Notes: generated by a model from the letters alone, not told the origin. Shown: positions 1 to 64,000, counted from the first letter of the stretch. The stretch is DNA of 64,000 nucleotides from Pseudoxanthomonas suwonensis (GCA_030535605.1 JAUNRQ010000001.1:25797-89796), one strand, 5' to 3'. Numbers and translations: made by a program.

Positions 1-2520
1 CGGGACGTCGGTCGCCGTGGCCGGGACGTCGGCGAAATCGAACTCCGGCTGGCTTCCGGACACCGGCGCGTCGGCAACCGTGTCATCGCTGGCGTCCAGG
101 GTGGTGCCGTCGGTGGCGTCGACCCCTTCGCTCGTTGCCGCGCTCTTGCGACGACGACGCCCGCCACGACGTCCGCGGCGGCGGCGTCCGCTGCCCTCGC
201 GGTCGGAATCGTCCGAGCCGTCGTTGCCAGTGCCGGTGGTATCGCCCGAGGCATCGCCGGCGATCGCGGCGGGCGGCAAGTTTTCGGTGGCCGCTGGCGT
301 GTGGTCAGCATCGGTCGCAGCCGCGATCACGCTGGCGGCGACGGCCTGCGCCGCCGGGGACTGCTGTCGGCCCTCCACGCCCTCCTTCGCCACCGCGGCG
401 GAGGCATCAGGACGGCTGTCGTCGCTGGTCCTGCCGGCGGCCTTGTCCGTGGACGGGGCCACCGTGACCGCTGCGCTGGCCGTTGCGGCTTCGCTCGCGG
501 CCTGCTTCTGGCGTCCGCGCCCGCGACGCGAGCGACCCTCGCCTTGCGGCCTGTCGCCGTTGGATGCATCCCGTGCAGACTGCTGGCCGTTCGCGTCATT
601 GGTGGCCTGTTGCTGGCGGCGTTCGCCGCCTTGGTCGCGGGACTCGCCACCGCGGGACTTGCCGCGGCCCTGGCGCTTGCCCTGGCCGTTGCCGCCAGAG
701 GCGCGCGTGTCGTCCCGACGCTGTTCGTTGCGGCGTTCGCGCTTGCCGCTGCGTTCCTGCGCCGGGGCCGGCGTGTCGGCTGCCGGTGCGGAACCGAACA
801 GACCGCGCAACCAGCCCATGATGCCGCCACTGGCCGGGGCAACCGGCTTGGGCGGGGCAACCGGTGCCGGTGCCGGTGCCGGTAGTTCCGTCGCCGCTCG
901 CGGTTCGCGCAGCGGTGCCGGTTGTGCGGGGGTGACGTTGCGCACGGCCGGTGCGGCGGGCACGTTGAGATTGGCCTTGGTCAATGCGATGGTCGCGACC
1001 TTGCGCGGGGTGCCGCGCTGGTAGCTGGGACGCGCCGATTCCTCGCCCAGCTCGTTTTCGCGCAGGCGGGTCACTTCGTAGTGCGGACTGTCCAGCTGGG
1101 CGTCGGCGACGATCACGATCGGCGCGTCGTGGCGCTGCTCGATCTCGCGCAGGGCGCTGCGCTTTTCGTTGAGCAGGTAGTTGGCGATGTCCACCGGTGC
1201 CTGCACCAGCACCTGGCCGGTGTTGTCCTTCATCGCGTGCTCTTCGGCAACGCGGATGATCGACAACGCCAGCGATTCGATGCTGCGCATGCGGCCGTGG
1301 CCTTCGCAGCGCGGGCAGACGATCTGGCTGGACTCGCCGAGGCTGGCACGCAGGCGCTGGCGGCTCATCTCCAGAAGGCCGAACTTGGAAATTCGTCCCA
1401 GTTGCACCCGCGCACGGTCATAGCGCAGCGCCTGTTGCAGGCGATTCTCGACCTCGCGCTGGTGCTTGTTGCTGGACATGTCGATGAAGTCGATCACCAC
1501 CAGGCCGCCCAGATCGCGCAGGCGCAGCTGGCGGGCCACTTCCTCGGCGGCTTCCAGATTGGTGTTGAACGCGGTTTCCTCGATGTCGCCGCCGCGGGTG
1601 GCGCGCGCGGAGTTCACGTCCACCGCGGTCAGCGCTTCGGTCTGATCGATCACCAGCGCGCCGCCGGAGGGCAGGCGGATTTCGCGTTCGTACGCGCCTT
1701 CGATCTGTGATTCGATCTGGAAGCGGTTGAACAGCGGGGTGTCGTCGGTGTAGTGCTTGAGCTTGCGCAGGTTGTGCGGCATCACCTGCTCGACGAACTC
1801 GCGGGCCTCGTCGTACATCTCGCGGGTATCGACCAGGATCTCGCCGATGTCCGCGCGCATGTAGTCGCGCAGGGCGCGCACGATCAGACGCGACTCCTGG
1901 TAGATCAGGAACGGGGCGGGCTTGCTGAGTGCGGCTTCGGCGATCGCGCGCCAGACGCTGGTCAGGTAGTCCAGGTCCCACTGCAGTTCCTCGGCGTCGC
2001 GACCGACGCCGGCGGTGCGGATGATCACGCCCATGTCGGCGGGGATCTCCAGCGCGTCCATCGCCTTCTTCAGCTCGGCACGGTCATCGCCTTCGATCCG
2101 ACGCGAGACACCGCCGGCGGTCGGCGAGTTCGGCATCAGCACCATGTAACGACCAGCCAGCGAGATGAACGTGGTCAGGGCGGCACCCTTGTTGCCGCGC
2201 TCTTCCTTGTCGACCTGCACCACCACTTCCTGGCCTTCACGCAGCAATTCCTTGATGCCGGCCTTGTTGTGGTCGACACCGGCCTGGAAGTAGTCGCGGG
2301 AGATTTCCTTCAGCGGCAGGAAGCCATGGCGGTTGCCGCCGTATTCGACGAAGGCCGCCTCGAGGGACGGTTCGAGCCGGGTGATGCGGCCCTTGTAGAT
2401 GTTGGACTTGATCTGTTCGCGGGAGGGTTGTTCGATGTCGATGTCGTACAGGGTCTGGCCATCGACGGTCGCCACGCGCAGTTCTTCCGCCTGCGTGGCA
2501 TTGATGAGCATTCGCTTCAT
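1..2520 (-). CDS. rne: Ribonuclease E, 3' end cut by the window
   Basis: This is the endoribonuclease that initiates mRNA decay and processes rRNA and tRNA. Reading leftward from ATG at 2520-2518, 840 codons are visible before the window edge. The S1 RNA-binding domain lies at about residues 36-120. The catalytic aspartates are D301 (AVDVNS) and D344 (VIDFIDM), two positions short of E. coli D303 and D346. The zinc-link CPRC follows near residue 402. Residues after about 500 are low-complexity, rich in Arg, Gly, Ala and Pro, as in RNase E scaffold regions. A short hydrophobic helix, [12 protein letters not shown], at 565-576 resembles the membrane-targeting segment of E. coli RNase E. An AGGA ribosome site precedes the ATG. 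RNase G is excluded by the long C-terminal region. Confidence 0.96.
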
Positions 2521-2976
2521 TGCTGCGATTCCTGGCGCGCTCGTACGCAGGAAACGCCTTGGCGTCAGCCTTCTGGAGACTGCTGGTGGCGTCGCGCGCG
2601 GCCGGGGCGATTGCCATGGGCCGACGGCGCGCCGCCGCCTGGAGTTGTCCAGCGCTGCAACGCCACGGCGGATCGTGGTGGAGCGCTTGCATTGTTGTTC
2701 GGTGGTGCGGGGCCGGAGCGCAAGCCCGAGGGGGCGGGCGGATCCGGGACGTTGTTCAGCTCAAGCACCCAAGGTGCAGGGCGATGGCCGGGTTTGCCGA
2801 ACAGCCGCTAACATGGCCGCCCCGGGGGCGGTGGTCGCGCACTGCTTCGGAATACGCGGAAGGTGGGCTTTCGGCCCGGTGGGCGCACCGCTGCATTCAT
2901 GCACCGGCACGGCCTTGGACTTCCTTCGGAATCAAACCGTTATCTCGCGCGGCGAGTGTAACAGATCAAGGCAACG
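2521..2976. other. Long rne leader / divergent promoter region between rne and rluC
   Basis: No gene is supported in this 456-base gap. Most of it is probably the 5' untranslated leader of rne, which is long in E. coli too and mediates RNase E autoregulation (known there; inferred here). On the minus strand a TTGATC box (2969-2964) and a GAGATA box (2946-2941), 17 bases apart, could be the rne promoter, giving a leader of about 410 nt. On the plus strand TGTAAC (2957-2962) is a possible -10 for rluC. A GC-rich dyad, CCGCCCC/GGGGGCGG, lies near 2818-2832. Confidence 0.4.
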
Positions 2977-3954
2977 ATGACCCGTCCCGACGCTCCCGCC
3001 AGCCCCCCATCGACCGCCACCCAGGTGCGGTTGCTGCGGGTGGAATCCGATCGCGCCGGCCAGCGCCTGGACAATTTCCTCATGGCACACTTGAAAGGTG
3101 CGCCAAGGTCATTGATTTACAAGATCATCCGCAGCGGGCAAGTGCGTGTGGACGGCGGTCGCGGCAAGCCGGAGCGCAAGCTGGTGGAGGGGGAGGAGGT
3201 GCGGATTCCGCCGTTGCGTCTCGCGCAGCCGGGAGACGAAGCCCCGCCACCCCGCAGTCTGCTGGCGGCGCTGGAGGCGGCCATCGTGTTCGAGGACGAC
3301 CGCCTGCTGGCACTGAACAAGCCCAGTGGCCTGGCCAGTCACGGTGGCAGCGGCATCCGCCACGGCGCGATCGAGTCGCTGCGGGCGCTGCGCCCCGGGC
3401 AATCGCTGGAACTGGTGCACCGACTGGATCGCGACACTTCGGGACTTCTGGTGATTGCCAAGAAGCGCTCGGCCCTGCGCCAGTTGCAGGCATTGCTGCG
3501 TGAAGACCACGGTGCCGGCATCGAGAAGCGCTACCTGGCCCTGCTGGCCGGACGCATGCCCGATGGCACCATGAGGGTGGACGCCCCGCTGCACGTCGGC
3601 CTGCGCAGCGGCGGCGAGCGGCATGTGCAGGTGCGTGATGACGGCAAGCCGTCGATGAGCCATTTCCGCGTGCTTGAGCGTCGTGGTGGCCACAGCTACT
3701 GCGAAGTTCGCATCGATACCGGCCGGACCCATCAGATCCGTGTCCATGCCGCGCACATCGGCCATCCGGTGGCCGGAGACGACAAGTACGGCGATGCGGA
3801 CATCAACCGCAGGCTGCGGGACAAGGCCGGTCAGAAGCGGTTGTTCCTGCACGCGGCCTCGCTGCGCTTCAGCCTTGACGAAGGCCGGCGGGACTATCTG
3901 CTGGACGCGCCGCTGGCCGAGGATTTGCGTGAGGTGCTGGACCGGCTGGGTTGA
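2977..3954 (+). CDS. rluC: 23S rRNA pseudouridine(955/2504/2580) synthase RluC
   Basis: The protein of 325 residues isomerises specific uridines of 23S rRNA to pseudouridine. An N-terminal S4 RNA-binding domain (about residues 20-75, including GQRLDNFL) is followed by the RluA-family catalytic domain. The HRLDRDTSGLLVIAKK motif carries the catalytic Asp, and GRTHQIRVH lies near residue 250. Length and architecture match RluC of gammaproteobacteria. Its divergent position beside rne is the usual arrangement in this class. RluD is the nearest alternative, but the rne neighbourhood favours RluC. Confidence 0.93.
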   Translation: MTRPDAPASPPSTATQVRLLRVESDRAGQRLDNFLMAHLKGAPRSLIYKIIRSGQVRVDGGRGKPERKLVEGEEVRIPPLRLAQPGDEAPPPRSLLAALEAAIVFEDDRLLALNKPSGLASHGGSGIRHGAIESLRALRPGQSLELVHRLDRDTSGLLVIAKKRSALRQLQALLREDHGAGIEKRYLALLAGRMPDGTMRVDAPLHVGLRSGGERHVQVRDDGKPSMSHFRVLERRGGHSYCEVRIDTGRTHQIRVHAAHIGHPVAGDDKYGDADINRRLRDKAGQKRLFLHAASLRFSLDEGRRDYLLDAPLAEDLREVLDRLG

Positions 3955-3972
3955 GGCGCGATGACGTGTGGA

Positions 3973-4314
3973 TCAATCCACCAGCCGGTCGGCCTTGGCC
4001 GCGCAGATGAAATCGTTCTCGCTGAGCCCGCCGACGTCGTGTGTGCTGTAGCGGACGACGCATTTGTCGTAATGCACCGACAGGTCGGGGTGGTGGTCTT
4101 CGCGGTGGGCGATGTGCGCCAGGGCGTTGACGAAGGCCATCGTCCGGTAATAGTCGTCGAAGCGGAAGGTGCGACGGATGGCGGCGCCATCCTCCACCAG
4201 CTCCCAGCCGGGCAGTTGCGCCAGCAACTCGCGGGTGGCCGCTTCGCCCAGACGCTGTTCCTTTCCGCGTCGCGGGCTGCAATGGGCGTCGGCGAGGGCG
4301 ATGAGGTCGGACAT
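3973..4314 (-). CDS. phhB: Pterin-4a-carbinolamine dehydratase
   Basis: This 113-residue protein dehydrates 4a-hydroxytetrahydrobiopterin, recycling the pterin cofactor used by phenylalanine hydroxylase. The family signature is complete: H74-H75-P76-D77 followed by a [12 protein letters not shown] segment with H92. I chose the ATG at 4314 because GGAG precedes it at good spacing; an in-frame start at 4341 would add nine residues. No phenylalanine hydroxylase gene is adjacent, so the role in Phe catabolism is inferred from the family. The gene converges on rluC with an 18-base gap. Confidence 0.9.
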
Positions 4315-4386
4315 GGGGAGGCTCCGGGAGACGTCGTGCATGAGGCGCCTTGCATGAACAGCAGGGCCATGGCTGGGCGGATCCGG

Positions 4387-4421
4387 CGGGGCTGTGCCAC
4401 CGGGGCGACTAGAATAGCCGC
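4387..4421 (+). promoter_or_regulatory. Probable leaderless promoter of nfuA
   Basis: A TAGAAT -10 box lies at 4410-4415, followed by exactly six bases and then the nfuA ATG at 4422. A transcript starting about seven bases after the box would begin at or next to the start codon, and no Shine-Dalgarno sequence fits the gap. The -35 region is weak. The same geometry occurs before mtnA and slyX. Confidence 0.5.
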
Positions 4422-5018
4422 ATGATCCAGATTACCGAATCCGCCCAGACCCATTTCCGCAAGCTCATCGAACGCGAGGCTCAGCCAGGCCTGGGTGTTC
4501 GCCTGTCGGCATGCGATGCCGGCACCCCACGCGCGGACGTGCGGCTGGAGTTCGCCGAACCGACGGAACTGCAGGGCGATGAGTGGGCCATCGACTGCGA
4601 AGGTTTCACCCTTTGGCTGGATGCCGCCAGCGTGCCGTTCCTGGATGGTGCCCGGATCGACTACGCCAGCCTGGCGACCGGTGGTCAGCTGCAGATCCGC
4701 GCACCGAAGATCAAGGGTGAGGCACCGGCCGAGGATGCGTCACTGGTGCAACGCGTGCAGTGGGTGATCGAACGCGAGATCAACCCGCAACTGGCCTCGC
4801 ATCGCGGAAGCGTGGCGCTGGAGGAGGTTACCGCCGACGGGGTGGTGGTCCTGCGCTTCGGCGGCGGTTGCCACGGTTGCGGCATGGCTGACGTGACCCT
4901 CAAGCAGGGCATCGAGCGCACGTTGCTGGAAAGGGTGCCGGGCGTGATCGCGGTGCGCGATGCCACCGACCACGCCAGCGGCAGCAATCCCTATTTCGCG
5001 CCCGGCGCGCAGGGCTGA
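4422..5018 (+). CDS. nfuA: Fe/S biogenesis protein NfuA
   Basis: NfuA is a carrier that delivers 4Fe-4S clusters to target enzymes in the cytoplasm. The 198-residue protein has the expected two parts: an N-terminal degenerate A-type (HesB/IscA-like) domain (about 1-100) and a C-terminal Nfu domain. The cluster-binding pair C150 and C153 sits in [19 protein letters not shown]. Length is close to E. coli NfuA. The first codon follows a -10-like TAGAAT by six bases, so the mRNA may be leaderless. The next gene starts 15 bases after the stop and is probably co-transcribed. Confidence 0.95.
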
Positions 5019-5033
5019 CGGACCCGCCGGCGC

Positions 5034-6692
5034 GTGTTCTCCTCCACGGAGCTCGTGCAGGCCTTCCAGCGCCGCCAGCAGGTGGCCGGTTTCCGGCTGC
5101 GCCGGCTGGCAAGCGCGTGGAACGAATGGCTGGCGCGACAGCCTGCTCGCGTGACCGACCCGCCGGGCAGTACTGTCGACGCCATCATCGGCGTGCTGGT
5201 GGCGCGTCCGCTGCGCCAGCCGTCGCCCGCGGTGGGCGATCTGTCGTGGTGGCAGGGCCTGCGTGCGGGCTTCCGCCAATCGCTGGATCCGCCGGGGCCG
5301 GACGATGCGCGCGAGCGACGCATCGCCTGGGTGACCTCGGTCGGGGTGCACGTGTTGCTGTTCGTTGCCTTGGTCTGGCTTGCCGGCAATCCGCCGCCGC
5401 CCGGACCGGCACGCCACGGCGACGACGTGTTGCAGGTGCAGTACATCGGCGTCGGAACGCCCGAGGACGCCGGCGCTGGTGCGCCATCCGAGACCACGCC
5501 CGACGCCCCACGCAGTGCCGCGGCGGCGGCGGCACCGGCATCGCAGCCTGCCGCGGAGGTCGCCTCACCTTCATCCGGGTTGCCCGCGCCGGCCACGGGG
5601 CCGCCTGCGGACGCCGAGCCCGTGGAAGCGGACAGTGCCCCGTTGCCGCTGCCGCAGCCGTTGCAGGTGACCGAGGTTCCGCAGGTGGACACCGATTTCG
5701 TGTTGCCTTCGGTGACGCCGCCTGCCGTGGCAGTGGCGCGCCCGCGCATGCAGGTGCAGGAGATTCAGCCGGCGCAACGCGATGTGGACGTCGCCGAACG
5801 TCCGCCTTTGCCGACGCTGGCCACGCCGCAGACCCGCCCGCTGACGAGCGTGCCGCGCGTGGCCGCGGCCACGCCGCAGGTGCGAGAGCGCGAGGTGCCG
5901 CTGGGCAGCCAGCCACAGGCGCCGACGGTTCGGGTCCCGACGCTTCCCGCTGCCGCACCGGCAGAGGTGACCGCTCCCGGCGTGGCTCAGCGTGACCGCG
6001 ATGTGGAACTGTCGCGTGAGGCCTTGCAAGCCGGTCAGGCCGCCGCGTCTGCAGCGGCGGCGGCCGAAGCGGCCGCTGCGGCCGAGGCAGAGGCCGCGCG
6101 CGGGCAGGACAGGGGTCGCGATACCGTCAGCAGCGGTCCACCGGCGTCCAGCCGTGGCACCCGGGCTGCCGCGGCCAGTGGCAGTGGCTCGCGGCAGGCA
6201 TCGGCACCGGGGGGCTGGCCATCTCCGCGTGCCGGTGATGACTGGGGTGATGCTGCGCGCGCGCAGGCTGGCGGTCAGGCGGGCAGCCGTGACGGCAGTG
6301 GAGACGGCTTGTTCGATGCGTCCGGCAGACCGCGTGTACCGCCCGGCGTTGCCGACGCCGGTGGTGGGTTCCCGCCGGGAAGCGATGGCTGGAACCAGCA
6401 GATGCTGGATCGGCATGGCACTTGGTTGGCACGCCCGCCCAACGACTATGCACCCACGCGTTTCGACCAGTATTGGCTGCCCAGCGGCACGCTGCTGGAG
6501 GAGTGGGTGCGGCGCGGCGTGCGCAATCTGGAGATTCCGGTGCCGGGGACCAGCAAGCGCATCCGCTGCGTGATTTCGGTGCTGCAGATGGGTGGTGGCT
6601 GCGGTGTGGTCGACCCGAACCTGCAGGACCAGCCGGCCACCGCGCGACCGGCACCGGACATTCCGTGGAAGCCGGAACTGCAGGAAGACTGA
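5034..6692 (+). CDS. TonB-like single-span repetitive membrane protein, function unknown
   Basis: This 552-residue protein starts at GTG 5034; there is no better upstream start and no ATG until far downstream. Residues 1-95 are basic and hydrophilic. One transmembrane helix (about 98-118, IAWVTSVGVHVLLFVALVW) resembles the TonB N-terminal anchor. A long Pro/Ala/Gln-rich region (about 120-450) with an Ala-Glu coiled stretch would span the periplasm. A compact C-terminal domain of about 100 residues contains paired cysteines (RIRCVISV, GGGCGVV). Similar proteins are labelled transmembrane repetitive proteins in xanthomonads. I see no classical TonB C-terminal motif. It follows nfuA closely and ends at a strong hairpin. 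Confidence 0.75.
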   Translation: MFSSTELVQAFQRRQQVAGFRLRRLASAWNEWLARQPARVTDPPGSTVDAIIGVLVARPLRQPSPAVGDLSWWQGLRAGFRQSLDPPGPDDARERRIAWVTSVGVHVLLFVALVWLAGNPPPPGPARHGDDVLQVQYIGVGTPEDAGAGAPSETTPDAPRSAAAAAAPASQPAAEVASPSSGLPAPATGPPADAEPVEADSAPLPLPQPLQVTEVPQVDTDFVLPSVTPPAVAVARPRMQVQEIQPAQRDVDVAERPPLPTLATPQTRPLTSVPRVAAATPQVREREVPLGSQPQAPTVRVPTLPAAAPAEVTAPGVAQRDRDVELSREALQAGQAAASAAAAAEAAAAAEAEAARGQDRGRDTVSSGPPASSRGTRAAAASGSGSRQASAPGGWPSPRAGDDWGDAARAQAGGQAGSRDGSGDGLFDASGRPRVPPGVADAGGGFPPGSDGWNQQMLDRHGTWLARPPNDYAPTRFDQYWLPSGTLLEEWVRRGVRNLEIPVPGTSKRIRCVISVLQMGGGCGVVDPNLQDQPATARPAPDIPWKPELQED

Positions 6693-6705
6693 GGCGGCAA
6701 ACGCG

Positions 6706-6729
6706 AAAGGGAGCCGCGCGGCTCCCTTT
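6706..6729. terminator. Bidirectional hairpin terminator
   Basis: A perfect 10-bp stem, AAAGGGAGCC / GGCTCCCTTT, closes a GCGC loop between two convergent genes. The A and T ends of the stem give a short T run for either strand. It probably ends both the nfuA unit and the cytochrome unit. Confidence 0.8.
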
Positions 6730-6759
6730 CCACCTGATCATGGTTCGTCGTGTCGCGGC

Positions 6760-7176
6760 CTACTTGTGCGCCTGCTCCAGGTTCACCAGTTGCGTCGGTC
6801 GTGAACCGAAGAACATCGCCAGGTCGGCGATTTCCTGATCGCCCAGGTCCACCGCCTGGCTGGACATCAGCGCATGGTCGCGACGACCGTCACGGTAGCG
6901 CTGCAACGCGTGCGCCAGATAGTCGTGGTACTGCCCGCCGATCTTCGGGGTGTTCTCGTCGATCGGGCTGTTGCCGTTCTCGCCGTGGCAGTCGATGCAG
7001 GTCTGGCCACTGGCCGCGCTCTTGCGCAGGGCAAGGGCTTCGCCGCGGGCGGCGTCGCCGCTGGGCAGGCCGGCCGACGACACGTTCTGACGGCTGGCAG
7101 CCGCCGGGTCCGCCTGGCCACCGGAGCAGGCGGCCAGCAGCAGGGCGAGGGAGACGGCGGGCAGGGTGCGGATCAT
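6760..7176 (-). CDS. Mono-heme c-type cytochrome, lipoprotein-like
   Basis: This is a 138-residue exported cytochrome with one haem site, CIDCH, placed early in the mature domain as in class I cytochromes c. The N-terminus is a signal peptide ending in a lipobox (LLLAACSGG), so it is probably anchored to a membrane on the periplasmic side. A methionine ligand is plausible in the ALMSSQAVDL segment. The start at 7176 gives a normal signal peptide. It lies eight bases downstream of another cytochrome and is surely in the same operon. The pair resembles halves of the c4/c5 family; the electron partner cannot be told from the sequence. Confidence 0.88.
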   Translation of the reverse strand: MIRTLPAVSLALLLAACSGGQADPAAASRQNVSSAGLPSGDAARGEALALRKSAASGQTCIDCHGENGNSPIDENTPKIGGQYHDYLAHALQRYRDGRRDHALMSSQAVDLGDQEIADLAMFFGSRPTQLVNLEQAHK

Positions 7177-7184
7177 GAGGCGGC

Positions 7185-7610
7185 TCACTTGTTCAGTCCC
7201 GAAAGGAAGGCGGCGATGTCGGCGATGTCCTGTTCGGAATAGTTCTCGGCCTGGACCTGCATGGTCGGATGCTCGCGCTGCCCGTTGCGGTAGGCGTTGA
7301 GCGCGTTGCTCAGGTAGGTCTCGGCCTGGCCACCGATCTTCGGCACCCGGTAGTGCGGGTAGATGTTGCGATAGTCGGCGATGCCGTGGCAGCCGACGCA
7401 GGTGTAGGTCAGGGTGCGGCCGCGGTCGCTGTTGCCGGTGAGCGCGGCGCTGGTGATGGCGCTGTCCGTGGTGGCGGCAGGCGGTTCCGGCAGTTCGCCC
7501 TGCAGCTGCGGCGGCGCTTGGTCGGTCCGGGTTTCGGGCTCGGCATCCTGCGCAAGCGAGAGCAAGGGCAGGGCGAGGGTCAGGCCAAGGGCGATCAGCA
7601 GTGGTCGCAT
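7185..7610 (-). CDS. Mono-heme periplasmic c-type cytochrome
   Basis: The 141-residue product has a cleavable signal peptide (hydrophobic run at about residues 3-18, cleavage likely after SLAQ) and one CVGCH haem motif. The haem domain is followed by a KIGGQAETYLSNALNAYRNG segment typical of c4/c5-type cytochromes, and the downstream cytochrome has a matching KIGGQYHDYLAHALQRYRDG segment. The shared pattern suggests the two arose by duplication. I chose ATG 7610, which gives a proper signal peptide; a longer in-frame start at 7670 would add a non-signal extension. A TATACT -10 lies 50 bases upstream. Confidence 0.88.
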   Translation of the reverse strand: MRPLLIALGLTLALPLLSLAQDAEPETRTDQAPPQLQGELPEPPAATTDSAITSAALTGNSDRGRTLTYTCVGCHGIADYRNIYPHYRVPKIGGQAETYLSNALNAYRNGQREHPTMQVQAENYSEQDIADIAAFLSGLNK

Positions 7611-7659
7611 TGGGAGTCTCGTGTTGGTGGATGGCCGCGCCGGCCGGAGGAATCGCCGC

Positions 7660-7689
7660 AGTATAGCCAAGAGTCAGGTTCGTGCAGAA
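7660..7689 (-). promoter_or_regulatory. Promoter of the cytochrome c pair
   Basis: On the minus strand TATACT (7665-7660) is a near-consensus -10. TTCTGC (7689-7684), 18 bases upstream, is a weak -35. Transcription would start near 7653, about 43 bases before the first cytochrome ATG. Confidence 0.5.
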
Positions 7690-7880
7690 TTGGCGGTGGT
7701 CGATGGGAAGGCATCGTTCCTGCCTCGACTTCGGACCTCGCGCACGTTCCCGGGTGACCGGCATGGGGAACTTTTGGCGTTGCCGCGGCTCCATCAAGCC
7801 GCTTCCCGGGCAACCGCCTGGCGGCCGACGACCGGGCCGCCCCGCCTGGGTTCGTCCCGACGATCACCATGACTTCCGAT

Positions 7881-7933
7881 GCATCCATCGACAGTGTTGG
7901 TGATATACAATGATACAACACTAACCCGGATGC
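7881..7933. promoter_or_regulatory. Operator-like palindrome over the efflux operon promoter
   Basis: A perfect inverted repeat, AGTGTTG-N16-CAACACT, spans 7893-7922. It is flanked by a second, almost concentric inverted pair, GCATCC (7881-7886) and GGATGC (7928-7933). A TACAAT -10 box (7906-7911) lies inside the spacer, so a bound repressor would block transcription of the adaptor gene starting at 7940. It also reads as GGTG-N16-CACT, close to the GGTG-N16-CACC of the GntR operon palindrome at 55471-55494. Which regulator binds is unknown; no regulator gene is adjacent. Confidence 0.6.
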
Positions 7934-7939
7934 ATTTCG

Positions 7940-9070
7940 ATGGCGGTTCTGCGACGCACCACCCTGATCCAGCGCATGCTGCTGGTGATTGCCCTGGCCT
8001 TGCTGGCCGCCTGCAAACCCGCCGGCATGGGGAAGCAGGCCGACGACTCGGAGACCACGGCCGAAGCCCTGCCGGTGGAGGTGGTGGCGGTCAGCCGCCG
8101 TGCCATCGCCGCCAGTTACAGCGGGACTGCGCCGCTGGAAGCGCGGGCCGAGGCGCAGGTCGTGGCAAAGACCTCCGGGGTGGCCTTGCGGGTGATGGCC
8201 GAGGAAGGGCAGGCGGTGCGTGCCGGGCAAACGCTGGTGCAGCTGGACTCCGACCAGCAGCGTTTGCGCGTGGCGCAGGCCACCGCGCAGGTCAGCAAAC
8301 TCGAGGCGAACTACCGGCGCGCGGCGCAACTGGCCGAACAGCGCATGGTCAGTGCCGCCGATGTCGACCAGTTGCGTTTCGACCTCGCCAATGCCCGTGC
8401 CGCGCGTGACCTGGCGCGGCTGGAACTGTCCTACAGCACGGTGGTGGCACCGATTTCCGGCGTCATTGCCTCGCGTTCGATCAAGCCGGGCAACCTGGTG
8501 CAGATCAACACGCCGATCTTCCGCATCGTCGACGTATCGCGGCTCGAGGCAACGCTCAATGTCCCGGAGCGTGAACTGGAAACCCTGAAGGTCGGCCAGC
8601 CGGTACAGTTGACGGTCGACGCGATCCCTGGACGCATCTTCGAGGGCACCGTCGCACGCATTGCACCGGTGGTCGATGCCGGCAGCGGCACGTTCCGCGT
8701 GGTGACAGCGTTCGATGGCGGCGGCCTGCTGCAGCCCGGCATGTTCGGGCGCTTGCGGGTGGATCACGATCGTCGCGCCGATGCCTTGGCGATGCCGCGT
8801 GCCGCGCTGCTGGATGACGAGGCGGAACCGACCGTTTTCCTGGTACGCGGCGGCAAGGCGCAACGCCAGACGGTGCAGCTTGGTCATGTTGATGGTGATT
8901 GGGTCCAGGTCAGCGACGGCCTTGCCGAGGGCGACCAGGTCGTGACCGCCGGCAAGGTGGCGTTGCGTGAGGGCAGTTCGGTGCAGATCATCGGTGCCGC
9001 GAATGCGGCGGGTGCAGCGGTCGAGCGTGCCGAGGCCGCGGCCGACGCCGACCAAAGCGACGCGCAATGA
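7940..9070 (+). CDS. RND efflux periplasmic adaptor (membrane fusion protein)
   Basis: This 376-residue HlyD/AcrA-family lipoprotein links an inner-membrane RND pump to an outer-membrane channel. A signal peptide with lipobox LLAAC gives a lipidated C25. Barrel-sandwich halves flank a short alpha-hairpin (about 110-150), and a beta-barrel and membrane-proximal domain follow (ASRSIKPGNLVQINTPIFRIVD onward). Only a weak GGA precedes ATG 7940. The stop overlaps the next ATG by four bases, so the three genes form a translationally coupled operon. The order adaptor-pump-pump matches SmeIJK of Stenotrophomonas. No outer-membrane factor is present, so a channel encoded elsewhere must be used. Confidence 0.92.
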   Translation: MAVLRRTTLIQRMLLVIALALLAACKPAGMGKQADDSETTAEALPVEVVAVSRRAIAASYSGTAPLEARAEAQVVAKTSGVALRVMAEEGQAVRAGQTLVQLDSDQQRLRVAQATAQVSKLEANYRRAAQLAEQRMVSAADVDQLRFDLANARAARDLARLELSYSTVVAPISGVIASRSIKPGNLVQINTPIFRIVDVSRLEATLNVPERELETLKVGQPVQLTVDAIPGRIFEGTVARIAPVVDAGSGTFRVVTAFDGGGLLQPGMFGRLRVDHDRRADALAMPRAALLDDEAEPTVFLVRGGKAQRQTVQLGHVDGDWVQVSDGLAEGDQVVTAGKVALREGSSVQIIGAANAAGAAVERAEAAADADQSDAQ

Positions 9071-12000
9071 ACGTCGTGGCCCCGCCGCCGCCCGCTGAGG
9101 ACGGCACCGGCTCTCCCGCAGGTTTCAGCCTGGTGGAGTTCTCCACCCGGCGCCGCGTCACCGTGGCCATGGCCACGCTGTGCCTGGTGCTGTTCGGCTT
9201 GATCGCGTTGGGCGGCCTGAAAGTGACGTTGCTGCCGGACTTGAGCTATCCGACGCTCACGGTACGCACCGAATACGTCGGTGCCGCACCGTCGGAAATC
9301 GAAACGCTGGTCACCGAGCCGATGGAAGAGGCGCTGGGCACTGTGAAGGGACTGCGCAAGCTGCGGTCGGTGTCGCGTGCCGGGCAATCCGACGTGGTGC
9401 TGGAGTTCACCTGGGGCACCGACATGGACCAGGCCAGCCTGGAGGTCCGCGACAAGATGGAACTTGTCCAGCGCCCCACGGACGTCGGCGCGCCGTTGCT
9501 TCTGCGGTTCAACCCCGGCACCGAGCCGATCATGCGCCTGGCGCTTTCGATGGAAGGTGACAGTGAGGGCGGCAGCGGCAATCGCATGGCATTGCTGCGC
9601 CGCTATGCGGAGGAAGACCTGAAGAAGAAGCTCGAACCGGTGGCCGGCGTCGCCGCGGTGCGCGTTGGCGGCGGGCTGGAGGACGAGGTCCAGGTCGATC
9701 TCGACCTGCAGCGCCTGGCGCAGCTGAACCTGACGGTGGATGCGGTCATCCAGCGCCTTCAGCAGGAAAACGTGAACATGTCCGGCGGCCAGTTGCAGGA
9801 AGGCAGCCAGCGGTACCTGGTGCGTACCGTCAACCAGTTTTCCAGCATCGACGAGATCGGCAGGATGCTGGTGAGCGTGCAGGCGGCCGGTGGTGGCGAG
9901 GCGCAGAGCGCGGCCGAGCAGATGGCGCGGGTCGCGGCGGCCACCGGCGATGCCAGTGCCATGGCCGCGGCGGCGTCGGTGCAAAGCGCCAGTGGCGGCG
10001 CACAGTCGAGCGTGGCCGGCGGCCGTCCGGTGCGTTTGCGTGATGTGGCCACCATCACCCAGGGCCACAAGGAGCGCGAGGCGGTGATTCGCCTGGACGG
10101 GCGCGAGGCGGTCGAACTGGCGATCTACAAGGAAGGCGACGCCAACACCGTGGAAACCGCCAAGGGCGTGGAGCAGCGCTTGCAGCAGATCCGCTCGGAA
10201 TTGCCGCCGGAAGCGACCCTGACCACCATCGACAACCAGGCACGTTTCATCCAGAACGCCATCGACGGGGTCAAGCTGGACGCGGTGATCGGCGGTGCGC
10301 TCGCGATCCTGGTGATCTTCCTGTTCCTGCGCGATGGCTGGAGCACGTTCGTCATCGGCCTGTCGCTGCCGGTGTCGATCATCACCACCTTCTTCGTGAT
10401 GGCGCAGCTCGACCTGAGCCTGAACGTCATGTCGCTGGCGGGGTTGGCATTGGCCACCGGGTTGGTGGTGGACGATTCCATCGTCGTGCTGGAGGCCATC
10501 GCCAAGGCGCGTGAACGCGGCCTTGGCGTGCTGCAGGCGGCGATCGCGGGCACGCGCGAGGTGAGCATGGCGGTGGTCGCTTCCACCCTGACGATCGTCG
10601 CGGTGTTCCTGCCGTTGGTGTTCGTCGACGGCATTGCCGGGCAGTTGTTCGGCGACCAGGCGTTGACCGTGGCGATCGCGATCCTGGTATCGCTGGCCGT
10701 GGCGATGACGCTGATTCCGATGCTCAGCGCGTTGCGAGATACCGCACCGATGGCATTCCCCGAGGAAGCCCCGCATCCGCGGTGGCAACCACGCAGTCGC
10801 GTCGGCCGGCCGTTGGCCGCGACCGGGCGCTTCGTCGGCGGGGCGTTTGGCTGGATCGGCTATCGCGTGGCGTGGCTGTTCGTGCGCGGCTGGCGACTGT
10901 TGCTTGCCACCGTGGGGCCGGTGATGCGCAAGGCCAGCGATCTGGCAATGGCACCGTACCAGCGGGCTGAAACGGGCTACCTGCGGTTGTTGCCGCGCGC
11001 GCTGCAGCGTCCCGGACTGGTGCTGGGCTCGGCAGTGGTGACGTTCGTGCTGGCAATGGCGTTGGTGCCGCTGCTGGGCACCGACCTGATCCCGCAACTG
11101 GCACAGGACCGTTTCGACATGACCGTCAAGCTGCCGCCGGGGACGCCGCTGGCGCAGACCGACCGGGTGATCCGCGACCTGCAGCGCGAACATGCCGGCG
11201 GCGATGGCATCCACGCGCTGTTCGGCGTCAGCGGCAGCGGCACGCGACTGGATGCGAATCCGACGGAGAGCGGCGAGAACATCGGTCGGTTGACCGTGGT
11301 GATGGCAGATGGCGGCAGTCGTCAGCTGGAAGCAGCCACTACCGATGCCCTGCGCGGCAGCATCGCCGGGCATCCGACCGCGCAGGTGGACTTTGCGCGT
11401 CCGGCGCTGTTCAGCTTTTCCGCCCCGCTGGAAATCGAGCTGCGCGGCCAAGACCTCGATGCATTGCAGCGGGCCGGGCAGAAGCTGGCGGGGATGCTGC
11501 GCGCGAACTCGCACTATGCCGACGTCAAGTCGACGGTGGAGCAGGGCTTCCCTGAGATCCAGGTCCGCTTCGATGCCGAGCGCGCCGCCAGCCTGGGGCT
11601 GACCACGCGCCAGATCGCCGACGCGGTGGTCAAGCAGGTCCGCGGTGAAGTGGCCACCCGTTATTCGGTGCGCGACCGCAAGGTGGACGTGCTGGTGCGT
11701 GCCGACGCCGACACGCGCTCCAGCGTTGCGGACTTGCGCCGGCTGCTGGTGAATCCCGGCAGTCCGCGACCGGCGACGCTGGAATCGGTTGCCGATGTCA
11801 TCGCCACCACCGGTCCCAGCGAAATCCACCGCGCGGATCAGGTTCGCGTGGCGGTGGTCTCGGCCAACCTGCGTGGCATCGACCTGGGGACCGCGGTGGC
11901 CGAGGTTCAGCGCATGGTGGCGGCCGATCCGCTCGGCACCGATGTCGGCCTGCATGTCGGCGGCCAGGGTGAGGAGCTGGCCGCGTCGCTGCGGTCGCTG

Positions 12001-12498
12001 TTGTTTGCCTTCGGGTTGGCGATTTTCCTGGTCTACCTGGTCATGGCCTCGCAGTTCGAATCGCTGCTGCATCCGTTCGTGATCATGTTCACCATCCCGC
12101 TGGCGCTCGTCGGTGCGGTGCTGGCGCTGCTGCTGACTGGCAACACCATTTCCGTGGTGGTGTTCATCGGCCTGATCCTGCTGGTTGGCCTGGTGGTCAA
12201 GAACGCGATCATCCTGATCGACAAGATCAACCAGCTGCGCGAGGCCGGGGTGGCCAAGCGTGCAGCGATCATCGAAGGCGCTGCCTCGCGCCTGCGGCCG
12301 ATCATGATGACCTCGCTGTGCACGCTGTTCGGCTTCCTGCCGCTGGCTTTGGCGCTCGGCGAGGGTGCGGAAGTCCGCAGCCCGATGGCGATCACGGTGA
12401 TCGGCGGGCTGCTCGTGTCCACGCTGCTCACGCTGCTGGTGATCCCGGTGGTCTACGACCTGCTGGATCGGAAGGAGGAGGTGGCGGATGCACGCTGA
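9067..12498 (+). CDS. RND efflux pump, first subunit, proton relay intact
   Basis: This 1143-residue inner-membrane antiporter has the usual twelve helices and two large periplasmic loops, and corresponds in position to SmeJ. The proton relay is complete: D469-D470 in GLVVDDSIVV (AcrB D407/D408) and K1045 in LVVKNAI (AcrB K940). It is about 100 residues longer than typical pumps. One extra segment is an Ala/Ser/Gly-rich insertion in the first periplasmic loop (about 272-321). The other is a Pro/Arg/Trp-rich stretch (about 557-632) between the two halves on the cytoplasmic side. The substrate is not predictable; drugs or bile-salt-like compounds are the family norm. Confidence 0.93.
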   Translation: MNVVAPPPPAEDGTGSPAGFSLVEFSTRRRVTVAMATLCLVLFGLIALGGLKVTLLPDLSYPTLTVRTEYVGAAPSEIETLVTEPMEEALGTVKGLRKLRSVSRAGQSDVVLEFTWGTDMDQASLEVRDKMELVQRPTDVGAPLLLRFNPGTEPIMRLALSMEGDSEGGSGNRMALLRRYAEEDLKKKLEPVAGVAAVRVGGGLEDEVQVDLDLQRLAQLNLTVDAVIQRLQQENVNMSGGQLQEGSQRYLVRTVNQFSSIDEIGRMLVSVQAAGGGEAQSAAEQMARVAAATGDASAMAAAASVQSASGGAQSSVAGGRPVRLRDVATITQGHKEREAVIRLDGREAVELAIYKEGDANTVETAKGVEQRLQQIRSELPPEATLTTIDNQARFIQNAIDGVKLDAVIGGALAILVIFLFLRDGWSTFVIGLSLPVSIITTFFVMAQLDLSLNVMSLAGLALATGLVVDDSIVVLEAIAKARERGLGVLQAAIAGTREVSMAVVASTLTIVAVFLPLVFVDGIAGQLFGDQALTVAIAILVSLAVAMTLIPMLSALRDTAPMAFPEEAPHPRWQPRSRVGRPLAATGRFVGGAFGWIGYRVAWLFVRGWRLLLATVGPVMRKASDLAMAPYQRAETGYLRLLPRALQRPGLVLGSAVVTFVLAMALVPLLGTDLIPQLAQDRFDMTVKLPPGTPLAQTDRVIRDLQREHAGGDGIHALFGVSGSGTRLDANPTESGENIGRLTVVMADGGSRQLEAATTDALRGSIAGHPTAQVDFARPALFSFSAPLEIELRGQDLDALQRAGQKLAGMLRANSHYADVKSTVEQGFPEIQVRFDAERAASLGLTTRQIADAVVKQVRGEVATRYSVRDRKVDVLVRADADTRSSVADLRRLLVNPGSPRPATLESVADVIATTGPSEIHRADQVRVAVVSANLRGIDLGTAVAEVQRMVAADPLGTDVGLHVGGQGEELAASLRSLLFAFGLAIFLVYLVMASQFESLLHPFVIMFTIPLALVGAVLALLLTGNTISVVVFIGLILLVGLVVKNAIILIDKINQLREAGVAKRAAIIEGAASRLRPIMMTSLCTLFGFLPLALALGEGAEVRSPMAITVIGGLLVSTLLTLLVIPVVYDLLDRKEEVADAR

Positions 12499-12561
12499 CC
12501 GCCGCTACCTCGCCGTCGCCCGGTGCGACGACGTGCACGCGCGCCGCGCGGAGAATCCGGC

Positions 12562-15500
12562 ATGAGCATCGCCGAGTTGTCCATCCGCCGACCGGTCACC
12601 ACGGTCATGCTGTTCGTGTCGATGATGGTGATCGGCCTGATTGCCTCGGTGCGCCTGCCGCTGGAAGCGCTGCCGGACATCTCCCCGCCGTTCATGTTCG
12701 TGCAGCTGCCCTACGCCGGCTCCAGCCCCGAAGAGGTCGAGCAGTCGGTCGTGCGCCCCGCCGAGGAGGCGCTGGCCACCATGAGCGGGCTGAAGCAGAT
12801 GATGAGCAATGCCTCCGCCGAAGGCGGCGGCGTGTTCATGGAGTTTTCCGACTGGGACCGGGACACCGCCATCGCCGCGTCGGAAGCGCGCGAGCGGCTG
12901 GATGCGATCCGTGACCAGTTGCCGGATGATTTCCAGCGCTATTTCGTGTTCAAGTGGTCCAGCGCCGACGAGGCGGTGCTGCGCGTGCGGCTGGCGGGTG
13001 ACATCGACCTTTCCGGTGCCTACGAACTGATCGACCGGGAAATGAAGCGGCGCCTGGAGCGGGTTGCCGGCGTCGCCCGCGTGGAGATCAGTGGCGCGCC
13101 GCCGAACGAGGTCGACGTGGCGATCGACGCCGACCGGCTGACCGCCCACGGATTGGCGATCAATGATGTCGCCACCCGCCTGCGACAGGCGAATTTCTCG
13201 ATCTCGGCGGGTCTGGTCGAAGACGGCGGTCGGCGTTTTCGCGTCCAGCCGATCGGCGAACTGTCGAGTCTGGAGCAACTGGAAGCGATACCGCTGGATG
13301 CGCGCGGCACGCGGCTGGGCGATATCGCTCAGGTGCGCCTGCAACCGACGCGGATCGATTCCGGCCGACGCCTGGACGGCCGTCCGGCGGTCGGCCTTGA
13401 CGTGTTCAAGGAGCGCAACGCCAACCTGGTCGAGGTCAATCGCAATGTCCTGGCGGAACTGGAACGGATCAAGGACGAGCCGCAGCTCAGCGGCATCGAC
13501 ATCAAGGTCATCCAAGACCTGGGCAAGGAGGTGACCACCTCATTGCTGGAACTGGCCGAAGCCGGGGCCATCGGCCTGCTGCTTTCGATCGCGGTGCTGT
13601 TCTTCTTCCTGCGTCACTGGCCTTCGACGCTGATGGTGACGCTGGCCATCCCGATCTGCTTCATCATCACCCTGGGTTTCATGCATTTCTTCGGTGTCAC
13701 CCTCAACGTGTTGACGCTGATGGGGCTGCTGCTGGCGGTCGGCATGCTGGTGGACAACGCGGTGGTGGTGGTCGAGTCGATCTACCAGGAGCGCGAACGC
13801 ATGCCCGGCGAGCCGCGACTGGCGTCGATCCTGGGCACGCGCCACGTCGCCATCGCGCTGTCGGCGGGAACCTTGAGCCATTGCATCGTGTTCCTGCCGA
13901 ACCTTTTCGGCGAGACCACCAACATCTCAATTTTCATGAGCCAGTTGGCAATCACCATCTCGGTGTCACTTCTGGCCTCGTGGCTGGTGGCCGTTAGCCT
14001 GATCCCGATGATCTCCGCGCGCCTGAAAACGCCGCCGGCGGTGCGCTCCGAGCGCGGGGTGATCCCGCGTCTGCAGCAAGGTTACGCGCGGCTGTTGCGC
14101 TGGTCGCTGGTGCACCGCGGCAAGACCCTGCTCGGCATCGTCCTGGTGGTCGCCGCGAGCATCGTGCCGATGACGCAGACGAAGATGGAATTCTTCGGCA
14201 GCGGCGAGGCCGGCAACGAAGTCAACATCTGGTACCAGTTCCACGGCAGTTACACCCGCGAACAGGTATCGGAGGAAGTACGGCGGGTGGAAGCGTGGCT
14301 GGAACCACGTCGCCAGTCCCTCGGCATCACGCAGGTGTATTCGTGGTTCAGCGAAAACGGCGGTGCCGGGACGATGGTCACGCTCGGAGACGACGGTCCC
14401 GGCACGAAGGCCGTCAGTGAGGCAATCAGCGAAGGTCTGCCGAAATCGGCCAGGGCGCGGATCGGCGTCGGACAACAGCAGGGCATGGGTGGCGGCAGCG
14501 CCGGCGGCCTGCAGCAGAACGTGCAGGTCCAGCTGGTCGGCGACTCCACGCAGACGTTGCTGGAGTTGTCCGAGGCGGTGGTACCGGCACTGGCCGCGCG
14601 CTCCGAGCTGCGCGACGTGCGCGTGGACGTGGGTGATCGCAACAACGAGCTGACCTTGCGCGTCGACCGCAATCGCGCCGCGGCGTTCGGATTCAGCGCC
14701 CAGGATGTGTCCACCTACGTCAACCTTGCCATGCGCGGCAGCCAGTTGCGCGAATTCCGGCATGGGGCCGCGCAGCTGCCGGTCTGGGTGCGCTTCGAAG
14801 GCGCGCAGCAATACAGTGCCGATGACATCCGCAGCCTGCTGGTACGCGCCCCCGATGGACGCATGGTGCCGCTGGCGGCGATGGTCGATGTCTCGGTGGT
14901 GCCGGCGGCAGCGCGGATCAATCGCTACAACCGCCAGACCACGCTCACCATCCGTGCGAACCTCGCGCAGGGAAGCACCATGGGCGATGCCCGCAAGGCG
15001 ATGGAATCGGTGCTCGCCACCATGCAGTTCCCGGCCGGTTATCGGCACTCCTTCGAGGGGTCCGGCTTCCAGCAGGACGCCGAGGGCATCAAGCGGATGC
15101 TGTTCAACCTGGTCCTCGCGGTGGTGCTGATCTACGTGCTGATGGCCGCGGTGTTCGAATCGCTGCTGTTTCCCACCGCGATCATGAGCTGCGTGGTGTT
15201 CTCGATCTTCGGCGTGTTCTGGCTGTTCTGGCTGACCGGCACCGCGTTCACGGTGATGGCGTTCATCGGCATCCTGGTGCTGATGGGGGTGGTGGTGAAC
15301 AACGGCATCATCATGGTCGAGCACATCAACAACCTGCGCCGCCGCGGCATGAACCGCACCGACGCGTTGGTGGCCGGCAGTCGCGAGCGACTGCGCCCGA
15401 TCCTCATGACCATGGGCACCGCGGTGCTGGCGATGATCCCGATTTCGCTCAGCGACACCGTGATCCTGGGCGGCCTGGAATACTCGCCGATGGCCCGTGC

Positions 15501-15654
15501 GGTGGCCGGGGGACTGGCCTTCTCCACGGTGGTCAGCCTGCTGTTCCTGCCGACCATCTATGCGCTGCTGGATGATTGGCGTGCCGGACTGGCCCGCACC
15601 GTGCGGCGCGCGCGTGGAGTCACGCCACGGCTGGACGGACCCGTGCTGTCATAG
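12562..15654 (+). CDS. RND efflux pump, second subunit, relay residues changed
   Basis: The 1030-residue product is a second, different RND subunit, corresponding in position to SmeK. I chose ATG 12562 because GGAGAA sits six bases upstream and MSIAELSIRRPVTTVM is the family N-terminus; a GTG at 12523 would add 13 odd residues. The relay differs from its partner: the second Asp of the pair is N399 (MLVDNAVVV), and the position of AcrB K940 is N913 (VVVNNGI). It may therefore work as the non-pumping member of a heterotrimer, as proposed for one subunit of MdtBC (inference). The gap to the first pump gene is 63 bases. Confidence 0.93.
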   Translation: MSIAELSIRRPVTTVMLFVSMMVIGLIASVRLPLEALPDISPPFMFVQLPYAGSSPEEVEQSVVRPAEEALATMSGLKQMMSNASAEGGGVFMEFSDWDRDTAIAASEARERLDAIRDQLPDDFQRYFVFKWSSADEAVLRVRLAGDIDLSGAYELIDREMKRRLERVAGVARVEISGAPPNEVDVAIDADRLTAHGLAINDVATRLRQANFSISAGLVEDGGRRFRVQPIGELSSLEQLEAIPLDARGTRLGDIAQVRLQPTRIDSGRRLDGRPAVGLDVFKERNANLVEVNRNVLAELERIKDEPQLSGIDIKVIQDLGKEVTTSLLELAEAGAIGLLLSIAVLFFFLRHWPSTLMVTLAIPICFIITLGFMHFFGVTLNVLTLMGLLLAVGMLVDNAVVVVESIYQERERMPGEPRLASILGTRHVAIALSAGTLSHCIVFLPNLFGETTNISIFMSQLAITISVSLLASWLVAVSLIPMISARLKTPPAVRSERGVIPRLQQGYARLLRWSLVHRGKTLLGIVLVVAASIVPMTQTKMEFFGSGEAGNEVNIWYQFHGSYTREQVSEEVRRVEAWLEPRRQSLGITQVYSWFSENGGAGTMVTLGDDGPGTKAVSEAISEGLPKSARARIGVGQQQGMGGGSAGGLQQNVQVQLVGDSTQTLLELSEAVVPALAARSELRDVRVDVGDRNNELTLRVDRNRAAAFGFSAQDVSTYVNLAMRGSQLREFRHGAAQLPVWVRFEGAQQYSADDIRSLLVRAPDGRMVPLAAMVDVSVVPAAARINRYNRQTTLTIRANLAQGSTMGDARKAMESVLATMQFPAGYRHSFEGSGFQQDAEGIKRMLFNLVLAVVLIYVLMAAVFESLLFPTAIMSCVVFSIFGVFWLFWLTGTAFTVMAFIGILVLMGVVVNNGIIMVEHINNLRRRGMNRTDALVAGSRERLRPILMTMGTAVLAMIPISLSDTVILGGLEYSPMARAVAGGLAFSTVVSLLFLPTIYALLDDWRAGLARTVRRARGVTPRLDGPVLS

Positions 15655-15740
15655 GCTGGGTGCGCATCCGCGGAACGTGCGCGTGATCCGCCTTTCCGCC
15701 GGGTTCCCGGCATGCGGCGCACCGATGCCGCAGTGCGGCA

Positions 15741-15746
15741 TACACT
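15741..15746 (+). promoter_or_regulatory. Possible -10 box of serC operon
   Basis: TACACT lies 31 bases before the serC ATG, with no convincing -35. It would give a leader of about 25 nt. It fits a promoter for the serC-pheA-hisC-aroA unit because the preceding efflux operon ends 86 bases earlier. Confidence 0.35.
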
Positions 15747-15777
15747 AGCCAGACACTTCACCAAAGCGTCCGCTGCC

Positions 15778-16863
15778 ATGTCCCGTGCGTACAACTTCAG
15801 TGCCGGTCCCGCCACGCTGCCGGAGGCCGTGCTGCGCCAGGCGCAGGCGGAATTGCTGGAGTTCGGCGATGCCGGGGCGTCGATCGTCGAGCTGAGCCAC
15901 CGTGGTGCGGAGTTCATGGAGGTGGCGCAGCGCACCGAAGCCGAGCTGCGCGCGCTGCTGTCGATCCCGGACGATTACGCGGTGCTGTTCACGGCCGGTG
16001 GCGCAACCACCGTCCAGGCGCTGCTGCCGCTGAACTTCGCCCATCCGGGACAGCGCTGCGATTACGTGCTGACCGGCCACTGGGGGCGAACGGCGGTCAA
16101 GCAGGCCGCCGCGGTGGTGGATGTGCACATCGCCGCCAGCAGCGAGGCCACAGGCTTCGACCGCATACCGGCCGATGCCGATTGGCAGTTGTCGAAGGAC
16201 GCGGCGTATGTGCATGTCACCGCCAACGAAACGATTCACGGCGTGGAGTTCCGCGATGTGCCGACAACCGGTGACGTGCCGCTGTTCGCGGACTTCAGCT
16301 CCTCGATCGCCTCCGAGCCGCTGGATGTCAGCCGCTACGGAGCGATCTACGCCGGCGCGCAAAAGAACCTCGGGCCGGTCGGCATCACCGTGCTCATCGT
16401 CCGTCGCGACCTCCTGCAGCGTGCCGGCCAGCCGCGGGCGGACATCTTCGACTACGGCCTGCAACTGGCGGCCGGGTCGATGCTCAACACGCCACCGAGC
16501 TGGAATTGGTACATGCTCGGTTTGACCGTGCGCTGGATGCTGGACGAAGGCGGTGTGACGGAGTTCGCAGCACGCAATGCGCGCAAGGCGGCCACGCTGT
16601 ACCGCGCCATCGACGGCTCCGGCGGCTTCTACCGCAACGCCGTGGATCCCCCGGTGCGTTCGCGAATGAACGTGCCGTTCTTCCTGCATGACGCGTCACT
16701 GGATGGCGCCTTCCTCGCCGGCGCACGCGAGGCCGGGTTGATCGGGCTGAAGGGTCACAAGGTGGTGGGCGGCATGCGGGCGTCGATTTACAACGCCATG
16801 CCGGAGGCGGGCGTGCAGGCGCTGGCCGCGTACATGGCCGACTTCATGCATGAGCGGGGTTGA
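15778..16863 (+). CDS. serC: Phosphoserine aminotransferase
   Basis: SerC converts 3-phosphohydroxypyruvate and glutamate to phosphoserine in serine synthesis, and also acts in pyridoxal phosphate synthesis. The 361-residue protein begins [15 protein letters not shown], the family N-terminus, which fixes ATG 15778 against a longer open frame. The cofactor lysine is K196 in GAQKNLGP. It is the first gene of a compact serC-pheA-hisC-aroA cluster resembling part of the Pseudomonas serine/aromatic supraoperon. Here gyrA is not adjacent but lies about 17.6 kb downstream. Confidence 0.96.
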
Positions 16864-16867
16864 GACG

Positions 16868-18001
16868 ATGCGTTCCGATGAGCAAGGGCCGGCGGCGAAA
16901 AAGCCCGATACCACCGGTGCCGCCAAGCCCGATCTCGGCGAGGTCCGGGCGCGGATCGACGGGATCGACCGCACCATCCAGCAACTGATCGCCGAGCGTG
17001 CACGGTGGGCGAGGCAGGTAGGCAAGGCCAAGGGCAAGCTCGCGGCCGCAGTGGACTACTACCGGCCGGAGCGCGAGGCACAGGTGCTTCGACGCGTGCT
17101 CGATCGCAACGACGGACCGCTGGATGACGAGGTGCTGGTGCGCCTGTTCCGCGAGATCATGTCCGCCTGCCTTGCCCAGCAGGAGCCGCTGAAGGTCGGC
17201 TACCTCGGCCCCGAGGGCACGTTCTCGCAGCAGGCGGTATTCAAGCATTTCGGGCATTCCGCGACCGGCTTGCCCCTGGCCAGCATCGAAGAGGTGTTCC
17301 AGGAGGTGGCTGCCGGCAATGCCGACTTCGGCGTGGTACCGGTGGAAAACTCCGGGCAGGGCACCCTGCAGGTGACCCTGGACATGTTCCTGACCTCGCC
17401 GCTGTGCGTCTGCGGGGAAGTCGAACTGCGGGTCCACCAGTACCTGCTCTCGCGCAGCGCCGACCTGGCGGGGATCGAGCGGGTCTATTCGCACCCGATG
17501 TCACTGGCGCAATGCGCCGGCTGGCTGCGTCAGCATCTGCCCGGCGTGGAGCGGATTCCGGTCACCAGCAATGCCGAAGCCGCGCGCCGCGCGCGCAATG
17601 GCGATGACGCCGCTGCCATTGCCGGCGAATCCGCAGGTCACGTCTACCATCTCAAGCGACTGGCCGGCCCGATCGAAGACCGCAACGACAACACCACCCG
17701 GTTCCTCGTGCTTGGGCGCGAGTCGTTCCCGGCATCAGGTCACGACCGCACCTCGTTGCTGGTGTCGGTGCGTGACCGCCCCGGGGCGCTGTACGGCGTG
17801 CTGGAGCCGCTTGCCCGTCACGGCGTGAGCATGAACCGGATCGAGTCACGGCCGCAGCATGGCGGGTTGTGGCAGTACGCCTTCTTCATCGACGTCGAAG
17901 GCCACTCGGAGGAAGCGCCGCTGAAGGACGCGCTGGCCGAGATCGGCGCCGCGGCAGGGGGAGTGCGTGTTCTGGGATCCTATCCGGTGGCGGTGCTGTG
18001 A
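16868..18001 (+). CDS. pheA: Chorismate mutase / prephenate dehydratase (P-protein)
   Basis: This bifunctional enzyme converts chorismate via prephenate to phenylpyruvate for phenylalanine. The 377 residues contain an AroQ-type chorismate mutase domain (about 25-100, RARIDGIDRTIQQLIAERA). A prephenate dehydratase domain follows (VGYLGPEGTFSQQA onward, with the catalytic NTTRF motif). A C-terminal ACT domain holds ESRP, the feedback site for phenylalanine. ATG 16868 lies just after the serC stop; an in-frame ATG at 16850 would overlap serC and add six residues. Order and spacing show co-transcription with serC and hisC. Confidence 0.95.
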   Translation: MRSDEQGPAAKKPDTTGAAKPDLGEVRARIDGIDRTIQQLIAERARWARQVGKAKGKLAAAVDYYRPEREAQVLRRVLDRNDGPLDDEVLVRLFREIMSACLAQQEPLKVGYLGPEGTFSQQAVFKHFGHSATGLPLASIEEVFQEVAAGNADFGVVPVENSGQGTLQVTLDMFLTSPLCVCGEVELRVHQYLLSRSADLAGIERVYSHPMSLAQCAGWLRQHLPGVERIPVTSNAEAARRARNGDDAAAIAGESAGHVYHLKRLAGPIEDRNDNTTRFLVLGRESFPASGHDRTSLLVSVRDRPGALYGVLEPLARHGVSMNRIESRPQHGGLWQYAFFIDVEGHSEEAPLKDALAEIGAAAGGVRVLGSYPVAVL

Positions 18002-18023
18002 AGCGGTTGGTTGGAGTTCGCTG

Positions 18024-19136
18024 ATGGACTTTGCCCGGCTTGCCAACCCCGGCATCCGTGGCCTGGATCCGTACGATCCCGGCCACGATCTGGTCGCCTT
18101 GCGCCGCAAGCTGGCGCCGCGCGTCGCCATCGAGCTGGGCGCCAACGAGAACAACCACGGCGCCAGTCCGCGTGCGCGACAGGCCGTCCGTGACGCGTTG
18201 GACACGCTGCACGTGTATCCGGACCCTCGTGGCGGGCAACTCAAGCAGGCATTGGCGCGACATCACGGCGTCGACCCGGACGGCATCCTGCTGGGCAACG
18301 GTTCGCACGAATTGCTGATGCAGGTCGCCCAGGTGTTCGCCGGGCCGGATGCGGGCGTGCTGGCTTCGGAGAAGTCATTTGCCGTTTTCGCGTTGGCGGC
18401 GCGGGCAGCCGCCGCGCCGCTGGCATTGGCGCCGGCGTTTCCGGCGCTGGCGCCAATGCCGCATGGCCATGACCTTCGGGCGCTCGCGGCGGCAATCGAT
18501 GGTTGTACCCGGCTGGTGTATCTGGCCAACCCGAACAATCCCACCGGCACCTGGTATTGCGCGGCGGACTTCGCCGACTTCATGCGGCGCATTCCCCCGC
18601 ATGTGCTGGTGCTGGTCGACGAGGCCTATGCCGAATTCGTCGATGCCCCGGACTGGGCATCCGCCATCCCGCTGCTGGATGAATTCCCGAATCTGCTGGT
18701 GACCCGCACCTTCAGCAAGGCCCATGGCTTGGCAGGCCTGCGCGTCGGCTGCCTGCTGGCGCACCGTGAATGCATCGCGGTGATGGAGCGCGTGCGCGAG
18801 AGCTTCAACGTCAACGCCCTGGGTCTGGCGGCTGCAGAAGCCGCGCTTGGCGATGCCGGTCACCTGCGGCGTTGCGTGGACGAGAACAACCGGCAGCGCG
18901 AGGCGCTGACAGTCGCCTTGCGTGAACGCGGCGTGGGCGTGGCTCCGTCGCAGACCAACTTCGTGTTGGCCGATGTCGGCGCGGATTGCGCACGCATCGA
19001 AGCGCGGCTGCTGGCGCAGGGCGTCGTGTTGCGACCGATGGTTGGCTATGGCTTGCCACGATGTTTGCGGATGACCGTCGGAACGGCGGAACAGAACGCC
19101 GCGCTGCTCGCGGCGCTGGACCGGGTGCTGACATGA
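18024..19136 (+). CDS. hisC: Histidinol-phosphate / aromatic aminotransferase
   Basis: This 370-residue fold-type I PLP aminotransferase has the HisC signature: NPNNPTGTW, DEAYAEF and the cofactor lysine K232 in TFSKAHGLAGLRVG. Histidine genes are absent nearby. Placed between pheA and aroA, it corresponds to the hisC2 (hisHb) gene of Pseudomonas clusters, whose enzyme works mainly on aromatic 2-oxo acids. I therefore infer a role in phenylalanine or tyrosine transamination, with histidinol phosphate as a possible second substrate. Its stop overlaps the aroA ATG by four bases. Confidence 0.9.
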   Translation: MDFARLANPGIRGLDPYDPGHDLVALRRKLAPRVAIELGANENNHGASPRARQAVRDALDTLHVYPDPRGGQLKQALARHHGVDPDGILLGNGSHELLMQVAQVFAGPDAGVLASEKSFAVFALAARAAAAPLALAPAFPALAPMPHGHDLRALAAAIDGCTRLVYLANPNNPTGTWYCAADFADFMRRIPPHVLVLVDEAYAEFVDAPDWASAIPLLDEFPNLLVTRTFSKAHGLAGLRVGCLLAHRECIAVMERVRESFNVNALGLAAAEAALGDAGHLRRCVDENNRQREALTVALRERGVGVAPSQTNFVLADVGADCARIEARLLAQGVVLRPMVGYGLPRCLRMTVGTAEQNAALLAALDRVLT

Positions 19137-20452
19137 CCATCACCTCTCCGAAAAGCTGGATCGCCGGCAGCAGCGGGCCCCTGACGGGTGAACTGACGGT
19201 ACCCGGCGACAAGTCGATCTCGCATCGCGCGATCATGCTGGCCGCACTCGCCGATGGCAGCAGCCGCATCAAGGGCTTCCTGGAAGGAGAGGACACGCGT
19301 GCCACGGCCGCGATATTTCGCCAGTTGGGTGTGCGCATCGAGGGGCCGCGACCAGGTGTGCGCATCGTCCATGGCGTGGGCATCGATGGTCTTCGGGTAC
19401 CGGATGCGCCGCTGAATTGCGGCAATTCCGGTACTGCCATGCGGTTGCTCACGGGCCTGCTGGCCGGGCAACGCATCGATTGCATGCTGGCCGGCGACGC
19501 TTCGTTGACGCGACGACCGATGCGACGCGTGGTCGAACCATTGGCACGCATGGGCGCGCGGATCGATACCGGCAGCGACGGCGTGCCACCCCTGCGGATC
19601 CATGCCGTGCCGAGCTTGCAGGGCATCGACTTCACTCCGCCCATGGCCAGTGCCCAGGTCAAATCCGCGGTGCTGCTTGCCGGCCTGCGGGCACGGGGAA
19701 CCACCTGCGTGCACGAGCCCCAGCCGACCCGCGACTACACCGAACGCATGCTGGCCGCCTTCGGTTGGCCGATCGACTTTGCGCCGGGACATGCCAGGCT
19801 CGACGGCGGCCATCGCTTGCGCGCTACCGATGTGGATGTGCCTGCCGACTTCTCATCGGCCGCATTCTTCATCGTCGCCGCCACCCTGGTTCCGGGTTCG
19901 TCACTGCTGCTGCGGCGGGTCGGCATCAACTCGCGCCGCGTCGGCCTGCTCCATGTCCTTCGGCAGATGGGTGCCGACATCGAGGAGCAAGCTGTCAGGG
20001 TGCAGGGGGGCGAGCCGGTTGCGGACCTGCGGGTGCGGCATGCGCAGCTGCGCGGCATCGATGTGCCGCACGCACACATCGCCGACATGATCGACGAGTT
20101 TCCCGCGTTCTTCGTGGCCGCGGCCTGTGCCGAAGGGAGTACCGTGCTGACCGGCGCAGCGGAGTTGCGCGTCAAGGAATCCGATCGCATCGCGGCCATG
20201 GCGACCGGGTTGCGCGCTCTGGGTGTGGCGGTGGAGGAATCGCCGGACGGGGCATGCATCCATCCTTCGCCGCTGCAGGGTGGGCGCATCGACAGCCTTG
20301 GCGATCATCGCATTGCCATGGCGTTTGCCGTCGCCGCCCAGTGCGCCAATGGCGCGGTGCGGATCGATGACGTGGACAATGTCGCAACCTCGTTCCCGGG
20401 TTTCGCCGAACTGGCCGCCTCCACCGGAATGCAGTTGCGCCGACTGGGCTGA
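19133..20452 (+). CDS. aroA: 3-phosphoshikimate 1-carboxyvinyltransferase (EPSP synthase)
   Basis: AroA joins shikimate 3-phosphate and phosphoenolpyruvate to give EPSP, the sixth step of the shikimate pathway. The 439-residue protein has the expected motifs: GDKSISHRAIMLAALADG near the start, LNCGNSGTAMRLL for the PEP-binding loop (Gly retained), and KESDRI late in the second domain. It starts at the ATG overlapping hisC. In many pseudomonads tyrA lies between hisC2 and aroA, often fused to aroA; here it is missing. The operon appears to end at the hairpin two bases after the stop. Confidence 0.96.
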   Translation: MTITSPKSWIAGSSGPLTGELTVPGDKSISHRAIMLAALADGSSRIKGFLEGEDTRATAAIFRQLGVRIEGPRPGVRIVHGVGIDGLRVPDAPLNCGNSGTAMRLLTGLLAGQRIDCMLAGDASLTRRPMRRVVEPLARMGARIDTGSDGVPPLRIHAVPSLQGIDFTPPMASAQVKSAVLLAGLRARGTTCVHEPQPTRDYTERMLAAFGWPIDFAPGHARLDGGHRLRATDVDVPADFSSAAFFIVAATLVPGSSLLLRRVGINSRRVGLLHVLRQMGADIEEQAVRVQGGEPVADLRVRHAQLRGIDVPHAHIADMIDEFPAFFVAAACAEGSTVLTGAAELRVKESDRIAAMATGLRALGVAVEESPDGACIHPSPLQGGRIDSLGDHRIAMAFAVAAQCANGAVRIDDVDNVATSFPGFAELAASTGMQLRRLG

Positions 20453-20453
20453 A

Positions 20454-20484
20454 GCGCGCTGCTTTCGACGTGAAAGCAGCGCGC
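20454..20484 (+). terminator. Hairpin terminator after aroA
   Basis: A perfect 13-bp stem, GCGCGCTGCTTTC / GAAAGCAGCGCGC, with a five-base loop begins two bases after the aroA stop codon. There is no T run (the next bases are AAACGG), so termination may need help or the hairpin may mainly protect the 3' end. It separates this operon from two leftward genes. Confidence 0.8.
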
Positions 20485-20545
20485 AAACGGCCACATCGCT
20501 GCGGCCGCTCGCTTGGAAAGGGCGGAGCGAATCCGGGGTATCGGC

Positions 20546-20743
20546 TCAGTTGCTCTCGGACGGAGGCGGTGCCGGCTGGCCGTCGCCGATGTTGATCTCG
20601 ACGTCGCCGCCACCGTTGTCAGGCGCCGTGGCACCGTCGCGCTGGAACACGAGGAAATACAGGCCGAGGACCAGGATCACCAGCACCACGAGGATCGCCA
20701 GGATGCCGCCTTTTCCGCCGGAACCGGATGGTTGATGGGACAT
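20546..20743 (-). CDS. Small single-span membrane protein, unknown
   Basis: This is a 65-residue protein with one transmembrane helix (about residues 14-32, ILAILVVLVILVLGLYFLVF) after a short Ser/Gly-rich N-terminus. An acidic, Pro-rich tail follows. No family is recognised. The start at 20743 is supported by AAGGAG at ideal spacing. It follows the TonB-domain gene (gap 83 bases), which has an almost identical ribosome-binding sequence, AAGGAGTC plus a short spacer. Co-expression is likely. Confidence 0.7.
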   Translation of the reverse strand: MSHQPSGSGGKGGILAILVVLVILVLGLYFLVFQRDGATAPDNGGGDVEINIGDGQPAPPPSESN

Positions 20744-20775
20744 GCTGCTGACTCCTTGCGTCATCGGTGGATTGA

Positions 20776-23213
<2,438 letters not shown>

Positions 23214-23216
23214 CCC

Positions 23217-23516
23217 ATGTGGTATGCCATCGAAGGCCATGACGGCGACAACGTGCTGCACAAGCGCCTGGACGCCCGTGCCGAACACTTGGCGCGGCTG
23301 ATGCAACTGCGTGACGCCGGGCGGCTGCTGCTGGCAGGGCCTTGCCCGGCGATCGACGCCGAAGATCCCGGCCCGGCCGGCTTTTCCGGCAGCATCGTGA
23401 TTGCCGAATTCGACTCGCTGGAGGATGCCCGCCAGTGGGCGAACGCCGATCCCTATCTTGCCGCCGGCGTCTACGCGCGCCTCGACGTGCGTCCTTTCAA
23501 GCCGGTGCTGCCATGA
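23217..23516 (+). CDS. YciI family protein
   Basis: A 99-residue single-domain protein of the YciI/dimeric ferredoxin-like fold. Recognisable parts are [31 protein letters not shown] and the closing [21 protein letters not shown] stretch. The N-terminal His of the family is present. The biochemical role is poorly defined. It starts three bases after the preceding stop and overlaps the BolA-like gene by four bases. Confidence 0.88.
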
Positions 23517-23824
23517 CCACCCCCACCGGTTACACCGAAGCGGACATCCCGCGCCTGAACCCGCAGCGCATCCAGCGCATGCGCCGGCTGCTGGAGGAGG
23601 CGTTCGCCCCGGACCGGCTGGAGATCAGCGACGACAGCCACAAACATGCCGGCCACGGTGGCGGTGCCCACGGTCACGGCCATTTCTCCGTGCACATCGT
23701 CAGCCCCGCGTTCGCGGGAATGGCGCCGCTGGCACGGCACCGTGCCATCTACGCCGCGCTGGGGCGGATGATGGAAGACGACATCCATGCGCTGGCGATC
23801 CGCGCCGAAGCCCCGCAAGCCTGA
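23513..23824 (+). CDS. BolA family protein with His-rich loop
   Basis: This 103-residue BolA-like protein has an [13 protein letters not shown] helix and an [20 protein letters not shown] core. BolA proteins pair with monothiol glutaredoxins to bind Fe-S clusters, using a histidine in a loop near the [10 protein letters not shown] region. Here that loop is expanded and unusually rich in histidine (H43, H45, H48, H53, H55, H57, then H61), which could alter metal binding. The yciI-bolA pairing is common in gammaproteobacteria. It is the last gene of the serS unit. Confidence 0.9.
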
Positions 23825-23974
23825 AACCGGTAACGCGGACGCGCGTTCGGCGGTCGGTATACTGCCCGGTCACGCCCGAAACCATCGCCTTGCCTGATAT
23901 TGAAAATCAAAGGCTTGCGTTGGTAATTAAAACCCAATTGTCACCCGGATGCGTCCGCGTGCCACGAGTGCTCC

Positions 23975-26900
23975 ATGCGCCTGTCCACCATCAAGCTCGC
24001 CGGTTTCAAGTCCTTCGTCGATCCGACCACCCTGCATCTGCCGACCAACATGACCGGCGTGGTGGGCCCGAACGGGTGTGGCAAGTCCAACATCATCGAC
24101 GCGGTGCGCTGGGTGATGGGCGAGTCTTCGGCCAGCCGCCTGCGCGGTGACTCGCTGACCGACGTGATCTTCTCCGGCTCCTCGGCGCGCAAGCCGGTGT
24201 CGCAGGCGATGGTCGAGCTGATCTTCGACAATTCCGACCGCACCATCACCGGTGAATACGGCGCGTTCGACGAGATTTCGGTCAAGCGCACGGTCAGTCG
24301 CGACGGCCAGAGCAACTACTACCTCAATGGCGCCAAGTGCCGGCGCCGCGACATCACCGACCTGTTCCTCGGCACCGGCCTGGGCCCCCGCAGTTACTCG
24401 ATCATCGAGCAGGGGATGATCTCGCAGATCATCGAGGCCAAGCCGGAGGACCTGCGGGTGTATCTGGAAGAGGCCGCCGGCATCTCCAAGTACAAGGAGC
24501 GCCGGCGTGAAACCGAGAACCGCATCCGCCACACGCGCGAAAACCTCGACCGGCTCAACGACCTGAGAGAAGAGGTCGGCAAGCAACTGGCGCACCTGGC
24601 GCGGCAGGCGCGCCAGGCCGAGCAGTACACGGCGCTGGCCGAGGAGCGCAAGGTCAAGGACGCGCAGTGGAAGGCCCTGGAATTCCGCGTGCTCGACGTG
24701 CAGTTGGGCGGCCACCGCGACGCGCTGGCACAGGCCGAGACCCGGCTGGAGCAACTGATCGCCGAGCAGCGCCATGCCGAGCGTGAACTGGAGACGGGGC
24801 GCATCCGCCGCGACGAGGCCGCCGACGCCCTGTCGAAGGCGCAGGCCGAGGTCTACGACGTCGGCAGCACCCTGGCCCGGGTGGAACAGCAGATCGCCCA
24901 CCAGAAGGAACTCGGCCAGCGCCTGCAGCGCGCCCGCGACGAGGCCCGGACCGCGCTGAGCGAACTGGGCGAGCACATCAGCGGCGACCAGCAGCGGCTG
25001 GAAGTCCTGCAGTCGGAGATCGCCGAGGCCGAGCCGGAGCTGGAGCTTTTGCAGGAAAGCGACGCCGAGAAGCAGGAGGCGCTGCGCGAGGCCGAAGCCC
25101 GGCTGGCCGACTGGCAACAGCGCTGGGATGGCCACAGTCGCGAACAGGCCGAAGCCGCCCGCGCCGCGGAAGTCGAGCGCACCCGGGTCGATTATCTCGA
25201 CCGTCAGTCGCTGGAAGCCGACCGCCGTCGTGAAGCACTTGCCGGCGAGCACGCCGGCTTCGACCTCGACAGCCTCAGTGCGGCGTTCGAGCAGCTCACG
25301 CTGGAACACGACACCCGCAAGGCCGCACTGGACGGGCTCGGCGAGGAAGTGGAAACGCGCAAGCAGGCCGTGCTGCAGCTGCAGGACGCCTCGCGCGCCC
25401 TGCAGAACGAACTGTCCGAGCTGCGCAAGCAGGCGCAGGCGGCTCGTGGCCGGTTGTCGTCTCTGGAAACGTTGCAGCATGCGGCCCTGGGCCAGGAGCA
25501 GGGAGCCGCAGTGGCATGGCTGCGCGGGCGTGGCCTGGACAGTGCCGCCCGCGTCGGCGAGAAGCTGCAGGTCGAGTCCGGATGGGAAGCCGCGGTGGAA
25601 AGCGCGCTGGGACAGATGATCGAAGGCGTGCTGGTGGACGCACCGGAGTCGCTGGTGCATGCGCTGGCCGAACTCGGCGAGGGACGTCTGGCGCTGGTGT
25701 CGACCGAGGCATCGGAGCAAGCCGTCGCGCCGACGTCGCTGGCCGCGAAGGTCCGTGGCCCTGCTGCCATCCGGCGCCTGCTGGCGCGCCTGCACGTGGC
25801 CGAATCGCTTGACGAGGCGCGCACACTGATGACCGGCTTGCCGGCTGGCGACTCGGTCATCACCCGCAATGGCGAGCGCCTCGGCAACGGCTGGGTGCGG
25901 GTGTTGCGCTCGGGTGCGGCCAAGCAAGGCGCGTTGCTGCGTGAAAAGGAGATCCAGCAGCTGCGCGCCGGCATCGAAGGCTTCCAGCAACGTGACCACG
26001 AACTGGAGGCGAAACTGGCCGAGACCCGCGACGCCGCGCTGGCGGCCGACCAGCAACGCGAGGAAGCGCAACGCAGCCTGTACCTGGCGCACCGCGCGGT
26101 GTCGGAATTGGCGGGGCAGCTGCACGGCCAGCAGGGCCGGCTGGAGTCGGCCCGCGGCCGGATCGAGAAGATCCAGGCCGAACAGGCGCAACTTGCCGAG
26201 ACCCTCGACACCAGTCGCGAGCAGGCGCGGGAGGCGCGTTCGCGGCTGGAGGATGCGGTCGAGCGCATGGCCGTGCTCGAAGAAGCCCGCACCGGCCTGG
26301 ACGAGCAGCGTCGCGGCCTCGGTGACGCCCGGGAAGCGGCCCGAACCGCGGCGCGCGAGTCACGTGATCGCGCCCATGCGCTGGCACTGCGCCTGGAGTC
26401 GCAGCGTGCCCAGGTCGCCTCCCTCGGCCAGTCATTGCAACGCATGGGTGGCCAGCGCGGCCAATTGGACACGCGTCTGAACGAACTGTCGGCGCAACTG
26501 GCCGATGGCGATTCGCCGGTCACCGCGCTGGAGGACGAACGCCAGGCAGCGCTGGCGCGCCGCGTGGACGTGGACAAGGCGCTGGCCGATGCCCGCAGCC
26601 TGCTGGATGGCGTCGATGCGGAATTGCGAAACCACGAACTGACCCGCCAGCAGCGCGACGGCCAGGCCGTTGCCCAGCGTGAAGCCATTTCCCAGCGCCG
26701 GCTCGACCAGCAGGCGTTGCTGATACGCGCCGAACAGCTGCGCGCGGCGGTGAGCGAGGGGGGATTCGTCCTCGACGAGGTGCTCGACGCGCTGGATGAC
26801 TCGGCCGAGGCCCCTGCCTGGGAAAAGGCCGTTGTCGATCTGGACGCGAAGATGCGTCGACTGGAGCCGGTCAACCTCGCCGCCATTGCCGAACATGCCG

Positions 26901-27478
26901 AGGCGGCGCAGCGCAAGGACTACCTGGACGCTCAGGACGCTGACCTCAATGCGGCGCTGGAGACGCTGGAAGACGCGATCAAGAAGATCGACCGCGAGAC
27001 CCGCGGCCGTTTCCGCGACACCTTCGATCGGGTCAATGCCGGCGTGCAGGAGCTCTACCCGCGGCTGTTCGGCGGTGGCCATGCCTATCTGGAACTGACC
27101 GGCGAGGATCTGCTGGATACCGGCGTGGCGATCATGGCGCGGCCACCGGGCAAGCGCGTGTCCAGCATTTCGCTGCTGTCCGGTGGCGAGAAGGCCATGA
27201 CCGCGGTGGCGCTGGTGTTCGCCATCTTCCAGCTGAACCCGGCCCCGTTCTGCTTGCTGGACGAAGTCGACGCCCCGCTGGACGAAGCCAACGTCGGTCG
27301 CTTCACCGCGATGGTCAGCGAGATGAGCCAGGCCGTGCAGTTCCTGTTCGTCACCCACAACAAGGCGACGATGGAAGCAGCCAGCCAGCTGTCCGGCGTG
27401 ACCATGCGCGAGCCTGGCGTCAGCCGCCTGGTGTCGGTGGACCTTGCCGAGGCCGCACGGCTGGCCGGCGCCGCCTGA
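23975..27478 (+). CDS. smc: Chromosome segregation protein SMC
   Basis: SMC forms the ring-shaped ATPase that compacts and segregates the chromosome. The 1167 residues show the full plan. The N-terminal head has Walker A GPNGCGKSN (about 30-40), and two long coiled coils flank a hinge at about 500-660. The C-terminal head carries signature LLSGGEKAM and Walker B FCLLDEVDAPLDE. ATG 23975 gives the conserved start MRLSTIKLAGFKSFVDPT. scpA and scpB are not in the window. An AT-rich stretch upstream (about 23890-23940) and a TATACT box at 23859-23864 may form its promoter. It is followed by zipA. Confidence 0.97.
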   Translation: MRLSTIKLAGFKSFVDPTTLHLPTNMTGVVGPNGCGKSNIIDAVRWVMGESSASRLRGDSLTDVIFSGSSARKPVSQAMVELIFDNSDRTITGEYGAFDEISVKRTVSRDGQSNYYLNGAKCRRRDITDLFLGTGLGPRSYSIIEQGMISQIIEAKPEDLRVYLEEAAGISKYKERRRETENRIRHTRENLDRLNDLREEVGKQLAHLARQARQAEQYTALAEERKVKDAQWKALEFRVLDVQLGGHRDALAQAETRLEQLIAEQRHAERELETGRIRRDEAADALSKAQAEVYDVGSTLARVEQQIAHQKELGQRLQRARDEARTALSELGEHISGDQQRLEVLQSEIAEAEPELELLQESDAEKQEALREAEARLADWQQRWDGHSREQAEAARAAEVERTRVDYLDRQSLEADRRREALAGEHAGFDLDSLSAAFEQLTLEHDTRKAALDGLGEEVETRKQAVLQLQDASRALQNELSELRKQAQAARGRLSSLETLQHAALGQEQGAAVAWLRGRGLDSAARVGEKLQVESGWEAAVESALGQMIEGVLVDAPESLVHALAELGEGRLALVSTEASEQAVAPTSLAAKVRGPAAIRRLLARLHVAESLDEARTLMTGLPAGDSVITRNGERLGNGWVRVLRSGAAKQGALLREKEIQQLRAGIEGFQQRDHELEAKLAETRDAALAADQQREEAQRSLYLAHRAVSELAGQLHGQQGRLESARGRIEKIQAEQAQLAETLDTSREQAREARSRLEDAVERMAVLEEARTGLDEQRRGLGDAREAARTAARESRDRAHALALRLESQRAQVASLGQSLQRMGGQRGQLDTRLNELSAQLADGDSPVTALEDERQAALARRVDVDKALADARSLLDGVDAELRNHELTRQQRDGQAVAQREAISQRRLDQQALLIRAEQLRAAVSEGGFVLDEVLDALDDSAEAPAWEKAVVDLDAKMRRLEPVNLAAIAEHAEAAQRKDYLDAQDADLNAALETLEDAIKKIDRETRGRFRDTFDRVNAGVQELYPRLFGGGHAYLELTGEDLLDTGVAIMARPPGKRVSSISLLSGGEKAMTAVALVFAIFQLNPAPFCLLDEVDAPLDEANVGRFTAMVSEMSQAVQFLFVTHNKATMEAASQLSGVTMREPGVSRLVSVDLAEAARLAGAA

Positions 27479-27610
27479 GTCCGTCGCCGCTCGCCCGGGT
27501 CGCGATCGCGATCGGGAAAAGCCGCGTGAAACGACGCGTCATCGGCCGTGGTGTCGCGGCGCGCCGCATGTCCCGGAATTGCCGCGCAACACGGCTCCAC
27601 GCCACTCCCA

Positions 27611-27616
27611 TACAAT
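27611..27616 (+). promoter_or_regulatory. Possible -10 box of zipA
   Basis: TACAAT lies 39 bases before the GTG start of zipA, in the 177-base gap after smc. No clear -35 is seen. zipA could also be read through from smc. Confidence 0.35.
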
Positions 27617-27655
27617 CGGACGCTGCGCCATTGCCTTCCCCCGAGGTTCTGCCAC

Positions 27656-28378
27656 GTGTCCGACACCCTGTTGCTACGCTTGGGCATCCTGATTGCCGGT
27701 GCCCTGTTGATGCTCGCGATCTACGTCTTCGGACGCCCGCGCAAGGGGGCGCAGGGTCGCAAGCGCGAGGCAGCCGGGCGCAAGGGCACGCGCGACGGGC
27801 GCCAGGAGCCGAGCCTGGGTGAGGAGATCGAACGCGATCTGGTCGCCGAGGACGTCGTGCAGGGCGAGATCGAACTGCAGGACAGCGGGCAGCCGGCGAG
27901 TGAACTGGGCAAGCGGGTCAGCGACGACTACGACAAGATCATCACGCTGTATGTGGCCGCGCGCGCCGGGCAAATCCTGCACGGCCCGGACATCGTCGTG
28001 GCGGCGGAAAAGGCAGGCCTGACCTGGGGCTACATGCAGGTGTTCCATCGCCTGCTCGAGGGCCATCCGCAGAAGGGGCCGGTGTTTTCGGTCGCCAACG
28101 TGGTCAAGCCGGGAAGTTTCGACATGGCCAACGTGCAGGATGTGCAGACTCCTGCCATCGCCTTCTTCCTGACGCTGCCGGCACCGGTCGGCGCACTGGA
28201 TGCCTGGGAGATGATGGAGCCGGCGGCACAGCGGATGAGCGAACTGCTGGATGGGGTGCTGCTGGATGAATCGCGCAACGCCCTGAGCCGCCAGCGGATC
28301 CAGATGATCCGCGAGGAAATGCGTGCCTGGGACCGGCAGAACGATGCCCCGCCACTGACCCGTACCAATCGCTGGTGA
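27656..28378 (+). CDS. zipA: Cell division protein ZipA
   Basis: ZipA tethers FtsZ to the inner membrane at the division site. The 240-residue protein starts at GTG 27656 (VSDTLLLRLGI) and has an N-terminal membrane helix. A basic then acidic linker follows, and then the FtsZ-binding ZipA C domain (about 100-235: KIITLYVAARAGQILHG, GYMQVFHRL, FSVANVVKPGSFDM). It is shorter than E. coli ZipA because the Pro/Gln linker is reduced. The smc-zipA-ligA order is common in gammaproteobacteria. Confidence 0.94.
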   Translation: MSDTLLLRLGILIAGALLMLAIYVFGRPRKGAQGRKREAAGRKGTRDGRQEPSLGEEIERDLVAEDVVQGEIELQDSGQPASELGKRVSDDYDKIITLYVAARAGQILHGPDIVVAAEKAGLTWGYMQVFHRLLEGHPQKGPVFSVANVVKPGSFDMANVQDVQTPAIAFFLTLPAPVGALDAWEMMEPAAQRMSELLDGVLLDESRNALSRQRIQMIREEMRAWDRQNDAPPLTRTNRW

Positions 28379-28393
28379 ATCGGAGGACAGAAC

Positions 28394-28774
28394 ATGAAAC
28401 GGCTTGAAAACGTGTTGGGTGTCGTGGGTGGCCTTGCTGCAATGGCCGGCTGCCTGATTCCGGTGGCGTCGCGCGGGACCACCAGCTTGGGCGTGGGCGA
28501 GGGCGGCGGCATCGCCGTGCTGCTGTACGTGTTCGCAGGTGCCGGTTTGCTGGTGTCATTGCTGGCTCTGTTCGGGCGCATGCGTCGCGAGGAGTGGGTG
28601 CAGATTGCTGCCGGCGTGCTTGGCTTGCTGGTCACATGGCTGGTCCACCGCAATCTGCAGGGCGCACCCATCGCCTTCGGCATGCACCTGCTGTATTGGG
28701 GTTTTGCCATGTTGCTGGCCGAAGGCCTGATCCACTTCGACGACCGCCGCGTGGCGCTGCCGCCGAGCGAATGA
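28394..28774 (+). CDS. Four-helix membrane protein, unknown
   Basis: The 126-residue protein follows zipA after 15 bases with a clear GGAGGA ribosome site. It has about four hydrophobic segments: about 8-25, 40-60, 70-86 and 93-110. No family was recognised. Its place between zipA and ligA suggests co-transcription with zipA, but the sequence gives no evidence for a division role. Confidence 0.72.
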   Translation: MKRLENVLGVVGGLAAMAGCLIPVASRGTTSLGVGEGGGIAVLLYVFAGAGLLVSLLALFGRMRREEWVQIAAGVLGLLVTWLVHRNLQGAPIAFGMHLLYWGFAMLLAEGLIHFDDRRVALPPSE

Positions 28775-28857
28775 GGCGCCGTCGCGCCGGCGTGCGCGCC
28801 TCCGGGGCACTGCCGGTGTTCCGGAGCCGCGATTGGGGGCCTTGACGCCGGTCCTGA

Positions 28858-31014
<2,157 letters not shown>

Positions 31015-31080
31015 GCGTGCTCACGAGCGCATCGTCCGGTGCCGAGTTGCGCGCATCGGCGGCGCTGCGGCCATGGCCCC

Positions 31081-32049
31081 GTGACCTGGCGACCGACCGC
31101 CACGCCCGCGGCGCTGCGCCTGCGTGCCCGATTGAATGCACTGTTTCGCGCGTTCTTCGCCGAACGTGGCGTGCTGGAGGTGGAAACCCCGGTGCTGTCG
31201 CGGCATGGCAACACCGAGCCGAACATCGCCTCGTTCTCGTTGCAGTTCTCAGGCCGTACCGATGGCGCGCCGCGCACGCGCTGGTTGCGCACGTCGCCGG
31301 AATTCGCGCTCAAGCGCATGCTGGCTGCCGGCGTTGGTGACTGCTACGAATTGGGGCGCGTGTTCCGTGACGGCGAAGCCGGCATCCGCCACAACCCGGA
31401 ATTCACCATGCTCGAGTGGTACCGGCTGGGCTGGGACCATCTGCGTCTGCTGGACGAGACCGTGGACCTGCTGCAGGCGGCGTTGCAGTTGGTCGGCCGC
31501 AGTGCGCGGGCGCAGACGGTCACGTTCCGCGAGCTGTACCGGCAGCGACTGGGTGTGGACCCGTTCGCGTCGCCCATTGAAGCCCTTCGCGAGGCGCTGG
31601 GCGAGCTCACCATCGACCCGGAAGGCCTGGGCCGTGACGACTGGCTGGACCTGCTGATGACGCACCGGTTGCAGCCGGCATTTGCCCCGGACATGCTGCT
31701 GGCGGTGATCGATTGGCCTGCCAGCCAAGCGGCGTTGGCGCGCGTGCGGGCGGATGAGCCTCCGGTCGCGGAACGCTTCGAGGTCTACCTGGGGCCGCTG
31801 GAACTGGCCAACGGTTATCACGAGCTTTCCGATGCCGGCGAGCAGTCCGCGCGTTTCGAACGCGACGTTCGCGTGCGCCAGCAGCGGGGTGCGCCCGCCA
31901 TCCCGGTCGATCAGCCATTGCTGCACGCGCTCGCCCATGGCCTGCCGCACAGTGCCGGCGTGGCCCTGGGCGTCGATCGCCTGCTGATGGCATTGCTGGA
32001 CACCGAGCGGATCGCCGACGTGCTGGCATTCGATTTCGCCAGCGCCTGA
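31081..32049 (+). CDS. epmA: EF-P--(R)-beta-lysine ligase EpmA
   Basis: EpmA attaches beta-lysine to a conserved lysine of elongation factor P, which rescues ribosomes stalled at proline runs. The 322-residue protein is a lysyl-tRNA-synthetase catalytic core without the anticodon-binding domain. Motifs include RTSPEFALKRMLAAG, GRVFRDGE, NPEFTMLEWYR and a C-terminal GVALGVDRLLMALL. It starts at GTG 31081 (VTWRPTATPAAL); the open frame runs further upstream but without family similarity. epmB and efp are not in the window. Confidence 0.94.
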   Translation: MTWRPTATPAALRLRARLNALFRAFFAERGVLEVETPVLSRHGNTEPNIASFSLQFSGRTDGAPRTRWLRTSPEFALKRMLAAGVGDCYELGRVFRDGEAGIRHNPEFTMLEWYRLGWDHLRLLDETVDLLQAALQLVGRSARAQTVTFRELYRQRLGVDPFASPIEALREALGELTIDPEGLGRDDWLDLLMTHRLQPAFAPDMLLAVIDWPASQAALARVRADEPPVAERFEVYLGPLELANGYHELSDAGEQSARFERDVRVRQQRGAPAIPVDQPLLHALAHGLPHSAGVALGVDRLLMALLDTERIADVLAFDFASA

Positions 32050-32168
32050 AAGCGGTTCGGCGCCACGTCCCGAACTGAACGGAACTCTCGCCTGCGCGCG
32101 GATCTTGGCCGCTTGTTCAGCCACGGAACGTAGATTCATGGACAGGCGCGCGTGAACAGGAGGCGAGG

Positions 32169-32954
32169 ATGCGGGGGATGGTCGACAAGCTGTTGGGCGT
32201 GGGAATGATGGCCGGGCTGCTGGTGGCTGGTGATGCAGCGGCGCAGACGCATCTGCAACCGGCGCACGGTGGCCATCCGGGGCAGTGGGTCACCTGCGAA
32301 TCCAGGGATGGGCGCTACCGGCATTGTGCGATGGACACTCGTGGAGGCGTGCAAATGGCACGCCAACTGTCCCGTGCGCAGTGTTTCGAGGGCCGCAACT
32401 GGGGCGTTGACCGCCATGGGGTCTGGGTTGACCAGGGCTGTCGCGCGCAATTCGCCAGCGGTGGCGGCGGATATCGCGGCGGTGCAGTGGCGTGGCCGGG
32501 CGATCAGGGCGGGCATTTGCGTTGCGAGTCCATCAACGGCCGTTACCGCCAGTGCCCGGTCGATACCCGTCGCGGGGTTCAGCTGGTGCGGCAGGTGTCC
32601 AGTGCCCCCTGCATCGAAGGCCGCAGCTGGGGCAGCAACCGCGCCGGGGTCTGGGTCAACAACGGCTGTCGCGCCGAGTTCGTCGTCGGGCAGGGCCCGC
32701 GACGGGGTCCGGTCCAGCGCGTCGGACAGTACCGTGGTGGCTCTGGCTACGGCGACGTTGCCCGGCAACCGCAGCACTTGCACTGCGCCTCCGACGGTGG
32801 TCGGCAACGGCGTTGTGCAACGTTCGTCCGTGGTGGCGTGACCTTGCAGCGCCAGGTGTCGCGAGCTGCCTGCATCGAAGGGCGGACCTGGGGCTGGACG
32901 ACCCATGGAATCTGGGTCAACAGCGGTTGCCGGGCGGATTTCCTCGTGTACTGA
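32169..32954 (+). CDS. Secreted DUF3011 protein with three repeats
   Basis: This 261-residue exported protein has a signal peptide ending near AAAQ26 and three DUF3011 repeats at about 40-96, 115-171 and 205-261. Each repeat carries four cysteines in the same order (in the first: C43, C53, C72, C90), with a terminal GC-R-A-x-F motif. The regular cysteines suggest one or two disulfides per repeat in the periplasm or outside the cell. The start is well supported by AGGAGG before ATG 32169. DUF3011 proteins are frequent in xanthomonads and their function is unknown. Confidence 0.85.
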   Translation: MRGMVDKLLGVGMMAGLLVAGDAAAQTHLQPAHGGHPGQWVTCESRDGRYRHCAMDTRGGVQMARQLSRAQCFEGRNWGVDRHGVWVDQGCRAQFASGGGGYRGGAVAWPGDQGGHLRCESINGRYRQCPVDTRRGVQLVRQVSSAPCIEGRSWGSNRAGVWVNNGCRAEFVVGQGPRRGPVQRVGQYRGGSGYGDVARQPQHLHCASDGGRQRRCATFVRGGVTLQRQVSRAACIEGRTWGWTTHGIWVNSGCRADFLVY

Positions 32955-32991
32955 CGCGGGGTGCATGGTGATCGCCCACGTCGCGGGCGCG

Positions 32992-33003
32992 TAAAATCGG
33001 CGA
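32992..33003 (+). promoter_or_regulatory. Probable leaderless promoter of mtnA
   Basis: TAAAAT (32992-32997) is followed by six bases, CGGCGA, and then the mtnA ATG at 33004. The stretch AATCGGCGRATG is shared with the slyX start. No ribosome-binding site is present, so a leaderless transcript is likely. Confidence 0.5.
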
Positions 33004-34059
33004 ATGGACCCGACCATCGACTTTGATCGCTACGACCGCATCCGCCCGATCCGCTGGACCGGCGAAGCGCTGGAACTGCTGGACCAGCGCCGCCTGCCGT
33101 TTCACGTCGAGTATCTGCGTTGTGACACCCACGAGGCCGTGGCCGATGCCATCCACGCCCTGGTGGTGCGCGGCGCGCCGGCCATCGGCATCGCCGCGGC
33201 CTGGGGCGTGGTACTGGCGGCGCGCAAGGTGCAAGCCGACGATGGTTCTGAGGCCATCGCCGCGCTGGAACCGGCATTTGCCCGCCTCAATGCCGCCCGG
33301 CCGACAGCCGTGAACCTGGCGTGGGCCCTGGCCCGCATGCGCGGCGCGCTGGTGGATGCCGACGCCGGATGGCGGGAGCGGCTGACACTGGCAGCACAGG
33401 CGATCGAAACCGAGGACCTCGCAGCCAACCGCGCCATGGGCGTGGCCGGTGCAGGGCTGTTGTCACCGGGCAGCGGCGTGCTGACGCATTGCAACACCGG
33501 CTCGCTGGCGACCGCGGGCTTTGGCACGGCGCTGGGCGTGATCCGTGCCGGGGTGGCCGCCGGGGTCATCGACGAGGTGTTTGCCGGCGAAACCCGGCCC
33601 TGGAACCAAGGCGCCCGGCTGACCGTGTGGGAGCTGCAGCAGGATGGCGTCGATGCCACGTTGATCGCCGATGCCGCCGCCGCCCACCTGATGAAGTCCG
33701 GCAAGGTGCACTGGGTGATCGTCGGCGCCGACCGCATCTGCGCCAATGGCGACACCGCCAACAAGATCGGCACCCTGCAACTGGCCATCGCCGCCCGCCA
33801 TCACGGTGTGAAGTTCATGGTCGTGGCGCCGTCCTCGACGGTGGACATGGCCACTGCGAGCGGCGCGGCCATCCGGATCGAGGAGCGCGATGCCGCGGAG
33901 CTGCTCACCTTCCGGGGCGAGCGCACCGTCTCCGAAGGTGTCCGGGCATGGAATCCGGTGTTCGACGTGACCCCGCATGATCTGATCGACGCGATCGTGA
34001 CCGAGCGTGGTGTCGTCCATGCGCCGGACACCGACCGGATGCGCGAGATGTTCGGCTGA
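33004..34059 (+). CDS. mtnA: Methylthioribose-1-phosphate isomerase
   Basis: MtnA isomerises 5-methylthioribose 1-phosphate to methylthioribulose 1-phosphate in the methionine salvage pathway. The 351-residue protein carries the catalytic cysteine C163 in [18 protein letters not shown] and the aspartate D243 in [17 protein letters not shown], matching the family. The related eIF2B-type ribose-1,5-bisphosphate isomerase is less likely given these motifs. Other mtn genes are not in the window. The start is immediately preceded by a -10 box, so translation may be leaderless. Confidence 0.96.
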
Positions 34060-34109
34060 GGCCGGCTCGCGTCGGGATCGGTTTCACTTCCTCGGCAAGC
34101 ATGGAGCGG

Positions 34110-34135
34110 GGCACTTTCCTGCCTGGCGAAGTGCC
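34110..34135 (+). terminator. Possible hairpin terminator after mtnA
   Basis: GGCACTT and AAGTGCC form a perfect 7-bp stem around a 12-base loop, 51 bases after the mtnA stop. There is no T run, so it is a weak candidate. Confidence 0.35.
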
Positions 34136-34310
34136 GCCGTCCAAGCGCAGGATCAGGCGCGCCTCGGCAAATGCGTCGACGCCGGGGATCCGCGGTTCAT
34201 GGCTGAATCGCGCTGCCATGCGCATGCCGGACCGGCCCCGGAGAATCCGCGCTTGTCAACGCCGCAAGTGCTTGTTTTTCAATATGTTTCCGGCTGTCAT
34301 TCCGATCCCT

Positions 34311-34331
34311 GACGTGGTAAAATTTCACGTC
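34311..34331 (+). promoter_or_regulatory. gyrA promoter with palindrome around the -10 box
   Basis: A 21-bp palindrome, GACGTG-N9-CACGTC, encloses a TAAAAT -10 box (34318-34323). TGTCAT, 17 bases upstream (34295-34300), is a weak -35. The transcript would have a leader of about 98 nt. The palindrome could bind a regulator or be a topology-sensitive element; neither is proven. Confidence 0.5.
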
Positions 34332-34427
34332 TTGTCGACGCTGCCCGCGTGGCGCGCACGATGCGGTCCCGATTCGGGGCAAATCGTGCCGCCGCCGGGG
34401 GCGGACGCGCCCTGAAACGGAAAACCG

Positions 34428-37064
<2,637 letters not shown>

Positions 37065-37196
37065 ATGTGAAACGGCGGATCGTGCTGCCGCCCGGCCGCG
37101 GATGATCGCGCGCCGGGTCGTCCTTCAGGGCAAACCCCGACGAGGTGACCGGTCAGGCGGTCGAACGGCCACACGTTGGCTCGTGACCAGCCCTTG

Positions 37197-37691
37197 TCAG
37201 CGGTCCCGGGTGTCGCCCAGTTGCTGCAACACGTGCTCGGCGGATGACACCCGGAACTCGCCGGGTGATTCGACGAACAACGCCCGCACCATGCCATCCT
37301 CTACATAGATGGCGTAGCGCTTGCTGCGCAGCCCCATGCCGTAGGCACTGGCATCCATCTGCAGGCCAAGTGCCCGGGTGAAGTCACCATTGCCGTCGGC
37401 CAGCATCCGCAATCCAGCAGGCACGCCCTGGCTATCGCCCCAAGCGTGCATCACGAACGGGTCATTGACCGAAATGCACGCCACTTCGATCCCGCGCTGC
37501 GCGAAGTCGTCGTAGTGACGGACATAGCCGGGCAGGTGGGCCTCGGAGCAGGTCGGGGTGAAGGCACCCGGCACCGCGAACAGCACCATGCGCTTGCCTT
37601 CGAACAGGTGCGTGGTGTCGACGTTCTCCACACCTTCGCCGATGTACTGCAACACCGCTTCGGGCAGGCGCTCACCGATCTGGATGGGCAT
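37197..37691 (-). CDS. Peroxiredoxin, Prx5 type
   Basis: This 164-residue thiol peroxidase reduces hydroperoxides. The peroxidatic cysteine is C48 in PGAFTPTCSEAHLPGY, the Prx5 (AhpE-like/hybrid Prx without Grx) signature. No second cysteine forms an obvious resolving site, so it may act as a 1-Cys enzyme reduced by glutaredoxin or glutathione. ATG 37691 is preceded by GGAG, and a TACACT -10 box lies at 37721-37716 on the same strand. It converges on gyrA and diverges from the CbpA-like gene. Confidence 0.9.
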   Translation of the reverse strand: MPIQIGERLPEAVLQYIGEGVENVDTTHLFEGKRMVLFAVPGAFTPTCSEAHLPGYVRHYDDFAQRGIEVACISVNDPFVMHAWGDSQGVPAGLRMLADGNGDFTRALGLQMDASAYGMGLRSKRYAIYVEDGMVRALFVESPGEFRVSSAEHVLQQLGDTRDR

Positions 37692-37813
37692 GGCGGTTCT
37701 CCGTGGGGTCGATCGAGTGTAGCGGCAGCCGGTGACGACAGCTTGATATCCGCGGCTCCCAACCCACTTCTGCGAGACTTGGCCAACGCAACCACTCCTG
37801 ACGGCGCGCGACA

Positions 37814-38713
37814 ATGCAGTTCAAGGACTATTACCAGACCCTCGGCGTGGATGCCCGTGCCGGCGATGCCGAGATCAAGACCGCCTACCGGCGCCTTGCC
37901 CGCAAGTACCACCCGGACGTCAGCAAGGAGACCGGTGCGGAGGATCGCTTCAAGGAGGTCAATGAAGCGTACGAGGCACTTCGCGACCCGCAGCGACGCC
38001 AGGCCTACGACCAGATGCGCGCGCGCGGCTATCGACCGGGCGACGAGGTGCCGCCCTCGGGGCAGGGCTGGCAGGCACCGTCGGGTGGCATCGACGGCTA
38101 CGAGGACATCTTTGCCGATGGCGGTGCCGGCGGTGGGTTCAGCGATTTTTTCGAGCAGATGTTCGGACGCCGCGCGGGCTTCCGGCAACGCGGTGCGGGT
38201 GCCCGGCCCGCCGGTTCAGACACGCGTGCGCGGTTGGCGGTCCCGCTGGAAGCCGTCTATCGCGGTGACGCAGCACGAATCAACGTCGCTGGCAAGGCAT
38301 TGGAAGTGAAAATTCCCGCTGACGTACGTGCCGGGCAGTCGATCCGGCTCAAGGGCCAAGGCAACCACGGAGGCGATTTGTTGCTGCAGATCGAATATGC
38401 CGCCCATCCGCATTTCGAGGTGGACGGCCGCAACATCATCCACGTGTTGCCGGTGGCACCTTGGGAAGCGGCGCTTGGCGCCACGGTCAGTGTGCCGACC
38501 CTCGGTGGCGCGGTGGAAGTGAAGGTTCCCCCGGGTTCCGAGGCCGGGCGCAGGTTGCGGTTGCGCGGCCGTGGCTTGCCGATGGGCAGCAGTGGTGCCG
38601 GTGACCAGATCGTCGAACTGGAAGTGCTCGCGCCACGACCCGAGACCGACGCGCAGCGCGAAGCCTATGCAAGTCTGCGGCGGGCGTTCGACAAGGACTG
38701 GCGGCGCGCCTGA
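37814..38713 (+). CDS. cbpA: DnaJ-family co-chaperone, CbpA-like
   Basis: The 299-residue protein has a J domain (1-70) with the HPD motif at H33-P34-D35 that stimulates DnaK. A Gly-rich/DIF-like linker follows, then two C-terminal beta domains (about 137-297). There is no cysteine-rich zinc finger, which separates it from DnaJ and fits CbpA. CbpA of E. coli also binds curved DNA in stationary phase; whether that holds here is unknown. No ribosome site is evident before the ATG. A cbpM partner gene is not adjacent. Confidence 0.9.
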   Translation: MQFKDYYQTLGVDARAGDAEIKTAYRRLARKYHPDVSKETGAEDRFKEVNEAYEALRDPQRRQAYDQMRARGYRPGDEVPPSGQGWQAPSGGIDGYEDIFADGGAGGGFSDFFEQMFGRRAGFRQRGAGARPAGSDTRARLAVPLEAVYRGDAARINVAGKALEVKIPADVRAGQSIRLKGQGNHGGDLLLQIEYAAHPHFEVDGRNIIHVLPVAPWEAALGATVSVPTLGGAVEVKVPPGSEAGRRLRLRGRGLPMGSSGAGDQIVELEVLAPRPETDAQREAYASLRRAFDKDWRRA

Positions 38714-38724
38714 AATGCCCCACG

Positions 38725-38748
38725 GCTGAGGCGCGTGGCGCGCTCAGC
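38725..38748. terminator. Bidirectional hairpin between convergent genes
   Basis: GCTGAGGCG pairs with CGC(G)CTCAGC around a short loop between the cbpA-like gene and the response-regulator gene. The right arm overlaps the response-regulator stop codon. It is followed on the plus strand by a short TTT. Confidence 0.55.
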
Positions 38749-39148
38749 TTTCCGTGTTGGCAGCTGCGTCGGCGTCGGCCGGTCGCGTCGTCATCACTTC
38801 CTGGATCGTCCGGGTCAGTTCGTCCTCGGTGAACGGCTTGCTGAGATAGGCCTTGGCGCCTTGGCGCAGGCCCCAGACGCGGTCGGTTTCCTGGTCCTTC
38901 GTCGTCACCAGCACCACCGGGATGTGCCTGGTGGCTTCGTCGCGGGCGATCGTGCGGGTGGCCTGGAACCCGTTGAGGTTCGGCATCACCACGTCCATGA
39001 GGATCATGTCCGGCAAATGCGTGCGGGCTGCTTCGATGGCCTGGGCACCGTCTTCGGCCGTCAGGGCTTCATGGCCGAGCTTTTCGACGATGCGCTTGAT
39101 GCCCAGCAGCTGGGACGGAGAGTCGTCGACGATCAGGATGCGAGTCAT
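38744..39148 (-). CDS. PilH-like single-domain response regulator
   Basis: This is a 134-residue stand-alone receiver domain. The acidic pocket is D8-D9, the phospho-acceptor D52 (LMDVVMPNLNG), with T83 and K104 (LSKPF) completing the active site. The segment SPSQLLGIKRIVEKLGHE closely resembles PilH of the type IV pilus Chp system, which works as a phosphate sink or in twitching control. Other pil/chp genes are not nearby, so the partner kinase is uncertain; a CheY-like role is the alternative. ATG 39148 has GGGGAA upstream, and a TACAAT -10 box lies at 39178-39173. Confidence 0.85.
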   Translation of the reverse strand: MTRILIVDDSPSQLLGIKRIVEKLGHEALTAEDGAQAIEAARTHLPDMILMDVVMPNLNGFQATRTIARDEATRHIPVVLVTTKDQETDRVWGLRQGAKAYLSKPFTEDELTRTIQEVMTTRPADADAAANTES

Positions 39149-39214
39149 GGTGTTCCCCATAGGAGCGGCATGATTGTACCGGCCGGCGCGTCGCCGGCCA
39201 AACACACGGGCAAT

Positions 39215-40210
39215 TCAGTCGATCCGCACCACGGTGCGTCCCAGTGAGCCACCGGACAGCATCGATCGGAAGACGTCGGGCAGATCGTCCAGCCCCACTT
39301 CGCGCGTGCAGACGCGATCCAGGTGTGCCGGCTTCCACGGACCGGCCAGACGGTGCCACACTTCGTCGCGGATGTCGCGTGCGGTGCCGGCCGAGGCCAC
39401 GCCCAGCAATGACACCCCGCGGATGATGAAGGGCATGACCGTGGCGTTCAGTTCATGGGTTGCGGCCAACCCGGCACTGGCGACGTTGCCGCAGGGCGCG
39501 GTTTGCGCCAGCAAGCTGGCCAGCATCGGTCCGCCGACGTTGTCCAGGCCGCCGCCGAAGCGCGCCGATTCCATTGGCCGTGCCGTCGCAAGGGCATCGC
39601 GGCCGAGGACTTCGCTGGCGCCAAGAGCCTTCAGGTACTCGACCTGGTCGGCCTTGCCACTGATCGCATGCACCTGGAATCCGGCGCGCGTGAAGATGGC
39701 GACCGCCAGCGAGCCCACGCCCCCGGTTGCACCGGTCACGGCCAGCGGGCCATGCGCCGGCGACTGCCGGTTTTCGAGCATCCGTAGCAGTGCCAGTCCG
39801 GCGGTGAATCCTGCGGTTCCCAGAACCATCGCCTCGCGCAGGTCCAGACCCGTGGGCAAGGCCACCGTCCACTTCGACTCCAGGCGCACATACTGCGAGT
39901 ACCCGCCGTCGCGGGTTTCCGACAACCCGCTGCCCGTGGCAAGCACGGCATCGCCCTCCCTGAATGCCGGATCGCTGGAATGCACGACGTGCCCGGCGAC
40001 GTCGATGCCGCCCACCAGCGGGAAGCGGCGCAGGATCTTGCCCTTGCCGGTGCCGGCCAGCGCGTCCTTGTAGTTGACCGACGAATAGGCCGCCTTGATC
40101 ACCACCTCGCCGGGTGCAAGATCCTCCAGCGTCACCGATTCGATGCCGCTGCGGTAACCGGCGTCATCGTCGTGGATGCGGAATGCGTCGAAACGGGTCG
40201 GAATGGACAT
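39215..40210 (-). CDS. YhdH/YhfP-family NADPH oxidoreductase (acrylyl-CoA reductase type)
   Basis: A 331-residue medium-chain dehydrogenase/reductase. The N-terminal GroES-like domain contains SSVNYKDALAGTGKGKI and PLVGGIDVAGHV. The Rossmann domain has GATGGVGSLAVAIF for NADPH. Zinc ligands of alcohol dehydrogenases are absent. The sequence best fits the YhdH family, whose E. coli member (AcuI) reduces acryloyl-CoA; a generic quinone or enal reductase is also possible. A weak TATCCT box lies upstream. It is read leftward, 73 bases before the LOG gene. Confidence 0.88.
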   Translation of the reverse strand: MSIPTRFDAFRIHDDDAGYRSGIESVTLEDLAPGEVVIKAAYSSVNYKDALAGTGKGKILRRFPLVGGIDVAGHVVHSSDPAFREGDAVLATGSGLSETRDGGYSQYVRLESKWTVALPTGLDLREAMVLGTAGFTAGLALLRMLENRQSPAHGPLAVTGATGGVGSLAVAIFTRAGFQVHAISGKADQVEYLKALGASEVLGRDALATARPMESARFGGGLDNVGGPMLASLLAQTAPCGNVASAGLAATHELNATVMPFIIRGVSLLGVASAGTARDIRDEVWHRLAGPWKPAHLDRVCTREVGLDDLPDVFRSMLSGGSLGRTVVRID

Positions 40211-40282
40211 GGAGTCGGGTGCACCGGGAGAGGGTTTCACAGGATAGCCGGGCCTGCCTGCAGCGGCAGCCATCGACCGGTT

Positions 40283-40891
40283 TCAGGCCTTCGGAGGAGT
40301 GCGCAGCTGGCTGCGGCGCTTCTCGTCCAGCCACTTGTCGGCCGCGGCCGGGTGGTAATCGTCGATCCAGTCGAACAGGGCGTCGAGATCTTCGCCGTGC
40401 CACAGGTCTCGGCGCTGATCCTCGTGCAGGAAACGCTCGGCCACCATCCGGTCGAGCATGGCCATCAGCGGCGAATAGAAGCCGTCCACGTCGAGGAAGG
40501 CACAGGGCTTGTCGCCAAGGCCCAGCTGCCGCCAGGTGAGCATCTCGAACATCTCGTCCAAGGTCCCGAAGCCGCCGGGCAGGGCGATGAAGGCATCGGA
40601 CATGGCGAACATCCGCGCCTTGCGCTCGTGCATCGAGCCCACGACCTCCAGCCGGGTGACGCCGCGATGGGCGACCTCCCAATCGACCAGTTGCTGCGGG
40701 ATCACGCCCACGACCTCGCCACCGGCTTCCAGCACCGCGTCGGCCACCACGGCCATCAGCCCGACGCTGCCGCCGCCGTAGACCAGCGCCGATCCCTGTC
40801 GGGCGATGCGGTGGCCAAGCGCCATCGCCCGTTCGGCGTAGAGCGGCCGGTTGCCGGCGTTGGAGCCACAGTAGACGCAGATTGCTTTCAT
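40283..40891 (-). CDS. LOG family protein (cytokinin riboside 5'-monophosphate phosphoribohydrolase type)
   Basis: The 202-residue protein has the PGGFGTLDEMFE signature of LOG/TIGR00730 proteins and a Rossmann-like N-terminus (ICVYCGSNAGNRPLYAERA). Characterised members hydrolyse nucleoside 5'-monophosphates, releasing the base; plant-type LOGs activate cytokinins. In bacteria the real substrate is often AMP or unknown. I chose ATG 40891, which gives the conserved MKAICVYCGSN start. It lies downstream of the suc operon terminator. Confidence 0.88.
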   Translation of the reverse strand: MKAICVYCGSNAGNRPLYAERAMALGHRIARQGSALVYGGGSVGLMAVVADAVLEAGGEVVGVIPQQLVDWEVAHRGVTRLEVVGSMHERKARMFAMSDAFIALPGGFGTLDEMFEMLTWRQLGLGDKPCAFLDVDGFYSPLMAMLDRMVAERFLHEDQRRDLWHGEDLDALFDWIDDYHPAAADKWLDEKRRSQLRTPPKA

Positions 40892-40917
40892 CGGTTGCTC
40901 GTCGTTGGCTGAAAATG

Positions 40918-40944
40918 GCAACGGCACCATCGCGGTGCCGTTGC
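40918..40944 (-). terminator. Intrinsic terminator of the suc operon
   Basis: A perfect 11-bp stem, GCAACGGCACC / GGTGCCGTTGC, with a five-base loop lies 77 bases after the lpdA stop on the leftward path. On the minus strand it is followed by CATTTTC, giving a short T run. It separates lpdA from the LOG gene. Confidence 0.8.
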
Positions 40945-40990
40945 AGGTCGAAGCGCTGTGGTGCAATCCGGAAGCGCGAGGCAGTTCCGG

Positions 40991-41013
40991 CCTCTCCTGC
41001 AGGGTAGGAGAGG
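40991..41013 (-). terminator. Second hairpin just after lpdA
   Basis: CCTCTCCT and AGGAGAGG form an 8-bp stem with a seven-base loop, beginning eight bases after the lpdA stop. There is no T run. It may stabilise the mRNA 3' end upstream of the stronger terminator. Confidence 0.5.
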
Positions 41014-41020
41014 TACGGGC

Positions 41021-42454
41021 TCAGTTGGCCTTGTGGATGGCTCGCTTGTGCACCGCCATGGCGGCGTCGTGCACCGCTTCGGACAGGCTCGGGTGCGCGT
41101 GGCAAATGCGCGCGAGATCGTCGGCGCTGCCCTTGAACTCCATCGAGATCACGCCCTCGTGCACCAGTTCGGACACGTTCGGGCCGACCAGGTGCATGCC
41201 GAGGATGCGGTCGGTCTCGGCATCGGCCAGCACCTTGACGAAGCCGATCGGCTCGGCCATCGCCACCGCGCGACCCACGGCCGCGAACGGGAAGCTGCCG
41301 GCCTTGTACTCGACGCCGTCGGCCTTCAGCTGTTCCTCGGTCTTGCCCACCCAAGCGATTTCCGGCTCGGTGTAGATCACCCACGGGATGGTGTCGAAGT
41401 TGACGTGGCCCGGCAGGCCGGCGATCAGCTCGGCCACGGCGATGCCTTCCTCGAAGCCCTTGTGCGCCAGCATCGGGCCGCGCACGCAGTCGCCCACCGC
41501 CCACACGCCGTCGACGCCGGTATGGCAGTGCTCGTCGACGATGATCTGGCCACGCTCGTTGAGCTTGACGCCGGTGCCCTCGGCCAGCAGGCCCTTGGAC
41601 GCGGCACGGCGGCCCACGGCCACCAGCAGCTTGTCGACCACCAGCTCCTGCGTCGCGTCCTTGGCATCGGTATAGGTCACGTGGACCTTGCCGTCCTTGA
41701 CCTCGACATTGGTGCACTTGGTGCCGAGGCGGATGTCCAGGCCCTGCTTCTTGAACTCGCGTGCGGCGACCTTGGCCACTTCCTTGTCGGCGGCGGCGAG
41801 GAAATCGGGCATGCCTTCGAGCACGGTGACCTTGGCGCCGAGGCGGTTCCACACGCTGCCCAGCTCCAGGCCGATCACGCCGGCGCCGATCACGCCGAGG
41901 GTTTCCGGCACGTCCTCGAAGTCCAGCGCGCCGACGTTGTCGACGATGTGCTTGCCGTCGTACTTGGCGAACGGCAGCTCGATGGAATCCGAACCGGCGG
42001 CGAGGATCACGTTGGTGCCCTTGAGCTCGACCACGCTGTCGTCATGCTGCTTGACCGAGACCACGTTGCCGGGCTGCAGCGTGCCGAAGCCGCTGAACGA
42101 TTCGACCTTGTTCGCCTTGAACAGCGCGGCGATGCCGCCGGTGAACTGCTTCACGATCTTGTCCTTGCGGCCGATCATGGTCGGCACGTCGATCTTCGCG
42201 TTGTCGAAGCCGATGCCGTGCTGGTCGAAGATGTGGCCCATGTTCCAGAACTGGCGCGACGAATCCAGCAGCGCCTTGGACGGGATGCAGCCCACGCGCA
42301 GGCAGGTGCCGCCCAGCGCCGGCTTGCCGTCCTTGCCCAGTGCGGCATCCACGCAGGCGACCTTCAGGCCCAGCTGCGCGGCACGGATGGCGGCGTGGTA
42401 GCCGGCGGGACCGCCGCCGACGACGACGACATCGAACTGTTTTGGGTCAGACAT
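41021..42454 (-). CDS. lpdA: Dihydrolipoyl dehydrogenase
   Basis: This is the E3 flavoprotein that reoxidises dihydrolipoamide of the 2-oxoglutarate dehydrogenase complex. The 477-residue protein has an N-terminal FAD site (VVVGGGPAGYHAAIRAAQLG) and the redox-active disulfide in GGTCLRVGCIPSKALL. An NAD-binding GAGVIGLELGSVW segment and a C-terminal dimer domain (AHPSLSEAVHDA with the catalytic His) follow. It is the last gene of sucA-sucB-lpdA, 188 bases after sucB, with an unusual repeat in that gap. The pyruvate complex genes are not in the window. Confidence 0.97.
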   Translation of the reverse strand: MSDPKQFDVVVVGGGPAGYHAAIRAAQLGLKVACVDAALGKDGKPALGGTCLRVGCIPSKALLDSSRQFWNMGHIFDQHGIGFDNAKIDVPTMIGRKDKIVKQFTGGIAALFKANKVESFSGFGTLQPGNVVSVKQHDDSVVELKGTNVILAAGSDSIELPFAKYDGKHIVDNVGALDFEDVPETLGVIGAGVIGLELGSVWNRLGAKVTVLEGMPDFLAAADKEVAKVAAREFKKQGLDIRLGTKCTNVEVKDGKVHVTYTDAKDATQELVVDKLLVAVGRRAASKGLLAEGTGVKLNERGQIIVDEHCHTGVDGVWAVGDCVRGPMLAHKGFEEGIAVAELIAGLPGHVNFDTIPWVIYTEPEIAWVGKTEEQLKADGVEYKAGSFPFAAVGRAVAMAEPIGFVKVLADAETDRILGMHLVGPNVSELVHEGVISMEFKGSADDLARICHAHPSLSEAVHDAAMAVHKRAIHKAN

Positions 42455-42480
42455 GGTTGGGTTCCGTGTGGGAGCTAAAG

Positions 42481-42633
42481 GCGAGAGCGAGAAGAGAGGA
42501 GTGAGAGAAGGGCGAAAGGCGTAGGGCGAGAAACGAGGGGAGGGGAACGAGGGATGGAAAGAAGAGCGAGTGAACTAGCGCTGCCGGTCTTCTCTCACTC
42601 CTCACTCCTCACTCCTCTCTCTTCGCTCTTCGT
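42481..42633. repeat. Purine/pyrimidine inverted repeat with heptamer expansion
   Basis: The sucB-lpdA gap is almost all purine on one side and pyrimidine on the other. The left arm is GAAGAGAGGAGTGAGAGAAG (42491-42510). The right arm starts with CTTCTCTC (42589) and contains three direct copies of ACTCCTC (42597-42617), where the left arm holds the equivalent of one. A second complementary pair is AGAAGAGCGAG (42560-42570) and CTTCGCTCTTCG (42621-42632). The transcript could fold into a long hairpin. It looks like a dispersed intergenic repeat, but only one copy is seen here. Confidence 0.8.
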
Positions 42634-42642
42634 TCCCTGCCG

Positions 42643-43860
42643 TTACATGCCCAGCAGCATGCGGCTGGGATTCTCCAGCTGGTTCTTGATGTCGACCAGG
42701 AACAGCACCGCGTCCTTGCCGTCGATGATGCGGTGGTCGTAGGACAGGGCGATGTACATCATCGGCGCGGCGACGACTTGGCCGTTCTCGACGATCGGGC
42801 GCTCCTTGATGGCATGCATGCCGAGGATGGCCGACTGCGGCGGGTTGACGATCGGGGTCGACATCAGCGAACCGAAGGTGCCGCCATTGGTGATGGTGAA
42901 GGTGCCGCCCTGCAGGTCTTCCAGCTTCAGGCCGCCTTCGCGGGCCTGCTTGGCGAAGGTGGCGATGCCATCCTCGATCTCGGCGAAGCCCATCCGCTCC
43001 ACGTTGCGCAACACCGGCGTCACCAGGCCCTTGTCGGTGGACACGGCCACCGAGATGTCGGCGTAGCCGTGGTAGATGATGTCATCGCCATCGACCGAGG
43101 CGTTGACCACCGGGTACTTCTGCAGCGCGTTGGCGGCGGCCTTGGCGAAGAAGCTCATGAAGCCGAGCTTGATGCCGTTGGCCTTGACGAAGTCGTCCTG
43201 CAGTTCCTTGCGCATGGCCATGACGTTGGAGAGGTTGACCTCGTTGAAGGAGGTCAGCATGGCGATGGAGTTCTTGGATTGCATCAGGCGCTCGGCGATG
43301 CGCTTGCGGATGCGGGTCATCGGCACGCGCTCTTCCGGGCGTGCGCCACCGGAGACGCCGGCGCTCTTGCCGGCGGCGAAGTTGACCAGGTCTTCCTTGG
43401 TCACGGCGCCACGGCGGCCGGTGCCTTCCACCTGGGCCGGGTCGATGCCGCGGGTCTCGGCGGTGAAGCGCGCGCCCGGGGGCAGTTGCGTGGTGTCGCC
43501 GGCGCCGCCCTTGGGGGTAGTGCTGGACGGGGCCGCGGCCTGGGCCTTGGCGGCTTCGGCCTTGGGCTGCACCTGCTGGGCGCCCGCGGCCGGTGCTTCG
43601 GCCTTGGTCTCCTCGGCCACCGCGCCTTCCTCGATCAGCGCGATCACCTGCTGGCCGGTCACGGTGTCGCCTTCGGCGAACTTCAGTTCCTTGATCACGC
43701 CGTCCACGGTGGAGGGCACTTCCAGCACCACCTTGTCGGTTTCCAGGTCGACCAGGTTCTCGTCGCGCTTGACGCTGTCGCCGACCTTCTTGTGCCAGCT
43801 GGCGATGGTGGCGTCGGAAACGGATTCGGGAAGAACCGGGACTTTGATTTCGGTGGCCAT
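42643..43860 (-). CDS. sucB: Dihydrolipoyl succinyltransferase (E2 of 2-oxoglutarate dehydrogenase)
   Basis: SucB transfers the succinyl group to CoA and forms the complex core. The 405 residues contain one lipoyl domain with the lipoylated lysine in [11 protein letters not shown]. An Ala/Pro/Lys-rich linker, a peripheral subunit-binding domain ([22 protein letters not shown]) and the catalytic domain with [13 protein letters not shown] follow. A single lipoyl domain and the position after sucA distinguish it from pyruvate dehydrogenase E2. The gap to sucA is 37 bases. Confidence 0.97.
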
Positions 43861-43897
43861 GTCAGGTGTCCGATGAAGTGGTGCGGTGGAAAGAGGG

Positions 43898-46729
<2,832 letters not shown>

Positions 46730-46829
46730 GACCGGGTATCGCTCGCACTGTTGGTGGTTGCAAGCCATTGTTTCCGATCGTTGTTTCGAACGGAGTCAAT
46801 GCATGCCTGCGGGGAAAACTGAATACGCC

Positions 46830-46835
46830 ATTATA
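46830..46835 (-). promoter_or_regulatory. Consensus -10 box of the suc operon
   Basis: A perfect TATAAT on the minus strand lies about 100 bases upstream of the sucA ATG, giving a leader of about 95 nt. The -35 region is weak. It lies in the gap between the GNAT gene and sucA, so the suc operon has its own promoter. Confidence 0.6.
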
Positions 46836-46885
46836 GGCCGAGTGGCGCGGCGGCGCATCACACTTTGGTCCTGGGTGCGGCGGCT

Positions 46886-47806
46886 TCACAGGCCCAGGGC
46901 ACGCAATCCGCTGGCCGGACGCGACCGCTCCCAGACGGCCTCGAAGCGCTGCCGCAGGCCGCGTGCCATGCCCGGGGCATCCAGCGCGTAGTCGCCGGCG
47001 TGGCGGTTCGACATGGGCATGTGCCAGCTTCCGCCGCGGTCGTTGCACAGCCAGGCTTCCGGCTCCTCGACATCCGTCGGTTCCACCGCCACCCGCAACT
47101 GGAAAGTGCTGGTCAGGCGCTGCACGAGCGCCAGCATGGTCGGTCCGTGCGCGGAGGCGGTCTCGTTGCACAGCAGGATCCTGCATTCGGCACCCCGTAC
47201 GCCGCTGGCGTGGCGGCGCAGTGCGGCCTGGACAGGCGCGGCATCGAACAGATCGGCATCCAGCTGCGGCACGAACAGGCTGCACTGCCGGCGAGCATGG
47301 GCAACGACACCGCAAAGTGCAGCGCGTGCCCCGTCGGCGTCGTTCACCAGTCGTGGCGTCCGCAGTGGCAGGTGCATGTCACGGTGCTCGATGCCTGCTT
47401 CCTGGAACGCATCGCCGACCGGCACCCAACCCTGTTCGAGGTAGAAGTCCACGGCAGTGGCCTGCGCGTGCAGGTACAGCGCATCCAGCCGCGCGTCCAT
47501 CGCGATCGCCACCAGTTCCGCAAGCACGGCGCGGCCCAGGCCGCGTCCTCGATATGCCTCCAGCACGGCCAGCCGGCCGATGCGACCGTCGGCGTCCAGG
47601 CGTCCGGTGCCGATGGGACGGCCATCGGCGTCCCGGGCAAGGACATGCTGGCAATGCGCATCGCGATCGTCCCGTTCGATGGCCGCTGGCACACCCTGGC
47701 CCTGGATGAAAACTGCCTCGCGCACGGCATGCAGATGCTGCGCGGCCTCATCGAAGCCGACCCGGTCGATGCGCACCGAGGCAAGCGATGCCGAATCACG
47801 ACGCAT
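46886..47806 (-). CDS. GNAT acetyltransferase fused to an unknown C-terminal domain
   Basis: The 306-residue protein has an N-terminal GNAT domain (about 10-145) with the acetyl-CoA loop in LEAYRGRGLGRAVLAELV and a C-terminal YLEQGW strand, close to ElaA/YjcF-like enzymes. Residues about 155-300 form a separate domain with no signature I can name with certainty; it resembles the PLD-like domains of unknown function found in gammaproteobacteria. ATG 47806 overlaps the upstream oxygenase gene by 11 bases and is preceded by GGAG, so translation is coupled. The acyl acceptor is unknown. Confidence 0.82.
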   Translation of the reverse strand: MRRDSASLASVRIDRVGFDEAAQHLHAVREAVFIQGQGVPAAIERDDRDAHCQHVLARDADGRPIGTGRLDADGRIGRLAVLEAYRGRGLGRAVLAELVAIAMDARLDALYLHAQATAVDFYLEQGWVPVGDAFQEAGIEHRDMHLPLRTPRLVNDADGARAALCGVVAHARRQCSLFVPQLDADLFDAAPVQAALRRHASGVRGAECRILLCNETASAHGPTMLALVQRLTSTFQLRVAVEPTDVEEPEAWLCNDRGGSWHMPMSNRHAGDYALDAPGMARGLRQRFEAVWERSRPASGLRALGL

Positions 47807-49019
47807 GACGCGCTCCGGACATCGCATCGGCGTGATCGTCGTCGCCTTCGTCGGTCTGCAGGCGATAGCGGCCACTGGCGAACAGTTCGGCGACTACCTC
47901 GCGGCTGGCAGGTGCGAGCGCGGCGTAGTGGCCCGCATGCAGGTGGGCGTTGGCGGCCAGCGTGCGGGCATCGTCCACCGGCAACGACCAGGCTTCGCCG
48001 GCAACGAACAGCCGGGCGCCATCGCCGGCCCGCGACCATGCGACCCGGGTCCACGGATCGCGGGCCAGCCACTGCCCGGCGTCCAGTGCCGCCTCGATGG
48101 CCGGACGACCGCGATCATCCGGTTGCACGTGGTGCGAGGTGACGCTGCGGTACAGCGTCATGAAGCGTCCGAACCAGTCCGCCAGCGCGGCCGGGTCATC
48201 CCAGCGCAGGCGTCGCATGGCTGTGGCGACGCGCTGCAGGGCCGCCTGGTCGATTTCCCAACCGTCCGCGGGCCGCCGCAGGTCGGCATCGACATAGCGC
48301 TCGGACTCGTCGGACTGCTCCAGCAGGCTGTCGACGAAGTCGGCCATCAGTTCGGCGGCGGCCGGTGCGCGCATGCCCAGCGAGAAGGTCAGGCATGCGT
48401 CCTCGGCGATGCCGTGGTGGGGCACGCCGGGCGGCAGATACAGCATGTCGCCGGGCGCTAGCACCCAGTCGTGATCCGGTTCGAAGCGCCGCAGCAACTT
48501 GATGTCGGCATCGTCGCGGAACGCCAGGTCCGGGTGCGGGCGAGCGTCGATCTGCCAGCGACGATGGCCGTGCGCCTGCAGCAGGAACACGTCGTACTGG
48601 TCCACGTGTGCGCCGACCGAGCCGCCGGGCGCGGCGAAGCTGACCATGATGTCGTCGATCCGCCAGCGCGGCAGGAAGTCGAACGCATCGATCAGGGCGC
48701 GGATGTCCGTATCCCACTTGTCGACGTCCTGCACCAGCAGGGTCCAGTCCTGATGCGGCATGCCGGGGAATTCGGCCTCGTCGAACGGACCGGTGCGCAG
48801 GGTGTAATGGTCGCTGGCGCGATCATGGCTGATGATCCGCGCCAGCACGCCGTCCTCGCAGGCCAGGCCGGCCATGTCCTCGGGGCTGACCGGGGATTGG
48901 AAGCCGGGGAAGGCGTTGCGGACCAGCAGCGGGCGCTTCTGCCAGTAATCCCGAAGGAACTCCTCCGGCGCCATGCCCAGTGGGGCAGGGCCGTTGCCGG
49001 CGTCGATTTCGATGGGCAT
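47796..49019 (-). CDS. JmjC-type ribosomal protein oxygenase (RoxA/YcfD-like)
   Basis: This Fe(II)/2-oxoglutarate oxygenase family hydroxylates an arginine of ribosomal protein L16 in E. coli (YcfD). The 407-residue protein carries the HxD iron ligands H138 and D140 in GAHVDQYDVFLLQAHG, and a later His in PGVPHHG. It starts as PIEIDAGN...GMAPEEFLRDYWQKRPLL. I chose ATG 49019; ATG 49031 adds four residues and is equally possible, since neither has a strong ribosome site. A C-terminal winged-helix-like region fits the family. It follows purB and overlaps the GNAT gene. Confidence 0.9.
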   Translation of the reverse strand: MPIEIDAGNGPAPLGMAPEEFLRDYWQKRPLLVRNAFPGFQSPVSPEDMAGLACEDGVLARIISHDRASDHYTLRTGPFDEAEFPGMPHQDWTLLVQDVDKWDTDIRALIDAFDFLPRWRIDDIMVSFAAPGGSVGAHVDQYDVFLLQAHGHRRWQIDARPHPDLAFRDDADIKLLRRFEPDHDWVLAPGDMLYLPPGVPHHGIAEDACLTFSLGMRAPAAAELMADFVDSLLEQSDESERYVDADLRRPADGWEIDQAALQRVATAMRRLRWDDPAALADWFGRFMTLYRSVTSHHVQPDDRGRPAIEAALDAGQWLARDPWTRVAWSRAGDGARLFVAGEAWSLPVDDARTLAANAHLHAGHYAALAPASREVVAELFASGRYRLQTDEGDDDHADAMSGARHAS

Positions 49020-49102
49020 CGCAGTGGTCATGGGTCGGCCAATGCTGGGGAAGGCGCTGGCGCGCATCATGGCATCACCGGCATGGCAGTGCTCACCGCC
49101 AC

Positions 49103-50500
<1,398 letters not shown>

Positions 50501-50620
50501 CCCGGCGATGTCGGGATCCGGCGGCGGTGCGCGTGCGCGACGCACTGTCCCACGCACTGGCCTGCGCGCCGGTGCCTCGGCAACCTACACTGCCGGCTTC
50601 CCCCCGATGGAGTGCCCGAC

Positions 50621-52012
<1,392 letters not shown>

Positions 52013-52068
52013 GGACTGGTGCTGGATCGACGACGCCATGGTGCGCCGGCGATCCGGATGGCAACTTG

Positions 52069-53022
52069 CTACAACGGGGTGGCGGCAACGCCGTCGACGA
52101 TCACCTTGCCCGCTTCGCGTAGGTCGACCACCGAGCCGGCCGCCGGTCGAGGGTAGTCCACGCCGTTGATGCGCATGCGCTGGTCCTGCAGCCGCACTTC
52201 GATGTCGGCCACGTCAAGGTTGCCGGCGCCGTTGCTGGAGGCCACCGCCACCGGCCCCGGCGGTACCAGGAATTCGATGCCGTCCAGGCTGGCGCTGCCG
52301 CCGCCGCTGGCTGAAGCACTGCTGGTGGTGACGCCAGCGGCGCTGCTGGCCCGCGCGCTGGTACTGCCGTCCTCCTCGGCATCGGCGAGGCACTTGTCGA
52401 TGTCGGCCCGGCTGAGCGTTGCGTAGGGGGCAAATTCCGGCATGGACGCCGCCAGCTGCTGCTGGGTGTCCAGCATCGGCTCCAGGGTGCGGCAGACGCC
52501 TTGGGCGTCGTGTTTCAACGATTCTGCCTCGGCTTCGATCCGGCGCTCGATGTCGTCGGCATTCCCGCTGAAGATGCCGCGCACCGCCTCGCCCGCCGCG
52601 CGCATGCCCAGGTCCGCGCCGCGCACGCCGACAGTGATGCCCGCTTCGACCACCGCGATCAGGTTCCCGCGATAGGCCAGCAGCAATTCCCGTTGCGCCG
52701 GGGTCGCTGCGACGGCCTTGCCATCGATCAACAGCTCGCCTTGCGGGGTGATTTCCGCCTTCGGGCGGGTGTCGTTGCCGGAATCGGGGCCGATGTCGAT
52801 GTTGCCGTTGTCGATGCGCACGGTGTCATTGAGGCTGATGTTGCGCGTGGAAAGCTCCTCGCGCGCTTTGCTGAGCGCGCGCTCCACCGCGCGGCCGAGC
52901 ACCGTCTGTGCGCCGGGACCGTTGTCGGCGCCACCGGTATCCGGCGGCGATGGTCGGCTGCACGCGGCAAGCAGGGCGATGGCGAGCGTGGCGAAGGTAA
53001 TGCGGATGTGTCGGGTGGTCAT
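52069..53022 (-). CDS. DUF2884 (YggN-like) lipoprotein
   Basis: This 317-residue exported protein starts with a signal peptide ending in lipobox LLAAC. The middle matches the YggN/DUF2884 pattern: a beta-rich DTVRIDNGNIDIG segment, ELLIDGKAVAATPAQRELLLAYR, and amphipathic helices to about residue 200. A Ser/Ala/Gly-rich linker precedes a C-terminal beta region (about 250-317) with repeated DIEVRLQDQRMRINGVDYPRP elements. ATG 53022 has GGAG six bases upstream. It is the last gene, 29 bases after the ABC permease, and so part of the GntR operon. Function unknown. Confidence 0.8.
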   Translation of the reverse strand: MTTRHIRITFATLAIALLAACSRPSPPDTGGADNGPGAQTVLGRAVERALSKAREELSTRNISLNDTVRIDNGNIDIGPDSGNDTRPKAEITPQGELLIDGKAVAATPAQRELLLAYRGNLIAVVEAGITVGVRGADLGMRAAGEAVRGIFSGNADDIERRIEAEAESLKHDAQGVCRTLEPMLDTQQQLAASMPEFAPYATLSRADIDKCLADAEEDGSTSARASSAAGVTTSSASASGGGSASLDGIEFLVPPGPVAVASSNGAGNLDVADIEVRLQDQRMRINGVDYPRPAAGSVVDLREAGKVIVDGVAATPL

Positions 53023-53051
53023 GACAGGCTCCATGATGGCCGGTGATGGCG

Positions 53052-54107
53052 TCAACCTTCGTCGCGCCAGCGACGCAGGCGGATGGCGAGCAGGACCATG
53101 GCGATGCCGGCGGCGGCACCGATCCACAGCTGCGGCTCGGCGAACAGGTGCCAGCCGCTGGCCAGACCCGCACCTTGGAAGGGATGCTCGCTGGCGGTCA
53201 ACAGGTGGCTTTTGCCGGCGTTGAAGTAGCCGAGCAGATGGCTTCCCGGCCAGGTGCCGGTCAGCAACCGGCCGACGACGTTCTTCCAGAACCATGCGCC
53301 GGCACCTTCGGTCATGCCGTCGAACAGCCGGAACCAACTCACCACCGCGCCGGCCAGCAGCGGCACCAGTACCGCCCACAGAAACGGCTTGGAGCGCGCC
53401 CACGCCGAGCACAGCAGCAGCCACCCGGCGGTCGGCAGCGCCCACAGCAGGTAGATGGGCAACGCGGCGAAGGTGGCCCCCAGCAGTTCCAACGGACGCA
53501 GGTGCGCCCAGTACAGCGTGAACGGGTTGCCGCCGTTGAACAGGATGAAGCCGCTGAGGATCGCGCCGAAGGCCAGCATCACCGCCAATGCCACCATCGT
53601 GGCCAGCAACGGGGCAACCACCAGAGCCATCAGCAGCTTGCTCCATACCGTCAATCCGTCGGATACCGGCAGCGACTTCCAGAACAGCACGCTGCGGTCC
53701 TTGCGTTCGTCGTACAGCGCACCGAGCAGGTAGAAGAAGGCGACGAAGCCGAACACCACCAACGGCCAGAACGTGGTCATCAAGGTCATCGCGTTCACTG
53801 CTTCACCCATCTGCCGCAGGTCCTCGGCGGAGGCCGACTGCAGGATGTCCGCCAGCCGCACCTCGGACGTGGGGATCTGCACGCCATTGATGGTGGTGGT
53901 GTTGCCCGGATCCAGCCGTGCCTTGTTCCAGACGACCTGGGCCGTGCCGCCACCGAGCAGGGTGAAGAACAGGAACACCCCACCGGCAATCAGCGGTGCC
54001 CACAGGAAACCGCCTCGGTGTTCCCAGAATTCCCGACGCAGCAACCAGCCAAGCTTCTGCAGCGAGGTGGGTCCCGGGCGGTTGTTGTTGGTGGCTATCG
54101 CATTCAT
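53052..54107 (-). CDS. ABC transporter permease of the YtrA-type operon
   Basis: The 351-residue integral membrane protein has about six transmembrane helices and an extracytoplasmic loop at about 60-115 after the first. The N-terminus (RREFWEHRGGFLWAPL) and AFFYLLGALYDERKDRSVLFWKSLPVSD are typical of ABC-2-type permeases adjacent to GntR/ABC pairs. It overlaps the ATPase stop by four bases. With the ATPase it probably forms a homodimeric exporter or envelope-stress transporter, by analogy to YtrBCDEF of Bacillus; the substrate is unknown. Confidence 0.86.
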   Translation of the reverse strand: MNAIATNNNRPGPTSLQKLGWLLRREFWEHRGGFLWAPLIAGGVFLFFTLLGGGTAQVVWNKARLDPGNTTTINGVQIPTSEVRLADILQSASAEDLRQMGEAVNAMTLMTTFWPLVVFGFVAFFYLLGALYDERKDRSVLFWKSLPVSDGLTVWSKLLMALVVAPLLATMVALAVMLAFGAILSGFILFNGGNPFTLYWAHLRPLELLGATFAALPIYLLWALPTAGWLLLCSAWARSKPFLWAVLVPLLAGAVVSWFRLFDGMTEGAGAWFWKNVVGRLLTGTWPGSHLLGYFNAGKSHLLTASEHPFQGAGLASGWHLFAEPQLWIGAAAGIAMVLLAIRLRRWRDEG

Positions 54108-54964
54108 GTGTAGGTCCCCTTCATGGTGGCGACGAACAGGTCGGCAAGTCCGGGATGGCGGGTTTCACCCAACGCGCGCAGCCGTTCCTGCTCGATGCCG
54201 TCGAACAGCATCACGGTCTTGCCGAAGGGCAGGGCGCGCTGGTCGATGGGCTGCAGGGCGCGGGCGGCGTCGGCGTGCCCGCTGTCGACCAGCACCTCGA
54301 CATAACGCTGGCCGACGTCCTCCATCGATGCGTCCAGCACGATCCGGCCGTCACGGATGAACAGCACGTCGGTGAGGATGTGTTCGATTTCCTCGACCTG
54401 GTGGGTGGTGATGAGGATGGTCTTGTTCTCGTCGAAGTAGTCTTCCAGCAGGCGCTGGTAGAACTGCTTGCGATAGAGGATGTCCAGGCCGAGGGTCGGT
54501 TCGTCCAGCACCAGCAAGCGTGCGTCGATGGCCATCACCAGTGCCAGGTGCAACTGCACGATCATGCCCTTGGACATCTGCCGGACCTTCAGTTTCGGCG
54601 TGAGTTGGGTGCCGGCGATGAACCGTTCGAAGCGTTCGCGGGAGAAACGCGGGTGGACGCCTTCGAGAAAGCTGGCCGCCTGCTCGACCGAGATCCAGCG
54701 CGGCAGCACGGCCACGTCGGCAATGAAGCAGACGTCGTTCATCAGCGCGTCGCGTTGGCTGCGCGGGTCGTTGCCCAGCACCGACAGTTCGCCTTCAAAG
54801 GGAACCAGCCCGAGCATGGCCTTGAGCGCGGTGGTCTTGCCGGCACCGTTGGGACCGATCAGGCCGACGATGCGGCCGGCGTTGATGTCGAAATCGGCGG
54901 CATCCAGGGCCAGTTTGCCGCCATAGGACTTGCGCAGGGCGCGTGCGCGAATCACGGTGCTCAT
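54104..54964 (-). CDS. ABC transporter ATPase of the YtrA-type operon
   Basis: This 286-residue ATPase powers the adjacent permease. Walker A is GLIGPNGAGKTT (about 35-46) and Walker B is LLVLDEPTLGLD. The signature loop is not LSGGQ but reads MSKGM, as in YtrB/CcmA-like ATPases of GntR-linked operons. A C-terminal extension of about 70 residues follows the H-loop (THQVEEIEH). It starts at an ATG overlapping the GntR stop and overlaps the permease at its end, so the three genes are translationally coupled. Confidence 0.92.
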   Translation of the reverse strand: MSTVIRARALRKSYGGKLALDAADFDINAGRIVGLIGPNGAGKTTALKAMLGLVPFEGELSVLGNDPRSQRDALMNDVCFIADVAVLPRWISVEQAASFLEGVHPRFSRERFERFIAGTQLTPKLKVRQMSKGMIVQLHLALVMAIDARLLVLDEPTLGLDILYRKQFYQRLLEDYFDENKTILITTHQVEEIEHILTDVLFIRDGRIVLDASMEDVGQRYVEVLVDSGHADAARALQPIDQRALPFGKTVMLFDGIEQERLRALGETRHPGLADLFVATMKGTYT

Positions 54965-55332
54965 TTGCGCCCCCACTTGCTGGCCGGGTCGATCAGTTCC
55001 TGCGGGTCCAATCCCAGGCGCTGGATGCGCTCCAGCACCAGCGGCCACTCCTCGGTGAGAAAGCGCTCGCGCTCGGAGTCCAGCAATTTGCGCGCCGCCC
55101 CGTCGGTCACGAACATGCCCAGCCCGCGACGCTTCTCCACCAGGCCTTCGTCGACCAGTTCCTGATAGGCGCGCGAGACGGTGATCGGGTTGAGTTGGTA
55201 ATCCGCGGCCACGGTGCGGACCGAGGGCAGGGCGTCGCCAGGCTTGAGTTCGCCGTCGAGCATCATCGCAATGACCTTTTCCTTGAGTTGGCGGTAGATC
55301 GGAGCGCCGTCGCTCCACTGCATCTGCGGCAT
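54961..55332 (-). CDS. GntR-family repressor, YtrA subfamily
   Basis: The 123-residue regulator has a GntR winged helix-turn-helix (about 8-80: APIYRQLKEKVIAMMLDGELKPGDALPS in outline, then VSRAYQELVDEGLVEKRRG). Only a short C-terminal helical dimerisation part follows, with no large effector domain, which defines the YtrA group. AGGAG lies just before ATG 55332. It is the first gene of its operon and has a palindrome over the promoter, so it probably represses itself. The inducing ligand is unknown; cell-wall antibiotics induce the Bacillus counterpart. Confidence 0.92.
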   Translation of the reverse strand: MPQMQWSDGAPIYRQLKEKVIAMMLDGELKPGDALPSVRTVAADYQLNPITVSRAYQELVDEGLVEKRRGLGMFVTDGAARKLLDSERERFLTEEWPLVLERIQRLGLDPQELIDPASKWGRK

Positions 55333-55470
55333 GCTCAGCTCCTGGGATGTCCGGCACCACGACACCAGCGGGCGGCGCGGACCTCCGGGTGGACGTGGAT
55401 CGTCGATCCGGCCGTACTGAGCGGGATGCCTGGGATGCGCGGGACCATCGTGGTTCTCCGAAAGGAGCGT

Positions 55471-55511
55471 GGTGTTGTATTTAACTATAACACCATGACA
55501 CGAGAGGTCAA
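55471..55511 (-). promoter_or_regulatory. GntR operon promoter and operator palindrome
   Basis: On the minus strand TTGACC (55511-55506) and TATAGT (55489-55484), 16 bases apart, form a good promoter. A palindrome, GGTGTT-N12-AACACC (55471-55494, extended by an outer T/A pair), covers the -10 box. Inner TA/TA and TTAA pairs extend the symmetry. This is GGTG-N16-CACC, which I recall as the reported site of a Xanthomonas YtrA regulator. It is the likely autorepression operator. Confidence 0.75.
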
Positions 55512-55559
55512 CACCCCTCGCGAACTTTTTTTGCCGGCTGCAGTCAGCTTGGGTACGGT

Positions 55560-55588
55560 TTGCCGCGCGCGCCCTCGGCAACGACAAT
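55560..55588 (+). promoter_or_regulatory. Promoter of the FKBP genes
   Basis: TTGCCG (55560-55565) and GACAAT (55583-55588) are separated by exactly 17 bases. The transcript would start near 55595, about 43 bases before the first FKBP ATG. Confidence 0.6.
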
Positions 55589-55637
55589 ACGCCGGTGCCG
55601 GCACCTTGCCGGCCTTTCCCCGTTCAGGAGTGGATGA

Positions 55638-56588
55638 ATGAAGGTATCGATGCGCGAGATGCGCAGGACATTGGCGCTGCTTGCGCTTGCCGGCATGGCC
55701 GGCATCGGCGGCGTTGCCGTGGCACAGGACAAGACCGTGCTGGAGAGCGAGCGCGAGAAGATCAGCTACATGGTTGGTCTGGACGTCGCCCGTTCGATCG
55801 CGCCGGCGGCCCCGGACATGGACATGGCGGCCTTCCAGGCGGCGGTGGACAACGCGATGGCCGGTGGCGAACCGCTGCTGAGCGAAGCCGAGGTGCAGCA
55901 AACCGGTCGCGCGCTGATGCAAAGCGTCGCCGCACGCACGGGTCAGGCGCCGGCCGAGCCGGGTGCGCAGCCGCCGTCGAAGACCAAGGTCGGGCAGTTG
56001 GTCGGTGCCGACGTGGGCCGTTCGCTGCAGCAGATCAAGGGAGAACTGGAGATGCCGGTGCTGTACCAGGGCCTGCGCACCGCGCTGGCCGGTGGCACGC
56101 CACTGCTGGCGGAGGCCGAAGCCAATGCCCTGCGTGAGGCGTTTTCGCAGCGCCTGCAGCAGCAGATGCAGGCCCAGGCCGCCGAAGCCGGCGAGCGCAA
56201 CCGTACCGAAGGCGCTGCCTTCCTCGAGGCCAATGCCAGGCAGAAGGGCGTGATCACCACCCGCAGCGGCCTGCAGTACATGGTGCTGCGTCAGGGCGCG
56301 GGTGCACGGCCGCTGCCCAGCGATCAGGTCAAGGTCAACTACGAAGGCAAGCTGCTGGACGACACCGTGTTCGACAGCAGCTACCAGCGCGGCGAGCCGG
56401 CGGTGTTCGGTCTGGGTCAGGTGATTCCGGGCTGGACCGAAGGCGTCGCGCTGATGCCGGTCGGAGCCAAGTACCGCTTCTGGATCCCCGGTGCGCTGGC
56501 CTACGGCGAGCGCGGCACCCCGGGTGGTCCGATCGGCCCCAACGCCACCTTGGTGTTCGACGTCGAGTTGCTGGACATCGTCAAGTGA
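55638..56588 (+). CDS. FKBP-type peptidyl-prolyl isomerase with duplicated N-terminal domain
   Basis: This 316-residue exported isomerase has a signal peptide ending near AVAQ. Two tandem FkpA/Mip-type N-terminal domains follow (about 33-105, beginning [19 protein letters not shown], and 112-190, beginning [17 protein letters not shown]). A C-terminal FKBP domain lies at about 215-316 ([40 protein letters not shown]). Normal Mip/FkpA proteins have one such dimerisation domain. AGGAG precedes the ATG. It probably folds periplasmic proteins. Confidence 0.92.
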
Positions 56589-56596
56589 TCCCCCCT

Positions 56597-56619
56597 GCCG
56601 CCGGCCTGCTGCCGGCGGC
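56597..56619 (+). terminator. Hairpin between the two FKBP genes
   Basis: GCCGCCGGC / GCCGGCGGC form a perfect 9-bp stem with a CTGCT loop in the 71-base gap. There is no T run, so it may attenuate rather than end transcription. Confidence 0.45.
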
Positions 56620-56659
56620 GTCCCGTGGCGCCCCCGCGCCATGTCCCCAGGAGTCCCGA

Positions 56660-57403
56660 ATGCGCATTTCCCTCCGCAAGACCGCGCTGGCCATGGCCGC
56701 CGCGTCCGCCGTCCTGCTCGCCGCCGGCTGCAACAAGCCCGCCGGCGATGCCGTCGCGGCGGCCGGCAAGTCGACCACCCTGTCGACCGAGAAAGACAAG
56801 ATCAGCTACACCATCGGCATGGACATGGCCAAGTCGCTGGAGCCGGCCAAGGATGAAGTCGACGTCGACGTGCTGGCCAAGGCCATCAAGGACGTCTGGG
56901 CCGGCCGCGAGGCGGCGTTGACCGAAGAGCAGGCCAACGAGATCCGCGAAACGTTCACCCAGAAGATGCAGGCGCAGCAGATTACCGAGATGCTGGCCAA
57001 GGGTCGCCGCAATGCCGAGGAAGGTGCCAGGTTCCTCGAGGAGAACGGCAAGAAGGAGGGCGTCACCACCACCGCGTCCGGCTTGCAGTACCAGGTGCTG
57101 GAGCAGGGCAGCGGTGCCAGGCCGGGCAAACAGTCCGTGGTCAAGGTCCATTACAAGGGCGAGTTGCTGGACGGCACCGTGTTCGATGATTCTTCCGAAC
57201 GCAGCGAGCCGGCAACCATCCCGCTGGCCCAGGTCGTCCCCGGCTGGGCGGAGGGCATCCAGCTGATGACCCCGGGCAGCAAGTACCGCTTCTGGATCCC
57301 CGCCAGCCTGGGCTATGGCGAGCAGGGCACGCCAGGTGGCCCGATCCCGCCCAACGCGACCCTGGTGTTCGACGTGGAGTTGCTGGAAATCGTCCAGCGC
57401 TGA
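56660..57403 (+). CDS. FKBP-type peptidyl-prolyl isomerase, lipoprotein
   Basis: The 247-residue protein has a lipobox (VLLAAGC) after a hydrophobic signal, one FkpA-type N-terminal domain (about 40-125) and an FKBP domain (about 150-247, VKVHYKGELLDGTVFDDS, PGWAEGIQLM, KYRFWIPASLGYGE). It is a Mip-like macrophage-infectivity-potentiator homologue by architecture. ATG 56660 gives a normal lipoprotein signal. It is closely similar to the preceding gene, so the pair is a tandem duplication, with the first copy having gained an extra domain. Confidence 0.92.
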   Translation: MRISLRKTALAMAAASAVLLAAGCNKPAGDAVAAAGKSTTLSTEKDKISYTIGMDMAKSLEPAKDEVDVDVLAKAIKDVWAGREAALTEEQANEIRETFTQKMQAQQITEMLAKGRRNAEEGARFLEENGKKEGVTTTASGLQYQVLEQGSGARPGKQSVVKVHYKGELLDGTVFDDSSERSEPATIPLAQVVPGWAEGIQLMTPGSKYRFWIPASLGYGEQGTPGGPIPPNATLVFDVELLEIVQR

Positions 57404-57406
57404 CGT

Positions 57407-57453
57407 GTTGCAGCATTGTTGCTACGGTCATCCCGCGGCAACATTCATGCAAC
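57407..57453. promoter_or_regulatory. Imperfect 47-bp dyad between FKBP and ugd
   Basis: GTTGCAGCATTGTTGC (57407-57422) and GCAACATTCATGCAAC (57438-57453) are inverted repeats with 13 of 16 positions matching, around a 15-base loop. It starts three bases after the FKBP stop and ends 37 bases before the ugd ATG, so it may be a terminator, an operator or both. Confidence 0.5.
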
Positions 57454-57490
57454 AGACTTGCCAGCGGTCAGCCAGCAGGGAGTCGGATCG

Positions 57491-58846
57491 ATGCGCGTCA
57501 CCATTTTCGGCACGGGTTACGTCGGCCTCGTTACCGGGACCTGCCTGGCGGAAGTCGGCCATGACGTGATCTGCGTGGATGTGGACAGCGCCAAGATCGA
57601 CGGCCTGAAGCGTGGCGTGGTGCCGATCTACGAGCCGGGCCTTGCGCCGATGGTGCAGGCCAACCATGCCGACGGTCGGCTTCAGTTCACCACCGATGCC
57701 GGCATGGCGGTGGAGCACGGCGACATCGTCTTCATTGCCGTTGGCACGCCACCGGACGAGGATGGCAGCGCGGATCTCAAGTATGTGCTGGAAGTTGCCC
57801 GCACCATCGGGCGGCACATGCAGCGGCCGACGCTGGTGGTCAACAAGTCCACCGTGCCGGTCGGCACCGCGGATCTTGTGCGCGAGCGCATCGCCGCGAC
57901 GCTGGCCGAGCGCGGGATGGAACTGGTGTTCGACGTCGTGTCCAACCCGGAATTCCTCAAGGAAGGCGCCGCGGTGGAGGACTGCATGCGACCGGACCGG
58001 ATCATCCTCGGCTCCGGCAACCCGGCCTCGATCGAGCAGCTGCGGCGGCTGTACGCTCCGTTCAACCGCAACCGCGACCGCATCGTGACCATGGACGTGC
58101 GTGCCGCGGAACTGACCAAATATGCCGCCAACGCCATGCTGGCGACCAAGATCTCGTTCATGAACGAGATCGCCGCCATTGCCGAGCAGGTCGGTGCCGA
58201 CGTCGAGCAGGTGCGCAAGGGCATCGGCTCGGATCCTCGCATCGGCTGGCATTTCATCTACCCGGGTGCCGGTTACGGTGGCTCCTGCTTCCCCAAGGAC
58301 GTGCGCGCACTGGCGCGGACCGCGCGCCAGCATGGCGTCGCCAGCGAGTTGCTGGATGCGGTTGAGAACGTCAACGATCGACAGAAGGGGCACCTGTTCG
58401 AGCTCATCCGCCGTCATTACGGCGACGCCGCGCTGCATGGCAAGACGTTCGCGGTGTGGGGACTGGCCTTCAAGCCCGACACCGACGACATGCGCGAGGC
58501 CTCCAGCCGGCGCTTGCTGGAGCAGTTGTGGCAGGCCGGCGCACGGGTGCAGGCGTTCGACCCGGAGGCGATGGACGAGGCCCGCCGGATCCACGGCGAG
58601 CGCGAAGACCTCCGCTTGTGCCCGTCCGCGGAGGCAGCGTTGCAGGGTGCGGACGCGCTGGTGGTGGTCACCGAGTGGAAACAGTTCCGCAGCCCCGACA
58701 TGGCGCACGTGTGCGAGGCGCTCGGGGATCGGGTGATGTTCGACGGCCGCAACATCTACGATCCGGTCGAGGTGGAGGATGCCGGCATTGCTTACTATGG
58801 CATTGGTCGTGGCCGTTCTTTGCGTCAGCCCGGGGCACCTGCCTGA
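57491..58846 (+). CDS. ugd: UDP-glucose 6-dehydrogenase
   Basis: Ugd oxidises UDP-glucose to UDP-glucuronate, a precursor of exopolysaccharides such as xanthan and of lipopolysaccharide sugars. The 451-residue protein starts [23 protein letters not shown] (given in outline), an NAD Rossmann motif, and carries the catalytic cysteine C266 in [14 protein letters not shown]-terminal UDP-binding domain with [13 protein letters not shown] follows. GGGAG lies about ten bases before the ATG. No glycosyltransferase cluster is adjacent. Confidence 0.96.
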
Positions 58847-58870
58847 CTGTGTCGCACGGCGCGACTCGGC

Positions 58871-58882
58871 GATAATCGGCGG
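58871..58882 (+). promoter_or_regulatory. Probable leaderless promoter of slyX
   Basis: GATAAT (58871-58876) is followed by six bases, CGGCGG, and then the slyX ATG at 58883. The block AATCGGCGRATG is the same as before mtnA. No ribosome site is present. The -35 is weak. Confidence 0.5.
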
Positions 58883-59098
58883 ATGGAACAGACACTGCTG
58901 GCACGGATCGAAGAGCTGGAGGCGCGCGTGGCCTTCCAGGAACATGCGCTGTCCCAGTTGAACGACGCCCTGAGCGAGAGTCGACTGGAGGCGCAGCGCC
59001 ATTCGGACCTGTTGCGCCGGGTGCTGGAAGAGCTGCGCAACGTGCGCGGCAGCCTGTACGCCGATCCGGCGCAGGAACCGCCGCCGCCGCACTACTGA
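58883..59098 (+). CDS. slyX: SlyX family protein
   Basis: A 71-residue protein, nearly all coiled coil (about 5-50: leucine-rich heptads EELEARVAFQEHALSQLND), with a Pro-rich tail ending PPPPHY, the SlyX hallmark. The molecular function is unknown; in enterobacteria slyX lies next to slyD, an FKBP-type isomerase, and here two FKBP genes lie about 1.5 kb upstream. The ATG follows a -10 box by six bases. Confidence 0.92.
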   Translation: MEQTLLARIEELEARVAFQEHALSQLNDALSESRLEAQRHSDLLRRVLEELRNVRGSLYADPAQEPPPPHY

Positions 59099-59190
59099 GC
59101 CGTGCCGCGCTGCAGTCGGCATAATCACCGCCCGCAGGTGCCCGAGTGCAGGCCTTGCGGATCCCCGTTTCCCACGCCGCGACCGTTTTC

Positions 59191-59784
59191 ATGACTTCCC
59201 TCCGCGACCAACTCCTCGGCCTTGGTTTCAAGGCCAGCCCCAAGCCCGAGCGCAAGCCGCGTCCGCAGCAGGTACGGGACAAGGCGAAAACGCACGGCAA
59301 GGGACCGCACGATGCCGAGGGCCGGAAAAAGCCGACGACCCGCAAGGCTGGCTCCGGGGAGATGGACCTGGCCAAGGCCTATGCCATTCGTGCGCAGACG
59401 GAGAAGAACGAGCGTGAGCAGCAGGAGCGCGAACGGCAGGAGGCGGTCCGGCTGCGGCGGGAAGCCCAGGCGCGTCTGGATGCCTTCCTGCAGGGTGTGA
59501 CCGCGCTGAACAACGAGGCTGCCGAGATCGCCCGCCACTTCGAATACGGCGGCAAGATCAAGCGTATCTACGTCACTGCCGAGCAGCTGAAGTCCCTCAA
59601 CGCCGGCGAACTGGGGGTGCTGCAGCGGCGTGGCCGCTACCTGCTGGTCACCGCGCAGGTGTTGGCCGAGGCCGAGGCGATCTTTCCCGACGCGGTGGCA
59701 CTGAAGGTCGATCCGGATGCCCCGGTCGAGGATGATCCCTACGGCGATCCGAAGTACCAGGTGCCTGACGATCTGGTCTGGTGA
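59191..59784 (+). CDS. DUF2058 family protein (YaiL-like)
   Basis: The 197-residue soluble protein starts MTSLRDQLLGLGFK, the DUF2058 signature. It continues with a very basic KPKPERKPRPQQVR-like region, then a charged helical stretch (about 50-105) and a compact C-terminal domain (about 110-195, with IKRIYVTAEQL). The strong positive charge suggests nucleic-acid or ribosome binding, but no function is established. A CATAAT -10 candidate lies at 59120-59125. It converges on metH. Confidence 0.9.
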   Translation: MTSLRDQLLGLGFKASPKPERKPRPQQVRDKAKTHGKGPHDAEGRKKPTTRKAGSGEMDLAKAYAIRAQTEKNEREQQERERQEAVRLRREAQARLDAFLQGVTALNNEAAEIARHFEYGGKIKRIYVTAEQLKSLNAGELGVLQRRGRYLLVTAQVLAEAEAIFPDAVALKVDPDAPVEDDPYGDPKYQVPDDLVW

Positions 59785-59790
59785 GTCGTG

Positions 59791-59823
59791 CGCCACGGCC
59801 GGCTCGGGAGCCGGCGCGTGGCG
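59791..59823. terminator. Strong bidirectional hairpin between DUF2058 gene and metH
   Basis: CGCCACG-GCCGGCTC pairs with GAGCCGGC-G-CGTGGCG, a 15-bp stem with one bulge and a GG loop, in the middle of a 59-base gap between convergent genes. There is no T run on either strand. Confidence 0.7.
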
Positions 59824-59843
59824 TTGCTCGACCAGTGCGTTGC

Positions 59844-62524
<2,681 letters not shown>

Positions 62525-62528
<4 letters not shown>

Positions 62529-63625
62529 GCGGCATCTTCCAGTCGCAGCGGCTGTCGCGGGGCGACACCTTCCACGGCCGCGGCGATCGCGGCGATGTGT
62601 GCCGGCGTGGTGCCGCAGCAGCCTCCAAGGATGTTGACCAGCCCGGAGGTGGCGAATTCGCCGACCACCGCGGCCATGTCCTCCGGGCTCTGGTCGTAGC
62701 CGCCGAACGCATTGGGCAGCCCCGCGTTGGGATGCGCGCTGACGTGGGTGTCGGCGATCTGTGCCAATGCCTCGACGTGCGGGCGCAGCTCCTTGGCGCC
62801 GAGCGCGCAGTTCAAGCCGATCGCCACAGGCTGCGCATGTCGCAGCGAGTACCAGAACGCTTCCGCGGTCTGTCCCGAAAGTGTGCGGCCGGAGGCATCG
62901 GTGATGGTGCCGGAGATCATCACCGGCAAGCGGGCGCCGAGCGCGTCGAACGCCTCTTCGATGGCAAACAGGGCGGCCTTGGCGTTGAGCGTGTCGAACA
63001 CGGTTTCCACCATCAGGATGTCGGCACCACCCTCGACCAATCCCTCGACCGCCTCGCGGTAGGCGTCCTTCAATGCATCGAAGGACGTGGCACGGAACCC
63101 CGGGCGATTGACGTCCGGCGACAGCGATGCGGTCTTGCTGGTCGGACCGAGCACGCCGATGACGAAGCGCGGCCTGTCGGGCATGTTCGCTTCGGCGGCG
63201 TCGCAGGCGGCGCGCGCGAGCCGAGCCGATTCACGGTTGAGTTCGCGCACCAGATGCTGAAGGTGGTAGTCGGCCAACGACACTGCGGTGGAGTTGAAGG
63301 TGTTGGTTTCGATCAGGTCCGCTCCGGCATCGAGATACTCGGCGTGGATGCCGGCGATGATGTCCGGCCGGGTCAGCGTCAGCAGGTCGTTGTTGCCGCG
63401 CTGGTCATGGCCCTCGCAACCACAGCCCGGTCCATGTGAATGGCCGGTGACAGCGACCAGGGCGTCGTAGCCTTGCGCAAAGCGCTCGCCGCGGTAGTCC
63501 GCTTCGGTCAGTTCGTGGCGCTGGATCATGGTGCCCATCGCACCGTCCAGCACGAGGATGCGCTGTGCCAGTGCATCCAGCAGCGCCCGGGCGCGCGCAG
63601 GGTCGTGCCACGGCAACCGACTCAC
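62525..63625 (-). CDS. Homocysteine S-methyltransferase part of split MetH
   Basis: The 366-residue protein is the zinc-dependent homocysteine-binding module of methionine synthase. It begins at GTG 63625, overlapping the upstream methyltransferase stop. Motifs include [13 protein letters not shown], the ETNTFNS stretch, [13 protein letters not shown] with the first zinc cysteine, and [11 protein letters not shown] with the cysteine pair. An insertion of about 19 residues near 60-78 is rich in Gly, His and Cys ([14 protein letters not shown]), absent from most MetH proteins. It works with the following gene to transfer a methyl group from folate via cobalamin. Confidence 0.93.
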
Positions 63626-64000
63626 GGCTTCACCGCCAGCAGTGAAATCACTTCGAAATGCGGCGGGCGCTTTTCCCGGGTGATGGTTTCGGCAGTCTGT
63701 ATCTCCAGCCCGGCTCGGGTGGCGAAGCGACGCAGTTCCTTCTCCGTAAAGCCGAGGTTGACGTGGCCGTAGGCCCGCACCGCATTGCGGTGCTCGTGAC
63801 GGGCCAGGCTCGACAGCAGCAGGCGTCCACCCGGCCGCAGCACCCGCGCCGCCTCGGCCACCGCCTGCGCCGGCTTGTCGGCATAGGTCAGGGCGTGCAT
63901 CAGCACCACCAGGTCGAAGGCCGCATCCTCGAAGGGCAGGGCGTGCATGTCGCCCTCGAGCACTTCGACGTTGGCGTGGCCGCGCAGGCGCTCGGCGGCC
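63622..64000 (-). CDS. SAM-dependent methyltransferase (possibly ArsR-fused), 5' end cut by the window
   Basis: About 126 C-terminal codons are visible. They show a class I methyltransferase fold: acidic loop [29 protein letters not shown], and a post-motif [21 protein letters not shown]. In xanthomonads a fused ArsR-type DNA-binding/methyltransferase protein often precedes metH; the DNA-binding half would lie outside the window, so this is an inference. The stop overlaps the GTG of the homocysteine methyltransferase gene (GTGA), showing translational coupling with metH. Confidence 0.75.

Follow-up and report, generated by a model that had tools for sequence, protein, structure and literature searches.

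Gram-negative bacteria export drugs chiefly through RND pumps, some of which require two permeases. In MdtABC of Escherichia coli and MuxABC of Pseudomonas aeruginosa a gene for a membrane fusion protein (MFP) is followed by two tandem RND permease genes in one operon, and the MdtABC operon has no outer-membrane gene. MdtB and MdtC, which share 50% identity, are shown in the literature to form a heteromeric B2C pump. Both have the relay residues D-D/K, that is, aspartate at the sites of AcrB D407 and D408 and lysine at that of K940. SmeIJK of Stenotrophomonas maltophilia has the same gene order, and comes from the same bacterial family as the locus described below. The reports on this nearest analogue conflict, and the literature is thus divided: in strain KJ either SmeJ or SmeK largely suffices by itself (PMC4229105), but another study, as cited in that paper, has both as essential. 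In a survey of 6205 RND proteins the tandem permeases were confined to the MdtBC/MuxBC/SmeJK clade (PMC10872679).

The operon and its relation to known tandem pumps

The window analyzed is a 64,000-nucleotide stretch of DNA from Pseudoxanthomonas suwonensis, taken from an assembly of 2.23 Mb that is 82% complete. The nearest named relatives at the pump locus are Lysobacteraceae, Luteimonas and Lysobacter. A first-pass annotation of the window had placed two permeases, here called RND1 and RND2, at 9067-15654. These coordinates are correct, and the operon additionally contains an MFP gene, for the periplasmic adaptor, from 7940 (Table 1). The adaptor stop overlaps the RND1 start in the sequence ATGA. 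For RND2 an alternative GTG start at 12523 would give a protein of 1043 residues, with residue numbers raised by 13. The ATG at 12562 is invariant among relatives and has GGAGA seven bases 5' of it, and the earlier numbering of RND2 is therefore correct. Both permeases match PF00873 (ACR_tran) over its full length, far beyond the gathering score of 28.

Table 1. Genes of the efflux operon and codons of the relay residues, in window coordinates
Feature	Position	Strand	Evidence
Membrane fusion (periplasmic adaptor) protein, 376 aa, operon gene 1	7940..9070	+	TIGR01730 (RND_mfp) 278 bits, cut-off 94.9; HlyD_D23
RND1, RND permease, 1143 aa	9067..12498	+	PF00873 819 bits; relay alignment
RND1 D469-D470, codons GAC GAT (AcrB D407-D408)	10471..10476	+	alignment, direct codon reading
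RND1 K1045, codon AAG (AcrB K940)	12199..12201	+	alignment, direct codon reading
RND1 R1075, codon CGC (AcrB R971)	12289..12291	+	alignment, direct codon reading
RND2, RND permease, 1030 aa from ATG	12562..15654	+	PF00873 689 bits; AlphaFold2 model and structure match
RND2 D398-N399, codons GAC AAC (AcrB D407-D408)	13753..13758	+	alignment, direct codon reading
RND2 N913, codon AAC (AcrB K940)	15298..15300	+	alignment, direct codon reading
RND2 R943, codon CGA (AcrB R971)	15388..15390	+	alignment, direct codon reading

As in MdtABC, there is no outer-membrane channel gene within the operon; two OEP-family genes lie elsewhere in the genome. Cytochrome c genes at 6760-7797 and 7185-7670 on the minus strand diverge from the pump operon, and of about 70 named relatives in which the adaptor is present (duplicates not removed), 63 have an opposite-strand cytochrome c gene upstream. 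A common promoter region or a functional connection with the pump is possible. By comparison serC, which lies downstream in the window, is not near the pump in any of those relatives.

The gene order is that of MdtABC, MuxABC and SmeIJK, but the permeases are different. RND1 and RND2 share just 30% identity, and their identity to MdtB and MdtC, from which they branch separately in our trees, is 25-30%. Against the MdtB and MdtC models, with cut-offs of 1584 and 1774 bits, RND1 scores 436 and 443 and RND2 332 and 378, so that both fall far below, and orthology to MdtBC is excluded. The pump had also been described as SmeIJK-like, a label that we do not retain. Two S. maltophilia genomes that have the window's system hold a separate SmeJK-type pair elsewhere, which agrees with what has been published on SmeJ and SmeK. 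Both SmeJK-type permeases are D-D/K, with 42-43% identity between them and 25-29% to the window pair; this and the coexistence within S. maltophilia exclude orthology. Two wrong-strand open reading frames (L217 and L223) were left out of this comparison. AcrB and MexB (HAE-1) share the overall fold and, with RND1, the relay, but these are single permeases, the identity to AcrB is 24%, and RND2 lacks D408 and K940. The Pfam and NCBIfam models do not set the pair apart from other RND permeases. From sequence comparison the window pair thus seems to be a second, separate tandem system of the form MFP-RND1-RND2, unplaced among the clades of the published survey.

Relay residues of the two permeases

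The relay sites were located by alignment with E. coli AcrB, MdtB, MdtC and CusA, taking AcrB D407, D408, K940 and R971 as reference. RND1 has D469, D470, K1045 and R1075 at these four positions, which is the full classical HAE-1 relay. RND2, numbered from the ATG at 12562, has D398, N399, N913 and R943, with asparagine at both the D408 and the K940 sites. The motifs of both permeases align without gaps and in the expected helices. A shift of the relay positions in RND2 had been set beforehand as the refutation of this asymmetry; the AlphaFold2 model for RND2 (mean pLDDT 79) has D398 and N399 within the TM4 helix and N913 within the TM10 helix, and no shift was found. The claim of asymmetric relay residues in two adjacent pumps is thus confirmed by alignment, codons and the RND2 model. 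Chance or misalignment as its source is excluded by the gap-free alignment, the model, and the presence of the same D-N/N-R relay in all 118 distinct RND2 orthologues.

When compared with chains of AcrB, AdeB, AcrD and CmeB, the model of RND2 can be superposed over 944-991 residues, the Z scores being 46-48 and the rmsd about 4. RND2 is thus predicted to have an AcrB-like protomer fold. Searching the solved structures by sequence gave general RND matches only. The RND1 model has a pLDDT of 70. Relative to AcrB and RND2, RND1 has two insertions (window 9874-10020 and 10735-10986), one a periplasmic stretch rich in Ala, Gly and Ser, the other an extended cytoplasmic helix linking TM6 to TM7 (helix 581-647 in the model).

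Origin of the relay asymmetry

Relatives of the pair were counted after removal of duplicates from overlapping collections, giving 119 distinct loci with 118 RND2 and 106 RND1 sequences. The RND1 relay is D-D/K-R in 90 of the 106. The remaining 16 are DN/N (nine), DN/S (three), DA/N (three) and DG/N (one), so that in these pairs the AcrB relay is absent from both members. Beyond the order, every fully read RND1 of a pair is DN/N, and the others have asparagine at the K940 site. An asymmetric relay is therefore not obligatory for the pair. Joint states at sites 408 and 940 in 242 pair sequences (duplicates not removed) are NN (139), DK (96), NS (three), AN (three) and GN (one), and the half-switched state was never seen among them. 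Sites 408 and 940 switch as one unit. The codon changes from asparagine, AAY to GAY and AAY to AAR, require one base each. Half relays, with D-D and asparagine or alanine at the K940 site, occur rarely in single-permease operons (L204, L205 and L208).

The direction of the change was examined in a maximum-likelihood tree of 80 permeases from which columns 408 and 940 had been removed. A single clade (SH-aLRT 99.6, bootstrap 100) contains all the D-D/K RND1s and is nested within successive D-X/N RND1 lineages (99.8/100, 97.7/99, 99.7/100 and 98.2/100). Constraining the D-X/N RND1s to be monophyletic lowers the log-likelihood by 69 units, and the AU test rejects this topology (p = 2e-5), while D-D/K at the RND1 root has a probability below 4e-6 under two rate models. 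By parsimony a single gain is enough, where the alternatives need three changes or six losses. The nesting recurs (100/100) in a second tree, built with additional single-permease outgroups; since two wrong-strand open reading frames (from L247 and L259) sit on a long branch close to RND2 there, that tree was used for the nesting only. Neither tree groups RND1 and RND2 as sisters, and in both the deep branches are weakly supported.

The nested clade and the rejected alternative place the origin of the asymmetry in a gain by RND1. The relay had been taken to be lost from the second pump. This loss is excluded by the nesting, the AU test and the RND1 root state; as read from the trees, the classical relay is gained once in RND1 and D-N/N is ancestral. 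RND2 kept the ancestral form, and should not be called broken.

Relays of this kind also occur in pumps with a single permease. Twelve proteobacterial operons whose flanks were examined (L192-L203) each encode a single adaptor and a single permease, the relay of the latter being DP/N, DN/N, DA/N or DS/N. Others (L246-L260) encode DS/N or DN/N permeases with about 30-34% identity to RND1 and to RND2 alike. Like the window these are MFP-RND operons, but with one permease, and they are presumably homotrimers. D-X/N is thus an ordinary state for pumps that have no D-D/K partner in the operon. It has been argued that one buried aspartate suffices, D408 being less conserved than D407, and that the TM10 lysine is not essential, its removal tending to accompany that of D408 (PMC5719797). 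Against this, D408N or K940A alone abolishes activity in AcrB (PMC4359379), although neither mutant represents the double D-N/N state. If lysine and D408 are lost jointly, the single mutants can be inactive without the same applying to a natural D-N/N relay. We found no functional data on D-N/N pumps in the literature on relay variants or SwrC, nor any on the window operon.

Chemically, a carboxylate that is left with neutral oxygen ligands and no competing lysine might bind another cation such as sodium, and the pair would then couple two ion gradients. D-X/N pumps are widespread, however, and we regard this as highly improbable.

These results bear directly on the proposal that only one subunit type drives proton flow. 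At its strongest, RND2 would be energetically silent in a heterotrimer, with RND1 supplying all the proton coupling, at least where RND1 is D-D/K. The asymmetry is real and is fixed across the D-D/K clade, and there is a precedent for unequal energetic roles in an RND pair, since in the MdtB2C pump of E. coli a relay mutation is more harmful in MdtB than in MdtC (PMC4338810). Yet RND2 keeps the equivalents of D407 and R971 without exception, it has undergone no loss event, and D-X/N is found both in single-permease pumps and in ancestral pairs where both members are D-X/N. A silent RND2 is thus rather improbable. Nor is the one-driver logic supported for the pair in general; the 16 pairs above and those outside the order persist although neither member has the AcrB relay, and D-X/N in single-permease operons also counters it. 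Most likely both subunits are energized, RND2 by a one-carboxylate relay.

Conservation and action of the pair

RND1 adjoins RND2 in all 115 of the distinct loci where this could be tested, the other four being cut by contig ends. The order adaptor-RND1-RND2, or whatever part of it the contig holds, is found in 48 of 48 fetched relative loci with the gene, and likewise in every named locus with enough upstream contig. The pair occurs in Xanthomonas, Stenotrophomonas, Lysobacter, Luteimonas and others. In other gammaproteobacteria outside the order the RND2 orthologue is preceded by RND1 wherever the upstream sequence is covered, and no RND1 orthologue is present in eight genomes from the order where RND2 is missing. 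The four-base overlap of RND1 and RND2 is present in most of 97 loci (duplicates not removed). Synteny therefore bears out the suggestion of a conserved, coupled pair of permeases with a single adaptor gene ahead of them. It shows that the permeases function jointly, without implying a mixed trimer. Orthologous pairs were also found on contigs labelled as metagenome-assembled genomes of a Rhizobium sp. (L111) and of candidate division KSB1 (L161); these are probably mis-binned or the result of transfer.

At three loci RND2 is present twice in tandem, in the order adaptor, RND1, RND2, RND2' (L062 7312-13564, L093 6270-12522 and L136 2769-9057). Luteimonas gilva and Rudaea cellulosilytica are among the species concerned, and an extra copy of RND1 was not seen. 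The duplication of RND2 only may hint at the stoichiometry.

The two permeases could instead form separate homotrimeric pumps with different substrates, sharing the adaptor and the outer-membrane channel. Their low mutual identity is in keeping with this, as are the largely sufficient function of either SmeJ or SmeK in strain KJ (PMC4229105), the partial function of MdtAC without MdtB, and the formation of MdtB homotrimers in vitro, the last two known from the literature. Independent pumps would be expected to be lost singly on occasion, however, whereas RND1 and RND2 are never apart in the testable loci and are present or absent together, and their translation starts are coupled through the overlap. 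We consider two homotrimers unlikely. Because the adaptor is shared, the pairing obligate and translation coupled, joint action is preferred, most likely as a mixed trimer like MdtB2C. By this analogy an RND1/RND2 heterotrimer is plausible.

We propose the following account. The three genes are a tripartite efflux operon whose pump would export through an outer-membrane channel encoded elsewhere, and the permeases are an old obligate pair, distinct from MdtBC and SmeJK. Both would at first have used a one-carboxylate relay, comprising the TM4 aspartate (AcrB D407) and the TM11 arginine (AcrB R971), the D408 and K940 sites being taken by asparagine or some other neutral residue. On the branch leading to the Lysobacteraceae and their neighbors RND1 alone then acquired D408 and K940, leaving RND2 unchanged. 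Both subunits would still be energized, RND2 through D398 and R943 and RND1 of the window through its AcrB-type relay, with RND2 perhaps using fewer protons per cycle than RND1. The two would act jointly, probably as a mixed trimer on the common adaptor. Taken as a whole, we think that this reading is somewhat more probable than its negation. More tentatively, and with rather less confidence, the pair may represent an unrecognized heteromeric RND family outside MdtBC/MuxBC/SmeJK, with unlike relays and unequal proton numbers per subunit, descended from a symmetric ancestor when one subunit gained the AcrB-type relay.

One subunit switched from a one-carboxylate relay to one with two carboxylates and a lysine, changing both sites together, and its partner did not. 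This switch in RND1 only is a natural experiment on the number of protons needed per RND subunit per cycle, in which both types of relay can be compared within a single operon family. If the more tentative reading is true, the subunits of one trimer would consume unequal numbers of protons through different relay chemistries.
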